Assembly: GCF_023101665.1 (NCBI RefSeq)
Contig: NZ_CP082161.1
Coordinates: 310,001-374,000 of the forward strand
Direction of reading: 5' to 3'
From: Bradyrhizobium sp. 195
GTDB lineage: Bacteria; Pseudomonadota; Alphaproteobacteria; Rhizobiales; Xanthobacteraceae
DNA length: 64,000 nucleotides
The notes under the pieces: generated by a model
Databases searched by the model: none
The model's input: only the letters and a program-made list of their open reading frames with translations
What the model was told of the DNA's origin: nothing
In this document: positions 1 to 64,000 of the stretch, piece by piece
How positions within the stretch are numbered: the first letter of the stretch is position 1
How the letters are laid out: each line of letters opens with the position of its first letter
Position numbers and translations under genes: made by a program

Positions 1-176
1 TCGGTGGCGCGCCAAGTGAGCTTGGCGCCGGTGACCAGATTTTCCGCATAGACCCCGATCCGCCCGGCGCTCTCGCGTTCATAGGCTTCGAATTCTGGCG
101 GCGCCTCTGCCGCAAGCGCGGGAGAAGCAGCCATCCAGCCGAGTGAGGCAAGCAGGGAGCGGCGATCGAGGAGCAT
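1..176 (-). CDS. class A beta-lactamase, N-terminal part (runs off left edge)
   Basis: Only the first 58 codons are in the window. They begin MLLDRRSLLASLG, a twin-arginine (DRRSLL) export signal, followed by a short hydrophobic stretch ending ALAAE. The mature start has a long helix (FEAYERESAGRIGVYAENL) and then VTGAKLTWRA, which is the usual opening of class A serine beta-lactamases: the helix before the first strand and its 'G..A.d..tG....yrad' pattern. The active-site SxxK, SDN and KTG motifs lie outside the window, so the family call rests on the N-terminus alone. The product would be a periplasmic penicillin- or cephalosporin-hydrolysing enzyme. Confidence 0.6.
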   Translation of the reverse strand, partial: MLLDRRSLLASLGWMAASPALAAEAPPEFEAYERESAGRIGVYAENLVTGAKLTWRAT

Positions 177-229
177 GGGGACTTTTCAGATGAGTGGAGG
201 TGAGGTTGAAATGAACGCGCTATCAGCCC

Positions 230-316
230 CGTCATTGCGAGCGCAGCGAAGCAATCCAGAATCTCTCCTCGGAGGGATTCTGGATTGCTTCGTCGCAAGA
301 GCTCCTCGCAATGACG
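230..316. repeat. REP-like palindrome, family A
   Basis: An imperfect inverted repeat with outer arms cgtcattgcgag and ctcgcaatgacg and inner arms gaagcaatccagaatc and gattctggattgcttcg. The same unit occurs at 19551, 21753, 47906 and 61170. It lies between two divergent or tandem small genes and encodes nothing convincing. Confidence 0.85.
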
Positions 317-368
317 GAGACTGGGGAGCGAGTGCGACCGATTTCGGGCAGCGGAGCGCTTTGCCTCG

Positions 369-743
369 TCACTCCCTCAGATCATACCGATACGATTTCG
401 ACACGATCTGCCAGCCGTCGGCGAGCTTCATCGCGACCAGATAATCGGTGAAGAAACGCGGTGGCAGCTGGCACCTGACCTTGATGAAGGCGGTCTTGTC
501 GTCCGAGCGGTCGATGGTGACGATGAAATCCTCGCGCGGCTTGCCTTCCGCCTTGCCGGATGGGCGCTTGCGCACGCGGTCGAGCCAGTCCGGCACGGTC
601 AGCACCTGCAATTCGCCCTTCTCGACCCAGCGCAAATCCGCGGAGGGATGGAAGATAGCGCCGAGCTTTTCAGCGTCGCCCTCGTAGAGCCCGTCAAAAT
701 AGGATTGCACGACGGCTTCGACGCTCGAACGGTTCTGGCTCAT
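369..743 (-). CDS. NTF2-like / lumazine-binding-like small protein
   Basis: A 124-residue protein with the NTF2/SnoaL cone-fold pattern: an N-terminal helix (VEAVVQSYFDGLYEGDAEKLGAIFHPSADL), then alternating strands ending in WQIVSKSYRYDLRE. This matches the 'putative lumazine-binding' group of NTF2-like proteins by appearance. Such proteins are small binding proteins or enzymes of uncertain substrate, so no reaction is assigned. The ATG start at 743 is preceded by AGGGATGACCC, an adequate ribosome site. No operon partner is seen; the next gene is divergent. Confidence 0.7.
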   Translation of the reverse strand: MSQNRSSVEAVVQSYFDGLYEGDAEKLGAIFHPSADLRWVEKGELQVLTVPDWLDRVRKRPSGKAEGKPREDFIVTIDRSDDKTAFIKVRCQLPPRFFTDYLVAMKLADGWQIVSKSYRYDLRE

Positions 744-837
744 GGGTCATCCCTTTGAATGATGGCTTGGGGCGAACTTAGTCGTACACATCGAAATGCG
801 CTATGGTGTCTCTCGGCAATTGCGCAGGGACGCTGGA

Positions 838-1266
838 ATGACCGGATCAGAAATTTCGAACGCTCGTATCCTGGTGGGCGAATGCTATTGCCGCACCGTC
901 CGCTTTGAGGTGGCCGACGCGTTCTCCTATGCGATGAACTGCCATTGCTCGAACTGCCGGCGCACCACCGGCTCCGCCTTCAAGCCGTTCGCCGGCATCG
1001 CGCAGGACAAGCTCCGCATTGTCCAAGGTGGGGACCAGCGGATGATTTTCGGCGACGACACCACCCATGACGCCCATTGTGGGCGATGCGGCTCGCTGCT
1101 TTATTCCCGGGTGCGTGAGGGAGAATGGGTCCATGTCGCCATGGGAACCCTGGTTGACGCTCCCTCGATCCGGCCAAGCGCCCACATTTTCGTGGCATCG
1201 AAGGCGCCCTGGCACGAAATTACGGACAATCTGCCGCAATATCGGGGGCATATCGGTGATGCCTAG
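838..1266 (+). CDS. GFA-family zinc protein (glutathione-dependent formaldehyde-activating-like)
   Basis: This 142-residue protein has the GFA/CENP-V fold signature. It shows CYC near residue 15, CHCSNCRR near residue 35 and CGRCGS near residue 80, the cysteine sets that hold two zinc ions. Some family members help formaldehyde react with glutathione, but most are uncharacterised, so the substrate is left open. I chose the ATG at 838 because AGGGA sits 8 bases upstream. An in-frame ATG at 796 would add 14 unconserved-looking residues (MRYGVSRQLRRDAG). Confidence 0.75.
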   Translation: MTGSEISNARILVGECYCRTVRFEVADAFSYAMNCHCSNCRRTTGSAFKPFAGIAQDKLRIVQGGDQRMIFGDDTTHDAHCGRCGSLLYSRVREGEWVHVAMGTLVDAPSIRPSAHIFVASKAPWHEITDNLPQYRGHIGDA

Positions 1267-1445
1267 GGGAACTCGGTCGACACCAGCTTGGGGCGAACCG
1301 CAGCCGCGCTGGTGCGACAAACAAAGGGGGACTTTCCGACAGTCGCCAGCGCGGCCTTCGTGACCTCCATCACAAGCGCCGGCGCCAGATCCTGCTAAAG
1401 CGGTCCCAAGGGGCCCGAAACGGCCCGAACTTCGGAAGTCGTGTC

Positions 1446-3272
1446 ATGCGCAATCTGCTCAGACTATGCCCGCTTCTCCTCGCCGCAGCACTGCTGTTCG
1501 GCACTGATCCCGCGCTCGCCGGCAGCCGCGTCGCGCTGGTGCTTGCCAACTCGGCCTACCAGCACGCGCCGGCGCTCGCCAACCCCGTCAATGACGGTGC
1601 GGTGATGGCGAAGACGCTTAAGGAGGCCGGTTTCGATGTTGTCGATTACCGGCGCGACCTATCGGCCCTGGATACACGGCGCGTGCTGCGCGACTTTGCC
1701 GACGCGACCCGCAGTGCCGATATCGCGGTGGTCTACTATGCCGGTCACGGCATCGAGGTCGAGGGCTCGAATTATCTGATCCCTGTCGACGCCAAGCTCG
1801 AGCGCGATACCGACGTTTATGACGAGGCCCTTTCGCTCGACCGCGTCCTGGTCGCCGTCGAGCCGGCAAAGCAGCTGCGTCTGGTGATCCTGGACGCCTG
1901 CCGCGACAATCCGTTCGGCAAGAAGATGAAGCGCACGGTGGCTTCGCGCGGCATCGGCCGTGGCCTCGCCCAGGTCGAGCCGACCAGCCCCAACACGCTG
2001 ATCGCCTATTCGGCCAAGGCCGGCTTCACGGCCCAGGACGGCGACGGCGCCAACAGCCCCTTTACCGTCGCGCTGTCGAAGCATCTGACGACGCCGGGCC
2101 TCGACGTCCGCCGCGCCTTCGGCTTCGTGCGCGACGATGTGCTCAAGTCGACCGGCAACAAGCAGGAGCCGTTCGTTTACGGCTCGCTCGGCGGCGAAGA
2201 CATGCCGTTGGTGCCGGTCAAGTTGGCGGTTGCAGCACCCGTGGCGCCCGGGGCGAACCCGCAGGCCGATATCCGCCGCGACTACGAACTCGCGCTCCAG
2301 GTTGGCAACAAGGCGGCGTGGGACGCCTTCCTCGCCCAGCATCCTGATGGCTTCTATGCGAGCCTTGCCAAGCTCCAGGTCGAGAAGATCGGTGCCGAGC
2401 AGGCCCACGCAGCGGCGACCGCGAAGGCGAAGCAGGCCGAGGCCGAGCGTGATCGTCTCGCCGCGCTCGGCGCGCAGAAGGATGCGCAGGCCAAAGCCGC
2501 AGCCGATGCGAAAGCCGCCGAGCAGGCGCAGCTTGCCGCGCAGAAGGCCAAGGAGCAGGCGCAGCAGCAGGCAGCCGTGGCCGAGCAGCAGCGCGTCAAT
2601 CTCGCCGCTGCGGCCCCGAGCGCGGCGCCGGCCAGCACGGCGAGCCCCGCCGGCACCAGCGTTGCGTCGCTGACGCCTGCGACCGCGCCGGCCGATCTCA
2701 GCCGCTCGGTGCAGACCGAGCTTGGCCGCGTCGGCTGCTTCTCAGGCGCCGCCGACGGCAACTGGAATACGTCCTCGCAGCGCTCGCTGTCGCAGTTCAA
2801 CCGCTATGCCGGCACCAAGCTCGACGTGAAGATGGCAAGCACGGATGCGCTGGATGCGGTCAAGGCCAAGCCGTCGCGCGTCTGCCCGCTGGCTTGCGAG
2901 CACGGTTTCAAGGTCGACGGCGACAAGTGCAGCAAGATCGTCTGCCGGGAGGGGTATGCCGTCAACGACGATAATGAGTGCGAAAAGCAGCGTGCGGCCA
3001 AGCCGGCCAAACCCGCGACGGCCAAGCGCGACGACGGTGACGAGCGTCCCGCGCGGCAGCGTCGTCAGGCCGGCGGCGCGGCTGCTGGCGCGGCGGGTGG
3101 TTATGGTGCCGCGGCCGGCATTGCCGCTGCCGCTGGGTCCAGCCGTCCCTCGGCCGGCGGGCAGATGTTCTGCAACAACACTGGCTGCCGTCCTGTCAGC
3201 CGCGGCTGCCATCTCGAATATCGCGGCGGTGGCGGCCCCGGCAACGACGCCAACGCCGAGGTTTGTCGCTGA
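1446..3272 (+). CDS. caspase-family (C14) protease with coiled coil and cysteine-rich C-terminus
   Basis: A 608-residue secreted or periplasmic protein with a signal peptide (cleavage near ALA-G, residue 26). Residues 27-255 are a peptidase C14 caspase/metacaspase-like p20 domain. The catalytic pair is visible as His101 in YYAGHG and Cys152 in DACRDNPF. Residues about 315-390 are an Ala/Lys/Glu/Gln-rich coiled coil. Residues about 418-475 resemble a degraded peptidoglycan-binding helix bundle (SVQTELGRVGCFSG...W). After this come cysteine-rich segments (CPLACEHGFKVDGDKC, CREGYAVNDDNEC), an Ala/Gly-rich linker and a final four-cysteine tail. Bacterial orthocaspases usually cleave after Arg or Lys, and this one's substrate is unknown. 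It appears to be a single-gene unit. Confidence 0.8.
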   Translation: MRNLLRLCPLLLAAALLFGTDPALAGSRVALVLANSAYQHAPALANPVNDGAVMAKTLKEAGFDVVDYRRDLSALDTRRVLRDFADATRSADIAVVYYAGHGIEVEGSNYLIPVDAKLERDTDVYDEALSLDRVLVAVEPAKQLRLVILDACRDNPFGKKMKRTVASRGIGRGLAQVEPTSPNTLIAYSAKAGFTAQDGDGANSPFTVALSKHLTTPGLDVRRAFGFVRDDVLKSTGNKQEPFVYGSLGGEDMPLVPVKLAVAAPVAPGANPQADIRRDYELALQVGNKAAWDAFLAQHPDGFYASLAKLQVEKIGAEQAHAAATAKAKQAEAERDRLAALGAQKDAQAKAAADAKAAEQAQLAAQKAKEQAQQQAAVAEQQRVNLAAAAPSAAPASTASPAGTSVASLTPATAPADLSRSVQTELGRVGCFSGAADGNWNTSSQRSLSQFNRYAGTKLDVKMASTDALDAVKAKPSRVCPLACEHGFKVDGDKCSKIVCREGYAVNDDNECEKQRAAKPAKPATAKRDDGDERPARQRRQAGGAAAGAAGGYGAAAGIAAAAGSSRPSAGGQMFCNNTGCRPVSRGCHLEYRGGGGPGNDANAEVCR

Positions 3273-3282
3273 CAATTGAAGT

Positions 3283-3304
3283 CGTCCCGGCGAACGCCGG
3301 GACG
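3283..3304. terminator. hairpin between convergent genes
   Basis: A perfect 9-10 bp GC-rich stem (cgtcccggcg/cgccgggacg) with a tiny loop lies directly after the caspase-like gene and before the end of the convergent DUF1345 gene. There is no T-run, so it may act as a bidirectional barrier or a minimal REP remnant rather than a classical terminator. Confidence 0.5.
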
Positions 3305-3307
3305 ATG

Positions 3308-4000
3308 TCAGTTTGAGATCGCGCTTGCCGCGATGTTCACCGTCAGCGCCAGCAACGCCGTATTGTAGATGAATGAGACGATGCCGTGCGCCGTTGCGGT
3401 GCGGCGGATCGTCCTGTCGGTGATGCCGACGTCGGAGACCTGCGCGGTCATACCGATCACGAACGAGAAATAGACGAAGTCCCAATAGTCGGCCTGGTCT
3501 TCATTGTCGCGGCTCGGAAACTGAAGGCCGCCCGGTGCGGCATGCCGATAATAATCATGGGCGTAGTGCAGCGCGAATGTCGTGTGTACGGCGGCCCATG
3601 ATAGCGCGATGGTGCTGATCGCGACGGTCAGCTCCAGCACGCCCCGATGTGGTGTGCCGAGCTCGGAGACGATTGCGGCGATGCTGGCGAACGCCCCGGT
3701 CGCCGTCACCAGCAGGATCACGAAGCGACCATCGTCCTGCATCGCGGCTGCGCGCCGGATGTGGTGATGGTCGTTGCAAAGCATCATTGCGTAGACCAGC
3801 ACGAGATAGACCGTGATCAGCGCGTCCCAGCCGAACAACAGCCGGGTCACCAGCCGGTGGGAGCCCGGCAGCAGCAGGCAGACCAGGACGCCAGCCGCGA
3901 GCGCGATGAACGTTCGCGGCCGGGCATAAAGCAGCCGCATCGGCCGCGACATCTGCCGAAAGCGGACGAGGGCGGGGTCCTCTTTGCCGCCGGCCGCCAT
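3308..4000 (-). CDS. DUF1345 integral membrane protein
   Basis: A 230-residue inner-membrane protein with about five hydrophobic segments: roughly residues 30-48, 58-75, 95-112, 122-142 and 205-225. It carries the DUF1345 hallmark region DYWDFVYFSFVIGMTAQVSDVGIT between the last two segments. Its function is unknown. It starts 10 bases after the ispA stop, so it is probably co-transcribed with the prenyl synthase. I infer no functional link from this beyond shared transcription. Confidence 0.8.
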   Translation of the reverse strand: MAAGGKEDPALVRFRQMSRPMRLLYARPRTFIALAAGVLVCLLLPGSHRLVTRLLFGWDALITVYLVLVYAMMLCNDHHHIRRAAAMQDDGRFVILLVTATGAFASIAAIVSELGTPHRGVLELTVAISTIALSWAAVHTTFALHYAHDYYRHAAPGGLQFPSRDNEDQADYWDFVYFSFVIGMTAQVSDVGITDRTIRRTATAHGIVSFIYNTALLALTVNIAASAISN

Positions 4001-4009
4001 CGATGCGCG

Positions 4010-4933
4010 TCAGCTCTTCCGTTCGGCGACAAACCGCGCCGCTGCCTGCAGCACGGCGGCGCGATCGCCGAAGATCGACACCGCGCTGTCGGCCCGCGCG
4101 AGCAGGTCGCGTACGCGCTGCTTGGCGCCTTCGATGCCGAGCTGGGTGACGAAGGTAGTCTTGCCGAGCGCGGCATCGGCGCCGGCCGGCTTGCCGAGTG
4201 CCGCGGCATCGCCCTCGACGTCGAGCAGATCGTCCGCGATCTGGAAGGCTTCGCCGAGCGCGCGCCCGTAATCGTCGAGCGCCTGATATTCCTTTTGTGA
4301 GGCCTGGCCGAGGATCGCGCCGGCAATGCAGCCGTAGCGAAGCAGGGCGCCAGTCTTCATCTGCTGAATACGGGCGACGTCGATCGGCTCGTTGCCGCCG
4401 AAGCGGCCTTCGCCGGCAAGGTCTAGAATCTGGCCGCCAACCATGCCGCCGATGCCGGCGCAGCGCGCCAGCGCCCGCGTCAGCAGCAGGCGCACATTGG
4501 CGTCGCGGTGGATCTCGTCGCGGGTGATGATGTCGAAAGCGAGCGTCAACAGGCCGTCGCCGGCGAGGATCGCGGTCGCGTCATCGGTCTTCTTGTGCAG
4601 GGTGGGGCGGCCGCGGCGCAGGTCCGAATTGTCCATCGCCGGCAGATCGTCATGGATCAGCGAATAGCAGTGAATGCATTCGAGCGCCGCACCGGCGAGC
4701 AACGCCGCCTCGCGCGGTACGTCGAACACGGCGGCGCTCTCGACCACCAGGAACGGCCGCAGGCGTTTGCCGCCGTTCAGGCTCGAATAGCGCATTGCGT
4801 CCATCAGTCGCTTGGGCCGGGCGATCTCATCGTGCAGGATGTCGTCCGACAACAGGCGCCCGAGCAGGGCCTCGGTGTCATCAGCGGTCTTGTCCAGACG
4901 CTTGGCGAAATCGGACGGGGACGTGCCGGTCAT
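4010..4933 (-). CDS. ispA: polyprenyl (farnesyl-type) diphosphate synthase
   Basis: A 307-residue trans-prenyl synthase that condenses IPP with allylic diphosphates to make farnesyl-type chains for quinone, hopanoid and undecaprenyl synthesis. The first aspartate-rich motif is DDLPAMD (residues 95-101) and the second DDLLD (234-238); GGKRLRP (54-60) binds diphosphate. The residues before the first motif (HCYSLIHDD) lack the bulky aromatic pair of some short-chain enzymes, so product length is not certain. The start is the ATG at 4933, preceded by GGAG at a 9-base spacing. An upstream TTG would add 12 residues with no ribosome site. Confidence 0.85.
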
Positions 4934-5094
4934 CAAGAAGGGCTCCAGAACTAAAATTCGGCGGGACAATCCTTTATGAGACCGCCCCAGTCAATCGTTT
5001 GGAAGGCCTAAAAAGTGCTGGAAAACGCCCGAATTATCACAGACTTAATGGAAAGGTCCGCGGCTGCGTTTCATTTTGCGCCGGAAAGGTTGAT

Positions 5095-5769
5095 TTGCGC
5101 ATCGTCAAAATCCTTCTCCTGGTGCTCGTGGTCGCAGCTCTCGCGCCCTATGTGATCGCGCCGTTCTACCGCACCGGTCATCCCGTTTCGACGCTGATGG
5201 CGTGGCGCTCGCTTCGCGGCGCGCCGATGCAGCGGGAATGGATCGATCTGGCGGCGATGTCGCCCTCACTGCCGCGCTCGGTGGTGGCGGCCGAGGACGC
5301 GCATTTCTGCAAGCATCATGGAATCGATTGGGGCGCGCTGCGCGAGGCGATCGACGACGCGCAGGAGGACGGCACGGCGTTTCGGGGCGCTTCCACCATC
5401 ACCCAGCAAGTCGCCAAAAACCTGTTCCTCTGGCAGGGCCGGGATTTCGTCCGCAAGGCGCTGGAATTTCCGCTGGCGCTCTGGATCGATTTGGTCCTGC
5501 CCAAGCCGCGGATCCTGGAGATTTACCTCAACATCGCCGAGCTCGGTCCACAGGGACAATTTGGCGTCGAGGCGGCCAGCGCTTATGCCTTCGGCAAGTC
5601 GGCTGCCAGCCTTTCCCCCCGGGAAGCCGCGCTTCTGGCCTCAATCCTGCCGAATCCGGTCAAACGCAGCGCCCGGACCCCCGGCCCGGGCGTCCGGCGG
5701 CTGGCCGGGACCTATGTGGCACGGGCGCAGGCGGGCTCGCTTGCGGCCTGCTGGCGGGAAAATCGCTGA
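5095..5769 (+). CDS. mtgA: monofunctional biosynthetic peptidoglycan transglycosylase
   Basis: A 224-residue GT51 enzyme that polymerises lipid II glycan strands at the outer face of the inner membrane. It has one N-terminal membrane anchor (residues about 4-24). The GT51 motifs are [15 protein letters not shown] (catalytic Glu in the ED pair), then [16 protein letters not shown], then the Arg-rich and [10 protein letters not shown] blocks. Its length fits the MtgA family. No in-frame ATG exists near the membrane segment; a TTG at 5095 follows GGAAAGG at a 5-base spacing and is the best start. It is divergent from ispA across about 160 bp. Confidence 0.88.
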
Positions 5770-5932
5770 TTTCGGGCCCAATCCGGGCGTATTTTCCGGC
5801 CCAAGAGCCTAGCTTTACGGCCAGCCTTCCTCTATAAGCCCGGCCTTGATCGGCATTTCGCTCGCCCCGTTTGGGTGCTGAGCCGTCCTGCGGACGATGC
5901 CCTGATGACACCAATCCCTAGAGGATATTGAA

Positions 5933-6115
5933 ATGGCCGTTCCGAGAAGAAAAACCTCGCCGTCGCGCCGTGGCATGCGCCGCTCGGCAGACGCCATCAA
6001 GAAGCCGACCTATGTGGAAGACAAGGACTCCGGCGAGCTCCGTCGTCCGCACCATCTCGACCTCAAGACCGGCATGTACAAGGGCCGGCAGGTTCTGAAG
6101 AAGAAAGAGTCCTGA
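5933..6115 (+). CDS. rpmF: 50S ribosomal protein L32
   Basis: A 60-residue basic protein that begins [21 protein letters not shown], the standard L32 start, and ends [11 protein letters not shown]. This is the alphaproteobacterial form without the four-cysteine zinc motif. It is a component of the large ribosomal subunit near the peptidyl-transferase region. AGAGGA lies 7 bases before the ATG. In many alphaproteobacteria mtgA and rpmF are neighbours, as here. Confidence 0.97.
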
Positions 6116-6129
6116 GTTAAGGACCTTTT

Positions 6130-6169
6130 CTTTGGGCAGGATGATTTTTCTTTGGGCAGGATGATTTTG
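6130..6169. repeat. 20-bp tandem duplication downstream of rpmF
   Basis: The unit ctttgggcaggatgattttt is present twice back to back, the second copy ending in tg rather than tt. It is non-coding and begins 14 bases after the rpmF stop codon. It looks like a recent slippage duplication. Confidence 0.8.
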
Positions 6170-6278
6170 CCTGCCTGATTTCGGCCCATCCATGAGATAG
6201 ACGGTGACGGCGGCGGAGCAAATGCTTCGCCGCTGCATTGTTCTGTCCGGACATCTTGATCGAGAAGGCGTTTTGCCG

Positions 6279-6932
6279 ATGGTCGGTTTCCCGCTGCTCC
6301 TGATTCCGCTCGCGGTGTACAACATCATCGCCTTCCTGATGCCGACCGTTTCCTTTACGGACGTGCTGTTCAAGGTTCCGATGGTGTCCGGCGAGGTCTG
6401 GCCGGTCACGCTCGCCGATCTCCTGCTCGCGCTCGGCGTGGTGCTGCTGCTGCTCGAAGTGGTCAAGGGCGCGCGGCCCGGATCCAAATTTCTGATGGAT
6501 CATCTGCTGTCGCTGATCGTGCTCGGCGCCGCCGCTGCCGAATTCGTGATGTGGCCCAAATTCGGCAACTCCACCTATTTCCTGTTGGTGCTGCTCGCGA
6601 TGGCCGATTTCTTCGCCGGCATCGCCCAGCGCACGCGCCGCCGCGTCACCTATGTCGCCGAGACGACGGTGGCGGCGCCGCGCAAGGCCAAGCGCCAGGC
6701 CGAAGCGTCGGGCGAGGATGTGGCGTCCGAGCGCAAGTTCGAGCCGGTGATTGCGCCGCAGCCGGCGCCAGTGGAGCCTCCCGCACCTTCGGCACAATCT
6801 GTCGCCGAATCTGTGCTGATGGATCATCCTGCGCCAAAGCCCGTGCAGGGTGCGCCCTCGCCGGAAATTCCCTCGCCACATCTTCAGCCGGGCAATGGCA
6901 CGCCGTCCTCGCCGGACACGCCGCCGCGCTGA
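6279..6932 (+). CDS. hypothetical inner-membrane protein with proline-rich tail
   Basis: A 217-residue protein. The first 120 residues contain four hydrophobic segments (roughly 2-20, 40-62, 75-92 and 97-112). After these comes a basic patch (QRTRRRVTY) and a long Ala/Pro/Glu-rich, probably disordered cytoplasmic tail. I do not recognise a named domain. The ATG at 6279 is chosen because GAGAAGG precedes it. A GTG at 6204 would put 25 polar residues in front of the first membrane segment. It ends exactly where the next gene, on the opposite strand, also ends. Confidence 0.7.
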   Translation: MVGFPLLLIPLAVYNIIAFLMPTVSFTDVLFKVPMVSGEVWPVTLADLLLALGVVLLLLEVVKGARPGSKFLMDHLLSLIVLGAAAAEFVMWPKFGNSTYFLLVLLAMADFFAGIAQRTRRRVTYVAETTVAAPRKAKRQAEASGEDVASERKFEPVIAPQPAPVEPPAPSAQSVAESVLMDHPAPKPVQGAPSPEIPSPHLQPGNGTPSSPDTPPR

Positions 6933-7208
6933 TCAGGCCACCTGCCGTGTGCGTGCGCTGACGCTTTGCAGCGGGTGCTTGCTGCCATAGGCCATCTGGG
7001 CGTCTTCGGAAGAGGCGCGGCGCAACCGGCTCGCCTGGGGCAGGTGCTCGGCATTGGCGATGAGCTGGGCGACGAAGCTCGGATCGGGGCGCGGCATCGG
7101 CGCCTTGTGAACCCACTGCAACGTCGGCATCAACGGCACCAGGGCCGTGCCGGCCTGCCGCTTTGCCTCTTCCATTCCATCCGCAGTCGCCATCGCAACA
7201 CCGTTCAT
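6933..7208 (-). CDS. conserved-looking hypothetical small protein
   Basis: A 91-residue protein, MNGVAMATADGMEEAKRQAG followed by WVHKAPMPRPDPSFVAQLIANAEHLPQ and a basic, serine-rich end. The PRPDPSFV.QLI segment has the look of a conserved helix, and codon use matches its neighbours. No function can be given. There is no clear ribosome site at the chosen ATG; two internal ATGs, 5 and 11 codons further, are alternatives. Its stop codon shares the palindrome TGATCA with the convergent gene. Confidence 0.5.
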   Translation of the reverse strand: MNGVAMATADGMEEAKRQAGTALVPLMPTLQWVHKAPMPRPDPSFVAQLIANAEHLPQASRLRRASSEDAQMAYGSKHPLQSVSARTRQVA

Positions 7209-7414
7209 CAGGTTGAACTGGCGCGTTTTGGGACATTGGCGCCGGTGCATATGATGGTCTCGCAAGGCCTATGCCGCCCGAGCCTAATCGGTTCCTCGGT
7301 AGTTTGGGAACGTGGTTTCCAAATTGTTTATCAACTTTGCCTAGGGTCGGGAGCGAATCTGGCTCTATCCTGTGCCGGCTCAGGACTTCCCCGCTGTCCC
7401 GAAACGAGGCGATT

Positions 7415-9106
7415 TTGACCCCTGCATTGCCGCAAGCCTCCGACATTCTGGCCGCCCTCGGCCAGGCCGTGTTCGCCTGGGACATCGGCAGTGATGCGAT
7501 GGTCTGGGGTGATCAGGTCGCCAGCGTCTTCCCCGGCATCCCCGCCGAGCGACTGGCGACCGGCGCCGAATTTGCCAAGCTGATCGAACCCGCGCCATCG
7601 GTGCGGACCGCCGGGCTGGCGCAAACTTATGCCGTGCATGGTGCGGACGGCACGCCATACCGGGTCGAGTATGGCGTCCGCATGAGCGCCGCCGATCCCG
7701 TGATCTGGATCGAGGAGACCGGCCGCTGGTTCGCCGGCCCCGACGGCCGCCCCACGCGTGCGATCGGCTCCGTCCGCATCAACAATGAACGCCACGCCCG
7801 CGACGAGGAGTTGACCAAGCTGGCCCGGCTCGATCCGCTGACCGGCGAGCTCAACCGTTCGTACCTGATCGCGGCGCTGGCCGAGGCGATCGAGGAGACG
7901 ACCCGCTTCCGCTCGACCGCGGCCTTCATGCTGGTTGGCATCGACCATCTCGCCCGCGTCAACGATGCCTTTGGCTTCGACGTTGCCGACGCCGTGATCC
8001 TCGACATCGCCAAGCGTATCCGCTCGCGCCTGCGCGGCGGCGACGTGCTCGGGCGCTTTTCCGGCAACAAGTTCGGCCTGATCCTGAAGAACTGCACCGT
8101 CGACGACATGAACGTCGCCGCCGAGCGCTTCCTCGCCGGCATCCGCGACGAGGTGGTGCCGACCAAGTCCGGTCCGGTCTCGGTCACCGCCTCGATCGGC
8201 GCGGTCAGCGTACCGCGCTATGCCCGCAACACCGATGAGGCCGTCAATCGTGCCCATGAGACGCTGGATGCCGCCAAGCGCCGCCGCGTCGGCTCGTTCG
8301 CGGCATGGCGTCCGGATGCCACGCGCGACGCGCAGCGCCGCGTCAACATCCGCGTCACCGACGAAATCGTCACCGCGCTGAACGAGCGCCGCATCAAGCT
8401 CGCCTACGAGCCGGTGGTGTCGGCCGCCTCGCGCGAGCGAGCGTTCCACGAATGCCTGGTGCGGATGGACCAGGGCGACGGCCAGGTGCTGCTCGCACCC
8501 GACATCGTGCCGGTCGCCGAACGGCTCGGCCTGATACGCCTGGTCGATCATCGCGTGCTCGAACTCGTGGTCGCCGAGCTCGCGGCGGCACCCGACATCT
8601 GCCTCAGTCTCAATATCTCGCCTGATACCACCATGGATCCGGACTGGTGGGCGGGAATCGAATCGCTGATGCAGGCGCATCCCGGCGTCGCCGAGCGGCT
8701 GATCGTCGAGATCACCGAAACGGTCGCAATCCAGGACATCGATGACGTCCGAGCTTTCGTTGGCCGTCTCAAGCATTTCGGCAGCCGCATCGCCATCGAC
8801 GATTTCGGCGCCGGCTACACCTCGTTCCGAAACCTGCGCAAGCTCGGTGTGGACATCGTGAAGATCGACGGTGCCTTCGTGCAGAACATCACCCATTCCG
8901 CCGACGATCGCGCCTTCGTGCAGACCTTGATCGACCTCGCCCGCCGCCTCGACATCAAGACCGTCGCCGAATGGGTGCAGGACGAGGAAGCCGCAAACAT
9001 GCTGCGCGACTGGGGCTGCGACTACATCCAGGGCCGGCTTATCGGGCTCGCGTCAGCCGAGCGGCCATGGGGCGTGGCGACGGATGCGCTGCCTGCGGCA
9101 TGCTGA
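7415..9106 (+). CDS. GGDEF-EAL protein with degenerate GGDEF (probable c-di-GMP phosphodiesterase)
   Basis: A 563-residue cytoplasmic c-di-GMP signalling protein. Residues about 8-120 form a PAS-like sensor, 135-295 a GGDEF-family domain and 312-555 an EAL domain. The active motif of the cyclase domain is SGNKF (216-220) instead of GGDEF, so it should not make c-di-GMP. The EAL side keeps the metal-binding set: E346 (ECL for EAL), N400 (LNISP), E432/E435, the DDFGAGYTSF loop (462-471), K483 and the AEWVQDEE glutamate. This suggests an active phosphodiesterase with the dead GGDEF as a possible GTP sensor. The TTG at 7415 has GAGG 5 bases upstream. An in-frame ATG at 7271 would add 48 residues that look non-coding. 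Confidence 0.8.
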   Translation: MTPALPQASDILAALGQAVFAWDIGSDAMVWGDQVASVFPGIPAERLATGAEFAKLIEPAPSVRTAGLAQTYAVHGADGTPYRVEYGVRMSAADPVIWIEETGRWFAGPDGRPTRAIGSVRINNERHARDEELTKLARLDPLTGELNRSYLIAALAEAIEETTRFRSTAAFMLVGIDHLARVNDAFGFDVADAVILDIAKRIRSRLRGGDVLGRFSGNKFGLILKNCTVDDMNVAAERFLAGIRDEVVPTKSGPVSVTASIGAVSVPRYARNTDEAVNRAHETLDAAKRRRVGSFAAWRPDATRDAQRRVNIRVTDEIVTALNERRIKLAYEPVVSAASRERAFHECLVRMDQGDGQVLLAPDIVPVAERLGLIRLVDHRVLELVVAELAAAPDICLSLNISPDTTMDPDWWAGIESLMQAHPGVAERLIVEITETVAIQDIDDVRAFVGRLKHFGSRIAIDDFGAGYTSFRNLRKLGVDIVKIDGAFVQNITHSADDRAFVQTLIDLARRLDIKTVAEWVQDEEAANMLRDWGCDYIQGRLIGLASAERPWGVATDALPAAC

Positions 9107-9112
9107 GGCATC

Positions 9113-9206
9113 GTAGGGTGGGTTAGCCCGTAGGCGTAACCCACCACTTTACTGTTCGCGTCGAGAGAGAAGAGGTGGATTACGCCTCCGGCTAATCCAC
9201 CCTACC
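9113..9206. repeat. REP-like palindrome, family B
   Basis: An inverted repeat of the form gtagggtgggttagcc...gcgtaaccc facing gattacgcctccggctaatccaccctac. Relatives occur at 21853, 41990 and 60102. It fills the gap between two convergent genes and may end transcription on both strands. Confidence 0.8.
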
Positions 9207-9211
9207 AAACC

Positions 9212-10720
9212 TCAAGCCCCTTCATCCAGCGCCACCAGCTCGCGCTTCTTGCGTAGCGCAGGCAATAGCGGCGCGATCAGCAGCACCATTGCGAATGCGA
9301 GGCACACCGCCGATATCGGACGTTGCACGAAGGTCCAGAGATCGCCCTGCGACAGGATCAGCGACTTGCGCAGATTGTTCTCCATCATCGGTCCCAGCAC
9401 GAAGGCCAGCACCAGCGGCGCCGGCTCATAGCCGAGCTTGCGCATGAAATAGCCGATGATTCCGAACGCGATCATCACGTAGACGTCGAACACGTTGTTG
9501 CTGGAGCAGTAGACGCCCAGGATCGTGAACAGGATGATCAGGGGGAACAGGATGTTGTAGGGCAGCTTGAGCAGCTGCACCCACATGCCGATCATCGGCA
9601 GGTTCAGGACCAGCAGCATGACGTTGCCGATATACATGCTGGCGACGATGCCCCAGAACAGGCCGGGGTTCTGCGTGATCAGCAGCGGTCCCGGCTGCAG
9701 GCCGTGAATGACGAATGCACCGAGCAGCAGCGCCATCACCACGTTCGGTGGGATGCCGAGCGTCATCAGCGGAATGAAGGCGCCTCCCGCCGCGGCGTTG
9801 TTCGCCGATTCCGGCCCCGCGACGCCTTCGATCGCGCCGTGGCCGAAACGCCCCGGCGTCTTCGACAGCCGCTTCTCCAGTGCGTAGGAGGCGAATGACG
9901 CCACCACCGCGCCGCCGCCCGGGAGGATCCCGAGGAAGAAGCCGAGGATGGTGCCGCGGCCGACCGGCCCTGCGCTCGCCTTCCAGTCCTCCTTGGTGGG
10001 CAGGAGATGGGTGATCTTGGTGCTGATGATGTCGCGCTTGATCGCCTGCTCGGTGTTGAGCAGCACCTCGGCAACGCCGAACAGGCCCATCACGACGGGC
10101 ACGAGCCCGATGCCGTCGATCAGCTCCATGCGGCCAAAGGTCAGACGCGGCTGCGCCGTGATGCTATCGAGCCCGATCAGTCCGAGCACGACGCCGATGC
10201 ACGCCATCAGCAGCGCCTTCGGCATCGATCCCTGGGTTAGGAAGGTGAGCACCACGAGGCCGAGCACCATCAGGCTGAAATATTCGGCCGGGCCGAACGC
10301 GATGGCGACGCTGGCAAGCTTCGGCGCGACCAGCATCAAGGCGATCAGTGCAAACGTGCCGGCGATGAAGGAGCCGAAGGCGGAGATGCCGAGCGCAGGG
10401 CCCGCGCGGCCCTGCTTCGCCATCTGGTGGCCGTCGATGCAGGTGACGACGGAGGCCGCCTCGCCGGGGATGTTGACCAGGATCGAGGTGGTCGAGCCGC
10501 CATACATCGAGCCGTAATAGATGCCGGCCATCATGATGATGCCGGATTCCGGCGTCCCCGACAGCGTCACGGGCAGCAGCAGCGACATCGCCGAGATCGG
10601 TCCGATCCCCGGCAGCACGCCGACCAGCGTGCCGATGAAGACGCCGATGAAACAGTACAGCAGGTTGACCGGAAGCAGCGCGACGCCGAATCCATGCGCG
10701 ACATTGACAAGCGTATCCAT
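9212..10720 (-). CDS. tctA: tripartite tricarboxylate transporter, large membrane subunit
   Basis: A 502-residue polytopic membrane protein of the TctA family and the main transport channel of a TTT system. Family marks are [19 protein letters not shown] near residue 40, [20 protein letters not shown] near residue 70, and the second-half repeat [20 protein letters not shown]. The length is normal for TctA. The gene lies 4 bases after tctB, and with tctC further upstream it forms a tctC-tctB-tctA transcription unit. The substrate (citrate or another carboxylate) cannot be read from the sequence. Confidence 0.93.
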
Positions 10721-10724
10721 GCGA

Positions 10725-11210
10725 TCAACCGATCCCGAACAGGCCCGAGGGCAACTGGATCAACAGCAGCCGCTTGAGCACCCACCACATGCCCATGGGC
10801 ACCAGCACGGCGACCGGAATCGCCAGCGGCCAGCGGACGGGATCAATCAGCCGCAACAGCAGCAGCATCAACGGGATCGACGACAGCAGGAAACCGAGTG
10901 GCTCGAGTGCGATGGAGAATGCCACGAGACAGGCTATCAGCAGGAGCGGCTTGCTCCAGCGTACATTTTCCCAGCGCGAGGCCAGCGTGGGCCCGCCTTC
11001 GGTGATCGCCGAGACGATGATGGAGCCTGCGAACACGCACATCAGAATGCCCGTGTAGAACAGCACATAGCCGGAGCCGGGATCGTTGATGGTGCCGAGC
11101 TTGAGCTTCAGGCCGGACCAGATCACGAAGCCGCCGAGCGCAAGCCCGATCACTCCGCCCCAGAGTTCGGAATTGCTGAGACGGAGTTTGACGTTGGTTT
11201 GATCGTTCAT
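10725..11210 (-). CDS. tctB: tripartite tricarboxylate transporter, small membrane subunit
   Basis: A 161-residue protein with four predicted membrane helices (about 18-36, 48-66, 84-118 split by a short turn, and 125-145). It shows the TctB-like patterns LGTINDPGSGYVLFYTGIL and LEPLGFLLSSIPLMLLLLR. It partners TctA in the membrane complex. The ATG at 11210 has GAGGTG 6 bases upstream. A longer frame to 11309 runs into the repeat upstream and is not used. Confidence 0.88.
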   Translation of the reverse strand: MNDQTNVKLRLSNSELWGGVIGLALGGFVIWSGLKLKLGTINDPGSGYVLFYTGILMCVFAGSIIVSAITEGGPTLASRWENVRWSKPLLLIACLVAFSIALEPLGFLLSSIPLMLLLLRLIDPVRWPLAIPVAVLVPMGMWWVLKRLLLIQLPSGLFGIG

Positions 11211-11230
11211 ATGAAGCACCTCTCGACCAC

Positions 11231-11333
11231 CGTCACCCTGAGGTGGCCGCTTCTTGGCGGCCCTCGAAGGGCGGCGGTGCCCCGATCCATCCTTCGAGGC
11301 GAGCCGCAAGCGCGGCTCGCACCTCAGGCTGAC
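11231..11333. repeat. palindromic repeat between tctC and tctB
   Basis: The outer arms are cgtcaccctgaggtg and cacctcaggctgacg, with an inner pair ccctcgaagggcgg / atccttcgaggcgagcc. This is another alphaproteobacterial intergenic repeat type, seen once in this window. Because it sits inside an apparent operon, it may stabilise the 3' end of the tctC message and uncouple its level from tctBA. Confidence 0.7.
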
Positions 11334-11365
11334 GCCAACATGTTTGGCGATACGACTCTACTCTT

Positions 11366-12343
11366 TCACTTCTTCGCCAGCCCGAGGCTGTCGATCACCT
11401 TGCGTTCGGACTCCGTGACTTCGACGACGAACTTCTTGTAGTCCTCGGTGTTCTTGTAATTCGGCACCATGTCGTATTTGGCGAGCGTTGCCACGACGGC
11501 CGGGTCCTCGACCGCCTTCTTGAAGGCATCGTGCAGCTTGGCGACGATCTTCGGATCGAGGCCCTTCGGCCCGGCGATGCCGAACGGGGAGTCATAGACC
11601 ATGGGATAACCGAGCTCTTTCAGCGTCGGCGCGTCGGGATAGTTCGGCGAGCGTGAGCCGGTCCACACCATCAACAGCCGCAGCTTGCCGGCATCGACCA
11701 GCGGTCGCCATCCCGTGGAGTCCGCCTGAAGCATCGTGTGTTGTCCCAGCACCGCAGCGTTTGTCTCCGCGCCGCCCTTGAAAGGGACTTGCGTCAGCTT
11801 GATGCCGGACATCCCGGCGATCTGCTCCATGCCGATATGCAGCGATGTGCCGGCGCCCGGCGTGGCGTAGGTCACCTTGCCCGGGTTCGCCTTCGCGAAC
11901 TCCACCACGTCCTTCCAGCTCTTGAACTGCGACTCTGCGCTGGTGGTCACACCGAAGGTGTAGCCGGTGAGGTGGATGATGTAGGTAAAGTCCTTTGCAG
12001 GATCCCACGACACTTCCTGCATCAAGGGCAGACGGAAGACAGTGATCGGAATCTGTGAAATGGTGTAGCCGTCCGGCTTCGCCGCCGCTGCCATGGTCGC
12101 CGGTCCCACCGTGCCGCCGCCGCCGGCCTTGTTGTCGATCACGATCGGCTGCCCCAGCACCTTCGCGGCGCTGTCGGCGATGGCGCGCATCGAGATATCG
12201 GTCGACCCACCGGCCGGCCAGGGCACGATCAGCGTGATCGGCTTGGTGGGATAATCCTGCGCACTGGCGGCAGTCGGGAGCAATGCGCCCATGACAGTAT
12301 GCATCGCGGCAAATGCGATCGTCTTCAGCCCGTATCGCGACAT
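11366..12343 (-). CDS. tctC: tripartite tricarboxylate transporter, periplasmic binding protein
   Basis: A 325-residue secreted solute-binding protein of the Bug/TctC family. A signal peptide ends near AASAQDYP. The family opening YPTKPITLIVPWPAGGSTDISMRAIA is followed by GQPIVIDNKAGGGGTVG and by PDGYTI. Its second half carries TPGAGTSLHIGMEQIAGMSGIKLTQVPFKGG, the ligand-carboxylate pinch region. The start is supported by GGGAGGAA 7 bases upstream. It is first in the tctCBA unit. Ligand: unknown carboxylate. Confidence 0.93.
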   Translation of the reverse strand: MSRYGLKTIAFAAMHTVMGALLPTAASAQDYPTKPITLIVPWPAGGSTDISMRAIADSAAKVLGQPIVIDNKAGGGGTVGPATMAAAAKPDGYTISQIPITVFRLPLMQEVSWDPAKDFTYIIHLTGYTFGVTTSAESQFKSWKDVVEFAKANPGKVTYATPGAGTSLHIGMEQIAGMSGIKLTQVPFKGGAETNAAVLGQHTMLQADSTGWRPLVDAGKLRLLMVWTGSRSPNYPDAPTLKELGYPMVYDSPFGIAGPKGLDPKIVAKLHDAFKKAVEDPAVVATLAKYDMVPNYKNTEDYKKFVVEVTESERKVIDSLGLAKK

Positions 12344-12546
12344 CGAAATTCCTCCCTCGCGGCAGCCTCCTCGGACCGCCGTTTTCGTTCTTGTGAGGTG
12401 ATTGTTCCCGAAATCACGGGAGAAGAAAAGCGCCATTGCGCGTCTGCAGGGCAGGGGCGAGATGCCAATCCGCCGGAAACGATGCGTGCGACAATTCGTC
12501 GTTTGAAAGCGTGCCGAGATACGGAATTTAAGGGAGCCGAAGCGCG

Positions 12547-15414
12547 CTACGCCACGCGCCGGACCGTGTTCAGCGTCTCGATGGTGCGGCCGACCTCCGA
12601 TGCGGGGCACGGCTTGCCGAAATAATAGCCTTGTACGGCGGTGCAGCCACATTCGCGGACGAAGTCGAGTTGCTCCTCGGTCTCCACACCCTCCGCCGTC
12701 GTCTCGACGCCGAGCACGGAACCGAGGCTTGCGATGGTGCGGACGATGGCCACGCTCTCCGGGCTTTCGCCAAGCGTGCCGACGAAGGAGCGGTCGATCT
12801 TGATGCGGTCGAATGGAAATTTGCGCAGATAGCTCAGCGAGGAATAGCCGACGCCGAAATCGTCGAGGCTGACGGGTACTCCCAGCGCTCGGAGCTGGTG
12901 CAGGATTTCGATCGTTGCCTCGCTGTCGTCGAGCAGCGCCGTCTCGGTGACCTCGAGCTCGAGCCGCTGCGGCGGCAGGCCAGCCTCCGCAAGGGCGCTC
13001 GTGACCATCGCCACCAGCCCGCGCGAGCGGAATTGCACCGGCGACAGGTTCACTGCGATGGCGACATTGGGCCAGGACGCGGCGGTCGCACAGGCGCTGC
13101 GCAGCACCCATTCGCCGATCGGAACGATCAGGCCGTTCTCTTCCGCGATGGGAATGAACTCAGCCGGCGAGACGAAGCCCCGGGAGGGATGTTTCCAGCG
13201 CAGCAGCGCCTCGAACCCGGTGAGCTCGGACGAATCGAGCCGCATCTGCGGCTGAAACACCAGATGGAATTCGCGCGCCTCCAGCGCGCCGCGCAGATCG
13301 TGCTCCAGCGCGTGCCGGCGGCGCGCCTCTTCCTCCATCTCGGGTTCGAACAGCTGATAGGCGCCGCGCCCCTTGGCCTTGGCCTGGTACAGCGCGAGGT
13401 CGGCGCATTTCATCAACTCGTCGGCATCGAGCCCGTGGTCGGGCGCGATCGCGATGCCGACGGAGACGCCGACATGGATCGACTGGCTCCCCAGCGGTGG
13501 CGAGTGGCCGATGATTTCGACCAGGCGCCGGGCCAGCTTCTCGGCCGATTGCGGCTGCGGTCCGCGCTGGAGCACGGCGAACTCGTCGCCGCCGAGGCGT
13601 GCGACGGTGTCGTGCTCGCCGACATTCTCCTTCAGACGCGCTGCGACCCAGCGCAGCAGCCGGTCGCCGGCGGCATGCCCGAGGCGGTCGTTGACGGTCT
13701 TGAAATTGTCGAGGTCGAAGCACAGCACGGCCATCGCGCCGCCGGCGATCGCGACCTGGTTCAGCCCCTCGCCCATCTTCTCGCGGAACAGCGTGCGGTT
13801 GGGCAGGTCGGTCAACGAATCGTGCCGCGCCATGTGCGCGACGCGGGCCTGGGCCTTGTGGCGCTCGGTGACGTCCTCGTAGGTGACGACCCAGCCGCCA
13901 TGCTCCATCCGCTTGTGATTGAGCTTGATGATGCGGCCATCGCTCAAATGGCGGTGCAGCGTATGCTCGCCCTCGCGCAGCCGCTCGACGTAGTCAGCAT
14001 AGAGTCGTGCGGCCGTGGTGTTCTGATGGATGCCGAGCTCGCAGCTGTGCTCCATGATCTCTCGCATCGAGATGCCGGGCTTCACGATATCAGGCGACAG
14101 GCCGTACATCTCGATGTAGCGGCGGTTGCAGACGATCACGCGCAGGCTCGAATCGAGCATGCACAGGCCCTGGCTCATGTTGTTCAGCGCCGCATCGAAG
14201 CGGCGATACTGCTCGCTCAGCTCCTCGATCGCGTGTTCCCGCTCGGTGATATCCTCATAGGTGGCGACGAAGCCGCCCTCGGCCAGTGCGCAATAGCGGA
14301 CCGAGATCACGGTGCTGTTGGACATGCGCCGGCGCATCGGCGAGGAATCGCGGTTCGCAATTCTCTCGCTGGCGGCTTCCAGAAGCTGTTGGGGGCTGTA
14401 TTCCGAAGCAAAAGCGCCGTTCGCCATCGACCGCTCGATCAGCTCGGAGAGATGTGTCCCGGGCCTGGTCTCTTGCGGCGATAGCCGGAAGATCTCGCGA
14501 TAGGTAGTGTTGCAGACGCGCAGGCGCATATCGCTGTCGTAGAAGGCGAGCCCGTGCGCCATGTTCTCCAGCGCCGCATCGAGGATGAGGTTCTGCTGCC
14601 TCAGTGTCTCCTCGTATTGCAGCCGCTCTGTGACGTCCTCGTGCACGGTCACCCAGCCGCCATCGGGCAGGAAGCGGGAGACCGCCTGTACCATGCGCCC
14701 GTCATAACGCATCACCAGCAGGGATTTCGCCTTTCTGGCGCGCACGTCCTCCAACCTGGAGTTCTGGAATTCGTCGGCCGGCATGCCCGGCAAATTGCCG
14801 CGCGACATCCAATGGTCGATCACCGTGGAATGCGAGACCCCGGGCCGCACGATCTCGGGGTCGAGATTGTAGAGGTTCAGGAAACGTTCGTTGCAGACGA
14901 CGACGCGGCTGTCGGCATCGTACATGATGAGGCCGTGCGACATGTTGGAGAGCGCGTGCTGGCTGCGCTCGGTCTGCACGCGCAATTCCGCCTCGAGCCG
15001 GGCGAGGCGGCTGACATCGTCGCAGATCGTCATCCAGCCGCCTCCGGGAAGCGGCTTCAGCTCGAGCGACATGACGAGGCCGGTCGCAAGCCGCTGCTCG
15101 GTCCGGAACGGCTTTCCCCCTGCGATCTGCGCGATCCGTGCCGAATACAGCGCGTCGAGCTCGCTTTCCGGAAAGTTGCCGCGCCCGGCACTGTGCGCGA
15201 GCACCTCGCGGTAACTCGTGCCCACTCGCACGATGTCGGCCGACATGTCGAACAGCGCCAGGTAACTCTGGTTGATCAGCACGATCCGGTTGTCGGCATC
15301 GTAGACGCAGACGCCCTGCTCCATGTGGTCGAGCGCAAGCTGGCTCAGCGCGACCAGGGCCTCCGGGCCCTGCTCGCGGCGTGCACCAAGCTCGTTGTCG
15401 CGGGTCGACGTCAT
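12547..15414 (-). CDS. four-PAS GGDEF-EAL c-di-GMP turnover protein
   Basis: A 955-residue, apparently soluble protein. It has four tandem PAS domains (about residues 20-140, 150-270, 285-405 and 410-530), each with a 'GL..YD.d.R..vCN' core and ending in a '(E)DVTER'-type linker. A GGDEF domain with intact motif (near 608-612, RLGGDEFAVL) and an EAL domain with intact motif (near 735, GFEALLRW; also NLSP, DDFGVGYSS and AEGVE) follow. Both cyclase and phosphodiesterase activities are therefore possible. The PAS repeats suggest sensing of a cofactor or redox signal. The start is uncertain: ATG at 15414 (chosen) or an in-frame GTG at 15468; neither has a strong ribosome site. Confidence 0.9.
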   Translation of the reverse strand: MTSTRDNELGARREQGPEALVALSQLALDHMEQGVCVYDADNRIVLINQSYLALFDMSADIVRVGTSYREVLAHSAGRGNFPESELDALYSARIAQIAGGKPFRTEQRLATGLVMSLELKPLPGGGWMTICDDVSRLARLEAELRVQTERSQHALSNMSHGLIMYDADSRVVVCNERFLNLYNLDPEIVRPGVSHSTVIDHWMSRGNLPGMPADEFQNSRLEDVRARKAKSLLVMRYDGRMVQAVSRFLPDGGWVTVHEDVTERLQYEETLRQQNLILDAALENMAHGLAFYDSDMRLRVCNTTYREIFRLSPQETRPGTHLSELIERSMANGAFASEYSPQQLLEAASERIANRDSSPMRRRMSNSTVISVRYCALAEGGFVATYEDITEREHAIEELSEQYRRFDAALNNMSQGLCMLDSSLRVIVCNRRYIEMYGLSPDIVKPGISMREIMEHSCELGIHQNTTAARLYADYVERLREGEHTLHRHLSDGRIIKLNHKRMEHGGWVVTYEDVTERHKAQARVAHMARHDSLTDLPNRTLFREKMGEGLNQVAIAGGAMAVLCFDLDNFKTVNDRLGHAAGDRLLRWVAARLKENVGEHDTVARLGGDEFAVLQRGPQPQSAEKLARRLVEIIGHSPPLGSQSIHVGVSVGIAIAPDHGLDADELMKCADLALYQAKAKGRGAYQLFEPEMEEEARRRHALEHDLRGALEAREFHLVFQPQMRLDSSELTGFEALLRWKHPSRGFVSPAEFIPIAEENGLIVPIGEWVLRSACATAASWPNVAIAVNLSPVQFRSRGLVAMVTSALAEAGLPPQRLELEVTETALLDDSEATIEILHQLRALGVPVSLDDFGVGYSSLSYLRKFPFDRIKIDRSFVGTLGESPESVAIVRTIASLGSVLGVETTAEGVETEEQLDFVRECGCTAVQGYYFGKPCPASEVGRTIETLNTVRRVA

Positions 15415-15659
15415 GGGGTCGGCGGGATCTCGGCGGGCAATAGATTTAACGCAACCTAATTCAGCCACTGAGCGTAGCGAAGAGGCGGGAAAATTCCCTT
15501 AAGCGCGGTAGTTTACGGAGGGTGACTGGCGATGGAGAGCGAGCGCGCAAACGGCCGGCCGGCAAGGCCATAGCCCGTAGCCTGGATGAACGTAGCGATA
15601 TCCGGGGCCGCCGTTCGAATGTCGCTGCGCTCATGCGTGCTACAGAGCCGAGCGTTGCG

Positions 15660-16535
15660 CTACGGCCCGTACAACACGAGTTCCGTATCCGTGAGATCGC
15701 CGAGCTGTGGCCGATGCGGGCCCTTGAAATACTTGCGACCGCGCCGCTCGGTATAAATACCGACGAGGCCGGGAATCGGGCCATTGGAATCGATCGCCAC
15801 CGAGATCTTGCCGAGCCGGAGCAGCAGCCGGCCGATGCGGCCTGCGCAGGCGGCATATTCGGCAGCGCTGCGGCAATAGATCAGCTTCATTGCAGGGGGC
15901 GCGATGAAGCCGCGGCGGATGCGCACAGGTTGCAGGATGAAGGGGAATGTTCCCTTCGGCGTGCGGCAGACGAGGCTGAGGCAATTGTAGCGCGCATGCC
16001 GCGTGAGAAGCTCTGTCTCGGCGTCGGAAAGCCCTTCGATCGTCTTGGCGTGAGGCGAGATGACCTCGATCTCGCTCCAGCGCGGGACGCGCGCCAGTGC
16101 AGGGACCGAGAAGAAGATGCCGCGGCAATAGGCGCGAAAGCCCTGCGTCTCGATGATCGGCCAGGTCCACGGCGCCGGACTGATGTTGAAATAAGTCACA
16201 TCCTTGTGCCGCTGCGCGATCTTGGTCAGCAGCGGGGCATAGTTGCGGTAGGCCGGGTCGACATACCAGCTCGACAAATTGCACTGGATGGTGGTCTCGT
16301 CGCCGTTCTTCCGCGCCGTGTAGATCAGCAGCAGCACGCCGACCGGCGTGCCGTCATTATCGAGCATGTAGCCGAAGCGCGGATAGCCCTCCGGTACGGA
16401 GCGGAAGGCCTGCCGGCGCAGACCCTGGATCCAATAGTTCCGCGAGCGGCCGACGAAGCCGCGCGTCAGCAGGTCCGCAACCGCTTCGGCGTCGGACTCG
16501 GTGATCTCGCGGCATCGCACCTTGGTGTGAATCAC
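15660..16535 (-). CDS. GNAT-like acyltransferase associated with the aminoacyl-carrier-protein locus
   Basis: A 291-residue protein starting VRCREITESDAEAVADLLTRGF, a typical GNAT first helix. It continues with GYMLDNDGTPVGVLLLIYTAR and LSSWYVDPAYRNYAPLL, where the second strand and acyl-CoA loop would lie. The pyrophosphate-binding R/QxxGxG/A motif is only weakly recognisable. The second half (from about residue 150) is not assigned. It lies downstream of the amino acid:carrier-protein ligase on the same strand, which suggests it transfers the activated aminoacyl group, or acts on the product. The start is GTG (16535). The function is inferred from context. Confidence 0.65.
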   Translation of the reverse strand: MIHTKVRCREITESDAEAVADLLTRGFVGRSRNYWIQGLRRQAFRSVPEGYPRFGYMLDNDGTPVGVLLLIYTARKNGDETTIQCNLSSWYVDPAYRNYAPLLTKIAQRHKDVTYFNISPAPWTWPIIETQGFRAYCRGIFFSVPALARVPRWSEIEVISPHAKTIEGLSDAETELLTRHARYNCLSLVCRTPKGTFPFILQPVRIRRGFIAPPAMKLIYCRSAAEYAACAGRIGRLLLRLGKISVAIDSNGPIPGLVGIYTERRGRKYFKGPHRPQLGDLTDTELVLYGP

Positions 16536-16582
16536 GCTCGTCTTACCCGTGGAAATGACAGGCCTCGTTTGGTCTGTTGTTT

Positions 16583-16651
16583 CAGCATGATCATTTCGGA
16601 AAACTGCTTCGCACTTGCGCTAACGCGGTCCTTCGGATCCGGATCACGCTC
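16583..16651. repeat. degenerate alphaproteobacterial intergenic repeat
   Basis: The segment runs from gcatgatcatttcggaaaac to ggatccggatcacgctc. It resembles the common alphaproteobacterial unit with arms like 'agcatgatccggaaaa' and 'ggatcatgctc', here decayed. It sits between the ligase and acyltransferase genes and could be a processing site. Confidence 0.5.
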
Positions 16652-17632
16652 TTAGCGCCAGCCTTCGACGTGGGCATCGGCCGTGACCCGCGGCTGCAGG
16701 CCCAGGATGTCCCGGACCTTGGCAGGCCAGGCGGAAAGGTCGGTGCCGTGGGTGTGGAACATGGCGACAGCAAGCCGGTCCATGCCGAAGGCGACGCAGC
16801 CGGTGTGGGCCGGCTCGCCACTGGCATCCTGGATTCCCCAGGTCGTGCCGAAATGCTCGCGGTGATAGTTGAAGCTCATGCAGGCCGTCGGCTGCTCTTC
16901 CGAGCGCAGCGGAATGAGAAGCTCGAACTTGAGCTGCTGCTGCTTCTGGCTCACCGCCTTCATCTGGCCGACGCGACCGAAGAAAGGATCGCTGGCATAG
17001 TCGACGCGGAAAGAGAGGCCGAGGTCAGTCGCGATTTTCTGCGCGCGCACCATCCAGCGCTCGCGGAAATCAGCGACGTCGTCGGGGCTGCCGATGCAGA
17101 CATATTCGCGCATCCGGAACGATTGCAGCCGGTCGAGATGCTTCGACGGCTCGCGGCGGAAGCAATCCGCGGCAACGTCGAAGCGCAGGCCGCCCTTCGG
17201 CAAGGGTCCGCGGCTCGCCGCGATCGGATAGACCGGATAGCAGGCGGCAGGCGACAGCACGAGATCGGCGGGCGACAGCGAGGTGGTCCAGTCGCCACCG
17301 GCGTCGAAGCGGCTCACCGCGGCGTTGATCTCGCGTTCGGTCCCGTGCAGGCCGCAAACGCAGCCGAGCAGGTTCGGAAAGCTCTTGAGGTAGCCGGATT
17401 TTTCCAGCTGAGCCCGGCTCATCACCGGCGGGAAGCGCATCACCTCGGTGCCGGTCTCGCGATGGCTCGTGATCAGCGCGGCGAGCTTCTCGACGACGTC
17501 TTCATAGAGTGCGGTACGGGCATAGACGCCGTCGGCGCCCATGCGGTGGAACAGCTTGTCGGCGAGATGATCGAGCGGATCGATCATCTGCGGCGCGGTC
17601 GCGGGCGAATCAGGAAGAATGGCAATGTTCAT
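16652..17632 (-). CDS. amino acid:[carrier protein] ligase (atypical seryl-tRNA-synthetase-like)
   Basis: A 326-residue class II aminoacyl-tRNA-synthetase catalytic core with no tRNA-binding arm. Established for this family: it makes glycyl- or alanyl-adenylate and loads the amino acid on the phosphopantetheine of a small carrier protein instead of tRNA. The best-known member is B. japonicum Bll0957, also 326 residues. Its zinc ligands, as I recall them, are Cys131, Glu176 and Cys279, and all three are present here at exactly those positions (C131 in AACYPV, E176 in RMREYV, C279 in HTGCVAFG). Motif 2 is FRREPSKHLDRLQSFRMRE, and motif 3 is GMDRLAVAMFHTHG. The ATG at 17632 gives the family length. 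Neighbours: a flavoprotein upstream and an acyltransferase downstream, with the likely carrier protein divergent. Confidence 0.92.
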   Translation of the reverse strand: MNIAILPDSPATAPQMIDPLDHLADKLFHRMGADGVYARTALYEDVVEKLAALITSHRETGTEVMRFPPVMSRAQLEKSGYLKSFPNLLGCVCGLHGTEREINAAVSRFDAGGDWTTSLSPADLVLSPAACYPVYPIAASRGPLPKGGLRFDVAADCFRREPSKHLDRLQSFRMREYVCIGSPDDVADFRERWMVRAQKIATDLGLSFRVDYASDPFFGRVGQMKAVSQKQQQLKFELLIPLRSEEQPTACMSFNYHREHFGTTWGIQDASGEPAHTGCVAFGMDRLAVAMFHTHGTDLSAWPAKVRDILGLQPRVTADAHVEGWR

Positions 17633-17686
17633 GTCGCGATGTCCTGCTATCTCAAAATTGTTCTTGTTGGTTCGGTCGTCAAACAC

Positions 17687-18904
17687 TTAGTCGCGAAGGC
17701 TGCTTGGCACGCCGCTCATCAGCGTTGATGTCGCGGCATTGGCCAGAATGCGGTCGTTGTTGATCATGATCGGGGACGACAATACGTCGCGGAGGTGCCG
17801 GCCCATGGTGAACTCGCCGTCGTTGCGGTAGCCGGAGAGGCCGGCCGTGCGCATCGCATGCATCACGGTTTCGACTGCGAGCTCGGAAGCCTGCACCTTC
17901 AGAAGCGTGATCGAGGACTGAAAGTCGAGCGAGGCGAGCGCGCGCTCGTCATGCTCGGCGTGGGCAAAGGCGTCGATGTTGGCCGATAATAGCGCGCGCA
18001 GCTTGGCCAGCGACATCTTTGCGGCAGTGAAGTGCGCGGCGGCCGGCGGCATCTGGCCGCCGGAGCTGCGCGCCGCCTTGCGGATGAAAGCCTGTGCGCG
18101 GGTCACGGCTGCGGCGGCGATGCCGGCCCAGGCCGACGACCAGCACAGATGTGCGAACGGCGTCATGGTCTGGGCGTGGATCTTGTCATAGGATTCCGGA
18201 AAGACGCGATCGGCGGGGCAATCGACCTTCAGCTCGAAACCGGTCGAGCAGGTGCCGCGCATGCCGAGCGTTTCCCAGCCCAGTGTTCGCTTCAGCGAAT
18301 AATCGTCCTTGGCGAGCGCCAGCAGCACCTGATCGGAGGCAGCGGCCTCGGTGGCGCGGCGGGCGATGGTAACGAGGCCATCGGCTTCCGCGCCGTAGGA
18401 GATCACGGTGGCGTCGCGCACCAGCGAAACCGTGTCGCCGGCGTGGTCGACGGCCGCGGCGCTGGCGCGGATGTTGCCGCCGTTCTGGCCTTCGGTGGTG
18501 GAGGAGGCGAGCAGCCACTGGTCGCGGGCGACCCGGCGCATCATGGTTTCCATCCAGGGGATGCCATGGCCGTGCCTGACGACGCACGCAACCTTGGTCT
18601 GGTGCATCGCGTAGATCATCGCGGTCGAGGCGCAGGCGCGTCCGAGCGTGTAGCAGATGTCGGTGACGTCGTAGATGGAGGCACCGAAGCCGCCGAATTC
18701 CACCGGGATCATGACGCCGAGCAATTTTTGCTCGCGCGCGACCTCGAAAGCCTTGTGCGGGAAACGGGCATCGCGATCGACCCCATCGGCGTCGGCCGCG
18801 GCAGCTGCGGCGGTCCGGGCGGCGCGCTCGATCAGGGAGGGACCTTGCTCCAGGAAGCTCGTCTGCGTTTCGTCGACAGTGAGGACTGCTTCACGCACGT
18901 TCAT
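17687..18904 (-). CDS. acyl-CoA-dehydrogenase-fold flavoprotein of the aminoacyl-carrier-protein locus
   Basis: A 405-residue protein with the acyl-CoA dehydrogenase architecture: N-terminal helices, then a beta domain starting near SSTTEGQNGGNIRAS, then a C-terminal helical bundle ending GLSGYRNDGEFTMGRHLRDVLSSPIMINNDRI. By eye it has no glutamate at either usual catalytic-base site: SPIMINND stands where dehydrogenases have 'IYEGT', and the helix that carries 'ERL' in isovaleryl-type enzymes reads TPFAHLCWSSAW. It may instead be a flavin-dependent oxygenase or hydroxylase of the same fold, or use another base. Immediate upstream partner of the ligase (54-base gap), with a good GGAGG site, so a carrier-bound aminoacyl group is the likely substrate (inference). 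Confidence 0.75.
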   Translation of the reverse strand: MNVREAVLTVDETQTSFLEQGPSLIERAARTAAAAAADADGVDRDARFPHKAFEVAREQKLLGVMIPVEFGGFGASIYDVTDICYTLGRACASTAMIYAMHQTKVACVVRHGHGIPWMETMMRRVARDQWLLASSTTEGQNGGNIRASAAAVDHAGDTVSLVRDATVISYGAEADGLVTIARRATEAAASDQVLLALAKDDYSLKRTLGWETLGMRGTCSTGFELKVDCPADRVFPESYDKIHAQTMTPFAHLCWSSAWAGIAAAAVTRAQAFIRKAARSSGGQMPPAAAHFTAAKMSLAKLRALLSANIDAFAHAEHDERALASLDFQSSITLLKVQASELAVETVMHAMRTAGLSGYRNDGEFTMGRHLRDVLSSPIMINNDRILANAATSTLMSGVPSSLRD

Positions 18905-19262
18905 ACTCGTCCGCCTCCGGTTTGCCGTTCGAGATCGCCGGCATCATTCGCGATGCGCGTAAGCAATCCTCCGGCCATCTTTGCTTGTGACACGAGGCTA
19001 CGGATTTAATTCAAATTCGTCGATGAAATAGAGGGTAAACAAAGTCCAATTCCGAACGAACAGTTAAGGTCCGGTTGTTTGCATCTCCCGATTTTCGGAC
19101 ATCGCGTTAGGAATCTGGAAGAAGCCCGAATTCCAAACAATCTGAGTCATCGTTTACTAAGAAACGCGAAGTATGAGTGCCGCCCATTGCGGGACCGGCG
19201 CGCCCGTGCCCATCGTAGCCGGAAGCCGGTCCGACCTTTGACAGACAGACGGGAATTTGCCG
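18905..19262. promoter_or_regulatory. divergent intergenic region, carrier-protein locus
   Basis: A 358-base gene-free stretch between the flavoprotein gene (leftward) and the carrier-protein gene (rightward). About 19010-19170 is clearly more AT-rich than the surroundings and is where both promoters should lie. I see no confident -35/-10 pair and no strong palindrome. A TTGACA at 19238 is too close to the carrier-protein ATG to serve as its -35. Confidence 0.5.
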
Positions 19263-19535
19263 ATGCAAGCCTTTGATACCGAATTGCGCAATCGCATCAT
19301 CAAGCTGGTGAAGGGCATCCTCGAACAGAATTCGCTCATCGCCGACATCACGCCGTCCGCCAAGCTCGTCGATGCCGGCCTGACCTCGATGGACATGGTC
19401 AATCTGATGCTCGGCGTCGAAGCCGAGTTCGACTTCACTATCCCGCAATCCGACATCACGCCGGAGAATTTCCAGTCCGTCGAGACGCTGGAGCGGATGG
19501 TGGCAACCCAGCTGCGACTGGCGAACGCGGCGTAA
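19263..19535 (+). CDS. acyl/aminoacyl carrier protein
   Basis: A 90-residue acidic four-helix carrier protein with the phosphopantetheine motif DAGLTSMDMV (Ser42). It is free-standing and unlike the housekeeping AcpP (GADSLDTVE), so it is probably the dedicated acceptor of the ligase encoded divergently; the characterised ligases use such a neighbouring carrier. It must be activated by a phosphopantetheinyl transferase encoded elsewhere. The ATG at 19263 is chosen. A TTG two codons upstream is possible. Confidence 0.88.
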   Translation: MQAFDTELRNRIIKLVKGILEQNSLIADITPSAKLVDAGLTSMDMVNLMLGVEAEFDFTIPQSDITPENFQSVETLERMVATQLRLANAA

Positions 19536-19550
19536 GCCGGCTCTCTCCTC

Positions 19551-19636
19551 CGTCATTGCGAGCGAAGCGAAGCAATCCAGACTGCCTCTGAGGCGGCGGT
19601 CTGGATTGCTTCGTCGCTGCGCTCCTCGTAATGACG
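19551..19636. repeat. REP-like palindrome, family A
   Basis: Arms cgtcattgcgagcgaagcgaagcaatccaga and tctggattgcttcg...cgtaatgacg, 15 bases after the carrier-protein stop. Closely related to the copies at 230, 21753, 47906 and 61170. It may define the 3' end of the carrier-protein message. Confidence 0.85.
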
Positions 19637-19714
19637 CCGATCCCCCGTTCCAAAACCGCCCCAAAGCTGGCATAGCTTAACCATGTCCTACGTGGCGAAC
19701 AGGGTGGAGCAGGC

Positions 19715-20590
19715 ATGACGCAGGCGGTATTGGGCATCATCGGCGGCTCGGGCATCTATGACCTGCCTGGCCTCGAGGGTGCGCGCGAGGAGGTGATCGA
19801 GAGCCCCTGGGGCGAGCCGTCGGCTCCCTTAAGGCGCGGCACTATCGCCGGCCTGCCGATCGTGTTCCTGCCGCGGCACGACAAGGGCCACCGTCTCTCG
19901 CCCTCCGACATCAACTATCGCGCCAATATCGACGTGCTGAAGCGGGCGGGCGTCACCGACCTGATCTCGCTGTCGGCCTGCGGCTCCTTCAAAGAGGAAC
20001 TGCCGCCCGGCACGTTCGTTCTCGTCGATCAGTTCGTCGACCGCACCCACAAGCGTGAGAGCTCGTTCTTCGGCCGGGGCTGCGTCGCGCATGTGTCGAT
20101 GGCGCATCCGGTCTCGCCGCGGCTGCGCATCCATCTTGCTGCAGCGGCCGAGGCCGAGGGTATCGCGATCGGGCGTACCGGTACCTATGTCTGCATGGAA
20201 GGGCCGCAATTTTCGACATACGCGGAGAGCATGACCTACAAGACGCTGGGCTATTCGGTGATCGGCATGACCAACATGCCGGAGGCCAAGCTCGCGCGTG
20301 AGGCGGAGATCTGTTACGCCACCGTGGCAATGGTGACGGATTTCGACTGCTGGCATCCAGACCACGATGCCGTCACCGTACAGGACATCATCCGTGTGCT
20401 GACTTCAAATGCCGACAAGGCGAAGGCGCTGGTGGCGCGGCTGGCGAAGGATTTCCCGCGCGAGCACGAGCCGTGCCCGATCGGCTCCGACCGTGCGCTC
20501 GATACCGCGCTGATCACGGCGCCCGAGGCACGCGATCCCGAGCTTCTGAAGAAGCTCGATGCGGTGGCCGGGCGCATCCTGCGCGGTTGA
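19715..20590 (+). CDS. mtnP: S-methyl-5'-thioadenosine phosphorylase
   Basis: A 291-residue purine-phosphorylase-family enzyme that splits methylthioadenosine into adenine and methylthioribose-1-phosphate, the first step of methionine salvage. It has GIIGGSGIYDLPG at the N-terminus (phosphate loop), the RHDKGHRLSPSDINYRAN block, CMEGPQFSTYAES (purine/sulfur pocket) and VTDFDCWH. The length fits MTAP/MtnP. The start has GGTGGAGCAGG upstream. It is followed after 30 bases by mtnA, the next enzyme. Confidence 0.93.
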   Translation: MTQAVLGIIGGSGIYDLPGLEGAREEVIESPWGEPSAPLRRGTIAGLPIVFLPRHDKGHRLSPSDINYRANIDVLKRAGVTDLISLSACGSFKEELPPGTFVLVDQFVDRTHKRESSFFGRGCVAHVSMAHPVSPRLRIHLAAAAEAEGIAIGRTGTYVCMEGPQFSTYAESMTYKTLGYSVIGMTNMPEAKLAREAEICYATVAMVTDFDCWHPDHDAVTVQDIIRVLTSNADKAKALVARLAKDFPREHEPCPIGSDRALDTALITAPEARDPELLKKLDAVAGRILRG

Positions 20591-20620
20591 GGCGCAAGAA
20601 GGACGAAAAGGCAGAATGCC

Positions 20621-21724
20621 ATGAAGGTCGACGGCAAGCATTTCCGCAGCATCTGGCGCGAAGGCGACGGCTGGTCGATCGGCGCGATCGACCAGCGCCG
20701 GTTGCCCCACGAGTTCGTCGTTGCGAAGCTGACCTCTTGCGAAGACGCAGCTGTTGCCATTCGCGACATGCTGGTGCGCGGCGCGCCGCTGATCGGCGCC
20801 ACCGCGGCCTACGGCATGGCGCTCGCAATGCGCGAGGATGCCTCCGATGCTGGCCTGAAGCGCGCCTATGAGACGCTGGTCGTGGCGCGGCCGACGGCGA
20901 TCAATCTGAAATGGGCCCTGGACGAGATGCGCGCGACGCTTGCGCCGATCGATCCGGTTGAAAGGGCCGAGGCAGCCTACGCGCGCGCCGACGAGATCGT
21001 CGAGCAGGATGTCGAGATCAACCGCGGCATTGCCGGCAACGGTCTGAAGCTGATCGAGGCGATGGCGGCGAAGAAGCCGGGCGAGACGGTCAATGTCCTG
21101 ACCCATTGCAACGCCGGCTGGCTCGCCACCGTCGACTGGGGCACGGCGACGGCACCGATCTATCTGGCGCATGAGCGCGGCATCAGGATCCATGTCTGGG
21201 TCGACGAGACCCGTCCGCGCAACCAGGGTGCCTCGCTCACCGCCTGGGAGCTCGGCCATCACGGCGTGCCACACACGGTGATCCCCGACAACACCGGCGG
21301 GCATCTGATGCAGCACGGCATGGTCGATCTCGCCATCGTCGGCACCGACCGCGTCGCCGCCAATGGCGACGTCTGCAACAAGATCGGCACCTACCTGAAG
21401 GCGCTCGCCGCGCATGACAACGGCGTGCCGTTCTACGTCGCGCTGCCCTCACCGACGATCGATTTCGCCGTCCATGACGGCATCCGCGACATCCCGATCG
21501 AGCAGCGCAGCGGCGTGGAGGTGACCGACATGACCGGCCGCACGGCGGATGGACGGCTGGAGACGGTGCGGATCGTGCCCGAGGGATCGCCGGTCGCGAA
21601 TTATGCCTTCGACGTCACGCCGGCGCGGCTCGTGACCGGCCTCATCACCGAGCGCGGTGTGCTGAAGCCGGATCGTGCTGCGCTCGCGGCGGCATTCCCG
21701 GAGCGGATCGCAGCCGCGGAGTAG
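20621..21724 (+). CDS. mtnA: S-methyl-5-thioribose-1-phosphate isomerase
   Basis: A 367-residue member of the eIF2B-like isomerase family that converts methylthioribose-1-phosphate to methylthioribulose-1-phosphate. The catalytic cysteine is C163 in [11 protein letters not shown] and the catalytic aspartate D243 in [18 protein letters not shown]. The N-terminal [17 protein letters not shown] block is typical. It forms a two-gene unit with mtnP. The later salvage genes (mtnB, C, D or a RuBisCO-like bypass) are not in this window. Confidence 0.93.
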
Positions 21725-21752
21725 ATTTGGTTGGGGGAAATCCCGCCACGGC

Positions 21753-21838
21753 CGTCATTGCGAGCGCAGCGAAGCAATCCAGAGTCCCTCCGCGGAAAGA
21801 CTCTGGATTGCTTCGTCGCTACGCTTCTCGCAATGACG
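21753..21838. repeat. REP-like palindrome, family A
   Basis: Arms cgtcattgcgagcgcagcgaagcaatccagagtc and gactctggattgcttcgtcg...ctcgcaatgacg, 28 bases after mtnA. It is followed almost at once by a family B element, so the two families sit in tandem here. Confidence 0.85.
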
Positions 21839-21852
21839 GCTTAACTAGTCTT

Positions 21853-21929
21853 GTAGGGTGGGCAAAGGCGCGGAAGCGCCGTGCCCACCATATGCTTGTG
21901 GTGGGCACGCTTCGCTTTACCCACCCTAC
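21853..21929. repeat. REP-like palindrome, family B
   Basis: Arms gtagggtgggcaaaggcgcg...cgtgcccacc and ggtgggcacgcttcgctttacccaccctac. It lies between mtnA and the convergent HAD gene, a position consistent with bidirectional termination. Confidence 0.8.
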
Positions 21930-21957
21930 GGCTTCGCGCATCGCAAGGATGAGTTGC

Positions 21958-22593
21958 CTACCTCAGCTTCAACCCCGTCGCCTTCTCGAGCTCCCCGATC
22001 GCCTGCGCGCCGCTCGTCACCTTGATCGTGGTCATGCCCATTTCGCGCGCGGGCTTGAGGTTGACGCCGAGGTCGTCGAGATAGACGCACGTCTTGGGAT
22101 CGACCTTCAGCGTCTCCACCATCATCTGATAGATGCGCGGGTCGGGCTTGCGCAGGCCGATCTTGGCGGATTCGATGACGTGGTCAAACAGCACCATGAC
22201 TTCGGCGATATAAAGGGAGCGTCCGGTCATGCTGCCGATCGCGTTGGCCGGCAAATTATTGGTGATGCAACCGGTCTTGAATTTCGTCTTGATGCGCTTC
22301 AATGCCTCGACCATCTCGGGGCGCAGATCGCCCTGCAGCAACGATACCACGTCGCGCCCGCGCACCTCGGCACCGAGCGCGCGAGACTCCTCGGCGAACA
22401 GATGATCGAACGTTTCGATATCGACCTCCGCCCGCTCGAACTTGGCCCAGGCGTTTTCCAGATGGTTGGCGGCGTTGGTTCGCCGGATGATGTCGGTCGG
22501 CAGCCCGCGCTCCGTCTCAAACCGCGCGAAGGCCTCGAACGGCGAACTCGTCAGCACGCCGCCAAAATCAAAGATCACCGCCTCGATCGCCAA
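21958..22593 (-). CDS. HAD-superfamily hydrolase (epoxide-hydrolase-N-terminal/ACAD10-like)
   Basis: A 211-residue HAD subfamily IA protein. Motif I is VIFDFGGVL, where the usual second Asp (DxD) is Gly, as in the N-terminal domain of soluble epoxide hydrolase and ACAD10. Motif II is GCITNN. Motif III is the lysine in KIGLRKPD, and motif IV is YLDDLGVN. Loss of the acid/base Asp makes simple phosphatase activity less certain. The reading frame opens with TTG at 22593, preceded by GAGGGCAGGACA; no ATG precedes motif I. It is divergent from the protease gene across about 100 bases. Confidence 0.82.
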   Translation of the reverse strand: MAIEAVIFDFGGVLTSSPFEAFARFETERGLPTDIIRRTNAANHLENAWAKFERAEVDIETFDHLFAEESRALGAEVRGRDVVSLLQGDLRPEMVEALKRIKTKFKTGCITNNLPANAIGSMTGRSLYIAEVMVLFDHVIESAKIGLRKPDPRIYQMMVETLKVDPKTCVYLDDLGVNLKPAREMGMTTIKVTSGAQAIGELEKATGLKLR

Positions 22594-22695
22594 TGTCCTG
22601 CCCTCGTCAATTCCTTTCCAAGAGGGCTAGCATGCGCTATCGGCAAGGGCCAGTCCGAAGCAAATTCAGGCGCTCACCGAACCGACGGCCGAGAT

Positions 22696-23463
22696 ATGTT
22701 CCCCATGAAGACGATCGCGACATTCGCCACGGCTACGCTGCTGTTCGCCACGCCCGCGCAGGCCATCGTCGGCGGCGGCACGCCGCAGGCCGATGGTGTG
22801 GCGCGCGCCGTCGTCACCATCGTCGGCTCGCGCGGCAATTTCTGCACCGGCAGCTTGATTGCGCCGCGCGTGGTCCTGACGGTCGCCCACTGCGTGCAGC
22901 CCGGCGCTGACTACAAGATCGTCGATCGCGGCGCCGACGGTGCGCCACAATTGCTGAACGTCCGCACGGTCGCGATCCATCCGAACTTCAACATGCAGGC
23001 GATGCAGTCGCACCGCGCCACCGCCGACGTGGCTTTGCTGCAACTGGAAATTCCACTTAAGGGAAAATCCACGGTGCCAATCGGCATGCCGCAAATTCCG
23101 ATTCGGGTCGGCGACCGCTTCACGATCGCCGGCATCGGCGTCACCGTTCGCGGCGACGGCAAGAGCGGCGGCACCACGCGCGTCGCGGGCCTCGTCACCA
23201 CCGGCCAGCCCGGAACGCTCCAGATCCGGCTGGTCGATCCCGTAACCAGCGGTGTTCGCGACGGAATTGGCGCTTGCACCGGTGATTCCGGTGGCCCTGT
23301 GTTCGAGGACAAGCCGAACGGCGCCGTGCTGGTCGGCCTCATCAGCTGGTCCACGGGGCCGAACGGTGCGGCCGGTTGCGGCGGGTTGACCGGCGTCACG
23401 CCGCTCACGCTCTACCGTGACTGGATCTTGCAGACTGCGCGGAGCTGGGGTGCGGCGCTGTGA
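22696..23463 (+). CDS. secreted trypsin-like serine protease (S1)
   Basis: A 255-residue exported protease. Its signal peptide ends near PAQA, directly before IVGGGTPQ, which mimics the activated N-terminus of chymotrypsin-fold enzymes. The catalytic triad is visible as LTVAHC (His), TADVALLQL (Asp) and CTGDSGGPVF (Ser). Cysteines pair as in the S1 family (FCTG..AHC; ACTG..AGCGG). Substrate preference is not clear from the S1 pocket. The start could equally be the ATG at 22705. It is a single-gene unit, divergent from the HAD gene. Confidence 0.85.
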   Translation: MFPMKTIATFATATLLFATPAQAIVGGGTPQADGVARAVVTIVGSRGNFCTGSLIAPRVVLTVAHCVQPGADYKIVDRGADGAPQLLNVRTVAIHPNFNMQAMQSHRATADVALLQLEIPLKGKSTVPIGMPQIPIRVGDRFTIAGIGVTVRGDGKSGGTTRVAGLVTTGQPGTLQIRLVDPVTSGVRDGIGACTGDSGGPVFEDKPNGAVLVGLISWSTGPNGAAGCGGLTGVTPLTLYRDWILQTARSWGAAL

Positions 23464-23587
23464 TTTGACCGCGGCTTGATCTATGTCATTTTGAAGCGGA
23501 AGCGCGGCGGGTGATCATGCCGGCCGCGGAGGAAACGCGCCGTCCGTCAAGGGCGGCCATAAGAACAAGCAAGGCATAGAAGCAACA

Positions 23588-25090
23588 ATGAATGTCGCTG
23601 TTCGCGGTCACACCGCTACCAAGCAAGCTTCCGAACATTTCGACGTGCTGATCGTCGGCGCCGGCATCTCCGGCATCGGCAGCGCCTATCACATCGAAAA
23701 GCAGTTGCCGGGCACCAGCTACGTCATCCTGGAGACGCAGGAAACGTTCGGCGGCACCTGGAGCACACATCGCTATCCCGGCATTCGCTCCGACAGCGAT
23801 CTCCATACCTTCGGCTACAGCTTCAAGCCCTGGGTCGGCCCGCCGATCGCGACCGCCGAGGAGATTCTCTCCTATATGAACGAAGTCATCGAGGATAACG
23901 GCCTCGCAAAGCACATCCGCTACAAGCACAAGATCAATTCGGCGAGCTGGTCGAGCGAGCAAAATCTCTGGACCATCGAGGCGGTGACGACCGACACCGG
24001 CGAGCCCAGGACCTTCACCGCAAACTTTCTCTGGATGTGCCAGGGCTATTATCGCCATTCGGAAGGTTACACGCCGGAATGGAAGGGCACGGACCGCTTC
24101 AAGGGCCGCATCGTCCATCCCCAGACCTGGCCTGACGATATCGACCTTACGGACAAGAAGGTCGTCGTGATCGGCTCGGGCGCGACCGCCGCGACGCTGG
24201 TGCCGAATATTGCCGACAAGTGTGCGCACGTCACGATGCTGCAGCGTTCGCCGACCTTTTTCCGTCTCGGCCGCAACGCCATCGAAATCGCGGAGGAGCT
24301 GCGCCGGCTCCAGGTCGACGAGAAATGGATCCACGAGATCGTCCGCCGCAAGATCCTGTTCGAGCAGGATGCGTTCACCAAACTCTGCGTGTCCAAGCCT
24401 GAGCAGGTCAAGAAGGAGCTGATCGGCCAGATCAGCGCGGTCCTCGGTCCCGACTACGACGTCGAGACGCATTTCACGCCGAGCTACCGGCCGTGGCGCC
24501 AGCGCATCGCCTTTGTGCCGGACGCCGATCTGTTCAACGGCATCGCCAGCGGCAAGGCCTCCGTCGTCACCGACGAGATCGAGTGCTTCGTCGAGAACGG
24601 CATCCAGCTCAAATCCGGAAAGCTGCTGGAAGCCGATATCATCGTCACCGCGACCGGCTTCAACCTCGCGGCCCTCGGCGACATCGCCTTCGAGATCGAC
24701 GGCAAGCCGCTCGCCTTCGGCGACACCGTTACTTATCGCGGCATGATGTTCACGGGCGTGCCGAACATGGTCTGGGTGTTCGGTTATTTCCGCGCCAGCT
24801 GGACGCTGCGCGTCGATCTCGTCGCCGATTTCGTCTGCCGGCTGCTCGGGCATATGAAGAGCAAGGGCGCGAAGAAGGTCGAGGTGAGCTTGCGCGCTGA
24901 GGACCACAACATGCCGATCCTGCCCTGGATCGATCCGGAAAACTTCAACCCCGGCTACATGATGCGCAACATGGACCTGTTGCCCAAGCGCGGCGACAAG
25001 CCGGAATGGCAGCACAGCCAGGACTACTGGACCGAGAAGGACGAGATCCCGAAGACGGACCTGGACGACAAGGCGTTTGTGTATGGGTGA
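23588..25090 (+). CDS. Baeyer-Villiger-type flavin monooxygenase
   Basis: A 500-residue class B flavoprotein monooxygenase. The FAD Rossmann motif is VGAGISGIGSAYH (23-35), the Baeyer-Villiger fingerprint F-x-G-x-x-x-H-x-x-x-W-P is FKGRIVHPQTWP (171-182), and the NADPH Rossmann motif is VIGSGATAATL (195-205). It oxidises ketones, amines or sulfides with O2 and NADPH; the substrate is not predictable. The EMO/EtaA-like ending (DNMPILPW...NPGYMMRNMDLLPKRGD) resembles monooxygenases of the EthA type. It is monocistronic, followed by a repeat. Confidence 0.88.
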   Translation: MNVAVRGHTATKQASEHFDVLIVGAGISGIGSAYHIEKQLPGTSYVILETQETFGGTWSTHRYPGIRSDSDLHTFGYSFKPWVGPPIATAEEILSYMNEVIEDNGLAKHIRYKHKINSASWSSEQNLWTIEAVTTDTGEPRTFTANFLWMCQGYYRHSEGYTPEWKGTDRFKGRIVHPQTWPDDIDLTDKKVVVIGSGATAATLVPNIADKCAHVTMLQRSPTFFRLGRNAIEIAEELRRLQVDEKWIHEIVRRKILFEQDAFTKLCVSKPEQVKKELIGQISAVLGPDYDVETHFTPSYRPWRQRIAFVPDADLFNGIASGKASVVTDEIECFVENGIQLKSGKLLEADIIVTATGFNLAALGDIAFEIDGKPLAFGDTVTYRGMMFTGVPNMVWVFGYFRASWTLRVDLVADFVCRLLGHMKSKGAKKVEVSLRAEDHNMPILPWIDPENFNPGYMMRNMDLLPKRGDKPEWQHSQDYWTEKDEIPKTDLDDKAFVYG

Positions 25091-25150
25091 GGGCGTTCGT
25101 GGGTGAGGTTCGTGTGAGGTGCGGGGCGACCGATCACCACATCCTCCGCT

Positions 25151-25289
25151 GTCGTCCCGGGGGCGCGAAGCGAACCCGGGATCCATACCACAGGGAGTGG
25201 TTATCAGGCGCGCTGTTAACTCCGAGTCTTCGCTAAACTTCTCCCTGTGTTATGGGTCCCGGATCCGCGCTGCGCTTGTCCGGGACGAC
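25151..25289. repeat. large palindromic repeat, family C relative
   Basis: Arms gtcgtcccggggg.cgaacccgggatccata and tatgggtcccggatccgcgctgcgc.tgtccgggacgac, with a 50-base unrelated centre. It is similar in design to the elements at 57149 and 59089 and lies between two convergent genes. Confidence 0.75.
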
Positions 25290-25330
25290 ACTGTTTGCAA
25301 GGTTAGTGGCGTGCCCCTACCTGCAATAGC

Positions 25331-26257
25331 TCACGAATTCCGTCTCGTTGCATTCGTCGCAATTGCCGCGGCTGCCGTCCGGTTCTCCACCCCGAGCTTG
25401 GCGTAGATCTGCTCCAGATGCTTGTCGACCGTGCGCGGGCTCAAACCCAGGATCTGCGCGATGTCGCGGTTGGTCTTGCCCTTGCTGAGCCAGGCCAACA
25501 CCTCGCCTTCACGGGTGGTGAGGCCGAGCTCGCTGGTGAATTCGGGGGGTAGTGCGGTGCCGGACTCCCGGGAGAGCCGCAGCAGAAACTCGTTCGGCGC
25601 CGTTTCGCCCATGTAATAGAGCCGCAGTTGCGGATTCTCGGGCAGGGAGGCCGCAGGAGATTTCGCGCTGCCCTTGGCCTTGGCCTGCTCCAGCCATTGC
25701 AGCAGTGACGGCGACAGGACGAAGTCGTCGGCCTGTGCGCCCTGATGGTCGGACATCAGCTTCTGCGCCTGCGGCGTCGCCCATAGCACGTTGCCTTGGC
25801 GGTTGACCGCGAACAGGAAGCGGCCGGAGACGTCGAGCGCTGCGCGCGCACTCTGTGTCAGCCGGGCATTGCCGAGATGGACGCGGATGCGCGCCAGCAT
25901 CTCCTCGATCACGATGGGTTTTGTCACGTAGTCGACGCCGCCGGCCTCGAGCCCGCGAACGATATGCTCGGTTTCGGCAAGGCCCGTCATGAAGATCACG
26001 GGCACATTGGCAAGATCCGCATCGCGCTTGAGACGACGGCAGGTCTCGAAGCCGTCGATGCCGGGCATCACGGCGTCAAGCAGGACGATGTCGGGCGTAA
26101 TTTGGTCGATGATGCGCATCGCCGCCGCGCCGTCGAGCGCCACCATCACCGTCATGCCGGCGCCGTCGAGCGCGTCGGTCAGCAGCCGAAGCGTTTCGGG
26201 AGAGTCATCCACAACGAGCGCGACGTCGCGCTTCTTCGACTCAATGCTCATGCGCAT
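25331..26257 (-). CDS. LuxR-family response regulator, partner of the permease-kinase
   Basis: A 308-residue two-component regulator. Residues about 10-128 are a receiver domain (VVDDSPE acidic pair, phospho-Asp in VLLDAVMPG, Thr in FMTG, Lys in VTKPI). Residues about 135-225 are a PAS-like linker (SGRFLFAVNRQGNVLWATPQAQKLM). Residues 240-303 are a LuxR helix-turn-helix (LTTREGEVLAWLSKGKTNRDIAQILGLSPRTVDKHLEQIYAKLGV). It overlaps the 3' end of the hybrid kinase by about 17 bases, so the two are translationally coupled and very likely cognate. The probable target is the divergent amide/urea transport operon. An ATG at 26251 is an alternative start. Confidence 0.92.
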   Translation of the reverse strand: MRMSIESKKRDVALVVDDSPETLRLLTDALDGAGMTVMVALDGAAAMRIIDQITPDIVLLDAVMPGIDGFETCRRLKRDADLANVPVIFMTGLAETEHIVRGLEAGGVDYVTKPIVIEEMLARIRVHLGNARLTQSARAALDVSGRFLFAVNRQGNVLWATPQAQKLMSDHQGAQADDFVLSPSLLQWLEQAKAKGSAKSPAASLPENPQLRLYYMGETAPNEFLLRLSRESGTALPPEFTSELGLTTREGEVLAWLSKGKTNRDIAQILGLSPRTVDKHLEQIYAKLGVENRTAAAAIATNATRRNS

Positions 26258-29200
26258 GCAATGTCTTCAATGTGTTCATGTACTGGTCGAGATCGAAGCG
26301 GTCGACTAGCGACCGCATTTGCGCGACGAAGTCGGCATGCTCCGGATGCTCGTTGCCGATCTCGTCCAGCTTCAACTGGATGCCCTTGACGTAGCCGATT
26401 TGGCCGAGCCCGATCAGCGCCTCGATGTGTCGCACCGGCGGCCTCGATCCGCTCTCCGGTCGCCAGAATGGCACCGCGATTTCGTCCGAACCATATTGCC
26501 ACTCGATCTTGAGGAGCTGGCGGATCGTCTCCAGCAGCCGCGGGATGTCGATCGGCTTCATCAGATAGCCGTCATGGAAAGGCTGCGCCAGCGGGGTGCC
26601 GTGAGCCTCCAACGCGCTCGCCGAGACCATCAGGATGCGCGCCTGGTGATGGCCGCTCGCGCGCAAGGCCTCCGCGACGGCCCAGCCATCCATGGCGGGC
26701 ATCGAGATATCGAGCAGGAACAGATCGGGCCGGCAATGTTGCGCCAGCGCGAGGCAGCCGGGCCCGTCGGGGGCGCTGAGCAGGATGAAGCCGAGCGGGG
26801 TCAGCACCTCGCGCAGCAGGTCGCGGTGAACGGGATCGTCGTCGGTGATGAGGATGGTCTTGCGCGCGCCGTGATAGCCGGAGACCGGGGCCTCCACCGG
26901 CGCGATGCGCTGGGGATTGGTCACCTCCGACAGCAGGATCTTGACCTTGAACGTGCTGCCGGAGCCGACCTTGCTCAAGACCTTGATATCGCCGCCCATC
27001 ACGCCGGCGAGTAGGCGGCTGATGGTCAGGCCGAGCCCGGTGCCGGTCTGCGGCTGCGAGACACCGAGCGCACCGCGCTCGAAGGGCGCGAAAATGCGCT
27101 CGAGATCGTCGCTCTGGATGCCCGGACCGGTATCGATCACCTCGAACTCGGCGACGGGACTGCGATAGTGCACCACGAACTGCACGCTGCCGGTCTGGGT
27201 GAACTTGATGGCGTTCGAGAGCAAATTGATCAGCACCTGACGCAGCCGCTTCTCATCGGCATAGACCACGACCGGCAAATGCGGAGGCCGCCGGAACACG
27301 AAGTCGATGCCCTTGGCGGCGGCCTGAAGCCGGAACATGCCGACGAGCTGGTCGAGAAATTCGCTGAGGCGCACCTCATCGCGCGACAGATACAGCCGCC
27401 CCGCCTCGATCTTGGAGATGTCCAGAATGCCGTCGATCAGGCCGGAGAGGTGGTCGGCGCTGCGGCGGACGACGCGGACCTGGTCGCGCGGCTTGGTGCT
27501 CAGTGTCGCGTCCTGCTCGAGCAGTTGCGCATAGCCGCTGATCGCATTCAGCGGCGAGCGCAGCTCGTGGCTCAGGCCCACCACGTAGCGGCTCTTGGCG
27601 AGGTTTGCCGATTCGGCAACCTCCTTGGCACGCTGGAGCTCGGCGTCGGTGCGCTTGTGGGCGTCGATCTCCTGGATCAGCAGCGTGGTTTGTCGCCGCG
27701 TCTCGGCTTCGGCCGCGCGGCGGCTCTGCTGCGCCAGCACGAACAGCCAGGCCACCACGCCGATGATGATGCTGAGCGAGAAGAACACCTTCCAGAGCAC
27801 GTCGGAGACGAGCGTGTTCTCGCCGTGCACGCTCGCCGAGGTCTGCAAATAGATCAGACCCAGCACAAGCGCGACGAGGCCGGCGGAGATCACGAACACG
27901 CCGACGTAATGGCCGAGTTGCGAGTTGATCCGCGCGTAGATCGGCTGTGGCATCAACTTGCCCAGCGTCTCCGATACCTGCGCCTGGATCCGCGCGTGCG
28001 GCTTGCAGAGATCGTGGCAGCGGGCGTCGAGCGAACAGCACAAGGAGCAAATCGGCCCGGCGTAAGCGGGGCAGGAGGCCATGTCCTCCGGCTCGAACGC
28101 GTGCTCGCAGATGCAGCACTGGATCGCCGCCATGTTCTGCCAGCTTCGCTTCGGCTTGCGCGCGATGTAGTACTTGCCGCCTGTGGCCCAGGCAATCAAC
28201 GGTGCGATGAGGAAGGCAACCGCGAGCGCTATGAACGCTGACAGGGCCTTCGCGACAGGTCCGAACAGGCCGTAAAACGCGCTGATGGAGATGATGGTCG
28301 CGATTGTCATCGCGCCGACGCCGACCGGATTGACGTCGTAGAGATGCGCGCGCTTGAATTCGATCTGCTGTGGCCGCAATCCGAGCGGCTTGTTGACGAT
28401 CAGATCGGCGACCAGCGCGCCGACCCAGGCGATCGCGACGTTCGAATAGAGCGCCAGCGTCTGCTCCAGGGCCTTGTAGACACCGATCTCCATCAACAGC
28501 AGCGCCACGATGACGTTGAAGACCAGCCAGACGACACGGCCGGGATGGCTGTGGGTCAGGCGCGAGAAGAAGTTCGACCAGGCGATCGAGCCGGCATAGG
28601 CGTTGGTGACGTTGATCTTCACCTGCGACAGGATCACGAACGTGCCGGTCAAGGCCAGCGCGAGGTCAGGCTGCGATAGCACATAGCGGAACGCTTCGAG
28701 ATACATATGCGCTGGCTCGGCGGCCTCCTCGGGCGGCACCCCGTGGCTGAGCGCGAAGAAGGCGAGGAACGAGCCGGCCAGAAGTTTCAGCGCGCCGAGC
28801 ACGATCCAGCCCGGTCCCGCGCTCATCAGCGCCATCCACCAGGAGGCCCTGGAGGCGCGGCGGTCGCGCGGCAGGAAGCGCAGGAAGTCGACCTGCTCGC
28901 CGATCTGCGCCACCAGCGAAAACACCACCGAGGCCGCGACTCCGAACAGCAGCAGGTCGAAATGCCCGTTGAGATCGCCGTGCTCGCCCGAGAACTTGCG
29001 CCACTCCGTAAAGGAGTGCGGGTTGTGCCAGGCGATCGCTGCGAACGGAATGATGTGGAGCACGATCCAGAGCGGCTGCGTCCACAATTGGAAGCGGCTG
29101 ATCAGCGTGATGCCGTAGGCCACCAATGGGATGATGACGACGGCGCTGATGAGATAACCGATCGGCCGCGGAATCCCGAAGCACATCTCGAGCGCGGACG

Positions 29201-29612
29201 CGAGGATCACGGCTTCGATCGCAAAGAAGATGAAGGTGAAGGACGCGTAGATCAGCGAGGTGACGGTGGAGCCGATGTAGCCGAAGCCGGCGCCCCGCGT
29301 CAGCAGGTCGATGTCGATGCCGCATTTGGCGGCATAATAGGCGATCGGCACGCCACAGCAGAAGATGATGGTCGAGACCACCAGGATGGCGGCGGTCGCG
29401 TTGGTCACGCCATAATTCAGGGTGATGGTGCCGCCGATCGCCTCCATCGCCAGGAATGAGATCGCGCCCAGCGCCGTGTTGGCGACCCGGGCGGCGGACC
29501 AGCGGCGTGCGCTCTTCGCCGTAAAGCGCAGCGCGTAGTCTTCCAGCGTCTGGTTGGCAACCCATTGGTTGTACTGGCGCCTGACGCGGTCTATTCGCTG
29601 CCGCCCTGCCAC
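26241..29612 (-). CDS. NCS1-permease/hybrid histidine kinase fusion receptor
   Basis: A 1123-residue fusion. Residues about 20-480 are a twelve-helix NCS1 permease (purine/cytosine/allantoin/hydantoin family) with GGTITLNYGVTNATAAIL in the first part and SQVKINVTNAYAGSIAWSNFF near 330-350. Residues 499-539 are a compact cysteine cluster (nine Cys plus His), followed by two more membrane helices (about 568-588 and 608-627). A short coiled linker leads to the HisKA domain with His682 in SHELRSPLN, the ATPase domain (N-box NLLSNAIKF, DTGPG, GTGLGLTI) and a receiver with Asp968 (LLDISMP). A helical end follows. It probably senses a transported or bound nitrogen compound and phosphorylates the overlapping LuxR regulator. 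GTG start with GGAGTGGGG upstream. Analogous in design to CbrA (SLC5 transporter plus kinase). Confidence 0.93.
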   Translation of the reverse strand: MAGRQRIDRVRRQYNQWVANQTLEDYALRFTAKSARRWSAARVANTALGAISFLAMEAIGGTITLNYGVTNATAAILVVSTIIFCCGVPIAYYAAKCGIDIDLLTRGAGFGYIGSTVTSLIYASFTFIFFAIEAVILASALEMCFGIPRPIGYLISAVVIIPLVAYGITLISRFQLWTQPLWIVLHIIPFAAIAWHNPHSFTEWRKFSGEHGDLNGHFDLLLFGVAASVVFSLVAQIGEQVDFLRFLPRDRRASRASWWMALMSAGPGWIVLGALKLLAGSFLAFFALSHGVPPEEAAEPAHMYLEAFRYVLSQPDLALALTGTFVILSQVKINVTNAYAGSIAWSNFFSRLTHSHPGRVVWLVFNVIVALLLMEIGVYKALEQTLALYSNVAIAWVGALVADLIVNKPLGLRPQQIEFKRAHLYDVNPVGVGAMTIATIISISAFYGLFGPVAKALSAFIALAVAFLIAPLIAWATGGKYYIARKPKRSWQNMAAIQCCICEHAFEPEDMASCPAYAGPICSLCCSLDARCHDLCKPHARIQAQVSETLGKLMPQPIYARINSQLGHYVGVFVISAGLVALVLGLIYLQTSASVHGENTLVSDVLWKVFFSLSIIIGVVAWLFVLAQQSRRAAEAETRRQTTLLIQEIDAHKRTDAELQRAKEVAESANLAKSRYVVGLSHELRSPLNAISGYAQLLEQDATLSTKPRDQVRVVRRSADHLSGLIDGILDISKIEAGRLYLSRDEVRLSEFLDQLVGMFRLQAAAKGIDFVFRRPPHLPVVVYADEKRLRQVLINLLSNAIKFTQTGSVQFVVHYRSPVAEFEVIDTGPGIQSDDLERIFAPFERGALGVSQPQTGTGLGLTISRLLAGVMGGDIKVLSKVGSGSTFKVKILLSEVTNPQRIAPVEAPVSGYHGARKTILITDDDPVHRDLLREVLTPLGFILLSAPDGPGCLALAQHCRPDLFLLDISMPAMDGWAVAEALRASGHHQARILMVSASALEAHGTPLAQPFHDGYLMKPIDIPRLLETIRQLLKIEWQYGSDEIAVPFWRPESGSRPPVRHIEALIGLGQIGYVKGIQLKLDEIGNEHPEHADFVAQMRSLVDRFDLDQYMNTLKTLHAHEH

Positions 29613-29692
29613 TCTTTACCCCACTCCCGATACGGACCCCGAGCCCTCGCAAATTCCGTACCAAAAGCCTACGTCGGCATTTTGCGGTGCAG

Positions 29693-29722
29693 TATACGCG
29701 ATCTTGCGTATGCTTACGCTGC
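29693..29722. promoter_or_regulatory. candidate operator between the kinase gene and urtA
   Basis: In the 170-base divergent gap there are clustered, overlapping inverted half-sites: TATACGC (29693-29699), GCGTATG (29706-29712) and TACGC (29715-29719). GCGTA-tgct-TACGC is a perfect 5-bp dyad, and TATACGC/GCGTATG matches at 6 of 7. The location is right for binding by the LuxR-type regulator or for a promoter. Function is inferred only from position and symmetry. Confidence 0.4.
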
Positions 29723-29782
29723 ATAAATTCGAGCCATCCTCATCGCGCCAATTGCGTGTTCTCGAACAAAAGTGGGGTGCTC

Positions 29783-31042
29783 ATGTCGGATGAAGAAAAC
29801 AAGGGCCTGTTGTCGCCGCTCCGGCGCAAACTATTGATGGGAATGGCCGCCGTGCCTGTTATCACCATGCTGCCGCGGGCGTCATTCGCGCAGGCCCCGG
29901 CGACCTCGGCGGTCAACACCACCGGCCTTGCGGTCACCGACACCGAGGTGACGGTCGGTATCCTGCACTCGGCGACCGGCACCATGGCGATCTCCGAGAC
30001 CGGCTCGATCGAGGCCGAAAAGCTCGCCATCGAGCAGATCAACGCCGCCGGCGGCGTGCTCGGGCGCAAGATCAAGTTCATTCAGGAAGACGGCGCCTCC
30101 GACTGGCCGACCTTCGCCGAAAAGGCCAAGAAGCTGCTGGTCAACGACAAGGTCGCGGCGATCATGGGCTGCTGGACCTCGGCCTCCCGCAAGGCCGTGC
30201 TGCCGGTCATGGAGCAGTATAACGGCATGCTCTACTACCCGACCTTCTACGAAGGCCTCGAGCAGTCCAAGAACGTCATCTACACCGGCCAGGAAGCGAC
30301 CCAGCAGATTCTGGCCGGCCTGAACTGGATCGCCAAGGAGAAGGGCGCCAAAACCTTCTTCTTCATCGGCTCCGACTACATCTGGCCGCGCACCTCGAAC
30401 AAGATCGCGCGCAAGCATGTCGAGAACGTGCTGAAGGGCAAGGTCGTCGGCGAGGAATACTACGCGCTCGGCAGCACCCAGTTCAACTCGGTCATCAACA
30501 AGATCAAGCTGACCAAGCCCGACGTGATCTTCACAGACGTCGTCGGCGGATCGAACGTCGCGTTCTACAAGCAGCTCAAGGCCGCCGGCATCGACCTCTC
30601 CAAGCAGGCGCTGCTGACGATCTCGGTGACCGAAGACGAGATCGACGGCATCGGCGGCGAGAACATCGCGGGCGCCTATGCCTGCATGAAGTACTTCCAG
30701 TCGCTCGACAATGCGAACAACAAGGCCTTCTCGTCGGCATTCAAGAAGATGTGGGGCGAGAAGACGGTGATCGGAGACGTCACCCAGGCTGCCTATCTCG
30801 GCCCGTGGCTGTGGAAATTGACGGTGGAGAAGGCCGGCTCCTTCGACGTCGACAAGATCGCGGCGGCATCGCCCGGCGTCGAGTTCAAGGGAGCGCCGGA
30901 AGGCTATGTGCGCATCCACGAGAACCATCACCTCTGGTCGAAGACCCGGGTGGGGCGCGCCAAGCTCGATGGTCAGTTCGAACTGATCTACGAGACCGCC
31001 GATCTCGTCGAGCCGGATCCGTTCCCCAAGGGCTACCAGTAA
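29783..31042 (+). CDS. urtA: urea/short-chain amide ABC transporter, substrate-binding protein
   Basis: A 419-residue periplasmic binding protein of the branched-chain amino acid/urea/amide family. The signal peptide has an RR pair (SPLRRKLLMG) and ends near SFAQA. Family blocks: TVGILHSATGTMAISETG, then AAIMGCWTSASRKAVLPVMEQYNGMLYYPTFYEGLEQS, typical of UrtA/FmdD rather than LivK. The ATG at 29783 has a GTGGGGTGCTC site; upstream in-frame codons look non-coding. It heads the urtABCDE-fmdA-fmdB-amiE unit. The amidases downstream argue for amides as ligand, with urea as the alternative. Confidence 0.93.
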   Translation: MSDEENKGLLSPLRRKLLMGMAAVPVITMLPRASFAQAPATSAVNTTGLAVTDTEVTVGILHSATGTMAISETGSIEAEKLAIEQINAAGGVLGRKIKFIQEDGASDWPTFAEKAKKLLVNDKVAAIMGCWTSASRKAVLPVMEQYNGMLYYPTFYEGLEQSKNVIYTGQEATQQILAGLNWIAKEKGAKTFFFIGSDYIWPRTSNKIARKHVENVLKGKVVGEEYYALGSTQFNSVINKIKLTKPDVIFTDVVGGSNVAFYKQLKAAGIDLSKQALLTISVTEDEIDGIGGENIAGAYACMKYFQSLDNANNKAFSSAFKKMWGEKTVIGDVTQAAYLGPWLWKLTVEKAGSFDVDKIAAASPGVEFKGAPEGYVRIHENHHLWSKTRVGRAKLDGQFELIYETADLVEPDPFPKGYQ

Positions 31043-31087
31043 GTCGCGGCGATTGCCGCAGTTGACCTGAAAACCAAGCCGCTCCCT

Positions 31088-31147
31088 GGCGTGGACCGCA
31101 AATCCACGCCCAAGACCCCCGCGTCGCGAACCTGCTCGCGACGCGGG
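31088..31147 (+). promoter_or_regulatory. two tandem hairpins between urtA and urtB
   Basis: Hairpin 1 has an 8-bp perfect stem ggcgtgga/tccacgcc (31088-31110). Hairpin 2 has a 12-bp perfect stem cccgcgtcgcga/tcgcgacgcggg with a 6-base loop (31118-31147). No T-run follows. In ABC operons such structures after the binding-protein gene protect its message and lower expression of the permease genes, which would suit the need for excess binding protein. Confidence 0.75.
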
Positions 31148-31172
31148 ACCCTTTCCCTGACGGAGGACATCG

Positions 31173-32099
31173 ATGTTCGGCGACTACTCGCTTGGTGATC
31201 TCGGCTCCATTTTCGTCATGCAGGGGTTTGCCGGACTGATCCTGTTCTCGGTCTATGTCCTGATGGCGCTCGGGCTTGCCATCATCTTCGGCCAGATGGG
31301 CGTCATCAACATGGCCCATGGCGAGTTCATGATCCTCGGGGCCTACGTCACCTGGATGACTTCGAATTTCTTTCAGGCTTATTTGCCCAGCCTGTTCAGC
31401 GGATATTTCTTTCTCGCGATGATCCTGGCCTTTGTCGCATCCGGCGCGCTGGGCATGCTGGTGGAATGGGCGCTGATACGGCACCTCTATAAGCGTCCGC
31501 TCGATACGCTGCTCGCCACCTGGGGCCTCAGCCTGATGCTGCAGCAGGCTTATCGCTCCGTGTTCGGTGCACGCGAAGTCGGCGTCGAGCTGCCGCAATG
31601 GATGCTGGGCTCGCTGCACGTCACTGAGAGCATCGAAGTGCCGATCAACGGCGTCTTCGTGATGTGTCTCACCGTTCTGATCACCATCTCGGTCGCCTAC
31701 GTGATGTACAAATCGCGTTGGGGCCGCCAGGTGCGCGCGGTCGTGCAGAACCGCATCATGGCCGGCGCGGTCGGCATCAACACGGAGAAGGTCGACCGCT
31801 ACACGTTCGGGCTCGGGTGCGGCATCGCCGGAATCGCCGGCAGCGCCTTCACCATGATCGGTTCCACCGGGCCGACCTCCGGGCAGCTCTACATCGTCGA
31901 TACGTTCCTGGTGGTCGTGTTCGGCGGCGCCGCGAGCCTGCTCGGCACCATCGCCTCGGCCTTCTCGATCTCGCAGACGCAATCCACCCTCGAGTTCTTC
32001 ATGTCGGGCTCGATGGCCAAGGTCCTCACGCTGCTCGCCGTTGTCGGCATCCTGATGCTGCGGCCGCAGGGTCTGTTCGCCCTCAAGGTTCGTAAATAG
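31173..32099 (+). CDS. urtB: urea/amide ABC transporter permease (LivH-like)
   Basis: A 308-residue inner-membrane permease with about eight hydrophobic segments. It has the LivH/UrtB core GLAIIFGQMGVINMAHGEFMILGAY near residue 30 and the cytoplasmic coupling region GRQVRAVVQNRIMAGAVGINTEKVDRYTFGLGCGIAGIAG near residue 190. It is the short UrtB form, without the long N-terminal periplasmic extension seen in some urea systems. A GGAGG site precedes the start. It pairs with UrtC to form the channel. Confidence 0.93.
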   Translation: MFGDYSLGDLGSIFVMQGFAGLILFSVYVLMALGLAIIFGQMGVINMAHGEFMILGAYVTWMTSNFFQAYLPSLFSGYFFLAMILAFVASGALGMLVEWALIRHLYKRPLDTLLATWGLSLMLQQAYRSVFGAREVGVELPQWMLGSLHVTESIEVPINGVFVMCLTVLITISVAYVMYKSRWGRQVRAVVQNRIMAGAVGINTEKVDRYTFGLGCGIAGIAGSAFTMIGSTGPTSGQLYIVDTFLVVVFGGAASLLGTIASAFSISQTQSTLEFFMSGSMAKVLTLLAVVGILMLRPQGLFALKVRK

Positions 32100-32116
32100 C
32101 GGGAAGCAGGCAAGTC

Positions 32117-33253
32117 ATGATCAATTCACGCTTCTTCAATCGATCCGAGCTCATGGGCTTCATTGCTCTGGCCGCCGTGCTGTTCGTGATCCTGCCGCTG
32201 ACGCTGGACGTGTTCCGCCTCAATCTGGTCGCGAAATATCTGACCTACGCTTTTGTCGCGCTCGGTCTCGTGCTGTGCTGGGGCTATGGCGGCATCCTGA
32301 GCCTGGGACAGGGCGTGTTCTTCGGCCTCGGCGGCTATTGCATGGCGATGTTCCTCAAGCTCGAGGCTTCGAGCGTCGAGAACACCAAGATCCAGTCGAC
32401 ACCAGGCATCCCTGACTTCATGGACTGGAATCAGATCACGTCGCTGCCGCTGTTCTGGCAGCCGTTTCACAGCCTCACATTCACGATCCTGGCCATTATC
32501 CTGGTCCCGGGCGTCTTCGCCCTGATCATCGGCACCGCGATGTTCAAGCGTCGGGTCGGCGGCACCTATTTCGCGATCATCACCCAGGCTGTCGCCGCCA
32601 TCCTCACCATCCTGATCGTCGGTCAACAGGGCTATACCGGCGGCATCAACGGCATGACCGATTTGCGTACGCTCAGGGGTTGGGACATCCGGCCCGACCA
32701 CGCCAAGGTCATCCTGTACTTCGTCGAGGTGGTGCTGCTGTTCGCCTGCATCGGCATCGCGCAATTCATCCGCCTGACCAAGCTCGGCCGCATTCTGGTG
32801 GCGATGCGCGAACAGGAGGATCGCGTCCGCTTCTCCGGCTACAGCGTCGCCAACTTCAAGATCTTCGCCTTCTGCATGGCCGCGGTCTTCGCCGCGATCG
32901 GCGGCGCCATGTTCGCGCTCAATGTCGGTTTCATGTCGCCGTCCTTTGTCGGCATCGTGCCGTCGATCGAGATGGTGATCTACACCGCGGTCGGCGGACG
33001 GATGTCGATCTTCGGCGCGATATGGGGCGCCCTCCTGGTGAATTTCGCCAAGACCAGCCTGTCGGAATCCTTCCCGCAACTCTGGCTGTTCGGCCTCGGC
33101 GCGCTGTTCATCGCGGTCGTGCTCGCCTTCCCGAACGGTCTGTCCGGGCTCTGGGCTGACTACGTGCAGCCGCGCATCGATCGGCTGTTCGCACGCAAGG
33201 CGAAGTCGGACTGGAACGGCAATTCGGTCGCCGACGGCGCGCCGGCTGAGTGA
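32117..33253 (+). CDS. urtC: urea/amide ABC transporter permease (LivM-like)
   Basis: A 378-residue permease of the LivM/UrtC type with about nine membrane segments. The family core GYGGILSLGQGVFFGLGGYCMAMFLKLE lies near residue 55. It also has GGTYFAIITQAVAAILTILIVGQQGYTGGINGMTDL, and the coupling segment VAMREQEDRVRFSGYSVANFKIFAF. The insert between the first blocks is longer than in LivM, as usual for UrtC. It begins 17 bases after urtB. Confidence 0.93.
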   Translation: MINSRFFNRSELMGFIALAAVLFVILPLTLDVFRLNLVAKYLTYAFVALGLVLCWGYGGILSLGQGVFFGLGGYCMAMFLKLEASSVENTKIQSTPGIPDFMDWNQITSLPLFWQPFHSLTFTILAIILVPGVFALIIGTAMFKRRVGGTYFAIITQAVAAILTILIVGQQGYTGGINGMTDLRTLRGWDIRPDHAKVILYFVEVVLLFACIGIAQFIRLTKLGRILVAMREQEDRVRFSGYSVANFKIFAFCMAAVFAAIGGAMFALNVGFMSPSFVGIVPSIEMVIYTAVGGRMSIFGAIWGALLVNFAKTSLSESFPQLWLFGLGALFIAVVLAFPNGLSGLWADYVQPRIDRLFARKAKSDWNGNSVADGAPAE

Positions 33254-33263
33254 GGAGATCATC

Positions 33264-34019
<756 letters not shown>

Positions 34020-34060
34020 GATGGTGAAAGTCAGCCAGTCCGCGTCGGCATTGACGGTGC

Positions 34061-34212
34061 ACCTCTCCCCTTGTGGGAGAGGTCGGATCGCGCAAGCGAT
34101 CCGGGTGAGGGGTATCTGTCCGCGCATCAAGCTGCCTCCCGTATCCGCTGATGCATACCCCTCATCCGTCGCGGACTTCGTCCGCGCCACCTTTTCCCAC
34201 AAGGGGAGAAGG
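34061..34212. repeat. long palindromic repeat inserted between urtD and urtE
   Basis: Outer arms acctctccccttgtgggaga and tcccacaaggggagaagg; inner arms gcaagcgatccgggtgaggggta and tacccctcatccg. This is a widespread alphaproteobacterial intergenic element of about 150 bp, seen once in this window. It stretches the otherwise tight urt operon by more than 200 bases and would fold into a large hairpin in the message. Confidence 0.8.
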
Positions 34213-34243
34213 AAGAAGACACACCGAGCCTAGGAGCGCATCG

Positions 34244-34933
34244 ATGCTGGCAATCTCAGATCTCCACGTCGCCTACGGCCAGAGCGAGGTGCTGCACGGG
34301 CTCAATGTCAAGGTCGCGCCCAACGAGATCGTGGCGATCATGGGCCGCAACGGCATGGGCAAGACCACGCTGATGAAGTCGCTGATGGGCATTTTGCCCG
34401 CGAAGAGCGGCTCGGTATCCATGGACGGTGCCGAGCTCGGCAGCCTCAAGAGTTTTGAGCGCGTCGCCAAGGGCCTCGCCTACGTGCCGCAGGGGCGCAT
34501 GATCTTCTCCACCATGACGGTGAAGGAGAACATCGAGACCGGGCTCGTCGTATCCGGCGGGTCCGAGGTGCCCGGCGACATCTACGAATTGTTCCCGGTC
34601 CTGCTCGAGATGAAAGGCCGTCGCGGCGGCAATCTCTCCGGTGGTCAGCAGCAGCAGCTCGCCATCGCCCGTGCGCTCGCAACCAAACCCAAGGTCTTGC
34701 TGCTGGACGAGCCGACCGAAGGCATCCAGCCTTCCATTATCAAGGAAATGGCGCGCACCCTGAAGCGCATCCGCGACGAGAAGGGGCTCTCGATTGTTGT
34801 GTCCGAGCAGGTCCTGAGCTTCGCGCTCGATATCGCCGACCGCGTGCTGGTGATCGAGAACGGCGAGATCGTGCGTGACGATCCGCGCGACGCCGTCGAT
34901 GCCGCGCAGGTCTCGAAATATCTGTCCGTCTAA
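34244..34933 (+). CDS. urtE: urea/amide ABC transporter ATP-binding protein
   Basis: A 229-residue LivF-type ATPase. Walker A is GRNGMGKTTLMKSLMG, the Q-loop YVPQGRMIF, the signature LSGGQQQQLAIARAL and Walker B LLLDEPTEGIQPS. The EGIQPSII form is characteristic of UrtE. The ATG at 34244 has TAGGAG upstream. In-frame codons back to 34151 belong to the repeat and are not counted. Forms the ATPase pair with UrtD. Confidence 0.93.
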   Translation: MLAISDLHVAYGQSEVLHGLNVKVAPNEIVAIMGRNGMGKTTLMKSLMGILPAKSGSVSMDGAELGSLKSFERVAKGLAYVPQGRMIFSTMTVKENIETGLVVSGGSEVPGDIYELFPVLLEMKGRRGGNLSGGQQQQLAIARALATKPKVLLLDEPTEGIQPSIIKEMARTLKRIRDEKGLSIVVSEQVLSFALDIADRVLVIENGEIVRDDPRDAVDAAQVSKYLSV

Positions 34934-34960
34934 CCAACCGTGTAAAAGGGGAGCATCTCC

Positions 34961-36190
34961 ATGCCAGAGACACTGATCAAGGTCGATCTCACCAAGTCGG
35001 CTTACGATAATGACATGGTGCACAACCGCTGGCACCCCGACATCCCGATCGTGGCGTGGGTCAATCCCGGCGACGATTTCATCATCGAGACCTATGACTG
35101 GACCGGCGGCTTCATCAAGAACAACGATTCCGCCGATGACGTGCGCGACATCGACCTGTCGATCGTACACTTCCTGTCCGGCCCGATCGGCGTCAAGGGC
35201 GCCGAGCCCGGTGATCTCCTGGTGGTCGATCTGCTCGACGTCGGCCCGATGAAAGAGAGCCTGTGGGGCTTCAATGGCTTCTTCTCGAAGCAGAACGGCG
35301 GCGGCTTCCTCACGGACCATTTCCCGCTGGCGCAGAAGTCGATTTGGGACATCAAGGGCCTCTACACTTCGTCGCGCCACGTGCCCGGCGTGAACTTCGC
35401 CGGCCTGATCCATCCCGGCCTGATCGGCTGTCTGCCCGATCCCAAGATGCTGGAGACCTGGAACAAGCGCGAGGCCGAGCTGATCTCGACCAACCCGACG
35501 CGCGTGCCTGGTTTGGCCAATCCGCCGTTCGCGCCGACCGCGCATGGCGGCCGCGCCAAGGGTGACGTCAAGGCTAAGATCGGCGCCGAAGGTGCGCGCA
35601 CCGTTCCGCCGCGCGAGCATGGCGGCAATTGCGACATCAAGGATCTCTCGCGCGGCTCGAAGATCTATTTCCCGGTCTATGTGCCGGGCGCGGGTCTGTC
35701 GATGGGCGACCTGCACTTCAGCCAGGGCGACGGCGAGATCACCTTCTGCGGCGCGATCGAGATGGCCGGCTGGCTGCATCTGAAGGTCGAGGTGATCAAG
35801 GACGGCATGGCCAAATACGGCATCAAGAATCCGATCTTCAAGCCGTCGCCGATCACGCCGAATTACAAGGACTATCTCATCTTCGAAGGCATCTCGGTCG
35901 ACGAGGCCGGCAAGCAGCACTATCTCGACGTCCACATCGCCTATCGGCAGGCCTGCCTCAATGCCATCGAGTATCTGAAGAAGTTCGGCTATTCGGGCGC
36001 GCAGGCCTATTCGATCCTCGGCACCGCGCCGTGCCAGGGCCACATCTCCGGTGTGGTCGACGTGCCCAACGCCTGCGCCACGCTGTGGCTGCCGACGGAG
36101 ATCTTCGACTTCGACGTGATGCCGTCGGCGGCAGGACCGATCAAGCATATCACCGGCGATATCCAGATGCCGATCTCGCCAGACAAATAG
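34961..36190 (+). CDS. fmdA: formamidase / acetamidase family amidase
   Basis: A 409-residue member of the FmdA/AmdA family (Methylophilus formamidase is about the same length), which hydrolyses formamide and other short amides to ammonia and acid. Visible blocks: TYDWTGG, VHFLSGPIGVKGAEPGDLLVVDLLDVG, FAGLIHPGLIGCLPD, REHGGNCDIKDLSRGSKIYFPVYVPGAGLSMGDLHFSQGDGEITFCGAIEMAG (the metal-binding H/D/E core). It starts 28 bases after urtE with a GGGGAG site, so import and hydrolysis are co-expressed. Confidence 0.93.
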   Translation: MPETLIKVDLTKSAYDNDMVHNRWHPDIPIVAWVNPGDDFIIETYDWTGGFIKNNDSADDVRDIDLSIVHFLSGPIGVKGAEPGDLLVVDLLDVGPMKESLWGFNGFFSKQNGGGFLTDHFPLAQKSIWDIKGLYTSSRHVPGVNFAGLIHPGLIGCLPDPKMLETWNKREAELISTNPTRVPGLANPPFAPTAHGGRAKGDVKAKIGAEGARTVPPREHGGNCDIKDLSRGSKIYFPVYVPGAGLSMGDLHFSQGDGEITFCGAIEMAGWLHLKVEVIKDGMAKYGIKNPIFKPSPITPNYKDYLIFEGISVDEAGKQHYLDVHIAYRQACLNAIEYLKKFGYSGAQAYSILGTAPCQGHISGVVDVPNACATLWLPTEIFDFDVMPSAAGPIKHITGDIQMPISPDK

Positions 36191-36282
36191 TCCCTGCGCG
36201 ACGGGATGCGGGACGGCGCGTCTTTGCCGCCCCGCATCCGCAGCGAGGAGTGATCAAAAGGCAATAGCGTGGGGATGATGCG

Positions 36283-36660
36283 ATGCCGGTCTATGAATAT
36301 CTCTGCGACGACTGCGGTCCCTTCAAGGACTTGCGCCCGATGGCAGAATGCGACGATCCGCAAAGCTGCCCGCATTGCGAGACCATGGCGCCGCGGGTGA
36401 TCCTGACCGCACCGAATTTCTTCTGTATGCCGGCGGACAAGCGCAAGGCGCACGCCGTCAACGAGCGCAGCTCGCACGCGCCGCAGACGCTGGCGCAATA
36501 CAAGGCCTCGCACGGTCCGGGCTGTGGCTGCTGCTCCACGGGCAAGACGGTGAAGGACAAGAACTCCACTGACAGGAAGAAGCCCGCCCGGCTGATGACC
36601 AAGTCCAGGAGCGGGGCCAAGGGCTTCCCCACCGCGCGGCCCTGGATGATCAGCCACTAA
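36283..36660 (+). CDS. fmdB: FmdB-family zinc-ribbon protein
   Basis: A 125-residue protein starting [20 protein letters not shown] with CPHC downstream, the FmdB zinc ribbon (two CxxC knuckles). A second cysteine cluster GPGCGCC lies near residue 85, and the tail is basic. FmdB was first described as a regulator in the formamidase operon of Methylophilus, but its mechanism is not settled. Its place between fmdA and the amidase gene fits a regulatory or maturation role. Confidence 0.88.
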
Positions 36661-36704
36661 CGCGCGCGAAAACCTCAAACAAACAAAAGACAGGAGCGCT
36701 CAAA

Positions 36705-37745
36705 ATGCTTCACGGCGACATTTCCAGCAGCAACGACACGGTCGGCGTCGCGGTCGTCAACTACAAGATGCCCCGCCTGCATACCAAGGCCGAGGTGCTC
36801 GACAACGCCCGCAAGATCGCCGACATGCTGGTGGGCATGAAGGCCGGACTGCCCGGCATGGATCTGGTGATCTTCCCCGAATATTCCACCCAGGGCATCA
36901 TGTACGACTCCAAGGAGATGTACGAGACGGCATGCTCAGTGCCCGGTGAAGAGACTGCCATTTTCGCCGAGGCCTGTCGCAAGGCGAAGGTGTGGGGCGT
37001 GTTCTCGCTGACCGGCGAGCGCCATGAGGAGCACCCTCACAAGGCGCCCTACAACACCCTGATCCTGATGAACGACAAGGGCGAGATCGTCCAGAAGTAC
37101 CGCAAGATCATGCCGTGGGTGCCGATCGAGGGCTGGTATCCCGGCAATTGCACCTATGTCTCCGACGGCCCGAAGGGCATGAAGGTCAGCCTGATCATTT
37201 GCGACGACGGCAATTTTCCGGAGATCTGGCGTGACTGCGCAATGAAGGGCGCCGAGCTGATCGTGCGCTGCCAGGGTTACATGTACCCGGCCAAGGAGCA
37301 GCAGGTCCTGATCTCCAAGGCCATGGCGTGGGCCAACAACGTCTATGTCGCGGTCGCCAATGCCGCCGGTTTCGATGGCGTCTATTCCTATTTCGGTCAC
37401 TCCGCGATTATCGGATTCGACGGCCGCACGCTCGGTGAGTGCGGCGAGGAGGATTATGGCATCCAATACGCGCAGCTGTCGAAGCACCTGATCCGCGATG
37501 CGCGCCGCAACGGCCAGTCGCAGAACCATCTCTACAAGCTGGTCCACCGCGGCTACACCGGCATGATCAATTCCGGCGAGAGCCCGCGCGGCGTCGCGGC
37601 CTGCCCGTATGATTTCTACAAGAACTGGATCGCCGATCCCGAAGGCACTCGCGACATGGTCGAGGCTATGACCCGCTCGACGCCGGGAACTGAGGAGTGC
37701 CCGATCGACGGCATCCCGAATGGCTCGGCTCCTTCCAATTATTGA
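36705..37745 (+). CDS. amiE: aliphatic amidase (acylamide amidohydrolase)
   Basis: A 346-residue nitrilase-superfamily amidase, the same length as Pseudomonas AmiE. It hydrolyses short aliphatic amides (acetamide, propionamide) to ammonia and acid. The catalytic residues fall exactly on AmiE numbering: Glu59 (IFPEYS), Lys134 (YRKIMPW) and Cys166 ([15 protein letters not shown]). CAGGAGCG precedes the ATG. It is last in the amide operon and complements the unrelated FmdA fold. Confidence 0.95.
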
Positions 37746-37931
37746 GCTTCTAGCGATCCTCTTGATGCGCGGAATGGGAATTCGGCCCTGGAAACCGTGG
37801 CACGGTTGCAACATAACCGCCGGATTCTGCCCTGGTTGCTGGTCAAACGGGCGCATTTCGGCCGAGCCGTAGTTCTACGGAACCCTCTCATGGCCTAAGT
37901 TCCCCTTGGAACTGGCTTGGGGGAGCGCGAC

Positions 37932-40900
37932 GTGAGGGGCGAGGGGCTATCGACGTGGCGGGATCGGCGGCGCGTGGCCGCATTGTCCGTCAGCACGGCC
38001 TCGCTCCTTTTAGGGCTCACCCTGCACGCGTCGCCGGCCGATGCGGCCTGTACGCCCGATCCAGCCACGAGTGGCCAGACTGTCACGTGTACGGGCACCG
38101 ACACTGACGGCTTTCAGGCCGGAGCGGGTGTCGATAGCCTCAATTTGAACGTGCTGCCCGGCGCGATCGTGAACGACAATGGCGCCGTCTCGATCGGTGT
38201 CAACGATTCCAACAGCGTCACCAACAACGGGACCGTGTCGGCAGGTTCGGGCCTCACCGGCATTGCCGTTGGAAATTCCAACACCGTCGTCAACAACAGC
38301 ACCATCACGGTGCTCGGCAACGGCCTCGGCATCCAGGCGATCAGTCAGAACGTCATCTCCAATGCCGGAACGATCACGACGGGCGACAGTGGAGCCGCGA
38401 TCGCGATCAGCGACAACAATACCGTCACCAACAGCGGCGCGCTGTTAGTCGGCGCCTCGGGCGTAGGCGTCTTCGCCGGCCAGAACAACACGATCGCCAA
38501 CACCGCGACGGGCACGATCACAGGAGGCGACGGTGCCAGCGGCATCTTCGCGTTAGGCAGCGTGACCGTAACCAATGCAGGTGCGATCACAGTCGGTGAT
38601 TCCGCCGGATTCTCCGGTGGCATTCTGGCGTTCAGCGACAACAACACGGTCACCAACGCCGCCACCGGCACGATCACGGTGGGAGAAAACGCTGCCGGAA
38701 TCTTCCTGCTAGGTGACTTCCAGACCGCCAGCAATCTTGGCACGATCACAGCCGGCGACTTTGCTGTCGGCATTGCCGTGCAGGGCCACGACTCGAAAGT
38801 CACCAATGGCGGCACGATCAACGTGGGCGGAAGCGGATCGGCCGGCATTTCGATGCAGGGCGACCGGGCCACGATCAGCCAAAGCGGCACGATCAATGTA
38901 GGCCTGGGCGGGGCCGGTATCGCCTATGACGGCTCGTCCTCCACGATCACAAACACTGGGCGCATCGCGGGTGCCGATGGTGTCGAAGGCATCATCGTGT
39001 TCGGCGATTCCAACATCGTCACCAACAGCGGCACGATCACTGTCGGCGCGTTTGGTGTCGGCGTGGACGCCAGCGCGTCCTCGACGACCAACCAGATCGT
39101 CAACACCGGCAGCATCACTGTCGGCGCCAACGGCACCGGCATCATCGTGAGTAACAGCGGCAGCGTCTTCAACTCCGGCACCATCGACGCCAGTGCATCC
39201 GGCGCCGTTGCAATCGACTTCTGCGGCTGCGGCAACAACACGCTCACCCTCGGACCTGGCAGCGTGATCAACGGTCAGGTGCTCGCGTCCGGAACCGACA
39301 CGTTCCAGCTCGGCGGCACCGGCAAGGATATTTTCAATCTCGACCTGATCGGCATCGGCCTCCAGTACGACGGTTTTTCGACCTTCAACAAGGTCGACAA
39401 CTCGACCTGGACGGTGACCGGTACCGGCAATCAGGACTGGAACGTGCTCGGCGGCACGCTTCTGCTGGCCGGCGCCATCAACGGCAATGTCAGCGTCGCC
39501 ACGGGCGGCACCTTCGGCGGCGTTGGCAACGTCAACACCATCAACGTCAATGGCGGCACTCTGGCGCCAGGGCTTCCGACCGGCACGCTCAACGTCAATG
39601 GCGATCTCAGCTTCACCGGCGGGTCAACTTACATGGTGCAGGTGTCGGGGGCGAACAACGGCATCGCGGTCGTGACCGGGACCTCCACGCTCAGTGGCGC
39701 GACCGTCGCGGTCGTTCCGATCGGTACGATCGCAAAGCATTACACGATCCTGACCGCGAACACGTTGCCCGACACCTTCAATCCGGTTGTCACGGGTCTG
39801 TCGCCGAACCTGCATGCGACGCTCAGCTACGATCCCAACAACGTCTTCCTCGACCTCGCATTGGGCTATGGCGGCGGCCTCAATATCAATCAGCAGAACG
39901 TCGCCAACGTCCTGACGCGCATCTTTAACACCACCGGCAGTCTGCCTGTCGCGCTCGCCGATCTCACGCCGCAGGGCCTGACGCAGGCCTCCGGCGAGCC
40001 GGGGACGGGATCGCAGCAGACGACGTTCAATGCGATGAACCTGTTCATGAGCCTGTTAACCGACGTGTTCGGTTCGGGGCGCAGCGGCGCGTCGGGTGCG
40101 ATGCCTTATGCCGACGACACGAGCGCGAATGCCTATGCTGCGACCAGCAGGGGCGCTCATGACAAGAACGCGCGCGACGCCTTTGCCTCGATCTACCGCA
40201 AGGCACCGATCGCGACGTTCGAGCAGCGCTGGGACGTGTGGGCGGCCGGCTACGGCGGCTCGCAGACCACCGACGGCAATGCCGGCCTCGGCTCGAACAA
40301 CACGACCAGCAGCGTCTATGGCACTGCCGTGGGCCTCGATTACCGCTTCTCGCCGTCGACAGTTGCAGGCTTCGCCTTCGCAGGCGGCGGGACTGGATTC
40401 AACGTCAACGGACTCGGTTGGGGTCGCTCAGATCTGTTCCAGGCCGGCGCCTTCGTGCGTCATACGGCCGGACCGGCCTACATCACGGCGGCGCTCGCCT
40501 ATGGCTGGCAGGACGTCACGACCAACCGCGTCGTGACGGCTGCTGGTTACGACCAGTTGCGCGCGCGGTTCAACACCAACGCCCTCTCGGGCCGCATCGA
40601 GGGCGGTTATCGCTATGCCATGCAGTGGGCCGGCGTCACGCCCTATGCAGCACTTCAGGCCACTCTGTTCAGCCTTCCCTCCTATGCCGAGTCGGCCGTG
40701 GTGGGCAGCAACGTCTTCGCGCTCAACTATGCCGCCAAGGACGTGACCAGCACCCGCACCGAACTCGGCCTGCGCGCGGACCGGTCGTTTGCCGCGGCCG
40801 GCGGCCTGGTGACCCTGCGCGGCCGCCTCGCCTGGGCGCATGATTACAATCCGGACCGTACCGCCGCAGCGGTGTTCCAGACGTTGCCGGGATCGGCTTT

Positions 40901-41063
40901 CGTCGTGAACGGCGCAGCTCTGGCGCGCGATTCTGCTCTGACCACGGCATCAGTGCAGATGAACTGGATGAATGGCTGGTCTGCGTCGGCGACCTTCGAG
41001 GGGGAGTTCTCGAACGTCACGCGCTCCACCGCCGGCAAGGGCGTCGTGCGCTACGCGTGGTGA
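37932..41063 (+). CDS. autotransporter with repetitive beta-helix passenger
   Basis: A 1043-residue surface protein. The extended signal peptide ends near SPADA. A passenger of about 680 residues follows, mostly tandem repeats of 20-25 residues built around 'NNTVTNSGTITVG..G.GI', as expected of a right-handed beta-helix. A conserved end-region (NGNVSVATGGTFGGVGNVNTINVNGGTLAPG) leads into a C-terminal beta-barrel of about 270 residues ending VVRYAW, with the terminal aromatic needed for outer-membrane insertion. No protease motif is evident, so adhesion or autoaggregation is the likely role. The GTG at 37932 is chosen because GGGGGAG lies 6 bases upstream; a TTG at 37917 is less likely. Confidence 0.88.
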   Translation: MRGEGLSTWRDRRRVAALSVSTASLLLGLTLHASPADAACTPDPATSGQTVTCTGTDTDGFQAGAGVDSLNLNVLPGAIVNDNGAVSIGVNDSNSVTNNGTVSAGSGLTGIAVGNSNTVVNNSTITVLGNGLGIQAISQNVISNAGTITTGDSGAAIAISDNNTVTNSGALLVGASGVGVFAGQNNTIANTATGTITGGDGASGIFALGSVTVTNAGAITVGDSAGFSGGILAFSDNNTVTNAATGTITVGENAAGIFLLGDFQTASNLGTITAGDFAVGIAVQGHDSKVTNGGTINVGGSGSAGISMQGDRATISQSGTINVGLGGAGIAYDGSSSTITNTGRIAGADGVEGIIVFGDSNIVTNSGTITVGAFGVGVDASASSTTNQIVNTGSITVGANGTGIIVSNSGSVFNSGTIDASASGAVAIDFCGCGNNTLTLGPGSVINGQVLASGTDTFQLGGTGKDIFNLDLIGIGLQYDGFSTFNKVDNSTWTVTGTGNQDWNVLGGTLLLAGAINGNVSVATGGTFGGVGNVNTINVNGGTLAPGLPTGTLNVNGDLSFTGGSTYMVQVSGANNGIAVVTGTSTLSGATVAVVPIGTIAKHYTILTANTLPDTFNPVVTGLSPNLHATLSYDPNNVFLDLALGYGGGLNINQQNVANVLTRIFNTTGSLPVALADLTPQGLTQASGEPGTGSQQTTFNAMNLFMSLLTDVFGSGRSGASGAMPYADDTSANAYAATSRGAHDKNARDAFASIYRKAPIATFEQRWDVWAAGYGGSQTTDGNAGLGSNNTTSSVYGTAVGLDYRFSPSTVAGFAFAGGGTGFNVNGLGWGRSDLFQAGAFVRHTAGPAYITAALAYGWQDVTTNRVVTAAGYDQLRARFNTNALSGRIEGGYRYAMQWAGVTPYAALQATLFSLPSYAESAVVGSNVFALNYAAKDVTSTRTELGLRADRSFAAAGGLVTLRGRLAWAHDYNPDRTAAAVFQTLPGSAFVVNGAALARDSALTTASVQMNWMNGWSASATFEGEFSNVTRSTAGKGVVRYAW

Positions 41064-41100
41064 GGTGTGTCACCTCCCTTGAGGAGGATCGGGGAGAGGG

Positions 41101-41934
41101 TCACCGCTTCTTCTGCTCGGGCTTTCGCGGTGGGCGCGGGGCGGCGGTGGGTGCTACTGGCGTCCCACTCATCTTGTTGGCGGCTTCGCTGACGTCGAGC
41201 AGCGAGCGACGGATGTCTTCGAGATAGCCCGTCGACTTCTTCTTCATGGTATCGGCAAGCTCGTGCAGTCCCTTGATCTTCTCGTACAGCTCGTCGGCCT
41301 TGCCGCCGACGAACCCGGGCACGACGCCCTCGATCTTCGTGACCGCCTTGTCGAAGCCCGCGAAGGCGCTGTCGACCTTGGCCATGACGGAATCGATCTC
41401 GCCTCCCTTGCTGCGGAGGTCAGCGGTGTAGTCTTCGAACGTGCGCAGGCCCTCCTTGATCGCGGGGGCGTTGCTGACGATCGTGCGGTCGACGCTGTGC
41501 AGGGTGTCGACGATGGATTCGGCGTCGCTGAGATCGGCGGTCAGCACGGGGACGCCGTCCGAGTCCAGCGGCACCGGTGGCGCCGAGGGTGCGCCCCCGA
41601 TCAGCGAGATCGCGGCAACGCCGGTGAGGCCCTGGAACTCGATGCCCGCCACGGTGTCCTTGCGGATCGGCGCGGTGTTGTCGAGCATCACCAGCGCCAC
41701 GATCCTGCGGGGATTGTCCAGCTTGATCGACAGGATCTGGCCCGCCGGGACGCCGTCGAAATTGACCGGCCCGCCGCGACGCAGTCCGCTGGCGGACCCG
41801 CCCTCGAATACCACGCGCAACTGGCTGCGGCTCTGGATGGTGCGCCATTTCTGCACGCCGAGCAGGCCGCCGAACGCCACGGCGATCACCGCCAGCGTCG
41901 CCGTTCCGATCACCAGATTGCTCGCGCGTGCCAT
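41101..41934 (-). CDS. MlaD-family (MCE domain) lipid-transport-like protein
   Basis: A 277-residue protein with an N-terminal membrane anchor (residues 7-27) and an MCE domain (about 38-115: LRVVFEGGSASGLRRGGPVNFDGVPAGQILSIKL...GLTGVAAISLIGG). A long helical region rich in Asp/Lys follows, with a Pro/Lys-rich tail. MCE proteins form rings that ferry phospholipids between membranes, usually with MlaE permease and MlaF ATPase. Neither gene is adjacent here, so its partners must be elsewhere. It is convergent with the autotransporter. Confidence 0.85.
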   Translation of the reverse strand: MARASNLVIGTATLAVIAVAFGGLLGVQKWRTIQSRSQLRVVFEGGSASGLRRGGPVNFDGVPAGQILSIKLDNPRRIVALVMLDNTAPIRKDTVAGIEFQGLTGVAAISLIGGAPSAPPVPLDSDGVPVLTADLSDAESIVDTLHSVDRTIVSNAPAIKEGLRTFEDYTADLRSKGGEIDSVMAKVDSAFAGFDKAVTKIEGVVPGFVGGKADELYEKIKGLHELADTMKKKSTGYLEDIRRSLLDVSEAANKMSGTPVAPTAAPRPPRKPEQKKR

Positions 41935-41989
41935 GTGGGGGAGGTTTTACGGCCAAAGCAGGGAAGTTGGAAGGAGGCCATAATGGTAC

Positions 41990-42077
41990 GTAGGGCGGGT
42001 TAGCGAAGCGTAACCCGCCGTTTTCGCCTCACTAGCCGTGCAAGTTGGTGGATTACGCTGGCGCTAATCCACCCTAC
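41990..42077. repeat. REP-like palindrome, family B
   Basis: Arms gtagggcgggttagcgaagcgtaacccgcc and ggtggattacgctggcgctaatccaccctac. It lies between two same-strand genes, just after the end of the acyl-CoA synthetase gene. Confidence 0.8.
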
Positions 42078-42081
42078 GGCC

Positions 42082-44301
42082 TCAATGAGCCGCGGCGCGT
42101 TTTGCCGCGGTGTTGTTCAGCACGATCAGGGCATCGACGGCTACGCCCGTCCTGGTGTTGATCAGGAACGGATTGATGTCGATCGAGGCGATCCGGTCGC
42201 CGGCATCCGCGATCAAATTGGACAGGCCGACCAGCGCTTTCACCGCGGAGGCCTCGTGCAAGGCCGGCTTGCCGCGATAGCCGCGCAGCTTGATCCCGGC
42301 CTTGGTGCGGCCGATCAAGAGCCGGGCCTCGGCCTCGTCCAGCGGCGCGCCGGCGAGCGCGACGTCCTTCATCAGTTCGATGTCGATGCCGCCGGTGCCG
42401 AACAGCACGACCGGGCCCATCTCGGCATCGAGCGAGGCGCCGACCACGAGCTCGAGCTCGGCCTTGACCTGTTGCGCGATCAGGATGCCATCGAGCTTCG
42501 GCTTGCCTTTCAGCTTCGCCACCCGTGCCGTGATGTCGCCGAACGCCTTCTTCACCTCGGCGGCACTGTTGAGGTTCAGCACCACGCCGCCGATATCGGA
42601 TTTGTGCAGGATCTCGGCGCTGACGAGCTTTGCCACGACCGGAAAGCCGATCTGCCTGGCGATCTTGGCGGCTTCCGCCGCGGTCTGTGCGATCGCCTCC
42701 TTCGAGACCGGAATGCCATAGGCCTTCAGAAGCTTCTTCGAGGCGACCTCGTCGAGCGCGGCGCCACTTGCCGATTTCAGCGCTTTCTCCAGCACGGCGC
42801 GCGCGGCAGGTTTCGAGCTCGCGACGACGTCGGGCACTTCTTTCCGCAGCTTCGCATAGTCGAGCAGCGACCTGATCGCGGTCACCGCCCGGTCCATGCC
42901 CTGCATGACCGCGAGATGCGGCAGCGATTTGCGCAAGGTCTTGGTGAATTCGGTGAAGCCGATCGACATCGCGCTGATATAGATCACCGGCTTTGCGGCC
43001 TTGCTCGCCATCTCGTTGACGATGCGCAAATTGCGCTCGCGCAGCTCATGCGGCGCCTTGGGCAGCTCGGCGTCGATGATAACGATGTCGATATCGGGAT
43101 CGTCGATCATCAGCTTGATCGACTTCATGTAGACGGAGGGATCGACCACGGCGGCAAAGCCGGCGTCGAGCGGATTGCCGACGATCGAGCCCGGTCCGAG
43201 CATTATGGCCAGCTCCGACTTCACATGCGGGCTGAGCGGCGCGAAGTTCAGGCCTTCCTTGTAGAAGGCGTCAAGCAGCATGCCGCGCTTGCCGCCGGAC
43301 AGCGTGACGGCGGCGAGCCGATCGCCCTTGGGCACGGCCGCGTGCACGAAGCATTCAGTGGTTTCGATCAGTTCGTCGAGGCCGCCTACGCGGATCACGC
43401 CTTCGCGCGTCGCGATGGCGTCGAACGTCTCGATCGAGCCCGCGAGCGCGCCGGTATGCGCCATCGCCGCCGCGCGACCGCCCTCGGACGCGCCGAGCTT
43501 GAATGCGATCACGGGTTTGCTCGCGGCGCGCGCCGCTTTGCAGGCATCGCGAAACGCCTTGGTGTTGCGCACGCCTTCGAGATAAACCACGATCACCTTG
43601 ATGCTCGGGTCCTCGGCGAAATAGCGCATCAGGTCTGGCGTCTCGAGTCCGGCCTCGTTTCCGGTCGTCACCATGTAGCCGACACCGACACCCCGATCTT
43701 CCAGCGCCTGGCGGATCGCCATGACGATGGCGCCGGACTGTCCGGCGATTGCCACCGCGCCTTGCTCCATGGTGACGATGCGGTCGTCGATGTTGGTGAA
43801 GAGCTTTTCGCCGGCGCTTAAGTTGCCGAGGCAATTCGGGCCGGTGACGGCAAGCCCGGTCTCGCGTATGGCGGCCTGTAACTCGGCGGCGAGCCTCTGG
43901 CTTTCCTCATCCTGCAGCTCGCTGAAGCCCGAAGTGACGATGGTGGCCGAGCGCGCACCGGCCGCAGCGGCATCGCGGATCACCTGGACGGCAAAGCGCG
44001 CCGGCACCAGCACCAGAACGTGATCGGGCTTCTCCGGGAGGCTCGCAAAGTCCTTGTAGCAGGGGACGCCCCATATGGCTTCACGCTTGGCATTGACCGG
44101 ATAGAGGCCGCCCTCGTAACCGTACTTGATCAGATTATTCCAGATGCGTTCGGCATAATTGCCGGGCTTGTCGGTCGCGCCCACCAGCACGATGTTGAGC
44201 GGGTGCAGCATGGCGTGGATGCCCTTGACGATATCGCTGGCATCGGGCGTCGGAGACCATGGACGTTGCGAAACCGATGCGGCAGGCACTTGAGCTTCCA
44301 T
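42082..44301 (-). CDS. ADP-forming acyl-CoA synthetase (acetate-CoA ligase family)
   Basis: A 739-residue fused alpha-beta ADP-forming acyl-CoA synthetase, interconverting acyl-CoA + ADP + Pi and acid + CoA + ATP. Residues about 28-160 are the CoA-binding Rossmann domain (IVLVGATDKPGNYAERIWNNL). Next come two succinyl-CoA-synthetase-like flavodoxin domains with the phosphohistidine motif AAMAHTGALAGS (near 275), and then a C-terminal ATP-grasp (from about 505; LLKAYGIPVSKE, GFPVVAKLVSAEILHKSDIGGV). The acid specificity is unknown. GAGGGAAG precedes the ATG. Single gene. Confidence 0.88.
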   Translation of the reverse strand: MEAQVPAASVSQRPWSPTPDASDIVKGIHAMLHPLNIVLVGATDKPGNYAERIWNNLIKYGYEGGLYPVNAKREAIWGVPCYKDFASLPEKPDHVLVLVPARFAVQVIRDAAAAGARSATIVTSGFSELQDEESQRLAAELQAAIRETGLAVTGPNCLGNLSAGEKLFTNIDDRIVTMEQGAVAIAGQSGAIVMAIRQALEDRGVGVGYMVTTGNEAGLETPDLMRYFAEDPSIKVIVVYLEGVRNTKAFRDACKAARAASKPVIAFKLGASEGGRAAAMAHTGALAGSIETFDAIATREGVIRVGGLDELIETTECFVHAAVPKGDRLAAVTLSGGKRGMLLDAFYKEGLNFAPLSPHVKSELAIMLGPGSIVGNPLDAGFAAVVDPSVYMKSIKLMIDDPDIDIVIIDAELPKAPHELRERNLRIVNEMASKAAKPVIYISAMSIGFTEFTKTLRKSLPHLAVMQGMDRAVTAIRSLLDYAKLRKEVPDVVASSKPAARAVLEKALKSASGAALDEVASKKLLKAYGIPVSKEAIAQTAAEAAKIARQIGFPVVAKLVSAEILHKSDIGGVVLNLNSAAEVKKAFGDITARVAKLKGKPKLDGILIAQQVKAELELVVGASLDAEMGPVVLFGTGGIDIELMKDVALAGAPLDEAEARLLIGRTKAGIKLRGYRGKPALHEASAVKALVGLSNLIADAGDRIASIDINPFLINTRTGVAVDALIVLNNTAAKRAAAH

Positions 44302-44511
44302 GCGCTTCCCTCACTTCTTGTTCTTGTTGCAACGCGCTGTTGCGCCGGCTTCAGGGACTGATCCTGGCGGATTCCATGCCGCGAGACGGAATGGGCAAGT
44401 CTTGACGACAGGGCCTGACGATAAGGCTAGCATCACGAGACTTTTGGCGAAAGTGCGAACGATCCGGCAAGGTGCTAGGAACCGTGACGCTCATTCTCTC
44501 AAACGGTGATC

Positions 44512-46157
44512 ATGCCGCTTCTGTCCATCGTGGTGCCGACTCTCGATCGTCCCGACACGCTTCGCCATGCGCTCGCGACCATGGCGTGCCAGCCTGCGCA
44601 CGCGGACTGCGAGTTCGTGGTTCAGAACAATGGCGGCAATCCCGAGATCGCGAAGATGGTCGCAGACCTCCAGGACGAGCGCTTCAAGCATTTTGCCAGC
44701 GAAACCGTCCTGACCATGACCGACAATTGGGAGGCAGCGCTCGGCCATGCCTCTGGCGAGTACATCGCCTTCCTCGGCGATGACGACGGGTTGATGCCCT
44801 ATGCATGTGCCACGGCGTCGGATCTGCTCTGCGGCCGAAAGATCGATCTCCTGAGCTGGCGCGCCTACAGCTATTACTGGCCGGACTACTACCATCCGGC
44901 TTTCCGCAATCGGCTGCTCGCCGAGATCGACCTGACCTCGTCGGCAAAGCGCGTCTCGTCGCGGGACGAATTGGCGCGCATCTTCGGCTTCCAGGCGCAC
45001 TATGCGAACCTGCCGATGATTTACAATTCGTTCGTCCGCCCAGCGTCATCGACCGGATGCGTGCGGTCGGTGGCCGCTACTTCATCGGCCTATCGCCCGA
45101 CGTGGCATCCGGTATCGCCAATGCTGCGCTGACCGACAGTTTCGTCCGGCTGTCGCGGCCGCTGAGCATGGCCGGATTCTCGCAGCACAGCACCGGTCAC
45201 GCGCTGTTCTTCGAGACCACCGATCTGCTCGAAACGTCGCGAGGAGCGCGCGATTTCGGACCCATTGACGATGACCCCCGGCTCCCTGATCTCAACGCCC
45301 TCCAGCTTTTCATCGCCAAGGACATGCTCGTCCTGAAACGATTGCTGCTGCCGGATGACGATCACGTGCGGCTCGACTTCAAGGCGCTGGCACAAGCCCT
45401 CGCGACCGATATCAACAACCGTCCCGCTTTGTATGACCGGACCGTGCAGACTATCGGCGAGCTCGCCCGCACGCACGGATTCGACCTCGCCGACATTATC
45501 ATTCCCGCTCGTCTCGCGGATCGGCCGCCACCTAGAGAGGGTGTTTCCGTCATCGGACAGAACCGCGTGCTCTATGAGCTGGATGGTTCTGCGCTCGGGC
45601 TCAATTCGATCGCGGATGCAGTGCGCGTGATCGCGCAGTTCGTGCCGGACCAGGCGCCGTTCGATCCAGCCGCTCTGGACGCTGCCGTGTCTGCGCCGGT
45701 CCTCGGCGGAGAGGAGCTCGAGTTCGGACGTGGCGGGGCGGGCGTCGCCGCGTTGGCCGAGGGATGGAGCGAGCCGGAGCAATGGGGCACCTGGTCCGTC
45801 GCCAGGAATTGCGTGCTCCGCTTCGAGGTTCGCCCCATTCCGTCACGGCCGGTCGAGCTCGTTCTGGCGTGCCGGGCCTTCGTGGCTGACGGAAATCCGC
45901 AACTGCGTGCGGTTTGCCGCTTCGGTAACGGCGCGCAGCAGGAATTGACGTTTTCGAGAGGGGCGTTCGCGGGCTTGCGCAGGTTGATGCTCGATCCCGC
46001 CGCGGTTGCCGCCGACGGGATGCTGACCATTAGCCTGGCGCTATCCGATCCACGCTCGCCCGCTGATCTGGGATTGAGCTCCGATGCGCGTCCCCTCGGC
46101 ATCGGCCTTGAGCGGGTATGGCTCGATGACGATGTCCATGCGTCACGAGACCGCTGA
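44512..46157 (+). pseudogene. glycosyltransferase family 2 gene with one-base frameshift
   Basis: Read as one gene it encodes about 548 residues. The N-terminal GT-A domain (MPLLSIVVPTLDRPDTLRHAL..., with the metal motif region YIAFLGDDDGL) stays in the first frame until YNSFVR near 45036. From 45039 the continuation (PSVIDRMRAVGGRYFIGLSPDVASGI...) is one frame over, through a C-terminal beta-rich extension to 46157. Adding one C to the short C run at 45039-45041 restores a single frame, so one base is missing either in the genome or in the read. The ATG at 44512 is used; a GTG at 44506 is possible. It likely acts on a surface glycan, like the two glycosyltransferases nearby. Confidence 0.75.
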
Positions 46158-46168
46158 TCGCCGCACGC

Positions 46169-47161
46169 CTAGTACCGCAGCAGCCTCAGCTTGTGGGCGT
46201 AGTGAAAGATGACCTGCCTCGCGAGATAGGGAGCGATGGCACGACGGATCTGCATCTGAGTCGGATCGAAGCCGAGAACGCGGCGCCGCAAGATGCCCAT
46301 CTCCCGGACGCCGATTGCATAGGTTGATGCCGTCTTCTGGGCGTCATGGATTCGGAAGCAGGCGAGAAATCGCGGCAGGCGGACGAACTTGAACTCCGCG
46401 GCCTGCGCTCGCAGGATGAAGTCCCAATCCATCGCGTAATGAAAGCTTTCGTCGATCGGCCCGATCCTGTCCCACACGCGCCTGCGCCAGAACATCGTCT
46501 CCTGCGGGATATAGTCGGCAAATTGCAGTGCGTGCCCGTCATGGGGCGGCAGAACGGCACGGCCGACCTCGAGCCCCTCCCGGTCGACGAAGACGCGATG
46601 GCCATACACGATGTCGACATGCGGATGCGACGTGAAGTAGTTGGCGACATAGGCCAGCGTCCCCGGCAGCAGCATGTCGTCGCTGTTGAGATAGGCCATG
46701 ATCTCGCTGTCGATGCCGGCAAAGCCGAGATTGATGGCGTTCGATTGCCCGCCGTCAGGTTCGCTCTTCCAGCTGAAGCTCCCACCGCGGCTCTTCAGGA
46801 GATCGACCGTACCGTCGATCGAGGCGCCGTCCTGCACGTGATAATGCAGGTTCGGATAGTTCTGGCCGACGATGCTCTCGATCGTGGCGCCAAGATACTC
46901 GGCCTGGTTGTAGCTCGGCGTGACGATCGCGATCCGCGGTGCGTTCTCGTGGGTGGAGGGGGCCGGCGGGAAAGCCCTCAAATTGAGCAGGCGCGGCGGA
47001 TATTGCTCGAAGGTCCACATCGGCGGGCGCCGCCAGAGGCTCCGCAGCGAGGATCGCCTTTGTCCGGCGGCGATGAGATCCTGATTCCTTTCCAGCAGCG
47101 CGAGGCGATTTTCGAGCTGCTCCAATCGTTGTTCGAGGCGCTGCCTGAACTCGTCGTCCAT
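46169..47161 (-). CDS. glycosyltransferase family 2
   Basis: A 330-residue enzyme with a short N-terminal coiled coil (DEFRQRLEQRLEQLENRLALLERN) and then a GT-A domain: IAIVTPSYNQAEYLGATIESIVGQNYPNLHYHVQDGASIDGT, EPDGGQSNAINLGF, and the metal motif AYLNSDDMLLPG. WDFILRA is the likely catalytic-base block. Sugar donor and acceptor are unknown. The ATG at 47161 is preferred; an in-frame GTG at 47176 would add five residues. Convergent with the frameshifted glycosyltransferase, 11 bases apart. Confidence 0.88.
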   Translation of the reverse strand: MDDEFRQRLEQRLEQLENRLALLERNQDLIAAGQRRSSLRSLWRRPPMWTFEQYPPRLLNLRAFPPAPSTHENAPRIAIVTPSYNQAEYLGATIESIVGQNYPNLHYHVQDGASIDGTVDLLKSRGGSFSWKSEPDGGQSNAINLGFAGIDSEIMAYLNSDDMLLPGTLAYVANYFTSHPHVDIVYGHRVFVDREGLEVGRAVLPPHDGHALQFADYIPQETMFWRRRVWDRIGPIDESFHYAMDWDFILRAQAAEFKFVRLPRFLACFRIHDAQKTASTYAIGVREMGILRRRVLGFDPTQMQIRRAIAPYLARQVIFHYAHKLRLLRY

Positions 47162-47323
47162 CCATCGTTCTTTCACAAATCACAACGTACAAAAATCAAT
47201 GGGCCATTCTATAGGTCTCCCGCCTGCAGCGCCAGTTCACGGTCCCGTCAAACGCGATGGCGCGGCCTGTCCGGCGCGGTTTCAGAGGCTTCGATCAATC
47301 CGGGATGGGCTGATTGCGAACCG

Positions 47324-47893
47324 CTATTCACCTGTTTCGATCAGGGTGGCATGCAGGACGTATCGCTCCGGGCCGGACGTGACGGCGTCGAACGGCCAGC
47401 AGGTCGTGAGCACGAGTTCGACATCCTGCGCCGCGGGATCGATGCCCGATGCATCGAAGCGGACCACGGCGGATGAATCCGCGCGATAGCGAAAGTGTTT
47501 GCCGTCACGGCGTGTGACATCGATCGCGTCACCAACGGCAACATTCCGCAAGAAACGGAAATGTGTGTCGCGATGGCCGGCATATACTGCAACACCGCGC
47601 TCGCCGGCATCAACCGTTTGGTGGATGTGACCGGGTCCAAAGGCCAGCGCCTGCCCGCTCGCGCTTTCCAGCACGATCGCGCTGGCGCCGATCCGCTTCA
47701 CCTCGATCCGCGCGACCGGCCAGGTGTCGGCCCATGACCACGGCTTGATCACCTCGCCCGTTGCCAAGCTTCTGTCGAAGGCGCGCTCCAGCAGCACCTG
47801 CGCGAGCCAGGCCTTGGCATGGACATAGGCGCCGTCGCCGAACAGGATGAGGCCGATCAGTGCCAGAACCAGCGGGGATAAGAGGCGGGGCAT
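47324..47893 (-). CDS. proteobacterial class (GN-type) sortase
   Basis: A 189-residue transpeptidase with one N-terminal membrane segment (residues 5-25). The sortase triad is visible: His107 (VYAGHRDTHF), Cys165 (VLTTCWPF) and Arg177 (GPERYVL). It belongs to the small group of Gram-negative sortases that are encoded next to a VIT/vWA protein, here immediately upstream on the same strand. The membrane-bound enzyme would cut the LPKTA signal of that neighbour. An ATG at 47911 is inside the repeat and less likely as start. Confidence 0.9.
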   Translation of the reverse strand: MPRLLSPLVLALIGLILFGDGAYVHAKAWLAQVLLERAFDRSLATGEVIKPWSWADTWPVARIEVKRIGASAIVLESASGQALAFGPGHIHQTVDAGERGVAVYAGHRDTHFRFLRNVAVGDAIDVTRRDGKHFRYRADSSAVVRFDASGIDPAAQDVELVLTTCWPFDAVTSGPERYVLHATLIETGE

Positions 47894-47905
47894 TGTCTCT
47901 ACACG

Positions 47906-47980
47906 CGTCATTGCGAGCGAAGCAATCCAGAGTCTTTCCGTTGAGGCAGCCTGGATTGCTTCGCTGCGCTCGCAATGACG
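47906..47980. repeat. REP-like palindrome, family A
   Basis: Short version of the family A unit: cgtcattgcgagcgaagcaatccag ... ctggattgcttcg...cgcaatgacg. It lies within the vWA-sortase operon, just upstream of the sortase start, where its hairpin could limit sortase expression relative to its substrate. Confidence 0.85.
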
Positions 47981-48031
47981 GGAAGAAAAAGGCGCGCGCG
48001 GCCGTTGGTGTGGGACGGGCAGCCGCGCGCG

Positions 48032-50323
48032 CTAACAGAGGAGTTCGGGGGACTCCTCTCTCAAAGCGGCGTCGGTGAGCAAGGGTCGACGCCGGTTGAA
48101 CACGAACAGGATCAGGGCGAGCACGATCAGGATCAGACCTGCGATCATTTTCAGCTCGGCTGAGGTTGCCGTCTTGGGCAGACGGATCGCATCAGGCGCC
48201 GCAGGTGTCGGACGCCGCGCGGCTGGTGAGGTGCGCGCATCGGCATGGCGTTCACGCAATTGCGCCGGGATCGGCGACCGTTCGCCAAACACTTTCTCGA
48301 AATCCCAGCCCGCGGGCAGGTTGATCGGCAATTCGCTGAGCTTGAGCGGTGCGCCTTCGGGGCGGCTCGGCGTCTTGTCGACGGCGACGAGGCTGGTCAG
48401 ACGCGTGACGATCTGATGGTCGAGCGCCAGCGCCAGGATCGCCTTGTCGGCCTGCTCGGGCGCGAGTTCCCGCATGGCGCGCGCCACCTCGGCGTCACCG
48501 ATCTTGCGCTTGGCCCAGAGTTTCGACAGGCCGTTGCCTTCGGCGGCATTTTGCAGCGGCAGCGTCACCGACCATGGGCGGTCGCCGACGCGCCCCCTGA
48601 TCTCGAGCGAGCCCGCGAGCTTGTCGAGCTTTGCCGCAAGCACCAGCGGCTCGTCGCGATAGACGTCCGGGATGATCGCCGGGGTGATGTCGGCCTTGGC
48701 TTCAGAGAATTTCGCGATGAGGCCGGTCACGGCTGGATTTTCGAGCTTGGCGAACAAGCCGCGCATGCGCTCCTCCACCTGCTCGACGGACCCGATATGG
48801 GTGAAGGCCCCACGACCGAGCTCGGCGGCGCGCGTCATCAGATAGGTGTTGGGCGCCGACCCGATGCCGACCATGAAGACGCGCGAGCGGCCGCGCATTG
48901 CCGTGATCGTTTCGAACAATTGCTGTTCGTTGCCGATTGCACCGTCGGTCAGGAAGACGACCTGGCGAACCATGCCGGTGTCGCCGAGCTTGTCGGCCAG
49001 GGCGGCGCGCATCGCCGGCACCATCTCGGTGCCGCCGCGCGCCTGCAACGCGCTCACGAACGAGGTCGCCTCGCCGACATGCGCAGTGTCTGCCGGCACG
49101 GAAGCCGGAAACAGCACGTCCATGGTATCGTCAAAGCGGATGACGTTGAAACGGTCGGTCGGCTGGAGCCGGGAGAGCGCGTAAGTGAGACTCGCCTTGG
49201 CCTGAACAATCGACGTGCCGCCCATCGACCCCGAATTGTCGATCACGAACACGACCTCACGCGGCAGTGGCTTTTGTGTCGACTGCTCGACGCTGGGCGG
49301 GGTGATGAAGGCGAGCAGGTAATCGGCATCGCCGATATGTTCGCGGAACAGGCCGACCGTCGGCACCTTCTCGGCGGCGGGCTTCCAGGTCAGCTCGAAG
49401 TCGCGGTCGGCGGGAACAGCGCCATCGGCGAGCGTGATGATGCGTGCCGTCTTGTCCGGGCTCTCGATCTTGACGTTGTGGTGGTGACTCCTGACCGCGC
49501 CAAGCGCGAAGCCGGCCTTCAGGCGCACCGTGATGGTGGTCGGATTGACCGGTGCATTCTTGGCGGGATCCAGCACAGGCGGTGAGATACGGTCGCGGTC
49601 CGGTACCGGGTCCGACGTGGTCGCGTCCCAGCCCGAGCCGTCGTTGCGGAAGTCGACGCTCTGGACGATGGGCGCAGGATTGTAGCGCGGTCCGACCACC
49701 AGTGGCAGGCGGAGCGAATATTCGTTGCCTGATTGATGCACGGGCTCCTGATATTCGATCTGCACGAGCACGGTTTCGCCGGGACCGATATTGGCAACCG
49801 AGTTGGTGAAGATGTTCGGCCGTTCCTGCTCGGTGAGCGCGGCCTTCTGACCGGCGCGGCGTGCCTCTTCGTAGATCACGCGGGCCTGCTGCCGCTCCTT
49901 GATGTCTCCGACGATGACGCGGTCGCCTACCACCATCTTCAGCGTATCGACGGCGCCGCCGCTCGGGAGCGGATAGACATAGGTTGCCTCGACCCAGTCC
50001 TTGGTCGGGTTGCGGAAGATTTGGGTGACCCGCGCGCGCAGCGTTGGGCCCGATACCGTGATGTCGACGTCGATGCCGAGGCGGATCGCTTCCGTGGTGG
50101 CGCCGTCGTCCTTCAGAAGCAGCGTACCGGACCGTGCATCGCCGGGCTGGAGCAGGCCGGCCTGCTCGGTCGTTGCCGACCAACTCGTCCCGAAGCTGAC
50201 GAGCAGGGCCACGAAGGCCATCAGCATCACCGCGATGCCCTGCGCGAGAAGAAGCAATCCGAGCTTGATCAGCCGGTTCAACATGGGGTGCTCGTCGTTG
50301 TCAGCCGCGTCGTAGGTGTCCAT
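48032..50323 (-). CDS. VIT/vWA-domain sortase substrate protein
   Basis: A 763-residue exported protein with an N-terminal membrane segment or signal (about 17-48). The VIT domain (about 68-195: ATYVYPLPSGGAVDTLKMVVGDRVIVGDIKERQQARVIYEEARRAGQKAALTEQERPN, cited in part) resembles inter-alpha-trypsin inhibitor. The vWA domain (about 355-535) has the MIDAS motif DNSGS (D362). The C-terminus is a sortase signal: LPKTA (715-719), a hydrophobic span and NRRR. Unusually, 16 more residues follow (PLLTDAALREESPELLC). It is the presumed substrate of the sortase encoded downstream. GGAGCAGGCC precedes the ATG. Confidence 0.9.
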   Translation of the reverse strand: MDTYDAADNDEHPMLNRLIKLGLLLLAQGIAVMLMAFVALLVSFGTSWSATTEQAGLLQPGDARSGTLLLKDDGATTEAIRLGIDVDITVSGPTLRARVTQIFRNPTKDWVEATYVYPLPSGGAVDTLKMVVGDRVIVGDIKERQQARVIYEEARRAGQKAALTEQERPNIFTNSVANIGPGETVLVQIEYQEPVHQSGNEYSLRLPLVVGPRYNPAPIVQSVDFRNDGSGWDATTSDPVPDRDRISPPVLDPAKNAPVNPTTITVRLKAGFALGAVRSHHHNVKIESPDKTARIITLADGAVPADRDFELTWKPAAEKVPTVGLFREHIGDADYLLAFITPPSVEQSTQKPLPREVVFVIDNSGSMGGTSIVQAKASLTYALSRLQPTDRFNVIRFDDTMDVLFPASVPADTAHVGEATSFVSALQARGGTEMVPAMRAALADKLGDTGMVRQVVFLTDGAIGNEQQLFETITAMRGRSRVFMVGIGSAPNTYLMTRAAELGRGAFTHIGSVEQVEERMRGLFAKLENPAVTGLIAKFSEAKADITPAIIPDVYRDEPLVLAAKLDKLAGSLEIRGRVGDRPWSVTLPLQNAAEGNGLSKLWAKRKIGDAEVARAMRELAPEQADKAILALALDHQIVTRLTSLVAVDKTPSRPEGAPLKLSELPINLPAGWDFEKVFGERSPIPAQLRERHADARTSPAARRPTPAAPDAIRLPKTATSAELKMIAGLILIVLALILFVFNRRRPLLTDAALREESPELLC

Positions 50324-50509
50324 TTGGCCTGCTCCCGAAAGGACGTTTGCTGGCTCTGAGGATTTGCCGGGAGGGCCGATTTCGCGAGCAGAATGATCGG
50401 TAATGTTCCGCCGCGGCCGGCCCGGGCACGCCGCCGCTGGGCGGTCATGTGCGGTTTTGTGCTGATTTGTCCGCCCTGCTAGGATGGCGGTGCTGGAGCA
50501 GGGTTAGCG

Positions 50510-51280
50510 ATGCAGATGCAGGATAAATCCAACGATAAGCAGCTTTCGGACGAGCAGAGCCGCGAGATTGCCGAGACCATTCGCGAGGAGCTCGCCCGAC
50601 GCCGGATCTCCCGGCAGGCGCTGGCCGAGCAGGCCAAGCTCAGCCTGTCGACGCTGGAGAAGGTGCTAGGCGGCCGCAGGCCGTTCACGTTGGCGACGAC
50701 GGTCCGGCTGGAGCAGGCGTTGGGCGTCTCCTTGCGCAAAAGCGTCGTCATGGTGACGTCGCCGGCCGCAAACGATGTCGCGCCCGACAGCCTCGGCTCC
50801 TATGCGCACCGTGCGGTGAGCTGGCTTGAGGACGTCTACATCACTCTGCGGCCGTCGTTCGGCGACAAGGATGCGATCTTCGCCTATCGCACCGAGATCG
50901 TCTGGGAGCCGAAAATCTCTTCGCTGGTCTTCCGCGAGGGTGATCGAACCGATGCCGCCTACGAGCATACCGGCGAGGTCGCCGTTCCCCATCAATCCGG
51001 CTTCATCTACCTCGTCATCATCAAGCATGGCCAGCATCGCGTGATCACGGTGTCGCGGCCGACGGTCGCCGGCGAGATGTACGGCATCATCTCGACGCTC
51101 CGCGCAGGCCCTGGCTCGCAGCTGACGCCGATCGCGGCGCCGATCGCCTACGTGCCGCTGAAAAACCTGCAGAAGCCCTCCTTGGGACGGGTTGGGTCCG
51201 ACGATGCCAACCATGCCTTGTATCGAAAGCATCTGCGACGCACGGTAGAGGAGTCGTTCGCGCTGTTTTTGACGCTATAG
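50510..51280 (+). CDS. XRE-type transcriptional regulator
   Basis: A 256-residue protein. Residues about 15-75 form a Cro/CI-like helix-turn-helix (IREELARRRISRQALAEQAKLSLSTLEKVLGGRRPFTLATTVRLEQALG). A mixed alpha/beta domain of about 150 residues follows that I do not recognise (LGSYAHRAVSWLEDVYITLRPSFGDKD...); it may bind a ligand. It is divergent from the vWA-sortase operon across a 186-base gap, which makes that operon a candidate target. A GGAGCAGGG site precedes the ATG. Confidence 0.82.
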   Translation: MQMQDKSNDKQLSDEQSREIAETIREELARRRISRQALAEQAKLSLSTLEKVLGGRRPFTLATTVRLEQALGVSLRKSVVMVTSPAANDVAPDSLGSYAHRAVSWLEDVYITLRPSFGDKDAIFAYRTEIVWEPKISSLVFREGDRTDAAYEHTGEVAVPHQSGFIYLVIIKHGQHRVITVSRPTVAGEMYGIISTLRAGPGSQLTPIAAPIAYVPLKNLQKPSLGRVGSDDANHALYRKHLRRTVEESFALFLTL

Positions 51281-51332
51281 TCCGCAAGAAATAGTCCTGC
51301 ACCGCCCTGGCATGTGTCTATAAGGATAGACC

Positions 51333-52844
51333 ATGCAGGACGGGCCCGGACGACACGGCGGCGGATCTCCGCTGTTCTCCATCATCATCCCGCTCGAATA
51401 TCACCGCGGGCAATGGGAGCAGTCCTGGCTGGGCTGGACATCGCAGACCGCGGACAAATCCCTCTACGAAATCATCCTGGTCGTGCCGCCCGATTTTAAG
51501 GCGCGCGAGGAGCTGAAGGCGCTGGCTGGTGACGAGGCCCGTCTCGAGTTCACAGACTCCGAACACGACATCGGGCTGTGCGCGTTCGGCGCAACCAAAG
51601 CCCGCGGTAGCCATCTGTTCTTCACGGAGTCGCATTGCTGGCCCGAGCCGGGCGTGATCGAGCTGTGCATCCGCGCCATCGAGGCTCATCCCGACTGGGC
51701 CGGCTTTTCCTGCCATTCGGTCCCGATCTGCCACAATCGATTGTCCGTGGCAGAGGCTGCGATGTACCAGGCCGACATCGACTTCGGCATGAAGCAGCAT
51801 CCCTGGCGTAAAGTGCTCGATCAGTGCTTCGTGACGCGGCGTGACGCCTATTGGGAATGCGGAGGCCTGCGAGAGGAGCTCGGCCATTTCGCTGAATGGG
51901 TGCTGGCTGCGACATATCACGCAAAAGGCTATGCCATTGGTTATCTGGAAGAGGCGCGCTTCCATCACTATTACGTCGGCGAGATCGGCGAGCTGAAGAC
52001 GTTCACGCTCGATTTCGTTCAGGGCGAGATCCGCTATCTCGGCGAGGCACGCCGCGATCCCGGCAGCGAGCTGCTCGAAGTTCCCTTCGAATGGAGCAAG
52101 CGGAGTGATCGCGATCCTTTGCTCGCCCGCCATGCATTGAACGCGCTGGTGCGCTACAGCCTTTCGGGGCGGGGCTGGACGCGGCCCGGTGAGAAGTTAC
52201 GTTTCTTCTGCCGATGGTCGGCGCCTGCGATTCTCGGCGATTTACCCGCGCGCAGCTCCGCTCGGCTGGAGGCAGCCTGGGCGCGTGGCGTACTGACTGT
52301 TTTGACATTCGCTGGATCGAGTGACGCAATCGCGCGATGGATGAGGCGATACATCGCCTCGCTGATCCGGCTCCAGAGACTCGATTGCATTCATCGCGGT
52401 GGATGGGACCACAGGTCCGTCGCCGGCCTCCCCGACGAGCATGTTCTTGCCCAAGCCGGTTTCCACGCGGTGGAGGCGTCGGCCGGGTACACCTTCCGCT
52501 GGAGCGAGCCGCAGGCGGCGGTTCGCATCAAGGGGCACCCCGGCCACAACAGGGTCTACATCCGAAGTCCCGCGCTCCGTGCGCCGCTCGAGCGCATCGG
52601 GACCTATTTCTATCTCGACGGCAGACGCGTCGATCCGGCAGCGATCACGATCGGCCGTGACAGCTACACGCTGGATATCGATCTGCCACGATCGGGCGTG
52701 GCGACGCTTGCATGGATATGCCCCGCGTTCAGGGGCCGCGACGATGCGCGATATCTGGGCCTGTCGGTCGCATCCATCGCGTTGGAACAAGAATGCGAAC
52801 CGCCCCATGCGAGACATTCACAATCGGCCGTCGCGACCCCTTGA
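51333..52844 (+). CDS. glycosyltransferase-like protein with C-terminal extension
   Basis: A 503-residue protein. Residues 14-210 resemble a GT-A fold: SIIIPLEYHRGQWEQSWLGW, then DIGLCAFGATKARGSHLFFTESHCWPEPG. Where typical family 2 enzymes have a DxD metal motif, this one reads TESHCW, so a metal-independent or altered mechanism is possible. The second half is not recognised, except for a C-terminal beta-rich region like that of the frameshifted glycosyltransferase. AAGGATAG precedes the ATG. It may modify the surface polysaccharide or the sortase-linked protein (inference). Confidence 0.72.
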   Translation: MQDGPGRHGGGSPLFSIIIPLEYHRGQWEQSWLGWTSQTADKSLYEIILVVPPDFKAREELKALAGDEARLEFTDSEHDIGLCAFGATKARGSHLFFTESHCWPEPGVIELCIRAIEAHPDWAGFSCHSVPICHNRLSVAEAAMYQADIDFGMKQHPWRKVLDQCFVTRRDAYWECGGLREELGHFAEWVLAATYHAKGYAIGYLEEARFHHYYVGEIGELKTFTLDFVQGEIRYLGEARRDPGSELLEVPFEWSKRSDRDPLLARHALNALVRYSLSGRGWTRPGEKLRFFCRWSAPAILGDLPARSSARLEAAWARGVLTVLTFAGSSDAIARWMRRYIASLIRLQRLDCIHRGGWDHRSVAGLPDEHVLAQAGFHAVEASAGYTFRWSEPQAAVRIKGHPGHNRVYIRSPALRAPLERIGTYFYLDGRRVDPAAITIGRDSYTLDIDLPRSGVATLAWICPAFRGRDDARYLGLSVASIALEQECEPPHARHSQSAVATP

Positions 52845-52866
52845 GGGCGTGTTGGCTCGCTGCAAA

Positions 52867-52897
52867 GCGATTGGCGGCGATGAGCGCCGCCAATCGC
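52867..52897. terminator. strong bidirectional hairpin between convergent genes
   Basis: A perfect 12-13 bp stem gcgattggcggc(g)/(c)gccgccaatcgc with a 5-base loop lies between the ends of the glycosyltransferase (+) and the binding-protein gene (-). On the minus strand it is followed by TTTGC, a weak T-run. Confidence 0.75.
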
Positions 52898-52913
52898 ATA
52901 TTGCGGGGTGGCG

Positions 52914-54137
52914 CTAGCCTCCGGTTTCCGCGCTGATGATGTCACCGAACAGTTCCCACTGGCCGGCCTTGAAACGGATCATCTTGAGCTGCTCGATCGG
53001 CGCGAAGTCGTTGGCGCCGGTGTTGATCTTGATGCCGGGGATCAGCGTATCGGGCGTAAAGTCCTTCAGGCTGGCGGCCTGCTTCATCACGTTGTCCCGT
53101 GTCAGGTCGTCGCCACATTGCTTCAAGGTTTGAACCAGCGTCTGCGCGGCGGCATAGCCGTAGACGAGGTTGGTGTCGGAGACATTGGCGCCCGGCATGT
53201 ATTTGTCGATGAAGGCGAGAAACTTCTTCATGCCTTCGTCGTCCTTCCATTGCGGATCGGACGCGTCCTTCAGATAGGTCGCCGACAGCACGCCTTCCGA
53301 AGCATCGAGCCCGGCGGGCTTCATCACCGCGCCGATCGAGATCGACACGTCGGTCATGACATGCATCGGCTTCCACTCGAGCTCGGCGATTTTCTTGATC
53401 GCTTGGGCTGCGAATTTCGGTGTCGAGATGTTGACGAAGACGTTGGCGCCGGTGCCCTTCAGCTTGACGATGTGGGAATCGATCGACGGCTCGGTGGTCT
53501 CGTAGCTCTCCTCCGCCACGATCAGCGAGGACGCCTTGTCGCCGAAGATCTCCTTGATGCCGGCGACGTAGTCCTTGCCGAAATCGTCATTGGCATAGAA
53601 GATCGCGACCTTGGCGTCGGGCTTGGCCTGCAAGATGTACTTGGCGAAGATCCGCGCCTCGACCCGGTAGCTGGGCTGGAAGCCCATGGTCCAGGGAAAG
53701 CCTTTGGGGTCGTTCCATTTGCTGGCGCCGGTGGCGAGGAAGAGCTGCGGCACCTTCTTGGAATTGTGATATTTCTGCACGGCGGTCTGGGTCGGCGTGC
53801 CCAGCGCGTTGAAGACCAGGAACACCTCGTCGCTCTCGATCAGCTTGCGGACCTGCTCCACGGTCTTGGGCGGCGAGTAGCCGTCGTCATAGGAGATCCA
53901 GTTGATCTTGCGGCCGTTGATGCCGCCCTGATCGTTGATCATCTTGAAATAGGCTTCCTCGGTTTTGCCGATGATGCCGTAGGCTGAGGCGGGACCGGAA
54001 TAGGCCTCGACATTGCCGATCCTGATCTCGGTATCGCTGGCGCCGGTGTCGTATTTTTTCTGCGCGGAGGCGCCTTGAACCGAGAGCAATGTCAGGGCCG
54101 TTGCCGCGGCGAGCAGGACGAGCTTCTTGTTCTTCAT
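52914..54137 (-). CDS. ABC transporter substrate-binding protein (LivK-like), orphan
   Basis: A 407-residue periplasmic binding protein of the branched-chain-amino-acid type. The signal peptide ends near GASAQKK. The mature start is DTEIRIGNVEAYSGPASAYGIIGKTEEAYFKMINDQGGINGRKI, followed by SYDDGYSPPKTVEQVRKLIESDEVFLVFN. This subgroup often sits in aromatic or fatty-acid catabolic clusters rather than amino acid operons. No permease or ATPase gene is nearby. The ATG at 54137 has AAGGAATTTCC upstream. It is separated from the acyl-CoA ligase gene by a terminator. Confidence 0.9.
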   Translation of the reverse strand: MKNKKLVLLAAATALTLLSVQGASAQKKYDTGASDTEIRIGNVEAYSGPASAYGIIGKTEEAYFKMINDQGGINGRKINWISYDDGYSPPKTVEQVRKLIESDEVFLVFNALGTPTQTAVQKYHNSKKVPQLFLATGASKWNDPKGFPWTMGFQPSYRVEARIFAKYILQAKPDAKVAIFYANDDFGKDYVAGIKEIFGDKASSLIVAEESYETTEPSIDSHIVKLKGTGANVFVNISTPKFAAQAIKKIAELEWKPMHVMTDVSISIGAVMKPAGLDASEGVLSATYLKDASDPQWKDDEGMKKFLAFIDKYMPGANVSDTNLVYGYAAAQTLVQTLKQCGDDLTRDNVMKQAASLKDFTPDTLIPGIKINTGANDFAPIEQLKMIRFKAGQWELFGDIISAETGG

Positions 54138-54180
54138 GGAAATTCCTTGGGGTTTCTCGTGGGATGGGGCAGGCACTTCA

Positions 54181-54210
54181 AAAAGAAAAGCGCCACTCAA
54201 GGGGCGCTTT
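54181..54210 (-). terminator. intrinsic terminator after the acyl-CoA ligase gene
   Basis: On the minus strand an 8-bp stem aaagcgcc/ggcgcttt with a short loop is followed by TTTTCTTTTT, 3 bases after the acyl-CoA ligase stop codon. It should separate that gene from the downstream binding-protein gene. Confidence 0.85.
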
Positions 54211-54212
54211 GA

Positions 54213-55763
54213 TCAGGCGTTGGCGGCTTCCTTGTCGACCTCGGAGGCCACCGAGAATTCCTTGCGCAATGTCGGCTTGTGGATCTTGCCGGTCGCGTTT
54301 CGCGGGAGCGCGTCGATGAAGCGGATTTGGCGCGGGCATTTGAAGCGCGCCAGATTGGCTGCGCAATGTGCAAAGACATCGGCGTCCGTCAGCTTGTGGC
54401 CGTGCTTGACCGCGACGATGGCAAGGCCCACCTCGCCCCATTGCGGATCCGGGATGCCGATCACGGCGGCTTCGGCGATGGCATCGAGTTGATGCAGCAC
54501 GTTCTCGACCTCGGCCGGATAGACGTTCTCGCCGCCGGAGATGTACATGTCCTTCCAGCGATCGACGATGTAGTAGAAGCCGTCCTCGTCGACGCGGGTC
54601 GCATCGCCCGTGTGCAGCCAACCGTCGGTGAAGGAGGTCTTGTTCGCCTCCGGCCTGTTCCAATAGCCCGGCGTGATGTTGGGGCCCTTGACCCAGAGCT
54701 CGCCGAGTTCGCCGACATCGGCATCGCTGCCGTCGGGGCGGACGATGCGCACCTCGGTGTGCAGCACCGGCTTGCCGGCGGAGCCGGCTTTCCGCGCCGC
54801 ATCCTCACGGTCGAGCACGAGCACCGCCGGCGAGGTCTCGGTCATGCCGTAGCCCTGCTGAAGCGCGACGCCGCGCGCTTCCCACACCTTGAGCAGCGGC
54901 ACCGGCATCGGCGCGCCCCCGACGCCGCCGACGATGAGGCGGCTAAGGTCAGTCGTCGCGAAAGCCGGATGCTGCGCCATGAACTGGTAGATCGCGGGCA
55001 CGCCGAAGAACACGTTGATGCCCTGCCCGGGATCGTTGATCAGGCCGAGCGCGGTGCCGGGATCGAAGGCGCGCATGATCATCACGGTGCCGCCGGCGTG
55101 CAGCACGGGATTGGTGTAGCAGTTGAGCCCGCCGGTGTGGAACAGCGGCAGCACGGTCAGCAGCACCGAGGATGGCCCGTTGCAGGCGGGGCCACCCAGA
55201 TTGACGCAATTCCAGAACGTCATGCCATGGGTGATGGTCGCGCCCTTCGGATGCCCTGTCGTGCCTGACGTGTACATGATGGTCGAGAAATCATCGAGCG
55301 TAACTTCCTCGGCGCGATCGAGTGGCCTTGCGGCGGCGATGCCGGCCTCATAGGACCCGCCGGGGCCGAGCAGCAGGCTCGTCGCGACGCCGCAGAGCTT
55401 TGCGACGGCAAGCGCGGTCTCGGCGAGATCGGTGTCATGGATCATCACCTTCGGCGCGCAATCGGCGGTGATGAATTGAAGCTCGGGAACGGTAAGGCGG
55501 GTGTTCAGCGGCACGAAGATCGCGCCAAGGCGGCCGCAGGCGAACTGAACCTCCAGCGTATCGGTCGTATTCAGCGCCAGCACCGCGACGCGGTCGCCGC
55601 GCAAGACTTTGAGCGTGTGCCGCAGGAACGAGGCGAGGCGCGAGACGCGGGCATCAAGCTGCGCGTAGGTAAAGCGGCGCTCGCTCGCGAGGTCGATCAC
55701 CGCGACCTTGTCAGGCGTGCGGCGGCCATGATGGACGATCCAGTCGTAGTAACGAACGGCCAA
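54213..55763 (-). CDS. AMP-forming acyl-CoA ligase (fatty-acid type)
   Basis: A 516-residue ANL-superfamily enzyme that activates a carboxylic acid with ATP and CoA. Motifs: the P-loop TIMYTSGTTGHPKGATITH, the A5 block QQGYGMTETSP, the A7/A8 region GWLHTGDATRVDEDGFYYIVDRWKDMYISGGENVYPAEVE and the catalytic lysine in NATGKI. The acid cannot be predicted, though the acyl-CoA dehydrogenases encoded divergently would act on its product. The frame opens with TTG at 55763, supported by GAGGGAGGAA 5 bases upstream; no ATG precedes the first strand. Confidence 0.9.
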   Translation of the reverse strand: MAVRYYDWIVHHGRRTPDKVAVIDLASERRFTYAQLDARVSRLASFLRHTLKVLRGDRVAVLALNTTDTLEVQFACGRLGAIFVPLNTRLTVPELQFITADCAPKVMIHDTDLAETALAVAKLCGVATSLLLGPGGSYEAGIAAARPLDRAEEVTLDDFSTIMYTSGTTGHPKGATITHGMTFWNCVNLGGPACNGPSSVLLTVLPLFHTGGLNCYTNPVLHAGGTVMIMRAFDPGTALGLINDPGQGINVFFGVPAIYQFMAQHPAFATTDLSRLIVGGVGGAPMPVPLLKVWEARGVALQQGYGMTETSPAVLVLDREDAARKAGSAGKPVLHTEVRIVRPDGSDADVGELGELWVKGPNITPGYWNRPEANKTSFTDGWLHTGDATRVDEDGFYYIVDRWKDMYISGGENVYPAEVENVLHQLDAIAEAAVIGIPDPQWGEVGLAIVAVKHGHKLTDADVFAHCAANLARFKCPRQIRFIDALPRNATGKIHKPTLRKEFSVASEVDKEAANA

Positions 55764-55997
55764 AGATTCCTCCCTCGGCGCACCATGCCCGGCGTGGCCC
55801 TGGGGCCAGCCGGAGTCTGTGCAGCAACGTTTTTTGCGCCAGAGTTGGCCTGCGAGCGGGGAAAATCGTCTTGCGTTGAGTTGCTAGGTAACTGCCTTGC
55901 GCGAAGCGTCCGCACCGGTCAGCCACTCCGCGCAAGTGAACCAGCAATGTTCCGGCCATGGTGGCTGAGACGAATCCGGCCGCGAGGCGAGACTGCG

Positions 55998-57134
55998 ATG
56001 AAGAGCCCGTTCTATACCGCCGAGCACGACGCCTTCCGCGACGTGATGCGCCGCTTCGTCGAGAAGGAGATCACCCCGTTCGCCCATGAGTGGGACGAGG
56101 CCGGCGAATTCCCGCGCACGCTCTATCGCAAGGCGGCCGAGATCGGCCTGTTGGGGCTGGGATTTCCCGAGGAATATGGCGGGGTCTCCGCCGATCAGTT
56201 CATGAAGATCGTGGCCAGCCAGGAGCTGGCGCGGGCCGGCGCGGGTGGCGTCAGCGCCAGCCTGATGAGCCACACCATCGGCTCGCCGCCGATCGCGCGC
56301 GCGGCCCGTCGCGAGGTGAAGGCGCGGGTGCTGCCGCAGGTACTGTGCGGCGAGAAGATCTCGGCGCTCGCGATCACCGAACCGGGCGGGGGCTCCGACG
56401 TCGCGAACCTCAGCACGCGGGCGCGGCGCGATGGCGATCACTACGTCGTGAGCGGTGAGAAGACCTTCATCACCTCAGGGATGCGCGCCGACTATCTGAC
56501 CGTTGCGGTGCGTACCGGCGGCGAAGGTGCCGGCGGCGTCAGCCTGCTCTTGATCGAGGGGGATACCCCCGGCCTGTCGCGCACCAAGCTGAAGAAGATG
56601 GGCTGGTGGGCCTCCGACACCGCGACGCTGCATTTCGACGAGTGTCGCGTGCCGGCCATAAACCTGATCGGCGAGGAGGGGCAGGGCTTCAAGATCATCA
56701 TGCAGAACTTCAACAGCGAGCGCATGGGCATGGCGGCAAGCTGCACCGCCTTCGCCCGGGTCTGCCTCGACGAGGCGGTCGCCTATGCCAGGGAACGCAA
56801 GACCTTCGGCAAGCCGCTCGCGCAGCACCAGGTGATCCGTCACAAGATCGTCGACATGGCGCAGAAGGTCGCCGCATCCCAGGCGATGCTGGAGCTGCTG
56901 GCCTGGCGGCTCGAGCAGGGCGAAAGCCCCGTCGCGGAGATCTGCATGATGAAGAACCAGGCGACGCAGACCATGGCGTTCTGCGCCTCGGAAGCCGTGC
57001 AGATCTTCGGCGGCGCCGGCTTCATGCGCGGCATCAAGGCCGAACGCATCTATCGCGAGGTCAAGGTCAATGCCATCGGCGGCGGCACCGAGGAGATCAT
57101 GAAGGATCTCGCCAGCCGGCAGATGGGATTGTGA
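55998..57134 (+). CDS. acyl-CoA dehydrogenase
   Basis: A 378-residue FAD enzyme that desaturates an acyl-CoA at the alpha-beta bond. Core blocks: GLGFPEEYGG, ITEPGGGSDVANLSTRARRDGDHYVVSGEKTFITSG, RKTFGKPLAQHQ and QIFGGAGFMRGIKAERIYREVK. At the 'IYEGT' site it has IGGGTEE, while the earlier helix reads NSERMGM. This suggests that the base is the glutamate of the isovaleryl/long-chain type. The ATG at 55998 has GAGGCGAG upstream. It is first in a run with a second dehydrogenase and a glutathione transferase, divergent from the ligase. Confidence 0.9.
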   Translation: MKSPFYTAEHDAFRDVMRRFVEKEITPFAHEWDEAGEFPRTLYRKAAEIGLLGLGFPEEYGGVSADQFMKIVASQELARAGAGGVSASLMSHTIGSPPIARAARREVKARVLPQVLCGEKISALAITEPGGGSDVANLSTRARRDGDHYVVSGEKTFITSGMRADYLTVAVRTGGEGAGGVSLLLIEGDTPGLSRTKLKKMGWWASDTATLHFDECRVPAINLIGEEGQGFKIIMQNFNSERMGMAASCTAFARVCLDEAVAYARERKTFGKPLAQHQVIRHKIVDMAQKVAASQAMLELLAWRLEQGESPVAEICMMKNQATQTMAFCASEAVQIFGGAGFMRGIKAERIYREVKVNAIGGGTEEIMKDLASRQMGL

Positions 57135-57148
57135 ATGCTCTCTCCTCG

Positions 57149-57253
57149 CGTCATTCCGGGGCGCGAGCGAAGCGGAGCGAGCCCGGAATCCATAACCACA
57201 AGCCGGGGTTATGGATTCCGGGCCCGCGCCAAGAGGCGCGTCCCGGAATGACG
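57149..57253. repeat. palindromic repeat, family C, between the two dehydrogenase genes
   Basis: Arms cgtcattccggggcgcg...gcccggaatccataa and ttatggattccgggc...gcgcgtcccggaatgacg. Its sister is at 59089. It occupies the whole gap between the two dehydrogenases, so it must be transcribed if they form one operon. Confidence 0.85.
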
Positions 57254-57264
57254 AGGCTGAGAGA

Positions 57265-58427
<1,163 letters not shown>

Positions 58428-58431
<4 letters not shown>

Positions 58432-59081
58432 TCACGCTCTATCATTGCGAGGCTGCGCGCTCGTTCCGTCCGCTCTGGATGCTGGAGGAGATGGGGCTGC
58501 CCTATGAACTGAAGATGTTGCCGTTCCCGCCGCGGGTTTTCGCCAAGGAATATCTCGCACTCAATCCGCTCGGCACGATTCCCTTCATGGTCGACGGCGA
58601 GACGAAGATGACGGAGTCCTCCGGCATCTGCCACTATCTCGGCGTCAAATATGGTCCGACGCCTTTGATGGTCGGCCCCGAGGACCTCGCTTATGGCGCC
58701 TTTCTGAACTGGATGTATTTCAGCGACGCCACGTTAACCTTCCCGCAAACGCTGGTGCTCCGCTACAGCCAGCACGAGCCGGATCAGCGGGACAACAAGG
58801 TCGTGGGCGACTATGCGAAGTGGTTCCTGGGGCGGCTGCGCGCCGTTGAGGCAGCGACGGCAAATGCCGATACATTGTGCGCGGGCCGCTTCACCGCGGC
58901 CGATATCGTGATCGGTTACGCGCTCCGGCTTGCCGGAACCACCGGGCTGGCGAAGGATTTCGGGCCAAATGTCGCAGCCTATTGGGCGCGATTGCAGCAG
59001 CGCGACGGCTTCAAGCGTGCGGTTGCTGCGGAGCAAAAGGCCGGCGTCGAGCAGAATGTTGCGTCGCGCGTGAGGGCGTAA
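58428..59081 (+). CDS. glutathione S-transferase family protein
   Basis: A 217-residue two-domain GST. The thioredoxin-like N-half (MITLYHCEAARSFRPLWMLEEMGLPYELKMLPF...NPLGTIPFMVDGETKMTESSGICHYL) has the cis-Pro in GTIPF and the glutathione ES pair (ESSG). The helical C-half has FTAADIVIGYAL, the folding capping box. It is translationally coupled to the upstream dehydrogenase, so it may detoxify or isomerise a reactive enoyl intermediate (inference). Confidence 0.88.
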
Positions 59082-59088
59082 CGGGGGC

Positions 59089-59190
59089 CGTCATTCCGGG
59101 GTGATGCAAAGCATCGAACTCTGGCGCGCCGTTGCGCCCCGAGAAGTCTCGAGGTTCCGGGGCGGTCCTGCAGACCGCTCCCGGAATGAC
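59089..59190. repeat. palindromic repeat, family C
   Basis: Arms cgtcattccggggtgatgcaaagcatcgaactctgg and a looser ...gaggttccggggcggtcctgcagaccgctcccggaatgac. It marks the end of the dehydrogenase-GST unit, before the AraC gene. Confidence 0.8.
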
Positions 59191-59295
59191 AGCGCTTGTT
59201 TTCATGACAGCGCTATCCCGTCGTGACAGCGCCCAAATTTCCGCTAAGGTGACCCCCGTCCGCAGCGGCCTGAGAGCCGCGCGAGGAGGATCCCC

Positions 59296-60096
59296 ATGGA
59301 AGATAAAGGTCGCGAATCCGACCATCTGATGCTGATCACGCCGGAGCGGGTGTTTTATGCCGGCCTGCTCGGCCGCCCTCGCAAGCGGACCCCCGGGTGC
59401 TGCCATGTCTATGTCGCGGTGAAGGGCAGCCTGCACCTGACGATCGATGACGTCCACACGTCGGACGAGCTGATCGTGACCCTGCCGAACCAGCGGCACA
59501 CCATCGCCAGTGACTATCGCAGCGTCATCAGCGTGACGCTGGAGCCGGAAAGCATGCCGGATGGCATGATCGAAGTCCTGGCCGAGCGGCTGCGCGGTCC
59601 GGACAAGGCCGCCTATGCCCGCAAGATCCTGGCCGCCTACGCGTTGCTGCGTCAGCGCCGCTATGGCGACATCACCACCGCTGAATTCGACGAGATGTGC
59701 TTTGGCGAGGCGCTGCCGCGCCGCGAGCTCGATCCGCGAGTGACCCGCGCCGTCGCCCGCATCGGGCGTTTCTCCGGCGAACCGGTGACGGCCGACACCT
59801 GCGCGGCGGAAGCAGGGCTCTCGGCGTCGCGGTTCCTGCATCTGTTCAAGGAAGAGACCGGCATCTCCTTCCGCTCCTTCCGCGCCTGGAAGCGTGCGCG
59901 CCATTTGCTGCACTTCGCCAACCAGGACCTCAACCTCGCCCATCTCGCGCAGGACATCGGCTATCCCGATTCCACGCATTTCAGCCACTCGATCCGCCGC
60001 TTCTACGGATTGAAACCGCGCGCGATCTTCGTCGGCTCACGCGACCTTGCGATCTACCGCAGCACCGAGACGGTGCGGCTCGCGGAGGCTTCGTAG
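59296..60096 (+). CDS. AraC-family transcriptional regulator
   Basis: A 266-residue regulator. Residues about 10-90 look like a cupin-type effector domain (HVYVAVKGSLHLTIDDVHTSDELIVTLPNQRHTIASD). Residues 160-255 are the two AraC helix-turn-helix motifs (TCAAEAGLSASRFLHLFKEETGISFRSFRAWKRARHLL and LAHLAQDIGYPDSTHFSHSIRRFYGLKPRAIF). GCGAGGAGGATC precedes the ATG. It lies between the two halves of the catabolic cluster and is the best local candidate for its regulator. Confidence 0.92.
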   Translation: MEDKGRESDHLMLITPERVFYAGLLGRPRKRTPGCCHVYVAVKGSLHLTIDDVHTSDELIVTLPNQRHTIASDYRSVISVTLEPESMPDGMIEVLAERLRGPDKAAYARKILAAYALLRQRRYGDITTAEFDEMCFGEALPRRELDPRVTRAVARIGRFSGEPVTADTCAAEAGLSASRFLHLFKEETGISFRSFRAWKRARHLLHFANQDLNLAHLAQDIGYPDSTHFSHSIRRFYGLKPRAIFVGSRDLAIYRSTETVRLAEAS

Positions 60097-60101
60097 CTTT
60101 C

Positions 60102-60191
60102 GTAGGGTGGATTAGCCAAAGGCGTAATCCACCGCTTCTACATCCGCGGTGAGGGAAGTTGGTGGTTACGCCTTCGGCTAACCCACCCTAC
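60102..60191. repeat. REP-like palindrome, family B
   Basis: Arms cgtagggtggattagccaaaggcgtaatccacc and ggtggttacgccttcggctaacccaccctac, directly after the AraC gene. It is the closest of the four family B copies to a perfect palindrome. Confidence 0.82.
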
Positions 60192-60289
60192 AATTCGTTG
60201 TTTTCTTCAGCTTCTCCGCGCAAGAAGCCGCATGCCACCCATCACATGATCGCAATCGTTGAATTCTCAACGTGCGAGACATTTTTGGC

Positions 60290-61156
60290 ATGAGCGACAA
60301 GGCCGTCATCACCTGCGCGCTGAACGGCGTGCTCACCGACCCGAAGCAGCACAACGTGCCCGTGACGCCCGAAGAGATGGCGCGGGAGGCCAAGGCTGCG
60401 TTCGATGCCGGCGCGTCCATCATGCACATTCATCTGCGCCAGCAGGCGCCGAACAAGGGGCACCTGCCGTCCTGGGAGGTGAATGTCAGCCGGGAGATCC
60501 AGCAGGCGATTCGCGAAGCCTGTCCCGGCGTGATCATCAATCATACCTCGGGCGTCTCGGGTCCGAACTACTCAGGCGCGCTCGATTGTATCCGGGAGAC
60601 CAAGCCCGAGATCGCCGCCTGCAACGCCGGCTCGCTGAATTACCTGAAGGTGAAGGCCGACAATACCTGGGCCTGGCCGCCGATGATGTTCGACAACGCG
60701 GTCGAGAAGGTGAAGGACTATCTCGACGTCATGAACGAGGTTGGCACCATCCCCGAGTTCGAGTGTTTCGACGTCGGCATCGTCCGCTGCGTCGGCATGT
60801 ACCGCCAGGTCGGCATGTACAAGGGGCCGCTCGAATATAATTTTGTGATGGGCGTCGCTTCGGGAATGCCGTCGGATCCGGAGTTGCTCCCGATCCTGAT
60901 CAAGCTGAAGCGTCCCGAGGCGCATTTCCAGGTCACCGCCATCGGCCGCGAGGAGATCTGGCCGCTGCACCAGCGCTGCGCCGAGCTCGGCGGTCATTTG
61001 CGCACCGGTCTCGAAGACGCCTTCTATCTCGCCGACGGCAAGAAGGTGACATCGAACGGCCAGCTGATCGAGGCCATCGCCGCCTGTGCCCGCCGCGCCG
61101 GCCGCGAGATCGCGAGCCCCGCCGAGGCAAGGAAGATCTTTGGGACGAATCGCTGA
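60290..61156 (+). CDS. beta-keto acid cleavage enzyme (BKACE, formerly DUF849)
   Basis: A 288-residue TIM-barrel zinc enzyme. Known chemistry of the family: a beta-keto acid plus acetyl-CoA gives acetoacetate and a shortened acyl-CoA. The metal and substrate blocks are visible: MHIHLR (zinc histidines), NHTSG, NAGSLNYL, PEFECFDVG, FVMGVASGMPSDP and VTAIGREE. It ends with LRTGLEDAFYLADGKKVTSNGQLIE, where the arginine that reads the carboxylate lies. The substrate is unknown and may be set by the neighbouring dehydrogenases. The ATG at 60290 is chosen; a GTG at 60272 would add six residues. Confidence 0.9.
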   Translation: MSDKAVITCALNGVLTDPKQHNVPVTPEEMAREAKAAFDAGASIMHIHLRQQAPNKGHLPSWEVNVSREIQQAIREACPGVIINHTSGVSGPNYSGALDCIRETKPEIAACNAGSLNYLKVKADNTWAWPPMMFDNAVEKVKDYLDVMNEVGTIPEFECFDVGIVRCVGMYRQVGMYKGPLEYNFVMGVASGMPSDPELLPILIKLKRPEAHFQVTAIGREEIWPLHQRCAELGGHLRTGLEDAFYLADGKKVTSNGQLIEAIAACARRAGREIASPAEARKIFGTNR

Positions 61157-61169
61157 GCGCAACCACACC

Positions 61170-61283
61170 CGTCATTGCGACGAAGCGAAGCAATCCAGAA
61201 TCTCTCCACGGATGCAGTCTGGATTGCTTCGTCGCCTGCGCAAGATGGCTTCGCAATTTTGTCGCGGGCTCCTCGCAATGACG
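61170..61283. repeat. REP-like palindrome, family A
   Basis: Arms cgtcattgcgacgaagcgaagcaatccagaatc and agtctggattgcttcg...ctcgcaatgacg, with about 25 extra bases in the second arm (gcgcaagatggcttcgcaattttgt). It fills the gap between the BKACE and carboxylase genes. Confidence 0.82.
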
Positions 61284-61297
61284 GATAGGATAGAGTT

Positions 61298-62910
61298 ATG
61301 TCTGTCATCGAAAACACCATCTCCCCCGGCAGCGCCGCCTACCAGGCCAACCGTGACGGCATGCTCGGCCTGATCGACCGCATGCGCGCGCTGGAAGAGC
61401 GCACGCGTGCGGCGTCGGCGGCGGCCAAGGACCGTTTCCACAAGCGCGGGCAGCTGCTGCCGCGCGAGCGCGTCGCCCTGGTGCTCGATCCCGGCGCGCC
61501 TTTCATCGAGCTGTCCACGCTCGCCGGTTACATGTTCGACGTGCCCGATGCCGCCAAGAGCGTGCCCGGCGGCGGCGTCATCGCTGGCATCGGTTTCGTC
61601 TCGGGTATCCGTTGCATGGTCAGCGCCAACGACGCCGGCATCGATGCCGGTGCGCTGCAGCCTTACGGTCTCGACAAGACGCTGCGGGTGCAGGAGCTCG
61701 CGCTCGAGAACAAGCTGCCTTATGTCCAGCTCGTCGAAAGCGCCGGCGCCAATCTGCTGCGCTACCGCGTCGAGGACTTTGTCCGCGGCGGCAACATCTT
61801 TCGCAATCTCGCGCGGCTCTCGGCGGCAGGCCTGCCCGTCGTCACCGTCACGCATGGCTCTTCGACCGCCGGCGGCGCCTATCAGACCGGCCTGTCGGAC
61901 TACATCGTCATGGTGCGCGGCCGCACGCGTGCTTTCCTTGCGGGGCCGCCGCTGCTGAAGGCCGCGACCGGCGAGATCGCGACCGAGGAAGAGCTCGGCG
62001 GCGCCGAGATGCACACGCAAGTGTCCGGACTCGGCGACTACCTCGCCGAAGACGATCGCGATGCGCTTCGCATCGCGCGCGAGATCATGGCGGCAATGGA
62101 ATGGGAACGTCCAGGCAAGGCGGCTCCGCGATTCGAGCCGCCGCGCTACGACCAGGACGAGCTGCTCGGCATCATGCCGATGGACCACAAGCGCACCGTG
62201 GACATGCGCCAAGTGATCGCGCGCATCGTCGACGATTCCGATTTCACCGAGATGGCGCCGAACTATGGGCCCGCCACCGTCTGCGGTCATGCCCGCATCG
62301 AGGGGCAGGCGATCGGTATCATCACCAATAACGGCCCGCTCGATCCCGCCGGCGCCAACAAGGCGACGCATTTCATTCAGGCCTGCTGCCAGACCCGCAC
62401 GCCGCTGCTCTATCTCAACAACACCACAGGTTACATGGTCGGCAAAGCCTACGAAGAAGCCGGCATGATCAAGCACGGCTCGAAGATGATCCAGGCGGTG
62501 ACGTCGGCCACCGTGCCTCAGATCACCATCTATTGCGGCGCCTCCTTCGGGGCCGGCAATTACGGCATGTGCGGCCGCGGCTTTCATCCGCGCTTCTGCT
62601 TCTCCTGGCCCAACGCCAAGACCGCGGTCATGGGCGGCGAGCAGGCGGCTGAAACCATGGCGATCGTGACCGAGGCCGCCGCCGCGCGGCGCGGCAAGCC
62701 GATCGAGAAAGACAAGCTCGATGCCATGAAGGCACAGATCATCGGCGTGTTCGACGGCCAGATGGACGTGTTCTCGACCAGTGCGCGCGTGCTCGACGAC
62801 GGCGTGATCGATCCGCGCGACACCCGCGCGGTGCTATCCGAAGTGCTCGCGATCTGCCGCGAGGGCGATGCGCGCACGCCCCAGCGCATGCAGTTTTCGG
62901 TGGCCCGCCC

Positions 62911-62914
<4 letters not shown>
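61298..62914 (+). CDS. acyl-CoA carboxylase, carboxyltransferase (beta) subunit
   Basis: A 538-residue carboxyltransferase with two crotonase-fold halves, transferring CO2 from biotin to an acyl-CoA. Blocks: [107 protein letters not shown], then GTGGYM-like [24 protein letters not shown] and [41 protein letters not shown]. These are the methylcrotonyl/geranyl-CoA carboxylase type rather than propionyl-CoA type. The stop overlaps the next start (ATGA), coupling it to the biotin carboxylase subunit. Confidence 0.92.

Positions 62915-64000
<1,086 letters not shown>

Follow-up and report, generated by a model that had tools for sequence, protein, structure and literature searches.

Within the window, the 64,000-nucleotide stretch of Bradyrhizobium sp. 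195 DNA analysed here, one gene joins a transporter-like membrane domain to a histidine kinase, and this raises the question of whether the transporter-like half acts as a receptor and for which ligand. Since relatives of this kinase adjoin amide/urea genes in many bacteria, the neighbouring genes for amide/urea uptake and breakdown are very probably switched on by this protein, acting as their sensor. The initial annotation had read the protein as a transporter-type receptor, and this reading draws support from the gene context, a common palindrome and NCS1-type binding-site residues. Judged from these sequence data, the protein is probably an NCS1-derived receptor histidine kinase for short amides/urea. 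The features of the locus are collected in Table 1.

Table 1. Features of the kinase locus and the divergent operon (positions in the window).
Feature	Position	Strand	Remarks
Response regulator, REC + LuxR-type HTH	25331..26257	-	308 aa; overlaps the end of the kinase gene by 17 bp
Hybrid sensor kinase	26241..29612	-	NCS1-like domain-Cys module-2 TM-HisKA-HATPase-REC, 1123 aa
Receiver domain (Response_reg), Asp968	26520..26855	-	Pfam, residues 920-1031
HATPase_c	26931..27257	-	Pfam, residues 786-894
HisKA, phospho-acceptor His682	27399..27596	-	Pfam, residues 673-738
Two extra TM segments, about residues 567-588 and 604-625	27738..27914	-	Hydropathy averaged over 45 sequences
Cys-rich module, residues 499-536	28005..28118	-	Eight cysteines invariant in 65/65 homologues
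NCS1-like sensor domain, residues 1-486	28155..29612	-	About 12 TM segments by hydropathy
Sigma54-like -24/-12 element TGGTACGGAATTTGCG	29648..29663	-	Reads towards the kinase gene
Palindrome ATACGC-N6-GCGTAT	29694..29711	.	Core TACG-N8-CGTA at 29695-29710; candidate response-regulator operator
urtA-type (amide/urea) binding protein	29783..31042	+	
urtB permease	31173..32099	+	
urtC permease	32117..33253	+	
urtD ATPase	33264..34019	+	
urtE ATPase	34151..34933	+	
fmdA formamidase	34961..36190	+	NF045496, over cut-off
FmdB-type zinc-ribbon protein	36283..36660	+	
amiE aliphatic amidase	36705..37745	+	NF009802, over cut-off

The kinase is encoded by one intact open reading frame with a GTG start, in which a transporter-like domain of about 12 transmembrane (TM) segments is followed by a Cys module, two TM segments, HisKA, HATPase and REC. 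This co-linear architecture is found again in homologues, and the fusion is therefore no sequencing artefact. His682 (within SHELRSPLN) and Asp968 (within LLDISMPAMDG) are intact at the positions first assigned to them; the histidine is kept in all 65 aligned homologues and the aspartate in 62, the other three having a gap at that position. All elements of a hybrid histidine kinase are present, namely HisKA with its His, HATPase, REC with its Asp and a linked regulator, and phosphotransfer from the kinase to this LuxR-type regulator is predicted. The permease had also been described as joined to HisKA-HATPase-REC. The fusion and its Pfam domains are as claimed, but the junction is not direct, as an eight-cysteine segment, predicted to be cytoplasmic, and two hydrophobic segments lie between the permease half and the kinase.

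The claim that the N-terminal half is a full-length NCS1 permease stands in a weaker form, that of a remote relative. Neither the whole kinase nor its N-terminal half matched PF02133 at E ≤ 10 in the Pfam search, a search of the own genome with PF02133 gave no match at all at E ≤ 0.01, and a PDB sequence search with the sensor domain returned no transporter. Kinship with NCS1 was therefore sought through an intermediate protein and through motifs. Two other transporter families gave no match in the kinase at E ≤ 10, namely SSF (PF00474), whose matches in this genome lie elsewhere, and the ammonium transporters, absent among its Pfam matches. The stand-alone protein L188 shares 27% identity with the sensor over 485 aa (E about 1e-32) and itself matches PF02133 at 3.6e-9, over the cut-off, and TIGR00800 at 2.5e-16, under the family cut-off. 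An hhalign comparison of the sensor with an NCS1 profile gave 93% probability over a short match of only 65 columns, and hmmsearch through the stand-alone relatives, from which three NCS1 rows longer than 540 aa were omitted, was the more informative of the two. The sensor also carries the NCS1-type motifs R106-x3-F110-G111-x2-G114-S115 and D242-x2-R245-F246, taken from the alignment itself (23/45 sensors, 18/25 PF02133 loci and 3 stand-alone relatives) and not from a curated list, and R106, D242, R245, N334 and N337 are present in 65/65 homologues. By way of the intermediate protein and the Mhp1-type motifs, the permease half is thus identified at sequence level as a remote NCS1 homologue. 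A conventional hybrid kinase, with a membrane domain of other descent whose likeness to NCS1 would be generic to multi-TM proteins, agrees with the lack of a Pfam or PDB transporter match and with the shortness of the profile-profile match, but the similarity to L188 over nearly the whole domain and the two motifs in common with NCS1 make this very improbable. The closest stand-alone relative found in the Pseudomonadota sample is part of what looks like an operon, together with genes for a carbon-nitrogen hydrolase, for a member of Peripla_BP_5 and for an AmiR/ANTAR protein, and a distant one adjoins hydantoinase genes (one case).

The initial annotation had placed the kinase divergent from a complete amide/urea uptake and hydrolysis operon, which is confirmed as urtA-urtB-urtC-urtD-urtE-fmdA-(FmdB-type zinc ribbon)-amiE. 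To survey homologous loci, 20 of the 33 places from one homologue search were fetched, the window being one more, together with the complete set of 45 near-full-length places that a second search gave outside the family of the window, five further same-genus places being left out. Of the resulting 68 regions, 65 contain the kinase and the other three (L188, L209 and L210) stand-alone relatives; L191, on a contig of 4.8 kb, did not enter the counts of upstream sites, tree and residues, and L252 entered none of the counts. This survey had been set beforehand as a refutation test, and it found an amidase/formamidase or urease (FmdA, AmiE, AmiF-type amidase or UreC) near the kinase in 64/66 loci and in 0/20 control regions, the controls being 20 kb long and nine of the survey loci having been extended to about 34 kb. 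Fifty-six of these hydrolase loci were found in the regions first fetched and eight more after a 14-kb extension, and the two loci without such a gene lie on short contigs. The hydrolase is of amide type in 47 loci and of urease type in 17, and none has both. On the tree, the urease label needs four changes, at least three of them forced by well-supported branches. Different enzymes occupy this slot, namely FmdA, an AmiF-type formamidase on a Klebsiella plasmid, a urease on a Sphingobium plasmid and, next to a short kinase variant, a formamidase together with an AmiS/UreI channel. Near-full-length homologues occur in 52/398 sampled genomes, counting that of the window, and in 530 plasmid records, where the rows shown are often named 'ATP-binding protein' or not at all. 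In Sinorhizobium meliloti 1021, a homologue is encoded by pSymB. Twelve plasmid regions were read, 11 with the kinase and one (L255) with a stand-alone protein and no kinase; seven of the 11 carry a hydrolase of the query set and one more an annotated amidase, and for the remaining three (S. meliloti L253, Tistrella L280 and Roseomonas L281) the stretch that was read holds no such gene, the Tistrella locus having no urt gene there either.

Such co-location of the kinase with amide genes is in itself no proof that the NCS1 domain binds the amide, and the domain might instead be a scaffold that monitors liganded UrtA or the ABC transporter without binding any nutrient. Some kinases do read a partner transporter, as described in the available text of a review, and UrtB (54/66) and UrtA (48/66) are frequent neighbours at the thresholds used here. 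This indirect mode is nevertheless improbable, as UrtA and UrtB are both absent from the stretch sampled for seven urease loci (L177, L179, L182, L193, L201, L205 and L208) and for three short kinase variants, one short variant adjoins a formamidase and an AmiS/UreI channel instead, and the predicted pocket residues are invariant (65/65). A receptor for the substrate itself is the reading we prefer. With regard to the ligand, the short amide/urea part of the original prediction agrees with context, palindrome and pocket residues, but genes for ureides or hydantoins, also proposed, were not seen among the recurrent clusters, which are annotated in part. The generic NCS1 ligands (cytosine, purines and hydantoin) were set aside, as none of the ten neighbour clusters recurring in at least nine loci holds matching genes, smaller clusters being partly annotated. 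The transporter in the window groups with amide-type and not with urease-linked UrtA, and formamide/acetamide is therefore favoured over urea. In this Bradyrhizobium-like genome, the likeliest ligand would accordingly be a short-chain amide (formamide/acetamide), with urea second.

The co-encoded response regulator has its counterparts in most loci. A LuxR-type regulator occurs in 63/66 (59 at first count and four with a shortened middle), an OmpR-type protein replaces it in the other three, and Asp61 is kept in 56/56 clustered regulators. The palindrome lies about 80 bp before the urtA ATG, and its exact core was found upstream of the kinase in 38/65 loci versus 0.13 expected from shuffles, these loci not being independent because relatives share sites. 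The enrichment was seen only at spacing 8, and the site is also present in 7/11 plasmid loci, none of which had been used for discovery. Eighteen exact sites lie away from the kinase start; seven of them precede the called start of a urtA or fmdA gene by 88-120 bp, and seven have no clear target. One separate amiE is preceded by the site. The three loci with an OmpR-type regulator lack it. Nor is it universal where a LuxR-type regulator is present, as seven related urease loci of this kind (L177, L193, L195, L201, L202, L205 and L208) do not have the exact site ahead of the kinase. The 18-bp palindrome is unique in the 9.1-Mb genome, about the number given by chance (a reversed control pattern also occurs once). 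From the comparison of loci, TACG-N8-CGTA is a candidate operator, which the regulator would bind.

A sigma54-like element directed towards the kinase occurs in 22/65 loci versus 2.0 expected, and no sigma70 promoter was found in the intergenic region of the window. These promoters suggest that the kinase is under nitrogen control and, together with eight invariant cysteines in a predicted cytoplasmic segment, would suit a sensor of the product or of the general nitrogen state (ammonium, or cytoplasmic redox or metal via the Cys module). Such a sensor is not expected to track amidase and urease operons through repeated swaps, and one stand-alone relative without a kinase retains five of the eight cysteines. 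We regard sensing of this kind as improbable too, if anything slightly more so than the monitoring of UrtA.

E133, K332, N334 and N337 are invariant in the sensor domain (65/65), and three of them, Glu133, Asn334 and Asn337, correspond to positions of the Mhp1 pocket. The alignment behind these assignments is of low identity, with Mhp1 Gly219 opposite a gap and the placement of Trp220 unsure. Asn334 and Asn337 match the asparagines at Mhp1 N314 and N318, and the sensor has Glu at Q121, Lys at S312 and Ile at T313. The sodium-site residues of Mhp1, which we take to be A38, I41, A309, S312 and T313, are not kept, the window protein having G49, S52, S329, K332 and I333 at these positions, and 18 other NCS1 members vary there too. 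The alignment thus predicts that an invariant Lys332 replaces the sodium-site serine and that the substrate residues Glu133 and Asn337 are kept. Only five candidate positions separate urease- from amide-type sensors (169, 270, 299, 398 and 399); none of them is at the Mhp1 pocket, and a specificity switch is not claimed.

Lys at the sodium site alone does not exclude transport, since stand-alone relatives carry Lys/Arg at this position, two of the three lying next to genes of amidase or hydantoinase type. The NCS1-like half might also import the amide, the kinase following flux and not simple occupancy, as has been argued for CbrA, itself described as a transporter joined to a kinase. The roughly 12 TM segments and the kept NCS1 signature motifs are in line with such a transceptor. 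However, most loci encode an ABC uptake system next to the kinase (55/66 have UrtA or UrtB), so that uptake by the kinase would be redundant, and the Amt-type kinase Ks-Amt5 is reported to have lost transport. We consider a true transceptor possible, although rather unlikely.

For the preferred receptor, the following sequence of events can be proposed. Nitrogen limitation would raise the level of the kinase through its sigma54-type promoter, and a short amide or urea at the membrane would bind in the NCS1-type central pocket. With Lys332 standing in for the sodium ion, occupancy alone may shift the LeuT-type cycle, and the movement would pass through the cytoplasmic eight-Cys module and the two extra helices to the HisKA/HATPase core. 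The phosphate would then reach the co-encoded LuxR-type regulator, either directly or with the fused REC as a modulator. The regulator would bind TACG-N8-CGTA ahead of urtA, elsewhere of fmdA or amiE, and presumably activate the uptake and hydrolysis genes. A more far-reaching proposal, which we offer tentatively and with somewhat more doubt than confidence, is that these receptor kinases form a widespread, mobile and so far undescribed class, derived from an NCS1-type amide permease that became a sodium-independent receptor (Lys332 in place of sodium, Glu133/Asn337 holding the amide or urea) with a metal-binding eight-Cys hub and a TACG-N8-CGTA regulon that switched between amidase and urease several times.

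A ligand class is predicted for the NCS1-like kinase, and its cognate regulator, a candidate operator and the pocket residues to be altered can all be named, so that the change from transporter to receptor becomes directly testable in a laboratory rhizobium. In addition, the kinase/regulator pair is a candidate for the control of formamide/urea use in many Pseudomonadota and on plasmids.

No paper on an NCS1-kinase fusion was found in the open-access literature searched, and a characterised member may have been described in a journal behind subscription. The operon itself has precedents. In Methylophilus methylotrophus, the Fmd operon combines a formamidase with binding-protein-dependent uptake of short amides/urea and is induced by formamide and urea; the available text reports a putative positive regulator in the cluster and mentions no kinase (PMC10781810). 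In Ectopseudomonas guguanensis G3, a hybrid kinase and a LuxR regulator lie beside a second urtABCDE, with fmdA adjacent to this cluster by locus number; sensor domain, operator and ligand are not identified in the available text of that paper (PMC13296017).

The NCS1 permeases of the Mhp1, CodB and PucI type have in common with the sensor the signature motifs, the roughly 12 TM segments and Asn at Mhp1 N314/N318, but the sensor is below PF02133 detection and fused to a kinase. The SLC5/STAC sensor kinases (CbrA, CrbS/MxtR and RpuS) are described as fusions of a secondary-transporter domain to a histidine kinase, like the protein studied here; CrbS and RpuS are likewise paired with LuxR-type regulators, and CrbR reportedly acts through an imperfect inverted repeat, the counterpart here being the candidate palindrome. 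In contrast to these kinases, the sensor here is NCS1-like and not SLC5, an eight-Cys module and two TM segments lie between sensor and kinase, and the neighbours are amide/urea genes instead of acetate, pyruvate or histidine genes. In Ks-Amt5, too, a transporter for a nitrogen nutrient has become the sensor part of a histidine kinase, but this protein is described as an Amt domain with DHp and CA only, its regulator being not yet identified in the available text of that paper, whereas the protein of the window is NCS1-like, is a hybrid kinase and has both a regulator and an operon linked to it. As transporter-derived receptor kinases are few in the literature found (SLC5 and Amt types), the NCS1-like kinase would add a third transporter family to them.

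Divergent from urtA-E, fmdA, the gene of an FmdB-type zinc ribbon and amiE, the kinase in the window is encoded together with a response regulator whose gene overlaps its 3' end. The C-terminal half of the kinase consists of HisKA, HATPase_c and receiver domains according to Pfam, and re-reading of the translated protein located His682 and Asp968 as the initial annotation had claimed. UrtA, UrtB, UrtC, UrtD, UrtE, formamidase and aliphatic amidase all scored over the cut-offs of their NCBIfam models, and the FmdB-type protein did so for zinc-ribbon models.

Coordinates of the features discussed (window positions unless an L-numbered locus from another genome or plasmid is named)
Feature	Position	Strand or direction	Remarks
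Hybrid kinase, 1123 aa	26241-29612	-	single intact ORF
Cys module C-x2-C-x11-C-x7-C-x2-CC-x5-C-x3-C	28005-28118		kinase residues 499-536
REC/LuxR-type regulator, 308 aa			overlaps kinase 3' end; ORF call and Pfam
Sigma54-like element	29648-29663	towards kinase
Palindrome TACG-N8-CGTA, core	29695-29710		candidate operator
Autotransporter-type protein (PF03797), 1048 aa	37917-41063	same as amiE	directly 3' of amiE
Gene row of NCS1-like permease, carbon-nitrogen hydrolase, UrtA/AmiC-like binding protein and AmiR/ANTAR protein	L188:7950-12985
Stand-alone 573-aa protein without kinase	L255:7896-9617		Streptomyces chartreusis plasmid
Hybrid kinase without permease, 618 aa	L238:7959-9815
LuxR-type regulator adjoining the permease-less kinase	L238:9911-10807		48% identical to window regulator

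The initial annotation had linked the kinase to amide and urea utilization and proposed a survey of the neighbours of such fusions, which was carried out on the window and up to 20 kb around each of 65 further homologues (14 kb more at nine loci; ORFs called by a simple script; related loci are not independent). The association was borne out, as FmdA, AmiE, an AmiF-type amidase or UreC was detected by tblastn in 64 of the 66 loci, 56 of them within the first-fetched regions and 8 more only after extension, while 20 control 20-kb regions, picked arbitrarily from 20 of these genomes, contained no such hydrolases and no UrtA. The two hydrolase-negative loci, L144 and L191, sit on 12.7- and 4.8-kb contigs. 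In unbiased gene clustering, the nine most shared clusters were the kinase, the LuxR regulator, UrtA, UrtD/E, UrtC, FmdA, UrtB, FmdB and AmiE, with urease genes ranking next.

Forty-seven loci are amide-type and 17 urease-type, and none is both. The transporter in the window is better regarded as amide-type, since UrtA is 68-98% identical to that of the window in the amide-type loci possessing it, but at most 42% identical, or below threshold, in the urease-type loci. On a tree built with a quick method and having long outgroup branches, the urease label requires four changes, at least three of them forced. Four urease-type loci of the same order (L165, L166, L172 and L173) carry an extra ABC-transporter-like gene set beyond the regulator, which includes one Peripla_BP_6 and one DUF6867 protein.

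The favoured ligand is formamide or acetamide in the window and urea in the urease-type loci, because the same sensor is neighboured by amidase operons in some loci and urease operons in others, different enzymes with a common chemistry substitute for each other, and the stand-alone relative L188, which lacks a kinase, sits with carbon-nitrogen hydrolase, Peripla_BP_5 and AmiR/ANTAR proteins. The L188 permease is a candidate NCS1 amide permease. Of two further stand-alone relatives, L210 adjoins hydantoinase A/B genes, and L209, which shows no amide link, adjoins genes of the alcohol/aldehyde dehydrogenase and dienelactone hydrolase types.

In 63 of the 66 loci the kinase is accompanied by a LuxR-type regulator. 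It was detected in 59 of them at the survey thresholds; in the other four, L178, L180, L200 and L207, it lacks the stretch that separates REC from HTH, yet the palindrome ahead of the kinase is kept. The remaining three loci encode short kinase variants of 884-894 aa without REC, accompanied by FmdA and an OmpR-type regulator, and an annotated Paracoccus example has an AmiS/UreI channel in addition. Short variants without REC were noted at L150, L157, L171 and L284, with a formamidase adjoining and an OmpR-type regulator nearby.

Upstream of the kinase (450 bp each), exact TACG-N8-CGTA occurs in 38 of 65 regions, compared with 0.13 on average and a maximum of 2 in 100 dinucleotide shuffles, and all other half-site spacings from 0 to 19 gave 0 or 1 occurrence. 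A one-mismatch form was found in 10 of the 27 regions without the exact site (1.9 expected). Among the 11 plasmid loci, which lie outside the discovery set, the exact site occurs no further than 500 bp ahead of the kinase in 7, Tistrella included. The window's 64 kb contain a single copy of the core, where 0.10 would be expected, and this copy precedes the urtA ATG by about 80 bp. Exact sites number 64 in the 1.32 Mb of survey loci, of which 46 are close to the start of the kinase gene and 18 elsewhere, whereas the control regions contain 1 in 0.4 Mb. Seven of these 18 lie 88-120 bp ahead of the called start of urtA or fmdA, and in three of the loci concerned the site and urtA are 2-6 kb away from the kinase; four (L165, L180, L200, L207) are located within over-long ORF calls and are read as the same place, and for seven no clear target gene was found. 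In Azospirillum oryzae, a second site precedes a separate aliphatic amidase gene by about 130 bp, and in S. meliloti a gene for a UrtA homologue (37% identical) directly follows the site, which is 1.7 kb distant from the kinase. By eye, the relatives' palindrome appears to lie inside a longer inverted repeat, GGTGCA ... TGCACC (window 29670-29730), and to be flanked by a further half site TACGTC.

We infer that the LuxR-type regulator binds this candidate operator. No site was found upstream of the three short variants with an OmpR-type regulator, which is in line with the operator belonging to the LuxR-type regulator; the exact site is also missing upstream of the kinase in seven related loci of the urease type whose regulator is LuxR-type. 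The LuxR-type regulator CrbR is known to act via an inverted repeat. A sigma54-like -24/-12 element (at most 2 mismatches, GG and GC retained) points towards the kinase in 22 of 65 loci versus 2.0 in shuffles (maximum 5), and in the opposite direction in 8 versus 1.6. This suggests that the kinase is under nitrogen control.

The N-terminal half of the kinase gave no Pfam match even at E ≤ 10, and comparison of the sensor with solved structures by sequence, using the single protein and a 45-member profile, returned no transporter, with only weak matches to other proteins. Judged from sequence, its kinship with NCS1 permeases is nonetheless real. The 497-aa L188 protein is 27% identical to the sensor across 485 aa (E about 1e-32) and matches PF02133 at 3.6e-9 and TIGR00800 at 2.5e-16, the latter under that model's cut-off. 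The sensor profile also detects other NCS1 proteins, among them L227 (5e-10) and L219 (8e-7), in a 26-sequence set, about half of which scores above E 0.01, and profile-profile comparison with NCS1 gave 93% probability, limited to 65 columns. When Mhp1, 18 NCS1 proteins and 23 of the 45 sensors were aligned, R-x3-FG-x2-GS and D-x2-RF were common to both groups, and Asn is kept in the sensors at the positions of Mhp1 N314 and N318. Glu133 aligns with Mhp1 Q121, Phe129 with W117 and Lys332 with S312; we take these to be pocket and sodium-site positions, S312 belonging to the latter. E133, K332, N334 and N337 are invariant in 65/65 sensors, and Phe129 is found in 59. LeuT-fold proteins that do not depend on sodium, ApcT and CaiT among them, have a positive residue in its place. 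Since L188, L209 and L210 share Lys or Arg at the S312-equivalent position, this change may predate the kinase fusion.

At the joint between permease and kinase, eight cysteines (C499, C502, C514, C522, C525, C526, C532 and C536) are invariant in 65/65 homologues, followed by two hydrophobic segments before the kinase core. The module matched no Pfam family in the scans made and resembled zinc proteins in the PDB weakly (E above 1); it is possibly a metal or redox hub, and would be cytoplasmic if the permease has 12 transmembrane segments with both termini inside. The L255 protein is 42% identical to the sensor (residues 8-529) and ends inside the module, retaining the first five cysteines but lacking C526, C532 and C536. 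Conversely, the Cys-rich start of the L238 kinase resembles the second half of the module. Combined, these two proteins suggest a fusion point that seems to fall within the Cys module. The L238 kinase and regulator adjoin a gene that by eye resembles those of iron-type alcohol dehydrogenases.

Of 100 genomes of the same family, 32 contain the sensor; at E ≤ 0.001 it was found in 61 of 398 genomes of the phylum sample, 52 of which have a near-full-length homologue (E ≤ 1e-180, the window's genome included). The genome-contig scan kept the best 80 of 324 encoding stretches, and the nearest homologues with a name in it come from Bradyrhizobium. There are also 530 plasmid records with the kinase; Klebsiella accounts for 342, 307 of the 530 are typed conjugative, and pSymB of S. 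meliloti 1021 carries a homologue. Among the 11 plasmid loci, a query hydrolase was found in 7 and an annotated amidase in Shinella; in the stretches read, no hydrolase was found in S. meliloti, Tistrella or Roseomonas, and urtA and urtB are both present in S. meliloti and Roseomonas and both absent in Tistrella. On the Klebsiella plasmid examined (L254), the kinase is divergent from urtABCDE and an AmiF-type formamidase. Transposase genes flank this locus at either end. A second acetamidase/formamidase-type gene lies further on. In Sphingobium, ureDABC and accessory genes directly precede the genes for kinase and regulator, and urtABCDE is on the opposite strand.

A genome paper from 2026 (PMC13296017) names a hybrid kinase and a LuxR regulator next to such a urt cluster without analysis, and another paper inferred formamide uptake by such a cluster, as far as the accessible parts of both go. 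Transporter-kinase fusions of the SLC5/STAC and Amt types are known, and no account of an NCS1-type kinase fusion was found in the open-access literature searched.
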